Shown here in pieces: positions 1 to 38,309 of a stretch of DNA of 38,309 nucleotides. Every line of letters starts with the position of its first letter. Within the stretch, counting starts at the first letter, position 1. Origin of the DNA: Dehalococcoidia bacterium (GTDB lineage: Bacteria > Chloroflexota > Dehalococcoidia > Lucifugimonadales > Lucifugimonadaceae); NCBI GenBank assembly GCA_026421185.1, contig JAPKCH010000013.1:1-38309 (forward strand), in the 5' to 3' direction. Position numbers and translations under genes: made by a program. The notes beneath the pieces were generated by a model, which had not been told where the DNA came from, made no database searches, and worked only from the letters and a program-made list of their open reading frames with translations.

Positions 1-272
1 CGGAAGGAACTATTCACATCGCGACAAGCGGACTCGGTAACGATCCGGTCGTAAGCGGTGGCCGTAAGGGCGACGACAGCATGAGTGTGATCGAGGTTCC
101 TGCCGAGAAGCGTGGTAGCTGGCGTGTTGAGGAAGAATTCATCAACGCTATTCGTGGAACTGAGCCAGTAACTCGATCGAACTTCACTGATTCATTGAAG
201 TACATGGAGTTCACCGACGCCATTCAGGAATCGTGGCAGACCGGCATGAGAATTTACCTGCCTGGTTCGTAA
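1..272 (+). CDS. Gfo/Idh/MocA-family oxidoreductase, C-terminal end only
   Basis: Only the last 89 codons are in the window; the frame is open from base 3 and ends in TAA at 270-272. The tail has a pattern usual at the C-terminus of NAD(P)-dependent Gfo/Idh/MocA sugar or inositol dehydrogenases: a Trp-Arg-Val segment, then EFINAIRGTEPVTRS, then a helix ending in a short Gly-Met-Arg-Ile-Tyr-Leu strand. The Rossmann domain and catalytic residues lie upstream of the window, so neither substrate nor exact subfamily can be told. A GC-rich hairpin 55 bases downstream suggests transcription ends here. The family call rests on this short segment alone. Confidence 0.7.
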   Translation, partial: EGTIHIATSGLGNDPVVSGGRKGDDSMSVIEVPAEKRGSWRVEEEFINAIRGTEPVTRSNFTDSLKYMEFTDAIQESWQTGMRIYLPGS

Positions 273-326
273 CTATGCGGGCTACTGTGTTGGTAGTAGT
301 GATGTTCTGAATTGATCGTTGAAGTG

Positions 327-349
327 GCCTCGGCATTTTGTGCCGGGGC
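327..349 (+). terminator. Candidate terminator hairpin after the oxidoreductase
   Basis: A 9-bp stem with one G-T pair (GCCTCGGCA against TGCCGGGGC) encloses a TTTTG loop. It sits 55 bases past the stop at 272. The downstream sequence is only weakly T-rich, so it is a plausible but not classical intrinsic terminator. The rest of the gap up to base 550 shows nothing else I can support. Confidence 0.5.
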
Positions 350-550
350 TACTTCGTTATTCCGGCAATTCTGTTTGTTATGTACCGTAAGAAGCTATCG
401 AGCATCTGTTCAGGTTAGATGGATGTCGAAATATGTACCTACTGTGCTAGGCTCCGGATGTTGGAAAAATAGAGAATATGATTTGATGAGTATTAGTCGA
501 AACATATCGAATACTGTGGGCGCTATTAGATAAACAAACGGAGTTGTTAG

Positions 551-1336
551 TTGACGAACGGTACGATAGGGAAAATCGATTTCAATGCTGATATTGGAGA
601 ATCATTCGCAGGGTACGAACTTGGTCTTGATAGCGAAATTGTCAAGTACATAACCTCTGCCAACATCGCTACAGGTTTCCATGCTGGAGATCCCGATTGG
701 ATGGCTCGCACCGTCGAATTAGCTATCGGTAATAACGTTGGTATTGGTGCTCATCCTGCTTACCCAGACCTTGCAGGATTCGGTCGGCGAAATATGGATC
801 TCACTCCCGCTGAAGTCCGAAACGCAGTCACTTACCAAGTCGGTGCGCTGGCTGCCTTCACTCCCGTCAGAAAATTACAGCATGTGAAGCCGCACGGTGC
901 GCTGTACAACACTGCCGTTCGTGACGAAGCTGTTGCCGAGGCGATTGTTCTTGCAGTCAAGGCTTTCGATCCTGATCTTATTCACGTGGTACTTGCAGGT
1001 TCGAAGTGGGAATCGGTTGCGCGTTCTTATGGTGTCCGAGTCGCTAGAGAATGTTTCGCAGATCGCGCGGTGACTCCGGAAGGAACGTTGGTTCCTCGTT
1101 CGCAACCGGGAGCAGTTGTTCACGATGCTGAAGAGGTTGTCGCTCGTTCGTTGAAACTTGCGACTGAAGGAAAAGTCTTAGCGGTTGACGGAACGGAGAT
1201 CGATTTCTCAGCTGATTCGATATGTCTACATGGAGACACCGCAGGGGCGGTTGATTTGGCTGCTGCTGTACGTGGTGCGCTCGAATCAGCTGGAGTCGAA
1301 ATCGTGCCAATGAATAAGTTGGTTGCAAGTGACTGA
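551..1336 (+). CDS. pxpA: 5-oxoprolinase subunit A (LamB/YcsF family)
   Basis: Bacterial 5-oxoprolinase PxpABC opens 5-oxoproline (pyroglutamate) to glutamate using ATP; PxpA is the LamB/YcsF-fold subunit. Of its 261 residues, the opening strand carries DFNADIGESFAGYE (10-23), followed by GAHPAYPDLAGFGRR (66-80) and HVKPHGALYN (111-120), all hallmarks of the family, and LHGDT near the end. The length is normal for the family. The TTG start at 551 has a GGAG 8 bases upstream and places the DFNADIGE motif at the expected distance from the N-terminus. It is first in a same-strand run with pxpB (21 bases on) and pxpC. The family is secure; the pyroglutamate role rests on the complete three-gene set. 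Confidence 0.93.
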   Translation: MTNGTIGKIDFNADIGESFAGYELGLDSEIVKYITSANIATGFHAGDPDWMARTVELAIGNNVGIGAHPAYPDLAGFGRRNMDLTPAEVRNAVTYQVGALAAFTPVRKLQHVKPHGALYNTAVRDEAVAEAIVLAVKAFDPDLIHVVLAGSKWESVARSYGVRVARECFADRAVTPEGTLVPRSQPGAVVHDAEEVVARSLKLATEGKVLAVDGTEIDFSADSICLHGDTAGAVDLAAAVRGALESAGVEIVPMNKLVASD

Positions 1337-1357
1337 AGCGACATTGGCTGAAGGTCA

Positions 1358-2032
1358 ATGAGTATCTTCACGCGGATCGTTCCTGCTGGAGATTCTGCCG
1401 TGCTGATCGAGTTGGGATCAGAAATCGACCCGATGATTAACGATCAGGTCTATTCGCTGGCAAGTTCGATATCGAAAGAGAAAATAACAGCCGTTATCGA
1501 ACTGATTCCAAGCTATCGTTCTTTGTTGGTGAGCTACGACCCGCTGATTGCTGGATACGCTGAAATGCAAGAGATGATGAGCGAAATTGTTGATCGTTCG
1601 CTGGATTCTGTCGAAGGCGTTGCGGTCGAGGCAAAGATCATCGAGCTTCCTGTGGTTTACGGCGGAGAAGACGGTCCTGATATTGAGGCAGTTGCTGAAC
1701 ATTCCGGAGTATCGGTTCAGGATGTGATCGATATACATTCGGGCGTCGACTACCGGGTTTACATGATCGGCTTCGCACCTGGATTCCCTTATTTAGGTGG
1801 ACTCGATGAACGGATTGCCGCTCCTCGATTGAAAACTCCACGCTTGAGTGTTCCGGCAGGCGCGGTTGGTATTGCCGAATCACAAACGGGTGTTTACCCG
1901 AACGCTAGTCCAGGCGGCTGGCAGTTGATCGGAAGAACCGCTATCAGACTTTTCGATGTTAACAGAACCACACCTTCCCTAATTACTCAGGGTGCGAAAG
2001 TTAGATTTGTTCCTGTGAATAGCCATGACTAA
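1358..2032 (+). CDS. pxpB: 5-oxoprolinase subunit B (KipI/allophanate hydrolase subunit 1 family)
   Basis: 224 residues of the cyclophilin-like KipI family, which pairs with PxpC to form the ATP-dependent 5-oxoprolinase. The diagnostic block is GFAPGFPYLGGL followed by a TPR-x-x-VPAGAVGIA stretch and an SPGGWQLIGRT motif in the C-terminal half. The N-terminal part (about 1-90) is the small first domain, beginning with the GDSAVLIELG strand. The ATG start has AAGG upstream. The 3' end overlaps pxpC by 8 bases, so the two are probably translationally coupled. In Bacillus the homologue KipI inhibits the sporulation kinase KinA, but pxpA and pxpC alongside favour the metabolic role here. Confidence 0.93.
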   Translation: MSIFTRIVPAGDSAVLIELGSEIDPMINDQVYSLASSISKEKITAVIELIPSYRSLLVSYDPLIAGYAEMQEMMSEIVDRSLDSVEGVAVEAKIIELPVVYGGEDGPDIEAVAEHSGVSVQDVIDIHSGVDYRVYMIGFAPGFPYLGGLDERIAAPRLKTPRLSVPAGAVGIAESQTGVYPNASPGGWQLIGRTAIRLFDVNRTTPSLITQGAKVRFVPVNSHD

Positions 2033-3116
2033 ACCGACAACTCGTGAACTTCAGATTATTCAATCTGGGCCAATGACTCTGGTGCAAGATCGTGGACGGT
2101 CGGGATATCAACAATTGGGCGTGTCAGTATCTGGGGCCGTCGATGTCGATGCCCTAGATATTGGAAATCGCTTGGTTGGAAACGATATGAACGCTGCGGG
2201 TTTGGAAGTAATGCTTGGCGGACTGGTCGTTCGATTTTCTGAGTCAACGATGTTTGCTTTGACTGGCGCAGATACAAGCGCCACTCTCGATAGTGTTCCA
2301 GTCACCGCCAACGTTTCATATGTCGCTCACTCGGATGCCGAACTTCAAATGGGAATAGCTAATAACGGTATGCGGGCATATTTGGCTGTGGCAGGCGGAG
2401 TAGGAACTCCGTCGATTCTTGGATCTCGCTCAACCCATTTAACGTCCGCTATCGGAGGCTCTAAGGGGGGAAAGGTCATCGAGGGTGATGTGCTCCCGTT
2501 GGGCGACGCTAGCAGCAAAAGTATTTCCGGCAAAGTGTTCGAAGCCGAATCTCGAGATACAAGCGCTAAGGGTTTGAACATCCGTATCTTGCTGGGTCCG
2601 CAGGACAACGAGTTTTCGTTAGTTGGAATCGAGACGTTGCTCGATTCAACCTATTCCGTCACCGATCAGTCGAATCGACAAGGCCTGCGCCTTGATGGTC
2701 CGGTAATTGAATCGAAATCGGGACGATACGATATTATTTCGGACGCAGTGGTGAACGGGTCTATTCAAGTTCCTGGGGATGGCAAACCGATCATATTACT
2801 CGCTGACCGTCAAACTACAGGTGGCTACGCAAAGATCGCCACAGTTGCGACAGTTGATCTGTCCAAATTAGGACAAGTAACTCCCGGTACGAATATTTCG
2901 TTCGTGTCGATATCGATTGAGGAAGCTCAAGTATTATTGGCTGATCGACAACGAATTATCATTGAAAGTGAATTGCCGAGAGTGGTTGCGCCGACTAATG
3001 TCACAGTCGACGGTATTGACGTAGCAGTTGGGGTCGCTCAAAACGGTGATTCCATGATGGCTGAGCTAGATGGCAATATCTATCCGATTTCAGTCTATGA
3101 ATACCCACCCGTCTAG
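2025..3116 (+). CDS. pxpC: 5-oxoprolinase subunit C (KipA/allophanate hydrolase subunit 2 family)
   Basis: 363 residues of the biotin-dependent-carboxyltransferase-like KipA family, which forms the PxpB-PxpC complex. The start shows the family pattern in which a SGPMTLVQDRGR strand-turn leads to GVSVSGAVD and then a GNRLVGN segment. The middle holds AYLAVAGGVGTPSILGSRST, and later the sequence IILLADRQTTGGYAKIATV matches the conserved C-terminal core. It is slightly longer than the usual 310-340 residues. It overlaps the end of pxpB. The next gene begins about 100-115 bases downstream, so read-through into the decarboxylase genes is possible but not shown. Confidence 0.93.
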   Translation: MTKPTTRELQIIQSGPMTLVQDRGRSGYQQLGVSVSGAVDVDALDIGNRLVGNDMNAAGLEVMLGGLVVRFSESTMFALTGADTSATLDSVPVTANVSYVAHSDAELQMGIANNGMRAYLAVAGGVGTPSILGSRSTHLTSAIGGSKGGKVIEGDVLPLGDASSKSISGKVFEAESRDTSAKGLNIRILLGPQDNEFSLVGIETLLDSTYSVTDQSNRQGLRLDGPVIESKSGRYDIISDAVVNGSIQVPGDGKPIILLADRQTTGGYAKIATVATVDLSKLGQVTPGTNISFVSISIEEAQVLLADRQRIIIESELPRVVAPTNVTVDGIDVAVGVAQNGDSMMAELDGNIYPISVYEYPPV

Positions 3117-3231
3117 TAGGATTGCTTTGTTAGAATCGACCATCGTAATTTTCGATAATGATCGTGCTTGCCAAACTTTGATTGTTTAAAACGAGCACGT
3201 TTAAGGGAGCACTGACACGTTCGATCAGGAT

Positions 3232-3582
3232 TTGCTAAACGACGGCCTTACCTTGAGTCTGGTTGGCATGGGCATAGTTTTTGCCGTATTGGCAATATTG
3301 GCTTTGTCGATTAAAGGCATAAGCCTGCTCGATCGTAAGCCATTGTCTAGTCCCGCATCAGAGCCGGTTGTATCGGCTCCTGTCGTACAAGTGACTAGTG
3401 ATGGCATCACTGGAGAACAGGTTGCTGCTATTGCAGTAGCGCTGGCTCTTTCCGAGCCGAAATCGTCATCAATCGGCGCAACAATCTCACGAGTGGGATC
3501 AACGGCCGATTCATGGCTACAGAGTGGACGTATACGTGCGCTCGGATCGAATTCGACTGGCGCTAGGGAGAGGCGCAATTAG
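3232..3582 (+). CDS. Na+-pumping decarboxylase gamma subunit (OadG-like)
   Basis: A small membrane protein of about 116 residues. One N-terminal membrane segment (about residues 6-28, [20 protein letters not shown]) is followed by a polar Pro/Ser/Val-rich cytoplasmic tail, the layout of OadG/GcdC-type gamma subunits that anchor biotin-dependent Na+ decarboxylases. It overlaps the biotin carrier by one base and is followed by the beta subunit, which supports the call. The start is uncertain: the TTG at 3232 has no good ribosome site, while AAGGGAG at 3202-3208 points to initiation near 3217, where the frame has only an ACG codon. The family is recognised mainly from size, hydrophobic pattern and context. 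Confidence 0.75.
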
Positions 3583-4031
3583 TGGCTACTAAGAATTATC
3601 AAATCACAATTGCTGGCCAGACCTATGACGTTGAGGTTGCGGACACTTCCACTTCTCCGGTCGAGGTTTCTGTTGACGGAACGACTTATCAAGTCGAAAT
3701 TCCTGAAATGACTGGAACGTCAACACCAGCTCCTCCGCCGATCTCTGCTCCCAAAATCGTAACTCCTGCACCACAGGCAGTTTCACGTCCGGCTGTTCCT
3801 ACTTCAGGTGGCGACGGTGTTGTACGGTCGCCGATGCCCGGCAAGATTATTAGCGTGAGCGTAGCTGCCGGAGCCGCCGTTACTAAAGGGCAGCCAATTC
3901 TGGTGCTCGAATCTATGAAGATGGAAAACACGATTGCATCGCCGATCGACGGTACAGTATCCGCAGTATTGGTTACTGCTGGCGACGTAGTTCAGCACGG
4001 TCAGACATTGGCCGAGATTACACAGGCATAG
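3582..4031 (+). CDS. Biotin/lipoyl carrier protein of the decarboxylase
   Basis: 149 residues in two parts joined by a Pro/Ala linker (about 45-75), as in the C-terminal biotin domain of oxaloacetate, glutaconyl-CoA and methylmalonyl-CoA decarboxylases. The N-terminal 40 residues are a short beta segment. The C-terminal 70 residues are a biotinyl domain: RSPMPGKI at 82-89 and LESMKMEN at 109-116, with Lys113 the expected biotinylation site. It carries CO2 from the carboxyltransferase to the beta subunit. The GTG start at 3582 overlaps the gamma-subunit stop by one base, with GGGAGAGG upstream. It is a free-standing carrier not fused to a carboxyltransferase, as in GcdC- or MmdC-type complexes, so the substrate cannot be read from it. 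Confidence 0.9.
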
Positions 4032-4036
4032 TCTCT

Positions 4037-5236
4037 ATGTCGTCGACTGAGCTAAGCGCTCTCTGGGAAGGTTTCACCGCTATAGGCGATGAGCCACGCA
4101 TGATCATCATGTGGGCAATTGCTGGTGCGCTTCTCTATGTTGGTATCGCCAAGAAAAAGGAACCGCTATTGCTGGTTCCTATTTCGATGGGAATATTATT
4201 TGCCAACCTTCCGCTCGGCGAATTTATTCGTGAGGGTGGTGAAGGTGAGCCAGCGGGGCTTCTGAAAACATTCCAAACCGTTGGAATGGAAACAGATATA
4301 TTCCCTCTTTTGATCTTCTTGGGAGTTGGTGCTGCTACTGACTTCTCTCCAATGCTTTCGAATCCGAAAACACTTCTACTCGGAGCCGGTGCGCAAGCTG
4401 GTGTGTTCGTCGCTCTATTAGGAGCGCTACTTCTTGGTATGACCGACTTCTTCGAGTTCGGTTTGCTTGAGGCTTCGTCGATTGGAATCATTGGTGGAGC
4501 CGATGGCCCTACTACGATTTTCATTGCGACTCGAATGCGTGAACTGGGCGAATCGCTCCCTAACGTAGAAGTTCGTGACATCGTCGGTGCTACTGCGGTT
4601 GCTGCATATTCGTACATGGCGCTTGTGCCGATTATTCAGCCGCCAATAATTAAACTGCTCACTACAAAAAAGGAACGCCTAATTCGTATGGAGTACTCGG
4701 CTACTCCGGTTTCCAAACGTACTCAGGTTTTATTTCCTGTCCTGACGACGATCATAATAAGCGTGCTTGTTCCTTCTGCATCGCCACTGATCGGAATGCT
4801 TATGCTTGGAAATCTCATCAGGGTTTCAGGTGTGGTACCTCGCTTGGCCGACGTTACTGAGAACGCACTGATGAACATTGTGATCATTTTGCTTGGCTTA
4901 GCGGTTGGTTCGACTATGCCGGCTCATATTTTCTTGCAGCCTGAAACGATTGGAATATTCCTGCTTGGCTTGTTCGCATTTATGACAGCGACAGTAGCTG
5001 GAATAATGTTGGCGAAATTAATGAACCTTCTATCTAAGGACAAGATCAATCCTATGATCGGCGCGGCTGGAGTTTCTGCTGTGCCGATGGCTGCCAGAGT
5101 GGTGCAGGATATGGGACAGAAAGAAGACCCTGAAAACTTCCTGCTGATGCACGCTATGGGACCAAACGTTGCGGGTGTTATTGGTACGGCGACTGTAGCC
5201 GGCGTATTGCTGGCAGTGGTTGAAAACCTGCTTTAG
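4037..5236 (+). CDS. Na+-transporting decarboxylase beta subunit (OadB/GcdB family)
   Basis: 399-residue polytopic membrane protein that couples decarboxylation of carboxybiotin to Na+ export. GGADGPTTIFIATRM carries the conserved Asp (about 156) of region IIIa. The stretch from Asn338 (NPMIGAAGVSAVPMAAR) keeps Asn, Gly, Ser and Arg at offsets 0, 4, 9 and 16, the spacing reported for the functional residues of Klebsiella OadB. Around ten hydrophobic segments are visible. It starts 5 bases after the biotin-carrier stop, so gamma, carrier and beta form one cassette. No alpha (carboxyltransferase) gene is in the window, so the acyl substrate is open; oxaloacetate, methylmalonyl-CoA and glutaconyl-CoA are all possible. 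Presence of prpBCD nearby makes methylmalonyl-CoA tempting but unproven. Confidence 0.92.
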   Translation: MSSTELSALWEGFTAIGDEPRMIIMWAIAGALLYVGIAKKKEPLLLVPISMGILFANLPLGEFIREGGEGEPAGLLKTFQTVGMETDIFPLLIFLGVGAATDFSPMLSNPKTLLLGAGAQAGVFVALLGALLLGMTDFFEFGLLEASSIGIIGGADGPTTIFIATRMRELGESLPNVEVRDIVGATAVAAYSYMALVPIIQPPIIKLLTTKKERLIRMEYSATPVSKRTQVLFPVLTTIIISVLVPSASPLIGMLMLGNLIRVSGVVPRLADVTENALMNIVIILLGLAVGSTMPAHIFLQPETIGIFLLGLFAFMTATVAGIMLAKLMNLLSKDKINPMIGAAGVSAVPMAARVVQDMGQKEDPENFLLMHAMGPNVAGVIGTATVAGVLLAVVENLL

Positions 5237-5248
5237 TTGTTCGTTGGA

Positions 5249-5285
5249 CTGCTAGTAGCTTTTTGTTGCTCATTGGCTCTAGCAG
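5249..5285 (+). terminator. Imperfect hairpin after the beta subunit
   Basis: CTGCTAG at 5249-5255 is the reverse complement of CTAGCAG at 5279-5285, and an inner AGC/GCT can extend the pairing around a T-rich loop. It lies 12 bases after the beta-subunit stop. There is no T-run after the stem, so it is only a candidate terminator or processing hairpin. The remaining bases up to 5396 hold no gene. Confidence 0.3.
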
Positions 5286-5396
5286 GATGGTTCATCTGTT
5301 GCGTTTACGACTTGGTAGCGCGAATATCCGCCACGTAAACGACTGCGAACCGGAAAATTTGATTCGCTACTCGATTTCATTTGGAGAATTCTCAAG

Positions 5397-6299
5397 ATGC
5401 CAGACCGCTCAATGAAGGGTGTATACCCGATCCTCGCTGCCCCAATTAATGAAAAGGGTCAGTTGGTGATGGATGACCTCGAGAATCAAGTAGAGTGGCT
5501 CATTAGTAAAGGTGTCCACGGACTCGGAATTGCCGTTGCGACAGAGATATACAAGTTCAATGAAGACGAACGAGATCTAATTCTCAGCACCGTCGTGCGA
5601 GTGAACAACGGTCGTACGAAAGTCGTTATGAACACAGGCGCTGAAAGCACTGATGTTGCTATCGCCTATTCGAAACGTGCGGAAGAACTCGGAGCTGATG
5701 CTTTGATGATTCGGCCAACTTCGTTCATTCCTGTGCCTGCATCCGAGAACATCGAATACTTTGGCAAAATCGCTGAATCAATATCGTTGCCTATTTTCTT
5801 ACAGGACCAGAACACAGCTCCGATTCCTCCGGCAATGGCTGTTGCATGTGCAAAACGCCACGAAAACCTTTGCTACATAAAGGTTGAAACTCCTCCAACG
5901 ATCCCTCGTATGGCTGAAACTCAGAAGCTTGCTGAAGGCACTGGCCTGGTTTTGTTCGGTGGCGCTGGTGGTGCGTTCGCTGTTGAAGAGCTCAAGCGTG
6001 GATCAGTTGGGACAATGCCGGGATCTACTCTCCCAGATATGTTCGTTCGAGTTTGGGATCATTTCCAGGCGGGCGACGAAGAAGCTGCCAACGCCGAGAT
6101 GCGTCGTCACGCAGCACTGTTTGGAATATTGGCGCAAGGCCAAGGATTTGCTAACTGGGTTTACAAGCACATCATGGTCCGCCGAGGTGTATTTTCGGCT
6201 GGGTCGGATTTCGCTCGTCATCCCGCGCTCAAGCCTGACGCTGAGCACTACAAAGAAGTCGACGCCTTGCTCGAAAGTCTCGATTTGATCGGTAAATAG
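5397..6299 (+). CDS. DapA/N-acetylneuraminate lyase superfamily aldolase-lyase
   Basis: 300-residue (beta/alpha)8 barrel of the dihydrodipicolinate synthase superfamily, enzymes that form a Schiff base with a 2-keto acid. The N-terminal strand GVYPILAAPIN, the segment VEWLISKGVHGLGIA, and CYIKVETPPT with candidate Schiff-base Lys162 support this. Two canonical features are altered: the GTTGE loop reads AVATE (46-50), and the site of the proton-relay Tyr reads FLQDQNTA, with no Tyr. True DapA activity is therefore unlikely; an aldolase or lyase on another keto acid is more plausible. The ATG follows GGAGA by about 10 bases. It stands alone with 160 bases upstream and 183 downstream. The family is certain, the substrate unknown. 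Confidence 0.85.
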   Translation: MPDRSMKGVYPILAAPINEKGQLVMDDLENQVEWLISKGVHGLGIAVATEIYKFNEDERDLILSTVVRVNNGRTKVVMNTGAESTDVAIAYSKRAEELGADALMIRPTSFIPVPASENIEYFGKIAESISLPIFLQDQNTAPIPPAMAVACAKRHENLCYIKVETPPTIPRMAETQKLAEGTGLVLFGGAGGAFAVEELKRGSVGTMPGSTLPDMFVRVWDHFQAGDEEAANAEMRRHAALFGILAQGQGFANWVYKHIMVRRGVFSAGSDFARHPALKPDAEHYKEVDALLESLDLIGK

Positions 6300-6455
6300 A
6301 CTTCAGACAAGGTATTGCGAAGGCGCTGGGCGACGATAGAATCATTGTCTGAATGATCTATCAGTAAAAGAAGAAATAGTGTCTGAACTCGATACCGGTC
6401 TCGTCGACTTCCCATCCGGCTGTTGTAGTTACCCAAGCGCAACAACCTCACTCGC

Positions 6456-6474
6456 CGCCTTTAGTTCAAAGGCG
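6456..6474 (+). promoter_or_regulatory. Hairpin covering the ribosome site of the TauE-like gene
   Basis: CGCCTTT and AAAGGCG form a perfect 7-bp stem with a 5-base loop. The AAAGG in the right arm (6468-6472) is the best Shine-Dalgarno match for the GTG at 6483, so the stem would hide it. An ATG followed directly by TAG at 6478-6483 overlaps the GTG. A regulatory role is inferred from position; the hairpin could also end transcription from upstream. Confidence 0.35.
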
Positions 6475-6482
6475 TTAATGTA

Positions 6483-7337
6483 GTGCCGATAGACGTAAGC
6501 GCAGAAGTTTCGACCTTGGCATTTACTAGTGTCGATCTGACCGGCGCACAACTAACGGGCCTAGCGATTATTTCGCTGGTCGTAGGGGTCGTAGGGGGAA
6601 TTGTCGGAATCGCTCTCGGCGTAGTTCGCCTGCCAGTAATGACTGCGCTGGGTGTTGACCCACTAATCGCTGCAAGCACGAATCTGTTTGTAAGTGTTCT
6701 TGGTTCACTCGCAGGATCATGGCCTGCAATTCTTCAAAATCGAATAGTTTATCGTGTTGTTCTGGTGATCGGAATTCCAGCAATTGGCGGATCGTTCGTC
6801 GGTGGTCTGTACGCCGATTTCGTTTCAAGGACCGTTCTACTGACGATCGTGGCGCTACTGATAGTTTGGTCTTCAACGATGATGATAATTCGTGCGGTAA
6901 CAGAGCTTCGAAGTAGCGACGTTTATGTTGAAGATAACGACCCGGAGACTGGTCGTGGTGATCTTAACAATAAGACCGTTACTCGTGAGAGCTTCGTTGG
7001 ATTTGGAATCGGACTCATTGGTGGAGCGGTTGGTCTTGCGCTTGGTGTTCTACGAATGCCAGCTCTTATTCATGTTCTCAAGATGAAGCCTTCACTGGCT
7101 GCCGGTACGAACTTGGCTCTGACCATTCTCGTCGGGTCATCAGGATTTACAGGTCACCTACTACGTGGTCGAGTCGACTGGATGCTGGTGACGATAATCG
7201 GTGTTCCCGCAATGATCGGAATGTTCGCAGGCTCGAAAATGGGCGGCAACGTTGACTCAACAAAACTTCGGTTGGTGGTCGGTATCGTGCTCTTGACGGT
7301 TTCCCCTCTGGTGTTCTACGACGCTTTCTGGGGTTAG
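6483..7337 (+). CDS. TauE/SafE-family membrane exporter
   Basis: 284 residues with about eight membrane segments arranged as two homologous halves. The first half has GGIVGIALGVVRLPVMTAL then AASTNLFVSVLGSLAG (from about residue 37). The second half repeats it as GGAVGLALGVLRMPALIHVL and AAGTNLALTILVGSSG (from about 178). This repeated Gly-rich pattern defines the TauE/SafE family, which exports sulfite, sulfoacetate or other small organic anions. A charged loop near 140-160 separates the halves. The GTG start at 6483 is chosen because the membrane region begins shortly after it and AAAGG lies 10 bases upstream. The transported anion cannot be told. prpB begins 55 bases downstream, so the exporter may be co-expressed with the methylcitrate genes. 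Confidence 0.88.
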   Translation: MPIDVSAEVSTLAFTSVDLTGAQLTGLAIISLVVGVVGGIVGIALGVVRLPVMTALGVDPLIAASTNLFVSVLGSLAGSWPAILQNRIVYRVVLVIGIPAIGGSFVGGLYADFVSRTVLLTIVALLIVWSSTMMIIRAVTELRSSDVYVEDNDPETGRGDLNNKTVTRESFVGFGIGLIGGAVGLALGVLRMPALIHVLKMKPSLAAGTNLALTILVGSSGFTGHLLRGRVDWMLVTIIGVPAMIGMFAGSKMGGNVDSTKLRLVVGIVLLTVSPLVFYDAFWG

Positions 7338-7392
7338 TTCGATCAGGTTCGCCATTTCCCGTTGAATATAAGCGGAATACAATCTTCTGACC

Positions 7393-8289
7393 ATGAAAAT
7401 TCTTCCCGGAACATCGTTCGTTTCAGTCATGCAGGTCGAATCGCCACTACAGTTAGTCGGCGTCACGAATTCTTACCACGCATTGATGGCGAAAACTGCT
7501 GGATTCAAGGCCTTGTATCTTTCGGGATCAGGTGTTGCGACCGCTTCTTACGGACTTCCCGATCTCGGAATGACGACTCTCGACAATGTTCTTGAAGACG
7601 TTCGTCGTATTACTTCAGCTTCTGAATTGCCGCTGTTAGTAGATGTAGACACTGGCTGGGGCGGTGCGTTTATGATCGCCCGAATGATGAAAGAGATGGA
7701 TCGTGCCGGTGCAGCCGGGGTTCATATAGAAGATCAGATTCAGGCAAAACGCTGCGGTCATCGACCCGGCAAACAGCTCGTTTCAACGCCAGAAATGTGT
7801 GATCGACTAAAGACTGCCGCCGACGCTAAAGAGTACGACGATTTCGTGCTGATGGCTCGGACTGACGCTATCGCCAGCGAAGGTGTTGACGCCGCCATTG
7901 AACGATCGGTGGCTTACGTTGAAGCTGGTGCCGACATGATCTTCGCTGAAGCGGTTACGGAACTTAGCGATTTCAAGAAGTTTAAAGATGCTGTGAGAGT
8001 ACCGCTTCTTGCGAACTTAACTGAGTTCGGGAAGACACCAGCGTTTACTGTCGAAGAACTGGCTAGTGTGTCTGTCGACATCGCTTTATACCCATTAACT
8101 GTGTTTAGGGCAGCAAATAAAGCTGCTGAAAAATCCCTCAGAGTTATTCGCAATGAAGGAACTCAACAGAGTGTTGTTGGCGAACTTCAAACGCGTGACG
8201 AACTCTACGAATATCTCGAATATCACACGTACGAAAGCAAGCTGGATGACTTGTTCAATGCTGAGTCGAACGACAAGAGTGAAACTTAG
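7393..8289 (+). CDS. prpB: 2-methylisocitrate lyase
   Basis: 298 residues, the usual length of PrpB, which cleaves 2-methylisocitrate to pyruvate and succinate in the methylcitrate cycle of propionate breakdown. The isocitrate lyase/PEP mutase barrel shows Mg2+-binding DVDTGWGGAF (84-93) and the active-site loop KRCGHRPGK (119-127). KRCGHR separates methylisocitrate lyase from isocitrate lyase, which has KKCGH. TEFGKTP further on is also typical of PrpB, as is the HIEDQ motif (111-115). The ATG at 7393 is the natural start. The next two genes are prpC (24 bases on) and prpD, so the operon order supports the specific assignment over the wider oxaloacetate-lyase or carboxyphosphonoenolpyruvate-mutase families. 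Confidence 0.93.
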   Translation: MKILPGTSFVSVMQVESPLQLVGVTNSYHALMAKTAGFKALYLSGSGVATASYGLPDLGMTTLDNVLEDVRRITSASELPLLVDVDTGWGGAFMIARMMKEMDRAGAAGVHIEDQIQAKRCGHRPGKQLVSTPEMCDRLKTAADAKEYDDFVLMARTDAIASEGVDAAIERSVAYVEAGADMIFAEAVTELSDFKKFKDAVRVPLLANLTEFGKTPAFTVEELASVSVDIALYPLTVFRAANKAAEKSLRVIRNEGTQQSVVGELQTRDELYEYLEYHTYESKLDDLFNAESNDKSET

Positions 8290-8313
8290 ATTTAGAGACA
8301 GGAAATTATCGAA

Positions 8314-9429
8314 ATGACTACATCGGGTCTTAACGGCGTAACTGCGGGTTCATCAGCGATTTCAACCGTTGGTCAGGCTGACGTTGGGCTGACTTATCGC
8401 GGTTATTCGATAACCGACCTCGCTGCCAAATCTACGTTTGAAGAGGTGGCATATCTGCTCATATATGGGAAACTGCCTAGCCAGCGTGAACTCGGCGCTT
8501 ACAAGAAAAAACTCTCGGGATTACGTTCGCTTCCGGAAGGCGTAAAAACGCTGCTTGAAGCGTTGCCTTCATCAACACATCCCATGGATGTGTTGCGAAC
8601 TGGGACATCGTTGCTCGGTACTCTTGAGACCGAAGGCGAGAGCGGCAGGACTGCGGCTTCAGTCGGAGATCGACTAACTGCAAGTTTTGGGTCGATGCTC
8701 GCTTACTGGTACCGGTTCCACTTACGCAACGAACGTATTGAGACTGAGTCTGATGAAGACACGGTAGCGGGTCACTTCCTCAGCCTAATGTCGGGCAAAC
8801 CGGCTGACCCTTTGAAACGTGATGCTCTCGACACGACGCTTGTGTTGTACGCCGAGCATGAATTCAACGCTTCAACGTTTACTGCGCGTGTAATCATTTC
8901 AACATTATCTGACACTTACTCAGCAATAGTTGGCGCTATTGGCGCACTACGAGGACCGCTTCACGGTGGTGCGAACGAAGCGGCGATGAAGCTTGTTTCG
9001 TCGTTTGACTCACCTAAAGATGCTGAAAAATCTCTTCTGCATATGCTCAAGGCTCGTCGACTCGTGATGGGATTTGGTCACAGGGTTTACAAGAATGGCG
9101 ATCCTCGATCACCAATTGTAAAAGAGCTTGCAAGACAGTTGTCAGAGGCTGCTGGCAATACTTCGTACTACGACATTTCAGAACGGATTGAGGAAATGAT
9201 GATGCGAGAGAAGGGCATGTTCCCGAATCTCGACTTCTACGCAGCGACGGCCTACCACATGTGTGGGATTCCGACTGCGATGTTCACTCCGGTGTTTGTG
9301 ATCGCACGTACTTCCGGTTGGATTGCTCACGTCATAGAACAACGTGCCAACAATAAGTTGATTAGACCGCTATCGGATTACACCGGGCCTGAAGCTCGGC
9401 CGTACGTTAGTGTTGGAGATCGTGGGTAG
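8314..9429 (+). CDS. prpC: 2-methylcitrate synthase / citrate synthase
   Basis: 371-residue type II-like citrate synthase of the short bacterial form. It condenses propionyl-CoA (or acetyl-CoA) with oxaloacetate. The catalytic triad is in place: His217 in RGPLHGGANEAAMK, His256 in GFGHRVYK, and Asp307 in NLDFYAA. The N-terminal GLNGVTAGSSAIS and YRGYSITDLA blocks are typical of methylcitrate synthases. It sits between prpB and prpD, overlapping prpD by one base, which is why methylcitrate synthase is preferred. No other citrate synthase is in the window, so a double role in the TCA cycle is possible. The ATG has AGGAAAT about 8 bases upstream. Confidence 0.92.
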   Translation: MTTSGLNGVTAGSSAISTVGQADVGLTYRGYSITDLAAKSTFEEVAYLLIYGKLPSQRELGAYKKKLSGLRSLPEGVKTLLEALPSSTHPMDVLRTGTSLLGTLETEGESGRTAASVGDRLTASFGSMLAYWYRFHLRNERIETESDEDTVAGHFLSLMSGKPADPLKRDALDTTLVLYAEHEFNASTFTARVIISTLSDTYSAIVGAIGALRGPLHGGANEAAMKLVSSFDSPKDAEKSLLHMLKARRLVMGFGHRVYKNGDPRSPIVKELARQLSEAAGNTSYYDISERIEEMMMREKGMFPNLDFYAATAYHMCGIPTAMFTPVFVIARTSGWIAHVIEQRANNKLIRPLSDYTGPEARPYVSVGDRG

Positions 9430-10862
9430 TGGCCCAAGGACAACAAACTGACACTGTTATCGCTGCAATTGCGGACTACGTAGTCAACTACGATCCAACC
9501 TCTGAGCTAGCACTCGACACGGCCCGATTGACACTGATGGATTCGATCGGTTGTGCAATGCTGGCATTGGATTATCCGGCATGTACCAAACTGCTCGGAC
9601 CTGATGTGGAGGGTACGGTGGTTCCGAATGGTGCGAGAGTCATGGGGACACGTTATGAACTGGATCCCGTGAAGGCTGCTTTCGATACTGGTGCCGCCAT
9701 CCGATGGCTCGATTTCAACGACACTTGGCTCGCCGCTGAGTGGGGGCACCCTTCGGATAATTTCGGAGCTATTTTGACTGTCGCCGATCATTTGAGTCGT
9801 AAGTCGAGATCAGATTTGACTCAAGCTTTCTCCGTAAAAGAAGTTCTGAAATACGCGATTAAGGCTTATGAAATTCAAGGCGTTTTGGCGCTTCAGAATT
9901 CATTTAATCGCGTGGGGATTGATCATGTATTGCTGGTGAAGGTTGCTTCGACTGCGGTCGTTACGGCTATGTTGGGCGGCGACGTTCAGCAGGTTGAGAA
10001 CGCTGTTTCGAACGCTTGGTTGGACGCTACTTTGCGTACGTATCGTCACGCACCTAATACGGGTTCGCGTAAATCGTGGGCTGCAGGTGATGCGCTTGGC
10101 AGGGCAGTGCGGTTTGGCATGAACGCTATGGCTGGTGAGATGGGTTATCCGTCGGCATTGACTGCGCCTGGCTGGGGCTTCCAAGATGTTTGGTTCAAAG
10201 GAGAGGAGATCACACTGGAACGTGAGCTTGATGCTTACGTGATGGAGAACATTCTGTTCAAGGTTTCGTTCCCCGCTGAATTCCATGCTCAGACAGCGGT
10301 TGAATGTGCAATTGAGCTTCACTCGGAAGTATCGTCGCGTCTCGATGAGATTGAAGAGATCATAATTACTTCACAGGAATCTGCTCTTAGGATCATCGAC
10401 AAAACAGGTCCGTTGAACAACCCTGCGGATCGAGATCACTGTATTCAATACATGACTGCTATCGGTCTTTTGAAGGGATGCCTTACTGCCGAAGATTATG
10501 AGGATGAGGCTGCGGCTGATCCTCATGTCGATGCACTAAGAGCCAAGATGGTGATGAAGCACGATCAACGATTTACCGACGAGTATCTCGATGCTGATAA
10601 ACGTTCAATCGCCAACGCTGTTCAGGTGCGATTCAAGGATGGGTCAACGACTAATAACGTGACTGTCGAGTATCCGATTGGACATCGTCGTCGTCGTCAG
10701 GACGCGAAGCCGTTGCTTGCTGAAAAGTTCAAGGCGAATCTCGGTAGGCAGTTGGATGATGCACGGGTTCATCAACTTACTGAGTTGTTCGCTGATAAGA
10801 CAGCGCTTGAGTCCATGGCTGTGGATGAATTGATCGGGTTGTTAGTGCCTGATGCTGAGTAG
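9429..10862 (+). CDS. prpD: 2-methylcitrate dehydratase (MmgE/PrpD family)
   Basis: 477 residues, near the 483 of E. coli PrpD, which dehydrates 2-methylcitrate to 2-methylaconitate. The MmgE/PrpD N-terminal helical domain contains LTLMDSIGCAMLAL, then the conserved RWLDFNDTWLAAEWGHPSDN block. The central region has GWGFQDVWFKGE, and the C-terminal part has the lid-domain VEYPIGHRRRR segment. The GTG start overlaps the prpC stop by one base, indicating coupled translation. With prpB and prpC this completes the three dedicated enzymes of the methylcitrate cycle. The 2-methylaconitate hydration step needs an aconitase, which is not in the window. No regulator of the prpR type is adjacent. Confidence 0.93.
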   Translation: MAQGQQTDTVIAAIADYVVNYDPTSELALDTARLTLMDSIGCAMLALDYPACTKLLGPDVEGTVVPNGARVMGTRYELDPVKAAFDTGAAIRWLDFNDTWLAAEWGHPSDNFGAILTVADHLSRKSRSDLTQAFSVKEVLKYAIKAYEIQGVLALQNSFNRVGIDHVLLVKVASTAVVTAMLGGDVQQVENAVSNAWLDATLRTYRHAPNTGSRKSWAAGDALGRAVRFGMNAMAGEMGYPSALTAPGWGFQDVWFKGEEITLERELDAYVMENILFKVSFPAEFHAQTAVECAIELHSEVSSRLDEIEEIIITSQESALRIIDKTGPLNNPADRDHCIQYMTAIGLLKGCLTAEDYEDEAAADPHVDALRAKMVMKHDQRFTDEYLDADKRSIANAVQVRFKDGSTTNNVTVEYPIGHRRRRQDAKPLLAEKFKANLGRQLDDARVHQLTELFADKTALESMAVDELIGLLVPDAE

Positions 10863-11180
10863 GTAGTTGAAGTTGCTTGGCAGCACTCGACATTCCGGCT
10901 CATGTGGATGGATCTTCGTTGGTGATGGGAGTTTATGTTGAACATTATTGGGGACGTTACGTTCACCTTCAACCTAGCCTTCTTCCTTAGGTATAGGGGA
11001 TTAGAATTAGGAATGCCTATGGCTATCGATCCCGCTGGCCGAAGACTAAAAATGTTCGATCCAAGTGCTAATCTTTTCAACTGTTTAAATATCCAAATTC
11101 GGTCTGTCAAACGCACGAACTGAGTTCAAATATCGTATATGTATTCTGGCTACGCTAATTAATATGAAGGCTCGATAAAA
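10863..11180. other. 318-base intergenic region before the ThDP enzyme
   Basis: This AT-rich gap separates prpD from the ThDP-enzyme gene. A 62-codon plus-strand frame at 10935-11123 has no recognisable family and no clear ribosome site, so I do not call it. The last 60 bases are A/T-rich (around TATCGTATATGTATTCT, 11132-11148) and are a likely promoter area for the downstream gene, whose ATG follows GAAGG. No hairpin with a T-run was found after prpD. Confidence 0.4.
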
Positions 11181-12860
11181 ATGGCTAAAACTACTGGAAG
11201 TGACCTTCTAATTCGTGCTCTCCGAGCTGAGGGCGTCGACACCGTCTTCGGAATTGCGGGCGATCATATTTTGCACATGCTCGACACTATGTTCGATGCA
11301 CCGCTACGAATGGTTGATTTTAGGCATGAATCGGGTGCTGCTCATGCTGCTGACTCGTATTCGAGAATTTTGAAAAAAGGCGGCGTAATGCTGTCCACAA
11401 CGCCGGGTCACGCAAATGCATTGCCTGCGTTGGCGAATGCCATGCACTCTGAAGCTCCATTGATCAACATTGCTGGTTCTGCAGAATCGACCAATATGGG
11501 GCGAGGAGCGATGCAGGAATTCGACCAGATCGGCGCTGCTCGACACATCACTAAGGGTGCTTGGGATGTTCCGACTGCGGCACGGATTCCTGAGTATGTG
11601 GCACTTGCTTTCCGAACCGCATTGAGCGGTCGGCAAGGGCCTGTGCATCTCACAATTCCGCATGACTTCCAGATGGCTGAAGTCGATGATGCGGAAGCCG
11701 CCAGATATGCACCGAACGAGTACGGCACTCCGCTGAACGTAATGGGAGATCCTGCTCAGGTTGAACGTGCGGTTGAAATATTGATTTCAGCCCAGCGACC
11801 AGTGATATTCGCCGGTTCATCTGCTGGCGCAACTGCTATTCCAGAGGAAGTACAACGCCTTGTCGAAACCATGCGAATTCCGTTTTTCTCCGAAGATTCG
11901 GCAAGAGCGTTAATTCCAGATTCGCACGAATACTCGATGGGTCTTGGCTACCAGCCGCTGAACCTGACGGTAAAGAACGTTGGCGATGCCGACGTAGTGT
12001 TGATGTTGGGTAAGAAGCTCGACTACACCAACGGATTCGGTGGAAACCCACCGTTTGCTAGTGATGTGAAATTTATTGTTGTCGATCCTTCACCAGCTCA
12101 GATTGCACGGGCTCGAACAGCAGCTGTCGGTATCGTCGGAGACATCGGTCCAATTGTTACTCAGATGGCTGATGCTGCTGAAAAACGTATGTGGACTGAG
12201 CGAACCGAATGGGTGAGTCGACTGCGCACATCATACGAAGAATGGCACGCTAGTCTTGCTGATCTTGCTAAGGGCGAAAACCCGATGCATCCGATGGATA
12301 TCTCTCGCGCACTTCAGAAATTTATCGATAACGACACGCACGTTACTTGGGATGGCGGTGACTATTGTCACTTCCTGCGTGCTTCGATCAAGCGAGATGA
12401 CCCTTACCGATTCCACAACGTATCTAGCTTCGGCATGATCGGCGTGGCTTTGCCTTACGCACTCGGAGCGCAAGTCGCATTGCCGAATAGCAAGGTTGTG
12501 CTTGGTAACGGCGATGGCTCGCTCGGCTTCAATGGTATGGAGATCGACACAATGGTTCGTCACAACCTACCTGTGAAAATGATTATTGGTAACAATTCGA
12601 TATGGGGGATTGACTGGCAGATTCAAAAAGGACTTTATGGTCGACCCGTTTGGACTGATCTTCTGCCTACTCGTTACGACGTTGTGGCGCAGGGATTGGG
12701 TGCTTACGGCGAACATGTCACCAAGGTTGAAGATCTCGAAGGCGCAATGAAACGTGCGTTCGACCACGACGGTCCGGCATTGCTGAACATCGATATCGAA
12801 CAGGTAATTAGTCCTGTTGCTCAAGCTGCAATTAGCCGAAAGACCGGTTCGCACGGTTAG
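11181..12860 (+). CDS. Thiamine-diphosphate-dependent enzyme (acetolactate synthase-like)
   Basis: 559 residues with the three-domain build of the acetolactate synthase/oxalyl-CoA decarboxylase/benzoylformate decarboxylase superfamily. The N-terminal Pyr domain carries the cofactor-activating Glu50 in FRHESGAAHAAD. The central Rossmann-like domain spans about 190-330 (RPVIFAGSSAGA). The C-terminal PP domain has the ThDP/Mg2+ motif starting GDGSLGFNGMEID and ending in GNNSIWG. The size matches a single-subunit enzyme. I cannot assign the substrate: the flavin-contact and CoA-binding signatures of true acetolactate synthase or oxalyl-CoA decarboxylase are not clear by eye. A cupin begins 15 bases after the stop, so the two are probably an operon acting on one small 2-keto or hydroxy acid pathway. 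Confidence 0.88.
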   Translation: MAKTTGSDLLIRALRAEGVDTVFGIAGDHILHMLDTMFDAPLRMVDFRHESGAAHAADSYSRILKKGGVMLSTTPGHANALPALANAMHSEAPLINIAGSAESTNMGRGAMQEFDQIGAARHITKGAWDVPTAARIPEYVALAFRTALSGRQGPVHLTIPHDFQMAEVDDAEAARYAPNEYGTPLNVMGDPAQVERAVEILISAQRPVIFAGSSAGATAIPEEVQRLVETMRIPFFSEDSARALIPDSHEYSMGLGYQPLNLTVKNVGDADVVLMLGKKLDYTNGFGGNPPFASDVKFIVVDPSPAQIARARTAAVGIVGDIGPIVTQMADAAEKRMWTERTEWVSRLRTSYEEWHASLADLAKGENPMHPMDISRALQKFIDNDTHVTWDGGDYCHFLRASIKRDDPYRFHNVSSFGMIGVALPYALGAQVALPNSKVVLGNGDGSLGFNGMEIDTMVRHNLPVKMIIGNNSIWGIDWQIQKGLYGRPVWTDLLPTRYDVVAQGLGAYGEHVTKVEDLEGAMKRAFDHDGPALLNIDIEQVISPVAQAAISRKTGSHG

Positions 12861-12875
12861 AGGGGTTCTTCTGAG

Positions 12876-13238
12876 ATGCTTCCTGAAAAATACTTTTACA
12901 GCGAGAACGATGTCGAAAAGCGAGAGCTTCTTCCCGGTGTGTTCGCTCGTCTGATTTGGGGCGAGAAAATCATGATGGGTATTATCGATATATATCCCGA
13001 CACTGAAGTGCCAGAGCATTCACACCCGCATGAACAATGCGGCCGAGTGCTTGAAGGCGCAGCGTGGTTTTACGTTGGCGACTCGGAGCAGCTATTAGCT
13101 GTTGGTGATCACTACGTGATTCCCGGGGATGTACCGCACCGGGTTGTGGCGACCGAGAACGGGTGTACCGCACTCGATATCTGGTCGCCAATTCGAGAAG
13201 AATACATATTGAGCGATGTTGGCTTTTTCAAGAAGTAG
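12876..13238 (+). CDS. Small cupin-domain protein
   Basis: 120-residue single-domain cupin. Motif 1 is present as EHSHPHEQCGRVLEG (about 47-61), with two His and a Glu as metal ligands; motif 2 is PGDVPHRV with the last His ligand. Such proteins are metal-dependent isomerases, dioxygenases or small-molecule binders; nothing in the sequence fixes which. The ATG at 12876 follows GAGGGG by about 10 bases. It lies 15 bases after the ThDP-enzyme gene and no other gene follows for 800 bases, so it is likely the last cistron of that operon. Confidence 0.85.
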   Translation: MLPEKYFYSENDVEKRELLPGVFARLIWGEKIMMGIIDIYPDTEVPEHSHPHEQCGRVLEGAAWFYVGDSEQLLAVGDHYVIPGDVPHRVVATENGCTALDIWSPIREEYILSDVGFFKK

Positions 13239-14037
13239 TTAGATACGCGTCTAGATAGAAAACGTGTTTCAGTTTGAATCTGAGCTGTAATCACTCCGCT
13301 GTTTCGGGCAGAGCTAAATGTTTTGGGACTCGACCCTACCGAAGATTATTGAACTAGAACGGGCCGACATTCTCAGTCAGGTTAGATTATGGGCTCGCGT
13401 CTTTGAAAATCCGTCTCTTGAACCTTAAATTCGGCAAATTTCAGTAGAAGAGCTAGATGAATCCATGATGACAGATTTTACAAAATAGCTCCGAACTCAG
13501 ATGATTTTGGCAGCAGCGTTTAGTTTCAAGGTTGCTAGCGACCATGTGAAATACCAAGATGGGATTATTGAACACGAGACTCAATGGCTCAAAACCGAGA
13601 TACGGAATTCGGGTTAGGTGTAGTAGTTGATCAATCAGAGTGCACTTCGTGGATGAGCTCTACATTTCCGCTTGTGGGACTTGTACCGAATACGGTCAAG
13701 GGCTTGCTGATTACAGCAATGATTAGGTCGCCGTAATTAAGGCCGCTTCTCGTGGAAAAGGACGTTTTACGAATAGGTTGCATGTGCAGACTTTTATGGC
13801 GGCGGTCGGGTTGTTAGCTGTGTATTTCTTGTTGCGAAACTTGATCCGTACACATGTGGTCATTCGTGCGACTCTACGATTGAACGATGCTTTTTTCGCG
13901 ACTGATCCGAGCTTTCGAGCGTTCACACCTGTTTGATGTGCTTGGCTCGCTTAATTAAGTCATATACTTGATCGCTGTTTGACCTTCACTTAGTTGGCAT
14001 TGTCAGCCGTACAACGGCAGTTTCGATAGCTATCACC
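13239..14037. other. 800-base gene-poor region with possible gene debris
   Basis: No intact gene is visible on either strand. Three consecutive plus-strand stretches read like protein but are broken. Frame 1 is open from 13429 to 13617 except for one TAG at 13486-13488. A 50-codon frame runs from 13584 to 13736. A frame-2 stretch runs from about 13725 to 13936 and contains a hydrophobic segment (FMAAVGLLAVYFLLRNLI). They follow one another by frame changes, as expected for a decayed gene, but I recognise no family. The final 100 bases probably hold the promoter of the isocitrate dehydrogenase gene. Chance open frames are the alternative. Confidence 0.35.
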
Positions 14038-16260
14038 ATGACCCAATCTCCTTCGATTATTTACACCTGGACCGATGAGGCCCCGGCGCTTGCGACGCAC
14101 GCATTCCTTCGCGCTATTACAGCATTCGTTAGTACTGCTGGTGTGGAGATGGAAACCCGTGATATTTCACTCGCAGCTCGAGTGCTCGCACAGTTCCCTG
14201 AAATTCTCGGTGACAAGGCTGTAGACGACGATCTCGCAGAGCTGGGGCGATTGGTTGAGCTTCCAGAAGCCAACATCATCAAGTTGCCAAACATTAGCGC
14301 TTCAACGCCTCAGATGAAAGCTTGTATTACTGAGCTTCAGTCGCAGGGTTTCGTTCTGCCTGATTACCCGGATGATCCCGGTACTGATGCCGAGAAGGAT
14401 GCCAAGGCACGTTATGGTAAGGCGATGGGGAGTGCCGTGAACCCGGTACTACGACAGGGCAACTCAGACCGGCGCGCACCGAAAGCGGTGAAGGATTTTG
14501 CAAAGAAGAACCCGGGTCGTATGAGCCCGTGGCCTGCCGATTCAAAGACTCACGTTTCGACAATGTCTGATGGTGACTTCTTCCACAACGAGACGTCGGT
14601 TACTCTCGCTGATCCGACCACTGCCAAGATCGAGCATGTTGCTAAGAGCGGCAAAGTTACAACGCTGATGGCGTCGTTGCCATTGCTTGCTGGTGAAGTG
14701 CTTGATGCGACTTTTCTAAACCGCAAAGCACTCGTGAGTTTCTTCGAAGCACAGGTTAAGGATGCTAAAGCCAAGGATGTTCTTTATTCGTTGCACTTGA
14801 AGGCAACTATGATGAAGGTTTCCGACCCTATTATCTTTGGTCACGCTGTAAGAACTTATTTCTCGAACCTGTTTGCTAATCACGAGCCTGAAATCAACGA
14901 GCTTGGTGCAAACCCAAACAATGGCTTCGGTGATGTGTTGACCAAGCTCGCAGGACTTGCAAGTGATCCTGAGGGAACGATCGTTTCTGATATCGAAAAA
15001 GACTTCGTAAATGGACCTAGTATTGCGATGGTCGATTCGAGCAAGGGCATTACGAACTTGCACGTGCCGAGCGATGTGATCATCGACGCTTCAATGCCTC
15101 CGATGATTCGTGATTCAGGCAAGATGTGGAACGTCGACAATGAATTGCAGGACGTGAAGGCCGTAATTCCTGACTCGACTTACGCAGGCATTTTTCACGC
15201 AACTGTGAAGGATTGTCAGACTAACGGTCAGTTTGATCCTGCGACGATGGGTAGCGTTCCTAACGTTGGTCTGATGGCCCAAAAGGCTGAAGAGTACGGA
15301 TCGCACGATAAGACGTTTGAAGTTGCTAACGACGGACTAATCCGGATAGTTGACGGAGCGGGAACAGTTCTACTTTCGCACGATGTTGAAGTTGGCGATA
15401 TATGGCGAGCTTGCCAGACGAAGGATGAGCCGATCAAGGACTGGGTAAAACTTGCAGTTCGCCGTGCTCGTGCAACAGGTACACCAACGATCTTCTGGCT
15501 CGACAGATCACGTGCTCACGACGCTGAAGTGATCAACAAGGTTAATGCTTACTTGCTCGATGAAGACACCGATGGTTTGGATATTCGAATCCTTTCACCA
15601 GTCGATGCAATCAACTTCTCACTGGAACGTATTCGTAAGGGGAAGGACACAATTTCGGTTACTGGAAACGTGCTTCGTGACTACCTAACGGACCTGTTCC
15701 CAATTCTTGAAATTGGAACCAGTGCTCGAATGCTTTCAGTTGTTCCTTTGTTGAACGGCGGTGGTTTATTTGAAACTGGTGCAGGTGGTTCTGCCCCGAA
15801 GCACGTTCAGCAGTTCGAAGAAGAAGGTCACCTCCGATGGGATTCACTTGGCGAGTACATGGCTCTAGCTGCTTCATTGCAGCACTTGAGCGAGCAATTC
15901 GACAATGAGGGTGCAGCGATACTTGGAGATGCTCTGGGTGCGGCTACGGGTCGTTATTTGGAATCAGGTCGTGTGCCTTCACGTAAGGTGAACGAGATGG
16001 ATAACCGTGGGAGTACGTTCTATCTGACGTCGTACTGGGCACAGGCACTTGCCGATCAGACGACGGATACTGAATTGGCGAAGCGTTTTGCTCCAGTTGC
16101 TACAGCATTGGCGGAAAACTCCGACAAGATCATTGAAGAGTTGAACTCTTCACAAGGTGATGTTCAGAAGCTTGGTGGTTACTACAAGGGTGACGCTGAA
16201 TTACTTGCCGCCGCAATGAACCCAAGTGAGACCTTGAACGCAATTATCGCCGCTGTTTAG
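14038..16260 (+). CDS. icd: NADP-dependent isocitrate dehydrogenase, monomeric type
   Basis: 740 residues, the size of the monomeric IDH family (about 740), unrelated in length to the 400-residue homodimeric enzyme. It oxidatively decarboxylates isocitrate to 2-oxoglutarate, making NADPH. The substrate loop [16 protein letters not shown] (131-146) puts Ser132, Asn135, Arg139 and Arg145 at the same numbers as the isocitrate-contacting residues of the Azotobacter enzyme. Downstream blocks [20 protein letters not shown] and [13 protein letters not shown] are also family-specific. The ATG at 14038 gives this exact register. It is monocistronic, with gene-poor sequence on both sides. Together with PrpC it gives two steps of the oxidative TCA branch in this window. 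Confidence 0.96.
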
Positions 16261-16270
16261 TACGGGTGAG

Positions 16271-16723
16271 TCATTCGTAGACATATGACCCGCCACGGTG
16301 TTCGGTAAAGCCGAGCTCTTTCGATTCCCATTCTTCGCCGGTGCCGCCGCCGCCGATGATTTATAACAATAGATTAGCGTTGGTGAATCTGGCGACCACA
16401 TCGTTGATGATCGGCTTGTATGCGACACGAATAGGGTAGGTCATGAGTCCACGTAGTTCGAAGCGGGGCAACGCTTGTACTCCGGTGCAGTTTACGCGGA
16501 TCCGTTGTGGCCCATGTTTTCAGTGTCGCCAAGTTTTGGTAGACGATTCCTTTTGATCCCGCAGCGATTTGCATATTGGCGATTGCAGGATTTTATGGCT
16601 CTTCGTGTGACTTCTAAGTTTTATGCCAAGCTTCTTGTAGAGATCAGGCATGTCTTTGATGTGCTTTTCGAGAACATCGAGATCAATTACGACGGATGGC
16701 GTATCGAGTTCGTAAATGTGCAA
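16271..16723 (-). pseudogene. Decayed D-threonine aldolase/alanine-racemase-N family gene
   Basis: Reading down the minus strand from ATG at 16723, the product starts MHIYELDTPSVVIDLDVL and carries the PLP-site pattern LRSHTKSHK, as in DSD1/D-threonine-aldolase proteins. A one-base frameshift near 16577 moves the match to another frame (IANMQIAAGSKGIVYQN). About 80 residues are then missing, and a further shift leads to FELRGLMTYP. An in-frame TAA interrupts at 16361-16363, after which GGGGTG and GGSYVYE match the family's phosphate-binding and later strands. It ends at a TGA at 16271-16273, without the usual C-terminal domain. Several independent lesions make a functional protein very unlikely. 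It lies downstream of sodN on the same strand. Confidence 0.85.
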
Positions 16724-16809
16724 GGTTGACTCTTTCTGGCGATTGCTGCTCGGAAGAATGTTAGAGGCACGGTCCGCATCGCGTAGTTAGATGTCTTTAA
16801 ATAGAAAGA

Positions 16810-16829
16810 GGCCAGACGGAAATCTGACC
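16810..16829 (-). terminator. Terminator of the nickel superoxide dismutase gene
   Basis: On the minus strand GGTCAGA and TCTGGCC form a 7-bp stem with one G-T pair and a 6-base loop, followed by TCTTTCTATTTA. It starts 33 bases after the sodN stop, which is the right place and orientation for an intrinsic terminator. The T-tract is interrupted by two C and two A. Confidence 0.6.
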
Positions 16830-16861
16830 CCTTACAAATTTTTCCTATTTATAGAAGGGAA

Positions 16862-17290
16862 TTACTTCTTGGTCGCTGCGAAGGCTTCGCCGATCTGTTC
16901 GAGAGCTGCCTTGAATGCAATAGCGGCGTCCATGTCGACGTGCTGCTTAACCTGCGAACCTAGCTTGCAAGCTTCCCAAACCTTAGTGTGAAGTTCAGGG
17001 TGAGCAGCGAGGTGCTCAGGCTTGAAGTAGTCAGTCCAGATGATGACGATATCATTCTTTGCCTTGGTTGCGTGCTCTTCTTTTACAGCAACGTAACGGT
17101 TGAACGAGTTGTGTTCGTCAACGGTCGACGGAACGCCCATTCCCTGAATGAGTTCAGTCATTCGGATAACAGTTTGTGCTGCTTGAATGGCGTCGCGGGG
17201 GTCGTAAATGCCGCAAGGGATGTCACAATGAGCATCGGCCATTCCGACAGGGAGTACCCGGTCGGCAATTCTTGAAATAGTTCGGAACAT
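16862..17290 (-). CDS. sodN: Nickel-containing superoxide dismutase
   Basis: 142-residue precursor. A 20-residue leader (MFRTISRIADRVLPVGMADA) precedes the nickel hook HCDIPCGIYDP; after removal of the leader, His1, Cys2 and Cys6 bind nickel, and Asp3 and Tyr9 match the known active-site residues. The mature protein would be 122 residues, close to the usual 117-120. It converts superoxide to oxygen and peroxide. The ATG at 17290 is chosen over an upstream in-frame extension to 17413 because GAGGAG lies just upstream of it and the leader then has normal length. The maturation protease gene lies divergently 132 bases away. A hairpin terminator follows the stop. Confidence 0.96.
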   Translation of the reverse strand: MFRTISRIADRVLPVGMADAHCDIPCGIYDPRDAIQAAQTVIRMTELIQGMGVPSTVDEHNSFNRYVAVKEEHATKAKNDIVIIWTDYFKPEHLAAHPELHTKVWEACKLGSQVKQHVDMDAAIAFKAALEQIGEAFAATKK

Positions 17291-17422
17291 AAGTATTCTC
17301 CTCGAAAAATGCACGAATGAGTGCGCAGCTTTGGCGGAAAAATGCAGGCTGCCACTAGACGTGCTGAACCTTCCGCTTTCGATTAGCCCGACAAATCTAA
17401 CACGTAGAAACAAGATTCTCAG

Positions 17423-17854
17423 TTGAATTTCATTATTAACGTACTAATTGAGTTGCTATCTGTGCAATTGATTCGGGTTAAAGGACGAAGCATGGAGCCT
17501 ACGATCAGTGAAAATTCGTGGGTTATTTCGTTACGTGCTGGGTTTCGTCGACGTGAGCCACGGCGCTTCGACGTAGTGCGATTGCAAGACCCTCGTACGG
17601 TGGATCACTGGATTGTGAAGCGCATTGTCGGCTTGCCGGGTGAAGAGGTGGCTCTGAAAGCTGATGAGTTGTTCGTGAACGATGAGTTGGTTGAGGATTC
17701 GTTCGCTTACTGCCCATATCCCTCGGCGGATAAGTCTGAATGGTGGCTAAGGGATGATGAGTACGTGGTGTTGGGAGATAATCGTTCAGCTTCGACTGAT
17801 AGTCGTAAGTTCGGCCCAGTTAAACGTTCGAGTATCCACGGACGCGTTCGATAG
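17423..17854 (+). CDS. sodX: Nickel superoxide dismutase maturation protease (signal-peptidase-like)
   Basis: 143-residue S26-family (signal peptidase I-like) protease. The catalytic Ser23 is in KGRSMEPTI and the general-base Lys66 in HWIVKRIVGLPGE; the C-terminal LGDNRSASTDSRKFGP box is also present. It is shorter than LepB, as expected for SodX, which removes the N-terminal leader of Ni-SOD so that His1 can bind nickel. The hydrophobic N-terminal 14 residues could act as a membrane anchor. The TTG start at 17423 has only a weak ribosome site; the GTG at 17462 would cut most of the anchor. Divergent placement from sodN makes the role very likely, and a general signal peptidase is the alternative. 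Confidence 0.88.
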   Translation: MNFIINVLIELLSVQLIRVKGRSMEPTISENSWVISLRAGFRRREPRRFDVVRLQDPRTVDHWIVKRIVGLPGEEVALKADELFVNDELVEDSFAYCPYPSADKSEWWLRDDEYVVLGDNRSASTDSRKFGPVKRSSIHGRVR

Positions 17855-17870
17855 AAGCCGTGAGTTAAAC

Positions 17871-17911
17871 GAAAATACCGATGACGTAATTTCTTCGTCA
17901 TCGGTATTTTC
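17871..17911. terminator. Bidirectional terminator between sodX and the aquaporin gene
   Basis: A perfect 16-base inverted repeat (GAAAATACCGATGACG and its complement) with a 9-base loop. It starts with AAAA and ends with TTTT, so each strand gives a stem followed by T residues. It lies between the convergent stops of sodX (17854) and the aquaporin (17932), the normal site for a shared terminator. Confidence 0.9.
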
Positions 17912-17931
17912 ACTAGTGCTTTAGAAGCTAC

Positions 17932-18663
17932 TTAGTTAGATCCGAGTCGGAGATCACCTAGCTTGTCACGGTCATTCTTGTCACCAAAGATCAGAACGTA
18001 TGTGACTGCTGCTCCAATACCACCAACAATTGGTCCTACCCAGTACACCCATTGATCAGCCCACTGGCCGTGGATTAGTGCTGGTCCGAAGGTTCGAGCT
18101 GGGTTCATCGATGCGCCAGTAAGTGGAACTGCGATCAGGTGGTCGACGAATACGACGAGTCCGATCGCTAGAGGAGCCCATGCGGCGTTTCCACGTTTGT
18201 CGATTGCTGTAGCGAAGATCGTGAAGACGAGGAAGAACGTGAGAATAACTTCGATTACAAGACCATCGCTCGACTGAACACTGAGACTGTGTACTCCGAG
18301 GCTGTCGATGCCCCAAACGAACTTATCGATTAGGAGAGCAGCAAATGCTGCTCCACCGAGCTGGCCGACGATGAACGTTAGACCGCGGGTGATTCCTATG
18401 TTGCCTGTTAAGATTGCAGCTATGGTGACCGCTGGGTTCAGGTGTGCGCCTGTGATGCGACCGATTACAACGATACCGAGGAATATTCCAAGTCCGTGTC
18501 CGAGCGCAATGATTACCAATCCTGCGGTATCAAGCGGCACCTGCGATAGACCTGCGCCTACGGCTGCACCAACCGCGCCCACACCCATGAATACGAATGT
18601 GAAAGTGGCGATTAGCTCTGCCATGAACCCACGGATATTGTCGCGAGAAATTAGTTCGTTCAT
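17932..18663 (-). CDS. Aquaporin (MIP family, AqpZ-like)
   Basis: 243-residue channel with six membrane segments and two half-helix NPA boxes: HLNPAVT (NPA at 76-78) and SMNPARTFGP (NPA at 187-189, followed by Arg190). His175 in DHLIAVPLTG sits where water-specific aquaporins such as E. coli AqpZ have the selectivity-filter His; glycerol facilitators have Gly there. That favours a water channel. The ATG at 18663 is preferred to one 9 codons upstream because AAAGGA lies just before it. It follows hemB by 52 bases on the same strand and ends at the shared terminator, so it may be the last gene of the tetrapyrrole transcript, though no functional link is obvious. Confidence 0.92.
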   Translation of the reverse strand: MNELISRDNIRGFMAELIATFTFVFMGVGAVGAAVGAGLSQVPLDTAGLVIIALGHGLGIFLGIVVIGRITGAHLNPAVTIAAILTGNIGITRGLTFIVGQLGGAAFAALLIDKFVWGIDSLGVHSLSVQSSDGLVIEVILTFFLVFTIFATAIDKRGNAAWAPLAIGLVVFVDHLIAVPLTGASMNPARTFGPALIHGQWADQWVYWVGPIVGGIGAAVTYVLIFGDKNDRDKLGDLRLGSN

Positions 18664-18715
18664 TGATAGTCCTTTTATAAAACACGACATTTAACGTGGT
18701 TAATCGCTCGACGAA

Positions 18716-19696
18716 TTATCCTTTAGAGATAATTTCAGCAGCTTCGATCGCGCTGTAAGTGATGATTAGATCTGCGCCGGCGCGCTTAATCGAAGTTAGG
18801 ACTTCCATCATTGCGCGTTCTCTGTCGATCCAGCCTGCTTGACCGGCTGCGGCAATCATCGAATATTCACCGCTGACGTTGTAAGCAGCGAGTGGGGTGT
18901 CGAATCGCATCGACGCCTCTTTGATTACATCGAGGTAGGCGAGGGCGGGCTTCACCATGATTATGTCGGCGCCTTCTTCGAGATCGGCTTCGACTTCACG
19001 CATCGCCTCACGGCCTTGGCTTGGTGCCATTTGGTAGGCGCGGCGGTCGCCAAACTGAGGTGCGGAATCTGCGGCAATCCTGAACGGACCATAGAACGCT
19101 GAAGCGTATTTCGCCGAGTAGCCCATCACTGGAATATCGGAAAAATCGGCATCGTTGAGTCCTGCCCGAATCGCTGCTACCTGTCCGTCCATCATTGCTG
19201 AAGGAGCGACCATGTCAGCTCCCGCTTGAGCGTGCGAAACAGCGGCTTGAGCGAGGAGTGGGAGTGTTGCGTCGTTGTCGACATCGTTGCCATCTACTAT
19301 CCCGCAGTGGCCGTGATCGGTGTACTCACAGAGGCAGACATCGGTAATCACATATGTGTCTGGTGATGCTTTCTTGATGGCGGTTACGGCTTTTTGTACC
19401 GCTTCGTCGGGCGATGCTGCACCAGAGCCTGTGGAGTCCTTATCGTCGGGAATTCCGAACAACAGAACAGACTTCACTCCAGCTTCAGCTGCTCGCAAAG
19501 TTTCTTCAACAGCGATATCCACCGACATCTGGTCGATTCCAGGCATTGGCTCGATAGGAGTGCGAACTCCCGAGCCGTTTACGACGAAGAGGGGGTAGAT
19601 GAATTCCGACGCCGAAAGTCGGTTTTCATTGAGCATGTCGCGCAGCGTGGTACTGCGTCGTAGGCGGCGAAGGTGAGGGTATTGGTCGCTTTTCAT
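18716..19696 (-). CDS. hemB: Porphobilinogen synthase (5-aminolevulinate dehydratase)
   Basis: 326 residues, the normal HemB length. It joins two 5-aminolevulinates into porphobilinogen. DVCLCEYTDHGHCG places three zinc-site Cys at 121, 123 and 131, almost the numbers of E. coli HemB (120, 122, 130), so this is a zinc-type enzyme. The two active-site Lys are Lys196 in GYSAKYAS and Lys249 in MVKPALAYLD. The ATG at 19696 leaves a 7-base gap after cobA-hemD; the longer frame from 19729 would overlap that gene and adds a non-conserved N-terminus. It is the last pathway gene of the operon though it catalyses the first step shown here. No hemA or hemL is in the window. Confidence 0.96.
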   Translation of the reverse strand: MKSDQYPHLRRLRRSTTLRDMLNENRLSASEFIYPLFVVNGSGVRTPIEPMPGIDQMSVDIAVEETLRAAEAGVKSVLLFGIPDDKDSTGSGAASPDEAVQKAVTAIKKASPDTYVITDVCLCEYTDHGHCGIVDGNDVDNDATLPLLAQAAVSHAQAGADMVAPSAMMDGQVAAIRAGLNDADFSDIPVMGYSAKYASAFYGPFRIAADSAPQFGDRRAYQMAPSQGREAMREVEADLEEGADIIMVKPALAYLDVIKEASMRFDTPLAAYNVSGEYSMIAAAGQAGWIDRERAMMEVLTSIKRAGADLIITYSAIEAAEIISKG

Positions 19697-19703
19697 GTAC
19701 CTA

Positions 19704-21263
19704 TTATCCCTGTTTTTCGGATGATGCAACGTACGCCAAGATCGCTTTCACGATTCCGGGTATCGATTGCTCGTCGGCTTCGATGTTGTTATTTACGTTG
19801 AGCTCTTTGGCGGTATCGGCAGTAACTGGTCCGATGATTACCGTCTTGCTGGTGTTGATGAGATCGGGACTGCCACCGAGTATGTCGACCAAGTTGCGGA
19901 CGGTCGATGAACTGGTGAACGTGGTGAAGTCGACGCCTTCTTCGTAGGCGGTTCGTGCTAGATCACCAGTGTCGTTTGGCGATTCGGTTGAGTAAGCGAC
20001 CACTTCGTCGACTTTTGATCCTAGTTCACGTAGACCGGCAGCGAGGGTTTCTCGTCCGATCTCTGAGCGTGGGAACAGGACGTTCTTGGGCGTGATGCCG
20101 TCTTTCTTCAGTAGTTCGACCATAGCGCTGGCGAGGTACTGAACGGGAATGGCGTCGGCATTGATGCCGATTTCAGCGAGAGCCCTAGCGGTGGAAGGTC
20201 CGTTCACACCGAACTTGAGATGGGCGAGTGCTCGCGAGTCGATGCCAAGAGATTTCATACGATCAGCGATTCCGCGTACTGCATTTGAACTGGTGAACAT
20301 CATCCAGTCGTACTTAGAAACGTTTCGGAGTGCTTCGTCGAGTGGTTCTGGATCCTGGACTGGAACTATTTCGATGGTTGGGTATTCGAGTACTTCGGCA
20401 CCGAGATCTTCGAGTTGGTTCACCAGCTTGCTTGCTTGCGATCGTGCTCGGGTTACGAGTATCCGTTTGCCGAACAGGGGGCGAGTGTCGAACCACGCCA
20501 TTGCGTCACGGAGACCAGCGACTTCACCGATGACCAGACAAACCGGTGCTCCGATTCCTGCTTCGACACCTCGTGCAACGATTTCGCCGATTGGCCCGGT
20601 GACTACTCGTTGCTTGGGGGTTGTACCCCACTGAACGAGTGCAGCAGGTCGCTCAGTCGGAACGCCTCGAGAGGTTAGGGCAGTGACTATGTCGTTCATA
20701 CCCTTCCAGCCCATTACAAATACAAGGGTTCCAGAGAGACTTGCGAGGGCATCCCAATTGATTGTTGAGTCGGGTTTGTTTGGGTCTTCGCTTCCGGTGA
20801 CGATAGTTAATGAGGTGGACATTCCACGCTGTGTCACAGGAATCCCTGCGTAGGCAGGTGCTGCGATGGTCGACGAAATGCCGGGAACTACTTCCCATGG
20901 AACACCTGCGGCTGATAGTTCGAGTGCTTCTTCGCCACCACGACCAAATACGAAGGGATCGCCGCCTTTGAGTCGGCAAACTTTGAGTCCGCGTAGGCCT
21001 AATTCAACTAGGAGTTTGTTGGTTTCGGACTGTGTCATTCGGTGGTCGTCTCGACCTTTTCCGGCGTCGTACAGTTCTGCGTCATGACGTGCCTGAGCTA
21101 GAAGTTTTGGGGATGCGAGTCGATCAAATACGACGGCATCGGCTGTACGAAGACTTTCGAGTCCTTTGACGGTAATCAGGCCGGGGTCGCCGGGTCCTGC
21201 TCCGACGAGCACTACTTTTCCGACCGGGGTGTTGGCACCTTCGTTTTGGATGGTGTCTGACAT
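19704..21263 (-). CDS. cobA-hemD: Uroporphyrinogen-III C-methyltransferase / uroporphyrinogen-III synthase fusion
   Basis: 519-residue two-domain protein. Residues about 15-255 are the SAM-dependent SUMT domain: VGAGPGDPGL (20-29), CRLKGGDPFVFGRGGEE, then VVPGISS and AYAGIPVTQRG. It methylates uroporphyrinogen III twice to give precorrin-2. Residues about 265-515 are a HemD domain (GKRILVTRARSQASKLVNQL start, FTSSNAVRG in the middle, FTFTSSSTVRNL-like later segment), which closes hydroxymethylbilane into uroporphyrinogen III. Fusion of consecutive activities channels the substrate toward the siroheme/cobalamin branch. It begins 3 bases after hemC and ends 7 bases before hemB. The fusion is known in several bacterial phyla. 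Confidence 0.95.
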   Translation of the reverse strand: MSDTIQNEGANTPVGKVVLVGAGPGDPGLITVKGLESLRTADAVVFDRLASPKLLAQARHDAELYDAGKGRDDHRMTQSETNKLLVELGLRGLKVCRLKGGDPFVFGRGGEEALELSAAGVPWEVVPGISSTIAAPAYAGIPVTQRGMSTSLTIVTGSEDPNKPDSTINWDALASLSGTLVFVMGWKGMNDIVTALTSRGVPTERPAALVQWGTTPKQRVVTGPIGEIVARGVEAGIGAPVCLVIGEVAGLRDAMAWFDTRPLFGKRILVTRARSQASKLVNQLEDLGAEVLEYPTIEIVPVQDPEPLDEALRNVSKYDWMMFTSSNAVRGIADRMKSLGIDSRALAHLKFGVNGPSTARALAEIGINADAIPVQYLASAMVELLKKDGITPKNVLFPRSEIGRETLAAGLRELGSKVDEVVAYSTESPNDTGDLARTAYEEGVDFTTFTSSSTVRNLVDILGGSPDLINTSKTVIIGPVTADTAKELNVNNNIEADEQSIPGIVKAILAYVASSEKQG

Positions 21264-21266
21264 GAG

Positions 21267-22181
21267 TTAGTTAGAATTTCCTGCTACGAGCTGTCTTGCG
21301 CCACGTTCTACAAATAGTTGGCCCATTTTCTTTCCGACCTCTTCGGCGTTTGAAGCTTCGTCTACGAGGCTTTCCCGTATGACCTGCATGCCATCGGGCG
21401 TTGATGCAAAAGCTGAAAATTCGAGTCGTTCGCCTCGGATTTTTGCGTGTGCTGAGACTGATGCTGAGCAGCCGCCGCCGATTTCGTCCAAGAAGGCTCG
21501 TTCGGCAGTTACTTCGAGGAGTGTCTCTTTGTGATTGATCTTCGTGGCGATCGCTGCGGTTGTTGCGTCACTTGCACGAGTTTCAAGAGCGAGTGCACCT
21601 TGTCCGACGGCAGATACGAAATTAGAGCACGAAAGGTGCTGGGTAATTCGTTCTTCAAGGCCGAGTCGTTTTAGTCCAGCTGTAGCTAGGATTACGGCGT
21701 CTGGACCGTCTGTCACATCGAGTTTGGCGAGCCGGGTTGGAACGTTTCCTCGGAGTGATTCGACTACTAGATCGGGGCGTATGTTTTTCACTAGAGCTTG
21801 ACGTCGTGCGCTTCCGGTAGCGATTCGAGATCCGGCGGGAATTTCTTCGAGTGTTTCGCCATTTCGACTAATGAAAGCGTCACGTGGGTCTTCACGAAAA
21901 GGTACGGCAGCAAGAGCGAATTCAGGCGGAAGCGACGATTGCATGTCTTTAAGACTGTGCACCGCTAGATCGATTCGTTTGTCGAGTAGTGCGGCTTCTA
22001 ATTCGCGAACGAATACGCCAACGCCCAGCTCAGAAAGATTCTGACGCTGGTCGATATCTCCGGTCGTTTTGATTACGACAATTTCGAATTCAACCTCAGG
22101 ATTTTCTTCCTTGAGTGCGTCGACCACTTGACCGGTCTGCGTAAGAGCCAACTCACTTCCGCGTGTTCCGATTTTAATCAA
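21267..22181 (-). CDS. hemC: Hydroxymethylbilane synthase (porphobilinogen deaminase)
   Basis: 304 residues. It polymerises four porphobilinogens into hydroxymethylbilane. The N-terminal IGTRGSELALTQT, the catalytic-Asp motif HSLKD (Asp79), ATGSARRQAL (121-130) and the cofactor loop GGGCSASVSAHA with Cys238, to which the dipyrromethane cofactor attaches, are all present. It starts at TTG 22181, 24 bases after the Met8-like stop; the ribosome site is weak, so translation may be coupled to the gene upstream. Its stop is 3 bases from cobA-hemD. Confidence 0.96.
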   Translation of the reverse strand: MIKIGTRGSELALTQTGQVVDALKEENPEVEFEIVVIKTTGDIDQRQNLSELGVGVFVRELEAALLDKRIDLAVHSLKDMQSSLPPEFALAAVPFREDPRDAFISRNGETLEEIPAGSRIATGSARRQALVKNIRPDLVVESLRGNVPTRLAKLDVTDGPDAVILATAGLKRLGLEERITQHLSCSNFVSAVGQGALALETRASDATTAAIATKINHKETLLEVTAERAFLDEIGGGCSASVSAHAKIRGERLEFSAFASTPDGMQVIRESLVDEASNAEEVGKKMGQLFVERGARQLVAGNSN

Positions 22182-22205
22182 AATTTCAACTTCTCTTAGC
22201 GCATT

Positions 22206-22916
22206 TTAATGCTTGGGTAATGGTGTTTCTATCCTTTGACAGGAACCAAATGGAGTACATGAAACACAAGCAACACTTTTGATTCCCTCTATTAGATCCG
22301 CCTTAGCTTGTTTAGGGTCTAACTTCTCTGCTTTGTCCAACCACTCGGGTGTCATGAACCACTGCCATTTTTCAGGGCAACAGACGATTTTTTGACTTCG
22401 TGTAGTTTTTCTAACATCCGTCAAAATAGGACCTACATTGGCCCATCTCATACATTGACATGAATCGGATGTGATTTCTTCGCGTAATCTTCTTGCTAAT
22501 GCAGGGCTTGTTCCTGCCGTAGAAACGGCTAATGTGATGTCGTTTCGATGAATCAAAGCGGGGGCTATCCAAGTGCATAGGGGCGTGACGTCCATCACGT
22601 TTAACAAAATATTTCGCTCGGTTGCTTCTCTTGAAATTGCTTCGTTAGTTTCCATAGACGATGTGTCGGCGACGATAACGATCCATGCACCGGCGAGATC
22701 ACCAGCTTGGTATTTTCGGTTGATCCATTCGATCTCACCGTCGTCGGCCTGCGCACGAAGTTTCTCCGAGATTTCGTCGTCGGGACTGAACAACTTTACA
22801 GTTGCTCCGCATTCAAGCAGGTAGTTAACTTTGCGTTCGCCTTCGTGGGCATCGCCACCGAAGACGATTCCTAGGCGTTCTTTCACATCGAGGTACATTC
22901 CGTAATAGCGCGGCAC
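22206..22916 (-). CDS. Precorrin-2 dehydrogenase / sirohydrochlorin ferrochelatase-like (Met8/CysG-N) with Cys-rich tail
   Basis: 236 residues. Residues 1-150 match the Met8/CysG N-terminal Rossmann fold, which oxidises precorrin-2 to sirohydrochlorin and may insert iron. Visible marks are a modified nucleotide loop (GGDAHEGERK, 20-29, in place of GGGxVAxRK), NVMDVTPLCTWIAPAL with Asp109 where CysG has its catalytic Asp, and STAGTSPALARRLREEI (132-148). The C-terminal 85 residues are unusual: Cys153 and 155 (CxC), Cys179 and 180 (CC), and Cys217, 220 and 226 (CxxC then x5 C). Seven Cys in such spacing suggest a metal or Fe-S site. The GTG start follows GGAGA by 5 bases. It lies between ahbAB and hemC. 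Confidence 0.88.
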   Translation of the reverse strand: MPRYYGMYLDVKERLGIVFGGDAHEGERKVNYLLECGATVKLFSPDDEISEKLRAQADDGEIEWINRKYQAGDLAGAWIVIVADTSSMETNEAISREATERNILLNVMDVTPLCTWIAPALIHRNDITLAVSTAGTSPALARRLREEITSDSCQCMRWANVGPILTDVRKTTRSQKIVCCPEKWQWFMTPEWLDKAEKLDPKQAKADLIEGIKSVACVSCTPFGSCQRIETPLPKH

Positions 22917-22976
22917 AGTGTTCTCCAGATCTGTTTTGGCTAGGTGGGGGGATTCGAGCCGATGTTTAGGGTGATA

Positions 22977-24014
22977 TCAGCTGATTGGCTGAAGCTCTTC
23001 AACTACGAATTCGTCTTCTACGAAGTATCGAACTCGAGTCTTTTTAAATTCACGAAGGCTATAAACGAGTGCTCGCTCGTCCATGCCCGTTGCTTCGGCT
23101 ATCTCATTACCGAAGCGTTCACATTCTTCTGCCGATGTTCCGTGAACCATCGTGAAGTGCGAGTATGGCCAGTCATCGTAGATTGGTCGTTGGTAACAGT
23201 GGGTTACTGCTGGGTGCTTAGCCATGATGGTTCCGATTTCTTCGGAACGCTCTTCTGGAACTTTCCAGACGATCATTGCGTTTGATGAGAAGCCGGCGCG
23301 TCGATGGTGCAGCACTGCACTGTATCGGCGCATTATCTTCTGTTCGACTAGTTCGTCAGCTCGGGCGAACAGTTCCTCGACGGTCATGTCGAGTTGTTCG
23401 GCCATTGCATCGAACGGACGTGAAACGGGCGCAAGATCTTCTTGCATCACTTTTACGTAGTCGATGATGTCCTGAGTAACATCTGGCGAAGATGTGCTTG
23501 TCGTTCCTTGATCATCGGGTCGGTAGCCTTTAGTGGCGCTAGATTTACCCTTGACCATGTCGAAGTTCACACCGATTTTGAAAAATTTGATCGTTGGTAG
23601 AAGTCGGGTAGTTGTGGCGCCAGTGAGTTTGGCGAGCATTCCGATATCGCCTTCGAGAGAACGCTCGGGCGGAACTGCGATTGTGAACCAGAGATTGAAG
23701 TTGCCGTCTCGTTCGTAGTTGTGGCTAATTCCAGGGTGACGGTTGAGAAAGCGCGCTGCCTTATCGAGTTTGTCCTCAGGGAACTGCATAGCTACGAGCA
23801 TCGACTGGTACTTGAGTTTCCTCGTATCGAAAATTGCGCCGATTTGTCGAACAACATTCTTTTGACGCAGGACGCCGATTCTGTCGATTACGTCTTGTTC
23901 TGACGTCCCAAGAGATTCTGCTATTGCTTTGTATGGTTCTACAACCAGCGGGAAGGCTGCTTGAATAGCGTTCATGATCTCGCGATCCATCGGATCAAAT
24001 TCATCAAAGGGCAT
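22977..24014 (-). CDS. ahbAB: Siroheme decarboxylase, fused two-subunit form (AhbA/AhbB, Lrp/AsnC-like)
   Basis: 345 residues made of two tandem Lrp/AsnC-like halves, each with a winged-helix part then a ferredoxin-like part. Half one (1-160) ends with HPGISHNYERDGNFNLWFTI (from 93); half two has RRYSAVLHHRRAGFSSNAM and then HPAVTHCYQRP (267-277) with WPYSHFTMVHG. These His/Tyr-rich motifs mark the siroheme decarboxylases AhbA/AhbB and the related NirD/L/G/H, rather than transcription factors. The enzyme removes two acetate carboxyls from siroheme to give 12,18-didecarboxysiroheme. Ahb subunits are often separate; here they are one chain joined by a Ser/Thr linker near 165-180. ATG 24014 is chosen over the frame opening at 24050, which adds no conserved residues. 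Heme d1 synthesis is the alternative role. Confidence 0.9.
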   Translation of the reverse strand: MPFDEFDPMDREIMNAIQAAFPLVVEPYKAIAESLGTSEQDVIDRIGVLRQKNVVRQIGAIFDTRKLKYQSMLVAMQFPEDKLDKAARFLNRHPGISHNYERDGNFNLWFTIAVPPERSLEGDIGMLAKLTGATTTRLLPTIKFFKIGVNFDMVKGKSSATKGYRPDDQGTTSTSSPDVTQDIIDYVKVMQEDLAPVSRPFDAMAEQLDMTVEELFARADELVEQKIMRRYSAVLHHRRAGFSSNAMIVWKVPEERSEEIGTIMAKHPAVTHCYQRPIYDDWPYSHFTMVHGTSAEECERFGNEIAEATGMDERALVYSLREFKKTRVRYFVEDEFVVEELQPIS

Positions 24015-24198
24015 AGTTATGTGCTGCTCTATGGGCCAGGCTTTCCTCAATTTAGTGACGAGGAAAACAATAGTGGATGCTCTACGTAAAATTGTATCTC
24101 AACGGTCGAGAAATCTGTACCTGAATGGGTCATGAAACTTTGGGAGATTTTTTGTTCTTTAACGTGCGTACTAACTACTATTTCTTTACATACACGAG

Positions 24199-24213
24199 GC
24201 CCGTCTGACGGGC
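24199..24213 (-). terminator. Short hairpin after hpnE
   Basis: GCCCGT and ACGGGC form a 6-bp GC-rich stem around a 3-base loop, 20 bases after the hpnE stop. No T-run follows on the minus strand, so it is a weak terminator candidate. The rest of the 218-base gap up to the ahbAB start is AT-rich and probably holds the promoter of the tetrapyrrole operon. Confidence 0.35.
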
Positions 24214-24232
24214 TGAATAAATCGTCAGGTGC

Positions 24233-25615
24233 TTAGATCAACGATAAAGGCTGTGAAGATCGTTCGCCTGTGCCGGTGTCTTCGACTATGTACTCAGCCG
24301 CAAGGTTACCGCTTCGCACTGCTGATTCCATCGTGGAAGGCCAACCCGTATCGGTCCAATCACCAGCAAGGTAGAAGCCTGGAAGTGGCGTTCGCTGGGT
24401 GAGTCGCAGCTTTTGCGATCCTGGCAATACCCTGAACGTTGCTTCAAGCATTTTTACGACGGTGAATTTAGTGATCGTTGCGGATTGTGCGGCAGGGAAT
24501 ATCTTTGCCATTTCTCCCGTGAAAATCTCACGTAACTCTTGTTTAGTCCTGTCTTGCCATTCCCATGCTCCGCTGAGAGATATGACGATGTGCTGACCGG
24601 ATTCTTCTCGAGATTTAAGATCGGTGTCATTGAAGACCCACTGTAATGGTGAGTCGAGAGTTGCTACGAATTTTTCAGTGAGAACGGGTCGGTCGTACCA
24701 GATGTGCACTGCGACAATTGGTGCTGTTTTGACTGTTTTAGCGGGTGTGAAAAAATCTGTTGATTCGGCGGAACCTTCCGGTATGAGCGGAGTCATTGCG
24801 GCGGCTGGGACTGCCGAAACTACTGCTTCGCCTTCGATTAGTTCGCCATTTACGGTGTACGCACCTGCTATACGACCTTTGGCGATATGGAGCGATTCGA
24901 CATCGACGCCTGTTCGTATTTCACCGCCATTCGATTCGATGTATTTTTTAGCATTTTCACCGACTAGCGTTGAAAGTCCTGACAACGGAATTCCCATTGC
25001 TGGGTTTTGTGCTGCGCCGAGCAGGGCTACTTTGAATAGCTGGATTCCGGTGTGGGCACTAACTTCTGTAATGTCGTCGTTTAATGACGGCAGGATAATC
25101 AAGTTCCAGAAATTCTGTATGGTCTCGTTATTTTGACCGTGATCTCGGAGCCACTCATCGAACGTTATTAGGTCGTGAAACGAGTTCATGCTGAGCCGGG
25201 TGAATTTGATGCTCAAAAGTCCCCAGAGAATCATGAGTTTGCCCGTTAGTCCAACGTGCCTGTACCCAAGTAGTGCTGAAAGATTAGCTAGTGCGCCCGG
25301 TAGTTTTCTTGCCTTGAGCCAACTGGTTTTGCCGCGTTTTAAAACGGGGAATCCGATTCGCTTTTCTAGCTTGATTTGATCAGATGCGCCGATATCTTTG
25401 ATGTACTGCTGGAACTGATCGCAGGCTCCTATGAAAACGTGTTGGCCGTTATCGATTTCAATGCCGGTATCACTATCAACGAAAGAGAATGCTCGACCGC
25501 CCAAGAATGGGCGTTTCTCTAGAACTATAGGTTTAATGCCGTATCGGATCAGTCGTACAGCTGTGGCTAGTCCGGCAATACCGCCGCCAATGATGACTAC
25601 GGTTCGTGTTGGCAT
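24233..25615 (-). CDS. hpnE: Hydroxysqualene oxidoreductase (FAD-dependent, HpnE)
   Basis: 460-residue flavoprotein of the amine oxidase/phytoene desaturase family. The dinucleotide fold GGGIAGLATAVRL opens at residue 9, with an acidic Glu at the end of the second strand (VLEKRPFLGGRA), and DNGQHVFIGA (about 56-65) is the HpnE-specific variant of the family motif. The C-terminal FAD block reads LPGFYLAGDWTDTGWPSTMESAVRSG. It reduces hydroxysqualene to squalene, the last step of the HpnCDE route. It starts 3 bases after hpnD and ends the operon. Carotenoid desaturase is the alternative, but two adjacent HpnC/HpnD synthases make squalene much more likely. Confidence 0.92.
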   Translation of the reverse strand: MPTRTVVIIGGGIAGLATAVRLIRYGIKPIVLEKRPFLGGRAFSFVDSDTGIEIDNGQHVFIGACDQFQQYIKDIGASDQIKLEKRIGFPVLKRGKTSWLKARKLPGALANLSALLGYRHVGLTGKLMILWGLLSIKFTRLSMNSFHDLITFDEWLRDHGQNNETIQNFWNLIILPSLNDDITEVSAHTGIQLFKVALLGAAQNPAMGIPLSGLSTLVGENAKKYIESNGGEIRTGVDVESLHIAKGRIAGAYTVNGELIEGEAVVSAVPAAAMTPLIPEGSAESTDFFTPAKTVKTAPIVAVHIWYDRPVLTEKFVATLDSPLQWVFNDTDLKSREESGQHIVISLSGAWEWQDRTKQELREIFTGEMAKIFPAAQSATITKFTVVKMLEATFRVLPGSQKLRLTQRTPLPGFYLAGDWTDTGWPSTMESAVRSGNLAAEYIVEDTGTGERSSQPLSLI

Positions 25616-25618
25616 GAA

Positions 25619-26557
25619 CTAAACGAACCTGATTACACGGCTGCGGAGCCAAATGACCGCTAGCAGTTTAAATTTTTGGAACTTCGAAAGACTGGCACGA
25701 TAGTTCAGTGTGTCGTAGTTGTTCTTTTCAATTCGGTCGAGAAGAATCTCGTAAACCTGAGTCATGGTTTCTGGACATTGGCGCGACTGTTTGTCGAGAA
25801 GCGGGAAAAGACGGACGCCTGCTTCAAGATATTTTCTTGCACGAGCTACCTGAAACTTCATGAAGCGAATATATTCAGGTGTAGCACGTTTATTGCGTAA
25901 ATCGTCGACCGATACACCGAATTCGGCAAGTTCTTCAGTGGGTAGGTAGACACGGTCTATTTCGAGGTCTTCGGTTATGTCACGGAGAATATTTGTTAGC
26001 TGGAGCGCTATTCCTAGATCGGTTGCGTATTCGACTGCTTGTTCGTCTTGGTAACCGAATACCTCGATGAGGGCAAGTCCGGTGGCACTGGCTACTCGTT
26101 TGCAATATTCGACAAGTTGGTCCCACGTTTGATAGGTCGTGCCGTCTAGATCCATTCGGCAGCCTTCGACGACATCAAGTAGGTGTTGCTGATCGATCGG
26201 GTAATTGTGGAGAGTGTCGCCAAGAGCTATCCACAATTCTGGAGTTGCCTCTTTGAGAACGAGTGAATCGCCTTTGGTTGAGAAATCACCGTTGTAAGCA
26301 GCTGTGAGATGCGCTTGGAGTGAGTCGAGTGCTTCACCTGTGCGGCTGCCGTAATCGCCATCATCGACGATGTCGTCGGCGATCCGGCAGAACGAGTACC
26401 CGGCATATACGGCGTTACGTTTTTCAATCGGAAGTGTGATGAAGGCGTAGTAAAAATTAGACGAGGCAGCTTTGGTCGACGCAGCTACGGCTTTGTAGGC
26501 TTTATCTATCTCTATCGGCGTTGTCACTTCGCTGGGCGCTGGCTTCTGGTCTGACAT
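25619..26557 (-). CDS. hpnD: Presqualene diphosphate synthase (HpnD)
   Basis: 312-residue head-to-head prenyl synthase of the squalene/phytoene synthase family. The two Asp-rich Mg2+ motifs are DDIVDD in the YSFCRIADDIVDD block and NILRDITED in LQLTNILRDITEDLEIDRVY. The start SNFYYAFITLPIEKRNAVYAGY fits HpnD (which has SSFYYAM at this place) rather than HpnC. It condenses two farnesyl diphosphates to presqualene diphosphate. ATG 26557 is chosen because it follows the hpnC stop by one base; the frame opens further upstream, inside hpnC. The hpnC-hpnD-hpnE order is the standard one. Confidence 0.92.
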   Translation of the reverse strand: MSDQKPAPSEVTTPIEIDKAYKAVAASTKAASSNFYYAFITLPIEKRNAVYAGYSFCRIADDIVDDGDYGSRTGEALDSLQAHLTAAYNGDFSTKGDSLVLKEATPELWIALGDTLHNYPIDQQHLLDVVEGCRMDLDGTTYQTWDQLVEYCKRVASATGLALIEVFGYQDEQAVEYATDLGIALQLTNILRDITEDLEIDRVYLPTEELAEFGVSVDDLRNKRATPEYIRFMKFQVARARKYLEAGVRLFPLLDKQSRQCPETMTQVYEILLDRIEKNNYDTLNYRASLSKFQKFKLLAVIWLRSRVIRFV

Positions 26558-26558
26558 T

Positions 26559-27563
26559 CTAGGCAGTATGCCTTTTTGTAGATTTGAAGTCACGTTTGGG
26601 AATTAGACTGATTCCAAGCTTTGAGCGAATCCAAGTCGAAGCGAATATTCGAACCTTGCCGAGTTTTGAAATTCTTGGTCGCTTACTGAGTACTGTGTAA
26701 TTTTGTTGTTCAATCGCCTGAAGAATCGCTAGTCCACCTCTCGCAAAGAGTGCGAAATCGGATTTCAGTGAACTTTCTAGATGGTTGGCGAGTGGGTAGC
26801 CATCTATGAATAGTTGGCGAGCTCGGTCGACTTGAAATCTTATCAAGGCTTCGAACTTATCATCGTGTGTTCGTTCAGTAATTTGCGATTCGGTTACACC
26901 GAAACGTTCGAGGTCTTCTTGGGGAATGTAAATTCTATCGATTTCGAGATCGACTCCGACATCTTGCCAGAAATTTGCGAGTTGTAAGCCTGTACAGGTT
27001 TTATTCGCTAGCTTGTGGAGTTTCGGATCACGTACGCCGCTGAGGTAGAGCACAAGATGCCCGACTGGATTCGCTGAGTAGGTGCAGTATTCGAGTAAGT
27101 CGTCGAAGGTTTTATGTCGAGTGATTGTCTGGTCACGTCTATTGGCTTCGATGAGGCGTTTGAATGGCTCGGATGGTATATCGAAGGTTCGGATCGTTTC
27201 AGCCAAAGCGACAAAATATGGGTGTGACGGAATGGGTGATTCGCCTGCTTGTTTGGTGGCTGAGTAGCAGGAGTCGAGTTCTTTCTCCCATAGATCGAGA
27301 AGTGCGAGTCTGTCGCCATCCGCTTCATCTCCGAGATCGTCAACACCTCGAGAAAAGGCATATATCGAGTAGAAGTGTTTCCTTAGGTGCTTTGGAAGCA
27401 GTCGTGAACCCACGCTAAAGTTTTCGTAGTGGGTCTTTGCGAGATATTCGCAAGCAGCGAATGTTGCTTCGAGGTAGCCGGGCGAATTGGAGCCGACTTC
27501 CATTTTGGGGACTGGAAGCTCAACAGCCGATGTAGCTGACTGAGTCATAGGAATTTTGGACAT
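26559..27563 (-). CDS. hpnC: Hydroxysqualene synthase (HpnC)
   Basis: 334 residues of the same synthase family as its neighbour. The HpnC-type opening THYENFSVGSRLLPKHLRKH leads to YAFSRGVDDLGDEADGDR with the first Asp-rich motif; the second is in LQLANFWQDVGVDLEIDRIY, where NFWQD is characteristic of HpnC. It converts presqualene diphosphate to hydroxysqualene. It starts 22 bases after the YjbQ-family gene. Initiation at 27563 has an AGG directly against the ATG; a second ATG five codons on (27548) is an alternative. It differs clearly in sequence from HpnD, so the two are old paralogues, not a recent duplication. Confidence 0.92.
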   Translation of the reverse strand: MSKIPMTQSATSAVELPVPKMEVGSNSPGYLEATFAACEYLAKTHYENFSVGSRLLPKHLRKHFYSIYAFSRGVDDLGDEADGDRLALLDLWEKELDSCYSATKQAGESPIPSHPYFVALAETIRTFDIPSEPFKRLIEANRRDQTITRHKTFDDLLEYCTYSANPVGHLVLYLSGVRDPKLHKLANKTCTGLQLANFWQDVGVDLEIDRIYIPQEDLERFGVTESQITERTHDDKFEALIRFQVDRARQLFIDGYPLANHLESSLKSDFALFARGGLAILQAIEQQNYTVLSKRPRISKLGKVRIFASTWIRSKLGISLIPKRDFKSTKRHTA

Positions 27564-27585
27564 CCTGTAGATGCCGGATTGTCAC

Positions 27586-28128
27586 CTAGAGGCCCATTAC
27601 CTGAACGGCGACCTGGCGTGGCTTTGGCTCGTCGAGTTCGACGAGGAACACACGCTGGAATTCACCTAGAAGTGGGTTGCCGTCGATAATCGGAACGATT
27701 TCAGATGTGCCGAGAATCATGTGCTGACAGTGGGCGTGACCGTTAGGACATTCGTTTGGACGCATGCTTACGGTGCGGAGTTCGAAATCGTTGTGACCGT
27801 AGTAAGCATCTTTTGGAGCGCTTCGTTCAAGGAAGTGTCCCATGTCTTGTAGTAGAAGTGGCTCGTTCTCGTTGATAATTACTGAGAACGTTGTGTGAGT
27901 GCTGAAAATCGAAACCTGACCGTTTTTAACGCCAGATTCATAAACCAGCTGTTTTACAGTATCGGTGAAGTCGATTAGCTCTGGAGCGTCAGTCGATTCG
28001 ACTTCGACGATCTTGCTAAATACCTTGTATTCGGTACCGGTAGCTATACCACCGGGTGAGGTGCCATTCAACACGCTAATCCGACCGGCTTCTACAGCCG
28101 ACATCGCACGTGCCTTATCCGAATCCAA
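27586..28128 (-). CDS. YjbQ/UPF0047-family protein
   Basis: 180 residues, longer than the usual 130-140 by about 40 at the N-terminus. The family core is clear: STHTTFSVIINENEPLLLQDM, then YYGHNDFELRT, NGHAHCQHMILGTSEIVPIIDG and a final FLVELDEPKPRQV. The conserved His, Asn and Glu cluster on the trimer interface. Members have been reported to make thiamine phosphate weakly in E. coli and to be common isoprenoid or cofactor neighbours, but the true role is not settled. The TTG start at 28128 follows AAGGGGG by 8 bases; an in-frame ATG at codon 9 is the alternative. It heads the hpnCDE run and is preceded by a CRP-like palindrome. Confidence 0.88.
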   Translation of the reverse strand: MDSDKARAMSAVEAGRISVLNGTSPGGIATGTEYKVFSKIVEVESTDAPELIDFTDTVKQLVYESGVKNGQVSIFSTHTTFSVIINENEPLLLQDMGHFLERSAPKDAYYGHNDFELRTVSMRPNECPNGHAHCQHMILGTSEIVPIIDGNPLLGEFQRVFLVELDEPKPRQVAVQVMGL

Positions 28129-28242
28129 ACTTAATTCCCCCTTAGGCCGAGAACTTAGCGGGGGGGTAGTTACTAGCAGCCCACTAAAGATTCGCGTTCC
28201 AAAACTGACATTTTCAATTTATTCACTCAGAATAATGAAAAC

Positions 28243-28258
28243 TGTGATCAAGGTCACA
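28243..28258. promoter_or_regulatory. Candidate CRP/FNR-family operator
   Basis: The 16-base site is TGTGA, six bases, TCACA, a perfect match to the half-sites of the E. coli CRP consensus. It lies 115 bases upstream of the YjbQ-family start. No CRP/FNR regulator gene is in the window and the host's consensus is unknown, so the assignment rests on the sequence alone. Confidence 0.4.
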
Positions 28259-28324
28259 ATCATATTACGGCAACAAATGCTCGCTAGCATCTGTCAATTC
28301 CATGGATAAATTTCATTCTTGTTA

Positions 28325-28361
28325 CTACTGGGTGATTCTTTTCTAAGCACTAACCCAGTAG
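28325..28361. repeat. Inverted repeat CTACTGGGT / ACCCAGTAG
   Basis: Two perfect 9-base arms are separated by 19 bases. It is 115 bases past the nucleosidase stop on the minus strand. It could be a weak terminator or a regulator site; no T-run follows either arm. Confidence 0.45.
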
Positions 28362-28475
28362 ATTTATTATAGCGATTTACAGAGCTTGCCCAGTCAATAA
28401 GCGGCCGTTTAGTGGTCTGAGATAGTTTTTTTTGGGCGATTGATCGTGATTGCGATCTGAATCTGAAGAATATTT

Positions 28476-29279
28476 CTATTCCGATTCTGACAAATCTTCG
28501 ACTGCAGTGAGGGTTTCGTGAACATCCATAAAGGAAATCATGAACGCTGTTAGTGAAGCTCTTGCACGTGTGGATGATTTGCCTAAACGCATAAGAGCCG
28601 GAAAATCGACAGGCGTTTTGACAACGTATTTAAGATACGCCATGAATCCACGTTCAGTTGGACCAAAACCGGTTCGGTTAACGATCTTCGGTACATCGAA
28701 TTCGCTATCGTCCAATACGCTTGCTACCACTATCCATGGTATGTCTTTTTCGGTCGCAATTTTGGCGATAGCGTGGGATTCGGTATCAAGTGCAGTTGCG
28801 TTGAATGCTTCGCCTAGCCAACGCTTAGTGCCGGATGTTGTTGCTACTTGAGAGACTGTGACGATCATACCGTTGTAGTAATCCAAACCGCCTACTTCAA
28901 CTGCGGTTCGAGCCGCTAGCAACATTGTTCTGTCTGGATCAAGCGAATTGGTGGAGTCGCCAATCGACCACTCGAAAGGTGTACCGGGGAGATCCGTTAC
29001 TCTCGATGCGATGATGATGTCGCCAGATATGGAGTCGCCCTTTGTTGCGCCACAGAACCCAAACGAAATAATGGCTTCTGGAGCAAATTTTTCAATTGCC
29101 CACAGGGTTGCTCTAGAAGCTCGTTCAGATCCTGATCCACTAAGTACGATCACTGGCAAATTTTCCGCTAGAGGCCGGAACGCTATGAAATCTTTAGGGG
29201 CGTCTTCGACTCGATCGTAGTCACCCGATCTGATGATTCCGATTGCCTCACGCTGTAACGATCCGATTGCGACGATCAT
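28476..29279 (-). CDS. Nucleoside phosphorylase-family protein (HpnG-like)
   Basis: 267 residues of the PNP/MTA-SAH nucleosidase superfamily. The glycine-rich opening (VAIGSLQREA), the phosphate-type loop around SGSGSERASRAT, the segment IISFGFCGAT, and ALDTESHAIAKIATEKDIPWIVVASVLDD with the ribose-binding Glu and the late Asp fit the fold. The usual DMES reads DTES. In hopanoid producers a gene of this kind, hpnG, releases adenine from adenosylhopane, and the position here between a polyprenyl synthase and hpnCDE suggests that role. A hopene cyclase and HpnH are needed for it and are not in the window, so ordinary MTA/SAH nucleosidase remains possible. Confidence 0.82.
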   Translation of the reverse strand: MIVAIGSLQREAIGIIRSGDYDRVEDAPKDFIAFRPLAENLPVIVLSGSGSERASRATLWAIEKFAPEAIISFGFCGATKGDSISGDIIIASRVTDLPGTPFEWSIGDSTNSLDPDRTMLLAARTAVEVGGLDYYNGMIVTVSQVATTSGTKRWLGEAFNATALDTESHAIAKIATEKDIPWIVVASVLDDSEFDVPKIVNRTGFGPTERGFMAYLKYVVKTPVDFPALMRLGKSSTRARASLTAFMISFMDVHETLTAVEDLSESE

Positions 29280-29365
29280 GGGGTTTCAGATTTTAGAGAT
29301 GATTGCTAGCGGATATGTCTGAATTATTTGGGAAATTCGTATCCCGATGAGCCTGTTGCTCGTAT

Positions 29366-30475
29366 TTAGGATTCACGTACGAGCAAGAATTCACCAAGTT
29401 CTGTGAATTCTTCGGCAGTAGTTCCGGAGAGATCGAGCGACTCTATCATTCGCTTGCAGTCGAGCCATCGATTTTCAGCCATAGATTGGCAGTATTTCTC
29501 TGTCCCGAGGTTTGCCATTTCCTCTAACACCACATGAACGTCTTCTTGTTCGAGATCGCCTTCTGCGCTGAATATCTGCTGAAGGCGATCCGCTGTTGCA
29601 CCTGTAGAAGTGCTGAGGACGTGGACTGCGGGCAGGGCTTTCTTCTTGCGTTTAATATCGGCGCCAACCGGTTTGCCTGTTTCGACTCCGCCCCAGACTC
29701 CTAAGACGTCGTCTCTGATCTGGAAAATTCGACCAAGATCGTAACCAATGGCTTTGAGCGCCAATGCTTTCTGTCGATCAGGTCCCGAACGTGGCGCTAC
29801 GAGACTTCCGAGATATATGGAGGCTTCGATTAGTGCACCCGTTTTGCGTTCGATCATGTCGAGGTACTGCTCGACGCTTACCGATTCCTCGGTTTCGAAC
29901 GATATATCGAGGTACTGACCTTCCATCATCTTTAGGTAGTGACTTGTCAGTTCTGCCTCAGCTTCGATTGCTACGGCTTCTTCAACTCCGACGTCACGTA
30001 GTTTCCATGCTGCAGCGTCGGCGATTTTCAGCATAGCATTGCCCGAAACGATAGCCGTCGGTTCTCCCCACACTGCCCATACGGTAGGGCGGTGGTGGCG
30101 CATTCGGTCCATATCTTCGAGGTCGTCGTGAATGAGCGAGAAGTTATGAACGTATTCGAGCGCCACTGCTATCGGAGTGGCGCGTTCGAGATCTCCTCCA
30201 ACCGCGTCTGCAGCCAGCATTGCCAGCGTGGGGCGCATTCGTTTGCCGCCGGTCGAATTTGAGTCCGAGCCGTCAATCTCCTGCCATCCCATGTAGTAAC
30301 GATGAATGTCGTAGATGTCTGGCTTTAGTCCAACAAGTTCAGCGCGAAGTGCTTCGTCGATTCGACCCTGGTATCGGGTGAAAAACGCCGGAAGCGATGG
30401 TGACTGGGTCGCTGCTGGAGATGTTTGGTCTGAGTTGGGTGGAGTCGAGTTCAAGAAATATCGGACACTGCACAT
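29366..30475 (-). CDS. Polyprenyl diphosphate synthase (farnesyl/geranylgeranyl type)
   Basis: 369-residue all-helical isoprenyl synthase that extends dimethylallyl diphosphate with isopentenyl units. The first Asp-rich motif is in SLIHDDLEDMDRMRHHRPTV (Asp117, 118 and 121). The second reads FQIRDDVLGVWGG, with Gly replacing the last Asp of DDxxD, as in many actinobacterial-type synthases. GGKRMRPTLAML and KRKKKALPAVHVL supply the diphosphate-binding Lys and Arg. Two bulky residues just before the first motif would set product length, but I cannot fix FPP against GGPP. The ATG at 30475 lacks a strong ribosome site. With ispDF and hpnCDE it gives most of a route from MEP intermediates to squalene. 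Confidence 0.9.
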   Translation of the reverse strand: MCSVRYFLNSTPPNSDQTSPAATQSPSLPAFFTRYQGRIDEALRAELVGLKPDIYDIHRYYMGWQEIDGSDSNSTGGKRMRPTLAMLAADAVGGDLERATPIAVALEYVHNFSLIHDDLEDMDRMRHHRPTVWAVWGEPTAIVSGNAMLKIADAAAWKLRDVGVEEAVAIEAEAELTSHYLKMMEGQYLDISFETEESVSVEQYLDMIERKTGALIEASIYLGSLVAPRSGPDRQKALALKAIGYDLGRIFQIRDDVLGVWGGVETGKPVGADIKRKKKALPAVHVLSTSTGATADRLQQIFSAEGDLEQEDVHVVLEEMANLGTEKYCQSMAENRWLDCKRMIESLDLSGTTAEEFTELGEFLLVRES

Positions 30476-30596
30476 GACGTGGTTGATTCAGATATTCAGA
30501 GTATCGCTTCATTGAGGGTGAGTGGTGGGCTTGCCATTGTCTAAATCGCTGTTTAGGTTCCCGAGCTCTGAACTCAGTTGGAGATTCCATCTGTTT

Positions 30597-30832
30597 TATA
30601 TAGCTGAGATTTCGTGCCTTTTTCGACTCTAGCTTTGGAAGTGTGATCGTTAGAACACCGTTCTGTAAAGTTGACGATACATTTTTGTAATCGACAGTTT
30701 CAGGAAGTCGAAGCGCTCTGTAGTACGAACCATTTCGTCGCTCTCGGTACAGGTAGCTGTCGGTGTTTTGGACGATCAATTTGCCGTTCGCGCTTTGTTG
30801 GTCTGAACGTTGTCATCGACTGAAATATCGAG
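30597..30832 (-). pseudogene. Broken small heat-shock protein (Hsp20) gene
   Basis: On the minus strand the C-terminal half of an alpha-crystallin domain is clear: YLYRERRNGSYYRALRLPE and then NGVLTITLPKLESKKA. Upstream, in another frame, LDISVDDNV matches the start of the domain, so a frameshift lies between about 30775 and 30800. A TAA at 30833-30835 cuts that frame from any N-terminal part, and no start fits. At the 3' end the frame has lost its stop and runs on another 85 codons, to 30339, inside the polyprenyl synthase gene. It lies next to a J-protein/HspR/ClpC operon on the other strand, a usual place for hsp20. Confidence 0.82.
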
Positions 30833-30921
30833 TTAAGAGATCGTCGAAGTTTCGGACTGATCCGAGGTGTTGACATTTTTCGCTAGATATTGGGTTGTTT
30901 CCTTTGTTTAGCTGCTGCGCT

Positions 30922-30959
30922 TTGACATTTGAGCCGTGTAGCGCTCCATCAAAAGTCAA
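30922..30959. promoter_or_regulatory. Inverted repeat upstream of the heat-shock operon
   Basis: TTGACATTTGA (30922-30932) and TCAAAAGTCAA (30949-30959) pair at 10 of 11 positions with 16 bases between them. It is 170 bases before the J-protein ATG. The arms share TTGA with the actinobacterial HspR site (HAIR, CTTGAGT-N7-ACTCAAG), but spacing and sequence differ, so a match to HspR is only a guess. Confidence 0.4.
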
Positions 30960-30977
30960 GCTGTCAATTGTAAAAAG

Positions 30978-31007
30978 TTGAACGACTTGGCTGAACTAAT
31001 CTGATAA
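30978..31007 (+). promoter_or_regulatory. Candidate sigma-70-type promoter of the heat-shock operon
   Basis: TTGAAC at 30978-30983 and TGATAA at 31002-31007 are 18 bases apart, close to the -35 and -10 consensus. A TATAAA follows at 31014-31019 and could serve instead. The leader would be about 110 bases. Candidate by sequence alone. Confidence 0.35.
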
Positions 31008-31127
31008 GTAGAGTATAAAATCTTTTAATTGGTTACGAGTTAGATATGGTAGTATTTATTGTGTTCGAACTGAAATAATCGATTGCCGCTGACCTGTCAG
31101 CGTTCTGAAATATCTATAAAGCGACTT

Positions 31128-32096
31128 ATGACCCAGAACTACTACGATCTTCTCGGAGTGAATAAAAGCGCTTCCGAAAAAGAAATCAAAACGGCTTACC
31201 GACGGATGGCGCGAAAATTGCACCCCGACGTAAATCCGGACGACGAGCGCGCTCAGGATCAGTTCAAAAAGGTGAACGAGGCGTACGAAGTCGTTGGAGA
31301 TGTCGCTAAGAGGAAGGACTATGACCAGTTCGGCGACAACTGGAAGCACGCCGACCAGATGCGGAACATGGGCGGTAACGGTAGTCGAGGTCGCGGTCAA
31401 AACGCTGGAGCGGGTTTCAACATCAACGACATTTTTGGTGGTGGAGGCGGAAGGCCATCAGGCGCGAATTTTGGGGACATGTTCGGTGGAGGCGGTGGCG
31501 CTGGGCACGCCCGTCAGCAGCAACGCCAAAAACAAGAAGTTGTGAAACATCAGGGTACGATCGATGTGTCGCTGGATGAGGTGTACACCGGAACCACCCG
31601 TAAAATTTCGATTGGTTCTGCGGCTACTGGAAGGCGGAATCTAGAAGTGGAAGTTCTAAAAGGCGTTCCAGATGGTCGAAAGATTAAGATGCGACCTGAT
31701 CGGCAAACCGAAGTGACGCTGACCGTAAACGTGCGTTCAGATAAACGGTTTAGTCGGGAAGATGCGAATCTTCGTGCCGATATTGCTGTGCCACTGCTCG
31801 ATGCGATTCTTGGCGGTGAAGCTGAGGTGCCGACGATGACGGGGCGGATTGCTCTGAATATTCCAGCGGGTACCCAGAACGGTAGGTCTTTCAAGATAAA
31901 GGGTCGAGGGCTTCCGAAGATGAATTCTGACGAGAGTGGCGACCTGTACGCAACTGTGAAAGTTCGACTTCCCGACACGCTTTCTGAAGAAGAGCATGCG
32001 CTCTATTCGCAATTGAAAGAAATTCGTGCAGGTAAGTCGAAATTCGACAGACTGAAGAATTTCATTTCAGGGAATGACGAGGATGGTGAGGAATGA
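31128..32096 (+). CDS. cbpA: J-domain co-chaperone of the CbpA/class II DnaJ type
   Basis: 322 residues. The J domain (1-70) carries HPD at 32-34 in RKLHPDVNPDD, which stimulates DnaK ATPase. A Gly/Phe-rich linker (about 90-135, with FGGGGG-type runs) follows, then two C-terminal peptide-binding beta domains (KHQGTIDVSLDEVYTG onward, with FKIKGRGLPKM late). The four CxxCxGxG zinc repeats of class I DnaJ are absent, which makes it CbpA-like. ATG 31128 is preferred over a start 15 codons upstream because it opens directly into MTQNYYDLLGV. It overlaps hspR by 4 bases (ATGA). DnaK and GrpE are not in the window. Confidence 0.94.
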   Translation: MTQNYYDLLGVNKSASEKEIKTAYRRMARKLHPDVNPDDERAQDQFKKVNEAYEVVGDVAKRKDYDQFGDNWKHADQMRNMGGNGSRGRGQNAGAGFNINDIFGGGGGRPSGANFGDMFGGGGGAGHARQQQRQKQEVVKHQGTIDVSLDEVYTGTTRKISIGSAATGRRNLEVEVLKGVPDGRKIKMRPDRQTEVTLTVNVRSDKRFSREDANLRADIAVPLLDAILGGEAEVPTMTGRIALNIPAGTQNGRSFKIKGRGLPKMNSDESGDLYATVKVRLPDTLSEEEHALYSQLKEIRAGKSKFDRLKNFISGNDEDGEE

Positions 32097-32419
32097 CAAT
32101 GGGACACAACGATCCGGTCTTCGCTATCGGGATCGTTGCACAGATGTGTGGAGTTCATCAGCAGACACTCCGTAATTACGAACGTTGGGAACTCGTCATG
32201 CCACAGCGGTCGAGCGGGGGCACAAGACTCTACTCCAATCATGATGTTGAGCTAATTCAGCAGATATTGCGATGGAAAGATGAGTTCGGTTTGAACCTCG
32301 CTGGCATCGAAGTAATGTCGAAGCTTTTAAGTCGTATCGATCGACTTGAATCACATCTACAGAACTTGACGGTAGAGATCGTCAAGCTACGAGAAGGTCA
32401 GGCGAAGTTGCCTGGCTAG
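32093..32419 (+). CDS. hspR: MerR-family heat-shock regulator (HspR-like)
   Basis: 108 residues. The MerR-type helix-turn-helix is at 10-65: FAIGIVAQMCGVHQQTLRNY then SGGTRLYSNHDVELIQQI, close to HspR in pattern (PVF-I at the start, GVHQQTLRNYERW, LNLAGIEVM). A C-terminal coiled-coil helix (about 80-105, LLSRIDRLESHLQNL) should dimerise it. HspR represses dnaK and clp genes and is activated as a repressor by DnaK; overlap of 4 bases with the J-protein gene and the ClpC-type gene 74 bases downstream fit autoregulation of a heat-shock operon. No effector-binding domain is present. Confidence 0.9.
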   Translation: MTMGHNDPVFAIGIVAQMCGVHQQTLRNYERWELVMPQRSSGGTRLYSNHDVELIQQILRWKDEFGLNLAGIEVMSKLLSRIDRLESHLQNLTVEIVKLREGQAKLPG

Positions 32420-32493
32420 GAACTATCCACTTCGATCCCGCGATATTTTGGGACGGAAAGCCGGACTGGTAAGCGATAGGGGAATTCAGAAAT

Positions 32494-35013
32494 ATGGTTT
32501 TGAAACAGGACGATTTCACAGAGCAGGCTCAAGAGGCGTTAAGCGCTTCACAGCAACTTGTTGTGCAGATGCGCCACAGCCAGTGGGACGCTGAACACTT
32601 GTTGTCAGGTCTATTGAAGATCGACAACTCTCTTTCAGCAAAAATTCTTGAAGTACTTGGAACAGACGTTAGTGATCTGCTCAAAGAACTTGAGGCAAAA
32701 CTAGAGGAAACGCCAAAAATTGGCGGGGCCTCTGGACAATCTCAAATCTACCCAACACCACGGGTTCAATCGGCGATCGAAGTTGCTAAAGAAGAAGCCG
32801 ATCGTCTAAAAGATGAGTTAATCGGAGCCGATCACCTGCTCGTTGCACTTACTAAGGAATCGAGCGGCGATATTGCTGAGATATTCACTCGTCTAAATAT
32901 CACCGAAGAGCGTGTGTACCAGGCGTTGCTCGAAGTACGAGGTTCGGCAAGGGTTACTGATCCGCGAGCCGAGAGCAAGTACAAAGCGCTGTCGAAATAC
33001 AGCGTTGATCTGACGGATCTGGCTCGTGAGGGTCAGCTCGATCCGGTGGTTGGGCGTGATCTTGAAATTCGACGAGTTATGCAAACGTTGACTCGCCGAA
33101 CTAAGAATAATCCAGTGCTAATTGGCGATGCCGGTGTTGGTAAGACAGCGGTTGCCGAAGGACTTGCGCAGCGAATTGTTGCTGGTGACGTTCCAACGAG
33201 CCTTCAAGGTCGTCGAGTTATTTCTCTTGAAATGGGATCTTTGGTTGCGGGTGCGAAGTTCAGAGGTGAGTTTGAAGAACGACTGAAGGCTGTGATGGAC
33301 GAGATTCGTCAGGCTTCGGGTGAGATAGTTTTGTTCATTGACGAGATCCACACCGTAGTAGGTGCTGGAGCGGGTGATGGTGCGCTCGACGCATCGAACA
33401 TGATGAAACCTGCACTTGCTAGAGGTGAACTACAGACGATTGGTGCTACTACTCCTAATGAGTACCGTCGTTACATCGAAGCTGACCCAGCACTCGAACG
33501 CCGATTCTCACCTATTTTGGTTGAAGAACCCGATACGGAGACGGCTATAGAAATGCTTGAAACTCTCAGGCCTCGATACGAACAGCATCACGGATTCACG
33601 ATTGAGCAATCGGCTTTGGAGGCTGCTGTTCAGCTTTCATCTCGATATATATCTGATCGATTGCTGCCTGACAAAGCTGTCGATTTGATCGATGAAGCTG
33701 CGGCGAAGAATCGCATCGAGAACGAACTGATGCCTTCGAACTTGAACGACATGAAGGTTGAACTGCAGCGACTGGACGAGGAAGAGGAATCGGCTTCTGC
33801 TCGGGGCGATTACGAGAAGGCAGCGAACGCCAAAGCTGAGAAGATTCGTGAACTTGAAGAATACGAAATTGCCAAGCGCGAGTGGGATAAGAACCATGTG
33901 ATTAGTGAGGTTGTGACCGATGAAGACATTGCTTCATTGATCGCAGAACGAACTGGTATTCCGGTTGCTCGACTGGTTGAGGGCGAGGGAGATCGACTCC
34001 TAAATCTTGAAGAACGATTGCACACACGTGTAATTGGTCAGGATCGTGCGGTTGAAGTTCTTGCCGATGCCGTTCGCCGAGCTCGTGCTGGATTAAAGGA
34101 TCCGAACCGACCTATCGGTAGTTTCATCTTCTTAGGACCAACCGGTGTTGGTAAAACTGAACTTGCTCGAGCGCTTGCCGAGTTCATGTTCGACGACGAG
34201 GACAATATGATCCGAGTCGATATGTCGGAGTATCAGGAACGTCACACAGTTTCAAAACTGATCGGTGCACCTCCGGGTTACGTTGGCTATGACGAGGCAG
34301 GTCATTTGACTGAAGCAGTTCGTCGTCGTCCGTTCTCTGTGGTGTTATTCGATGAGATCGAAAAGGCACACCCTGATGTTTTCAACACGTTATTGCAGGT
34401 ACTCGATGATGGGCGACTCACGGACAGTCACGGCCGGACGGTCGACTTCCGAAACACGATCATCATCATGACCAGTAATCTTGGATCTGAGGAAATTGCT
34501 CAGCAGGCGTTTGGGTTCCAGAAGCAGAGTCGTGAAGAGACGGAGAGTGCGAGGGTTCGTACGAGTGTCGAGGATGCATTGAAGAAGCAGTTCAAGCCTG
34601 AGTTCTTGAACCGTGTTGATGAATTCATAGTGTTCGATTCGCTTACTCAGGAAGATATCGAACTAATCGTTGATAAGTTCATGGCTCAAGTTTATGAACG
34701 GGTAGCCGACTTAAAGGTGTCGATTCGTCTGACGTCTGCGGCACGGGAATGGTTGGCTAAAACTGGATTTGATCGAATGTACGGCGCTCGTCCGCTAAAG
34801 AGGGCGATTCAGCGATACGTCGAGAGTCCACTTTCGAAGCGCTTATTGGCGGGAGAATTTCCTGAAGGATCTTCTATCGTCGTTGACGAGAGTGATGGTG
34901 TCGTGACTTTTACCCACAACGAAAATTCAGATGGTGAAACCGTTGAAGAAATCGACGGGAATACGAGCGGTAAAGAAGTCGCAAGTACAAGTAAAGGAAC
35001 ATTAGCGAAGTAA
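32494..35013 (+). CDS. clpC: Clp ATPase of the ClpC type
   Basis: 839 residues, Hsp100 with two AAA+ modules. The Clp N-domain spans 5-145. NBD1 has Walker A GDAGVGKT (from 211) and Walker [12 protein letters not shown]2 has Walker A GPTGVGKT (from 548) and Walker [13 protein letters not shown], with DVSEY-type residues in between. The linker between the modules is short (about 420-460, with a UVR-like [19 protein letters not shown]), not the 120-residue coiled-coil of ClpB. After Walker B of NBD2 the sequence AFGFQKQS sits where ClpC/ClpA/ClpX have the ClpP-binding loop. Both points favour ClpC over ClpB. ATG 32494 follows AGGGGA. A ~50-residue acidic tail ends the protein. Confidence 0.93.
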
Positions 35014-35101
35014 CACGTAGTGAAACCAGCTAATTGACTAGTACGAAGTAATATAAATGCAGAAGGAGTCCTAATAGCGTTTAGTCACGTACCATTCGAT
35101 A

Positions 35102-35725
35102 GTGATAGAAAATTTAAGCCCTAAGATTGATAATTCTCCCAATAGTGAATCTCCAAACAGATTTGCTGTGTTTATAGCGAAACACAATCGCACTTATCAG
35201 ACGATTCTTTGGACCGTAGTAATCGGTTCTATAATGGGCGGCACGCTTGCTTGGGCAGCCGGCTGGTTCGATGTTCAGAAGGCTGGCTATTGGGGTGTGT
35301 TTCTAGTCAACTTAGTTGGCTCGGCTGCCGTGGTAATTCCGGTTCCCGGTTTGGCTGCTTTATGCGCTGGAGCGACTTCGGAATTGGGATTGAACTTCGT
35401 TCTGTTGGCATTTGCTGGCGCAGCGGGTTCGACATTAGGGGAAGTAACTGGTTATCTCGCCGGTTACGGTAGCCAAGGTATAGTTCAGAAATCACGCTAT
35501 TATCCACGAATTCAAGGCTGGGTTGTGAGGCGCGGCGGGTTTGCATTGTTTATTCTCGCGGTAGTGCCGAATCCGATATTCGATATTGGAGGCATTGCGA
35601 GTGGGTCTCTCGGCTACCCAATATCCAGATTTTTACTCTGGGTTGGGCTGGGTAAAGTGATCAAATTTTTGATTATTGCGTACGCCTGTCGCCGTTCGAT
35701 TTCGTGGCTCGTCGACCTCGTATAG
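35102..35725 (+). CDS. VTT-domain membrane protein, first of a tandem pair
   Basis: 207 residues with about five hydrophobic segments. The block GSAAVVIPVPGLAALCAGA, followed by GSTLGEVTGYLAGYGSQ and, further on, VVPNPIFDIGGIASGSLGYP, belongs to the VTT (DedA/SNARE-associated, YqaA-like) family, whose members act in membrane homeostasis, possibly as lipid or undecaprenyl-phosphate transporters. A soluble, Asn/Ser-rich N-terminal 28 residues precede the first membrane helix. The GTG start at 35102 has no clear ribosome site; the first internal ATG would remove the first helix. A paralogue starts 34 bases after its stop. Direction of transport and substrate are unknown. Confidence 0.85.
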   Translation: MIENLSPKIDNSPNSESPNRFAVFIAKHNRTYQTILWTVVIGSIMGGTLAWAAGWFDVQKAGYWGVFLVNLVGSAAVVIPVPGLAALCAGATSELGLNFVLLAFAGAAGSTLGEVTGYLAGYGSQGIVQKSRYYPRIQGWVVRRGGFALFILAVVPNPIFDIGGIASGSLGYPISRFLLWVGLGKVIKFLIIAYACRRSISWLVDLV

Positions 35726-35759
35726 TTCGCCGAGCACTGCGATTGCTTGGAACTTATTG

Positions 35760-36428
35760 ATGTCTGGCCAGAGTAAGCCTGAAATATCGGATTCTCCTGA
35801 ATCGTCACTCGACTGCAATAGCGCGTCGACCGCGGCTTCGGATATTCAATTCAGCGGGTTCCAGCTTTGGCTATCGACGAACAAGCAATTCGTATTTCGA
35901 ATGTCGATGCTTGTCTTCGTTATTGGCTTCGTTGTTTTTTCGACCGTTCTATGGCTGACCGATTCGCTCAGTCTCGAAAACGCTGGTTACGGCGGAGTAT
36001 GGATCATTAGCTTCATTGCTGCCGGTTCGATAGTCTTGCCTATCCCTGGACCAGCGGTAATTTGTTTAGCGGCCACTCCCGAGCTAGGGATGACACCGAT
36101 GATGATCGGTTTCGTTTCCGCCACTGCCGAGGCGCTAGGTGAGATGACCGGCTACATGGCAGGTTTATCAGGTAGATCGTTATTACAGCGCAACAGGTTC
36201 TACCCGAAAGTGCGCAGACTCGTTATGAAGCGCTGTGGGATGATTTTGTTTTTCGGTGCGGTAATTCCAAACCCATTGTTTGATGTAATTGGAATTGCAG
36301 CCGGAAGTATTGGTTATCCGGTGAAGCGATTTATCGCCGTGGTATTCGTTGCTAAATTGATTAAGTCGACATCTATTGCTTATGCCTGCTTATGGGGCAT
36401 TGACTGGATTATGGGATTGTTTGGATGA
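35760..36428 (+). CDS. VTT-domain membrane protein, second of a tandem pair
   Basis: 222 residues, same layout as the gene before it: a polar N-terminal 35 residues, then a helix (MLVFVIGFVVFSTVLWL), then IVLPIPGPAVICLAATPELG, EALGEMTGYMAGLSG and VIPNPLFDVIGIAAGSIGYP. The two copies share the motifs, the order and much of the C-terminal part (IAYACLWGIDWIM against IAYACRRSISWLV), so they are paralogues that have diverged well. ATG 35760 is chosen because the longer frame from 35676 would overlap the first copy and has no similarity there. It overlaps ispDF by 4 bases (ATGA), so the pair and ispDF are likely coupled. Confidence 0.85.
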   Translation: MSGQSKPEISDSPESSLDCNSASTAASDIQFSGFQLWLSTNKQFVFRMSMLVFVIGFVVFSTVLWLTDSLSLENAGYGGVWIISFIAAGSIVLPIPGPAVICLAATPELGMTPMMIGFVSATAEALGEMTGYMAGLSGRSLLQRNRFYPKVRRLVMKRCGMILFFGAVIPNPLFDVIGIAAGSIGYPVKRFIAVVFVAKLIKSTSIAYACLWGIDWIMGLFG

Positions 36429-37642
36429 CCGAAAATCGTGGCCGAATGGGTGTGGTGGTGGTAGCCGCCGGACGTAGTTCTCGTATGGAGGGAGTCGATA
36501 AGCAAGTCACACTGCTCGGTGGGGAGGCAGTGATTTCTCATTCGCTTCGTGTATTCGAAGAATTTGCTGACGTCGGTTCGATAGTCCTAGTGATGTCAGC
36601 CGATAATTTGGATGCAGGTAAAGCAGCTGTCGAAGCTGGCGGATTTTCTAAAGTTGTTGATGTTGTCGCCGGAGGCGAACGTCGACAAGATTCTGTGAAA
36701 ATCGGACTCGATTTGATTGCTTCCCACACCGATGGCACTCCTGAATTCGTAGCGATTCACGATGGAGCTCGACCTTTTATTGATGCCGATATGATTACTC
36801 GAGGATTGGTTACTGCCCAAAAAATTGGCGCAGCGATTGCCGCTGTACCAGTGAAGGACACCATCAAGACTGCTCCGCATCGAGTGGTTACTGACACTCC
36901 TGATAGGTCAGGAATGTGGGCGATTCAAACACCTCAGATATTCCGTTTCGATGTGTTAAAGACTGCGCACGAAATGACTAATGAAGATGTTACCGATGAT
37001 GCTTCGATGGTGGAATTGGTTGGTGGAATGGTCGCAGTATTTACAGGCTCGAACGACAACATCAAACTAACGACTCCCGAAGATATCGAACTTGCCAGCT
37101 TGATATACGATCGTCGAAACGTTGATTTGAAATCTGCGTCGGGCGGAATTGCTGTCGAAGGTTCTCGATTTGGAATTGGGTTCGATGGTCATGGTTTAGT
37201 CGACGGCGGACCGCTGCGACTTGGCGGAATCGATATCGAGTTCGATCAGCGATTAGATGGTCATTCCGATGGCGATGTTCTGTTTCACGCTATAGCTAGT
37301 GCCATTCTTGGTGCCGCCGGGCTGGGTGATCTTGGTGGTCGATACCCTTCGTCAGACGAAGGGTATGCAGGTTTTGACTCTGCGCAATTTATTGCTGAGT
37401 CCGCTCGATTAGCTCTTGAAGCTGGATGGCTGGTATCGCATCTCGATGCTACGGTTATAGCGCAGAGACCGCGACTCGCATCGTCGACGCCCAAAATGGC
37501 GGCGAAAATCGATAAGATCAACGGCCTCGAAGCAACAAGTATCAATGTAAAAGTAACATCGACCGATCACGTCGGCGCTATTGGCATGGGTGAGGGCATC
37601 GCAGCTCAAGCCGTAGCAACCCTTATTCCCGTATCGAAGTAA
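36425..37642 (+). CDS. ispDF: Bifunctional IspD/IspF (MEP pathway)
   Basis: 405-residue fusion. The N-terminal part (1-225) is IspD, a CTP-dependent cytidylyltransferase acting on MEP: VVVAAGRSSRMEGVDKQ (9-25), AIHDGARPFID (around 115-125), VPVKDTIK and TPQIFR. The C-terminal part (from about 240) is IspF, which cyclises CDP-ME-2P: GFDGHGLVDGGPLRLGG, with Asp and His metal ligands, LDGHSDGDVL, GLGDLGGRYP, and GMGEGIAAQAVATL at the end. The fusion is common in alphaproteobacteria and some other phyla. The IspF TTTEKLGFTGRGEGI region reads TSTDHVGAIGMGEGI, a mild divergence. It precedes cysS by 12 bases. A perfect 12-base inverted repeat lies within the IspF part. Confidence 0.94.
   Translation: MTENRGRMGVVVVAAGRSSRMEGVDKQVTLLGGEAVISHSLRVFEEFADVGSIVLVMSADNLDAGKAAVEAGGFSKVVDVVAGGERRQDSVKIGLDLIASHTDGTPEFVAIHDGARPFIDADMITRGLVTAQKIGAAIAAVPVKDTIKTAPHRVVTDTPDRSGMWAIQTPQIFRFDVLKTAHEMTNEDVTDDASMVELVGGMVAVFTGSNDNIKLTTPEDIELASLIYDRRNVDLKSASGGIAVEGSRFGIGFDGHGLVDGGPLRLGGIDIEFDQRLDGHSDGDVLFHAIASAILGAAGLGDLGGRYPSSDEGYAGFDSAQFIAESARLALEAGWLVSHLDATVIAQRPRLASSTPKMAAKIDKINGLEATSINVKVTSTDHVGAIGMGEGIAAQAVATLIPVSK
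37342..37366. repeat. Perfect 12-base inverted repeat inside the IspF coding region
   Basis: ATACCCTTCGTC, one A, then GACGAAGGGTAT. It encodes part of RYPSSDEGY in IspF. An 11-bp stem with a 3-base loop could form in mRNA or DNA. It may be chance arising from codon choice, or a site for pausing or structure. Confidence 0.6.
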
Positions 37643-37654
37643 TTTTCTAAGCGC

Positions 37655-38309
37655 ATGATTCAGCTCTATAACTCACTTACCCGCACTAAAGAAGACTTCG
37701 TACCAATGGGCGACGTAGTGAAAATGTACGTGTGCGGAGTGACCGTCTACGACGACTCCCATCTGGGCCATGCCCTGAGCAGCATTCTTTTCGATGTACT
37801 CGGTCGGTATCTCGAATTTAGCGGATACAAGATCAGGAAAGTCCAGAACTTCACGGACGTCGACGACAAGATCATTAATCGAGCTAAAGCTGACGGGACG
37901 CCGTGGCAGGAGATTACCGAGCGATACATCAAGTCGTTCTTTAAATCTGCTGACGGGCTTAATGTGCGACGTGCAACTGTGCACCCTCGTGCAACTGAAG
38001 ATATGCCGGACATCATTGAGTTAATCAAGCGTTTGATTGATGGCGGTTCAGCTTACGATCTGGAAGGGTCGGTTTATTTCCGCGTACGGAGTAAGTCTGA
38101 TTACGGCAAGCTCAGCGGTCAAAATATCGATGAGATGCTGGCAGCGGCTCGGACAGAGACCGTTGATGGCAAGGAAGATCCTGCCGATTTTGCGCTGTGG
38201 AAGGCTGTAAAGCCAGACGAACCAAATTGGGAGAGTCCGTGGGGACCGGGACGACCGGGCTGGCACATCGAGTGCTCGGCGATGGCGTTCAAGCATTTGG
38301 GTGAACAGA
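37655..38309 (+). CDS. cysS: Cysteinyl-tRNA synthetase, N-terminal part
   Basis: 218 codons of the class I enzyme that charges tRNA-Cys; the frame runs off the window. Present are the zinc ligand Cys27 in MYVCGVTVYDDSHLGHA, where HLGH (36-39) is the HIGH-type ATP motif, NFTDVDDKIINRA (65-77), and GWHIECSAM with zinc ligands His204 and Cys207. The KMSKS loop and the anticodon domain are past the edge. ATG 37655 lies 12 bases after the ispDF stop. ispDF next to cysS is a common bacterial order. No MshC-like features are seen in this part. Confidence 0.96.
   Translation, partial: MIQLYNSLTRTKEDFVPMGDVVKMYVCGVTVYDDSHLGHALSSILFDVLGRYLEFSGYKIRKVQNFTDVDDKIINRAKADGTPWQEITERYIKSFFKSADGLNVRRATVHPRATEDMPDIIELIKRLIDGGSAYDLEGSVYFRVRSKSDYGKLSGQNIDEMLAAARTETVDGKEDPADFALWKAVKPDEPNWESPWGPGRPGWHIECSAMAFKHLGEQ

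Follow-up and report, generated by a model that had tools for sequence, protein, structure and literature searches.

A predicted class III sirohydrochlorin ferrochelatase of SAR202 bacteria with a candidate four-cysteine metal or Fe-S site on an exchangeable C-terminal cassette

There is a met8-like gene in the window (the whole 38,309-nucleotide stretch of DNA analysed here) whose product is predicted to be a class III ferrochelatase, and comparison with its relatives tips the balance in favour of an accessory metal or Fe-S site formed by four cysteines and carried on an exchangeable C-terminal cassette. The gene is located at 22206..22916 on the minus strand and encodes a protein of 236 amino acids that belongs to the CysG-B/Met8 family of precorrin-2 dehydrogenases/sirohydrochlorin ferrochelatases and that ends in the four-cysteine cassette. 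The open reading frame begins with a GTG start codon at 22916, and the sequence GGAG is found upstream of it. The host is a SAR202 bacterium from the genus of Candidatus Lucifugimonas, which is given as a SAR202 genus in an excerpt of PMC10444878. Its nearest genomes are Chloroflexi/Dehalococcoidia metagenome-assembled genomes and Candidatus Lucifugimonas marina JH1073 (88% identity). Heme words occur zero times in the text of PMC10444878, the paper on Ca. Lucifugimonas and SAR202.

The gene is part of a minus-strand operon with the order ahbAB (upstream), met8, hemC, cobA/hemD and hemB. The upstream gene (22977..24050, minus strand) encodes a fused siroheme decarboxylase AhbA-AhbB, which matches NF040708 with 261.1 bits (cut-off 140) and NF040707 with 245.3 bits (cut-off 125). 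Downstream of met8, and likewise on the minus strand, are hemC for hydroxymethylbilane synthase (21267..22181; TIGR00212, 326.6 bits), a cobA-hemD fusion for uroporphyrinogen-III methyltransferase and synthase (19704..21263; TIGR01469, 274.7 bits, and PF02602) and hemB for porphobilinogen synthase (18716..19729; PF00490, 473.9 bits). AhbAB was not found next to met8 in 5 of 30 flanked loci (L022, L025, L027, L029 and L030), and two loci from the same genus (L045 and L046) show no DNA similarity to the window across the AhbAB stretch. Immediately upstream of this operon and in the same orientation (window positions 24233-27563), a profile search places an amine-oxidase-family flavoprotein gene, together with two genes that, judging from their translations, we take to resemble phytoene/squalene synthases. 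This is possibly a carotenoid or hopanoid gene set.

Assignment of the met8 product to its family is well supported by profile matches to TIGR01470 (106.3 bits, cut-off 62.3), PF13241 (70.3 bits, cut-off 22.1) and PF14824 (32.7 bits, cut-off 25). The nearest solved relative found by phmmer is Salmonella CysG (1pjq, E 4.4e-14), and the precorrin-2 dehydrogenase 3dfz is also among the PDB matches. The shared N-terminal part, comprising residues 1-147 (22476..22916, minus strand), contains the Rossmann fold, the loop GGDAHEGERK and the residues D109 (CysG D104) and P138 (CysG P133). In the ungapped phmmer alignment, N106, D109, P138, R142 and R145 fall on CysG N101, D104, P133, R137 and R140. According to an excerpt of PMC7018833, these CysG residues bind the tetrapyrrole, and D104 also serves both chemistries. 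Asp at the D104 position and Pro at the P133 position, the two residues expected of a bifunctional class III chelatase, are both kept, and neither D109 nor P138 varies in an alignment of 21 sequences that spans the order.

Several related enzyme types can be set aside. SirC has Ser at the D104 position and is without chelatase activity (excerpt of PMC7018833), and Asp109 here does not fit a SirC-type monofunctional dehydrogenase. SirC of Bacillus megaterium is likewise a stand-alone Met8-like protein, but it needs SirB according to the same excerpt, whereas the window genome keeps the Asp and no SirB/CbiX was found in it. A trifunctional CysG (PRK10637) is rejected because the score is 103.1 rather than 400 bits and the methyltransferase is encoded by the separate cobA-hemD gene. 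A class II ferrochelatase (HemH/PpfC) is rejected as well, since PF00762 was unmatched in the protein at E values up to 0.001. By profile, the protein shares its fold family with the CysG-B part of Salmonella siroheme synthase (1pjq; PMC7018833, in excerpt) and with yeast Met8p (1kyq). Compared with CysG, it stands alone without a fused methyltransferase and has T133 where CysG has phospho-Ser128, and only the window enzyme carries a one-residue insertion in the glycine-rich loop and the C-terminal four-cysteine cassette.

The glycine-rich loop of Met8/CysG proteins usually reads GGG-xxAExK. In the window protein, the corresponding NAD-loop segment at residues 18-27 (22836-22865, minus strand) is GGDAHEGERK, and the alteration that the sequence-only reading had noticed there amounts to one residue more than usual. 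The same extra residue (GG[DN]xHE) is found in 34 of 48 family members, tailed and tailless alike, and the loop change is therefore unrelated to the cysteine tail and was discarded as part of that feature.

There are cysteines at positions 36, 114, 153, 155, 179, 180, 217, 220 and 226 of the protein. The sequence-only reading had singled out the seven within residues 153-226, with CxC, CC and CxxC-x5-C spacing, and its count and spacing match the translation. It had also placed all seven beyond the dimerisation parts, but C153 through C180 fall inside the helical domain. To sort them by conservation, 107 matching places were collected, of which 90 were classified and 17 were not; the classified set consists of 48 sequences from the window's family and 42 others. 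The tail motif C217-x2-C220-x5-C226 (CxxCxPxGxC; 22239..22268, minus strand) is present in 13 members of the family, 12 of them in genera g1 and g12 and one in g8.

The seven cysteines have three separate conservation histories and are not one cluster, since C153 and C155 also occur in tailless relatives and C179 in only 6 of the 13 tailed sequences. The C153-x-C155 pair (22452..22460, minus strand) is present in 48 of 48 family members and is not tail-specific, while C179, the first residue of the CC pair, is confined to the genus. C180 (22377..22379, minus strand), which lies four residues ahead of the conserved Trp184, occurs in all 13 tailed and in none of the 35 tailless family members. 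All 13 tailed sequences combine C180 with C217/C220/C226, and both C180 and the tail motif are missing from the other 35 of 35 (Fisher 5e-12, with rows that are not independent). All of the tailed sequences belong to a single cassette lineage, and so this co-conservation does not represent 13 independent events. Across these sequences, C153, C155, C180, C217, C220 and C226 are invariant. Conservation of the cysteines in orthologues, on which the sequence-only reading had staked its proposal, is therefore split: they are kept throughout one cassette lineage, and the second lineage lacks them.

The last approximately 90 residues of the protein are a cassette that has been exchanged between relatives. 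This cassette, at residues 148-236 (22209..22475, minus strand), consists of the helical domain and the cysteine tail. Between the window protein and L019, a tailless sister, identity is 92% for residues 1-146 but only 35% for residues 149-214. At the DNA level, identity is about 0.9 in ahbAB, in early met8 and again in hemC, and only in between, in the final third of met8, does it drop to 0.35-0.45. This local drop is also seen when L010 is compared with its tailless relatives L021 and L023. In addition, the GC content at third codon positions of the window cassette is 0.34 versus 0.51 for the rest of the gene.

Trees of the flanks and of the cassette tell different histories. Within a single genus, tailed alleles are interspersed with tailless ones, and there are at least five changes of tail state on the AhbAB+HemC flank tree (29 rows, with L029 left out and four rows filled to 46%) and four on the N-terminal tree (51 rows). 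By comparison, the cassette tree (residues 149-214) has one change of tail state and groups the 13 tailed sequences at 100/100. Vertical inheritance of a single tailed clade is rejected by the AU test on the flank tree (p 8e-7, 12 tailed rows), and a test within the genus also rejects one tailed clade (p 3e-11). The tree tool flagged long branches, which call for caution with these trees, but the sliding DNA identity is independent of them. Two scans of viral contigs found no relative.

Which enzyme inserts the iron was addressed by a profile search of 149 genomes. Met8 is present in 103 and NIR_SIR, the siroheme sulfite/nitrite reductase, in 100 of them; 96 genomes have both and 42 have neither. 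CbiX/SirB occurs in only 5 genomes, 4 of which are the only carriers of the B12 marker CbiC, and HemH occurs in 35 genomes but in 0 of 19 from the window's genus. No CbiX, CbiK or HemH was found in the window's genome (G000). Its Met8 is the sole chelatase candidate of the pathway and, judging by this gene content, should be the iron chelatase. There are 91 genomes with Met8 and the siroheme reductase but without CbiX/SirB, and most of them are tailless. The simplest reading of this distribution is that Met8 performs ferrochelation whether tailed or tailless. It follows that chelation should run without the four-cysteine site, that iron insertion cannot depend on this site when tailless sisters have the same pathway, and that any benefit of the tail is subtle, since tailless alleles would do the same job in sister genomes.

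No genomic correlate of the tail was found: tailed and tailless members cannot be told apart by CbiC, CbiX or NIR_SIR, each across 149 genomes, or by AhbC across 26. A link to B12 synthesis is rejected because CbiC is present in 4 of 149 genomes and none of these is tailed. A link to the AhbC/AhbD heme branch, for which 26 genomes were compared with tail state, is rejected because strong tandems occur both in tailed genomes (G013, G029 and G038) and in tailless ones (G004, G006, G012 and G014).

The last steps of heme synthesis seem to be decaying while the siroheme genes are kept. In the window's genome, another contig region (L148; G000:C57:21000-28000) carries at positions 3383-3734 a remnant of AhbD that corresponds to residues 289-405, lies in two frames and has a transporter gene on one side and an enolase-like gene on the other. 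An intact AhbC-AhbD tandem occupies this place in Ca. L. marina (L149), and no other AhbC or AhbD was found in G000. Partial or broken copies are also present at L150, L151 and L152. No NIR_SIR was found in the window's genome, and in a close sister genome (L222; G011:C49:1500-7000) the sulfite/nitrite reductase gene is split over several frames. The split and missing reductases could reflect either real decay or assembly error.

We propose that the stand-alone class III enzyme would oxidise precorrin-2 with NAD+ and insert Fe2+ into sirohydrochlorin, and that the siroheme product would feed a sulfite reductase, the AhbAB heme branch or both. The C-terminal helical domain exists as two interchangeable cassettes. 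In the tailed version, one cysteine on the Trp184 helix (C180) and the tail residues C217, C220 and C226 would bind a single metal centre, which would hold the tail close against the opening of the tetrapyrrole pocket. Perhaps this centre is an accessory that stabilises the chelatase or tunes it by iron or redox state, and it would not be the iron donor.

Some support for this placement comes from a profile alignment in which Trp184 aligns with CysG W179 and C180 comes to lie at, or up to about two residues from, CysG R175, with a two-residue gap at that point. R175 contacts ring D (excerpt of PMC7018833), and a four-cysteine centre near its position would therefore pin the tail by the open edge of the pocket. 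An AlphaFold2 model built from an 11-sequence alignment has a mean pLDDT of 60.6, with values below 50 for residues 220-236 and below 40 for the final 16 residues, and is too poor to judge how near the four cysteines lie to one another. A PDB search with the tail only gave a single match (E 0.18) that we dismissed as chance.

If a centre is formed, Fe-S is our tentative first choice over zinc. Class II ferrochelatases carry a [2Fe-2S] cluster beside the active site, held either by a C-terminal CX(1,11)CX(1,11)C motif plus a distant fourth cysteine or by an internal insert, as described in an excerpt of PMC8529089. The arrangement C217-x2-C220-x5-C226 plus C180 fits the first of these motifs, here as a pattern in sequence. 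Class II PpfC/CpfC is also an iron chelatase of tetrapyrrole synthesis with three tail cysteines and one distant one, and its motif is likewise patchy among relatives, with an internal version in some lineages. However, its fold and family are unrelated to those of the window enzyme, its substrate differs, and the cluster of the window enzyme is only predicted. Closer in substrate are the Arabidopsis sirohydrochlorin ferrochelatase, with a 2Fe-2S centre (excerpt of PMC5890173), and CbiXL, with an MXCXXC 4Fe-4S centre (according to the title of a paper cited in PMC7242693). These enzymes use the same substrate as the window enzyme and have Fe-S centres, but they have the class II CbiX/SirB fold that is missing from the window's genome.

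Other four-cysteine layouts exist among relatives. There are 42 classified sequences outside the window's family; 15 have the tail CxC-x4-C and 2 have another three-cysteine tail, and each of these 17 sequences with an alternative tail places a cysteine at the third position beyond the conserved Trp (WQxC). This WQxC element is found in 18 of the 25 tailless members of the order as well and is thus not tail-specific. In the phylum beyond the order, 176 genomes gave a match and 60 places were classified, with L220 read in addition; 53 of the 60 have no tail cysteine, 5 have one and 2 have two. The last two and L220 belong to family f132 of the Chloroflexota (L206, L209 and L220), in which Met8 has CFNC or CFGC before the Trp and two tail cysteines. 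Thus, several lineages gather at least four cysteines around the same Trp helix. Such varied layouts would represent repeated evolution of one kind of site, although some of the tails may be related. One of the 42, a second Met8-like gene of 31% identity (L106; G005:C25:1-900) on a 5.2 kb contig that may be a contaminant, has a C-x3-C-x10-C-x2-C insert directly before the conserved Trp. Two HemH-type class II ferrochelatases from this order (L111 and L112) carry an internal C-x5-CC-x9-C pattern that resembles the insertion-type [2Fe-2S] motif in the excerpt of PMC8529089.

The observed cysteine conservation would also be yielded by a zinc site or a thiol switch. One possibility, which we consider unlikely yet serious, is that the four cysteines hold Zn2+ in a knot whose role is structural only, keeping the C-terminal tail in place, with no part in iron or redox chemistry. 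Four invariant cysteines with a CxxC element, confined to one cassette, are what such a knot would look like, and the easy turnover of zinc sites fits the variable layouts and the losses; however, the precedent among chelatases is Fe-S, namely in the class II, Arabidopsis and CbiXL enzymes (excerpts of PMC8529089, PMC5890173 and PMC7242693). It is improbable that the cysteines form no stable metal centre and act instead as a thiol/disulfide redox switch or as a binding site for NO or for signals of metal stress. The CC and CxxC elements and the marine aerobic setting would suit such a switch, but the CC pair is incomplete in the tailed sequences that lack C179 (it is present in 6 of 13), and four invariant cysteines rather than two favour a metal site.

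The remaining alternatives concern what the cysteines do. The sequence-only reading had suggested a metal or Fe-S site that loads iron into sirohydrochlorin. Its first half survives, as the conserved four-cysteine set does look like a metal or Fe-S site. Iron entry or loading through this set, by contrast, is very improbable: it sits on the pathway's only chelatase candidate, and the alignment puts C180 close to the pocket (with CysG as in the excerpt of PMC7018833), but 35 of 48 family orthologues are without the tail and C180, most such genomes have a siroheme reductase and no CbiX, and CysG and yeast Met8 manage without a site of this kind. Least credible of all is that the tail is simply carried along as a neutral part of a recombined cassette. 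It has been swapped in and out several times, and the window copy is AT-richer at third positions; yet C217, C220, P222, G224 and C226 are the sole invariant columns in residues 215-236, and in the three closest tailed pairs the 20 tail codons show a dN of 0 against a dS of 0.14-0.43. The tail region evolves under purifying selection. Accessory binding of an Fe-S or other metal centre remains the reading that we prefer.

No description of a cysteine-rich tail on a Met8-type enzyme was found in titles and abstracts of the searched literature on precorrin-2 dehydrogenase and siroheme synthase. PMC8529089 leaves out sirohydrochlorin ferrochelatases, and Met8 has no matches in its text. An excerpt of this paper ties the ferrochelatase [2Fe-2S] motif to aerobic life and terms its function undefined, after 27 years according to the authors. 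We tentatively suggest that a Met8-type ferrochelatase may have evolved its own four-cysteine Fe-S centre in parallel to class II, in several independent cysteine layouts about a single helix, and that marine SAR202 bacteria swap the cassette bearing it with a cluster-free version through recombination.

A second, unrelated class of iron chelatase shows a four-cysteine pattern that matches the one in class II. The near-matched natural pairs, which differ only in the last approximately 90 residues while their first 146 are 92% identical, provide a test of what the putative centre would add, and its contributions could include stability, iron sensing, redox gating or metal selectivity. The tailed allele also occurs in the genome of strain JH1073 of Ca. 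Lucifugimonas marina, a species that has been cultivated. The analysis also identifies the likely siroheme ferrochelatase for most members of this large marine group, in which CbiX is missing.
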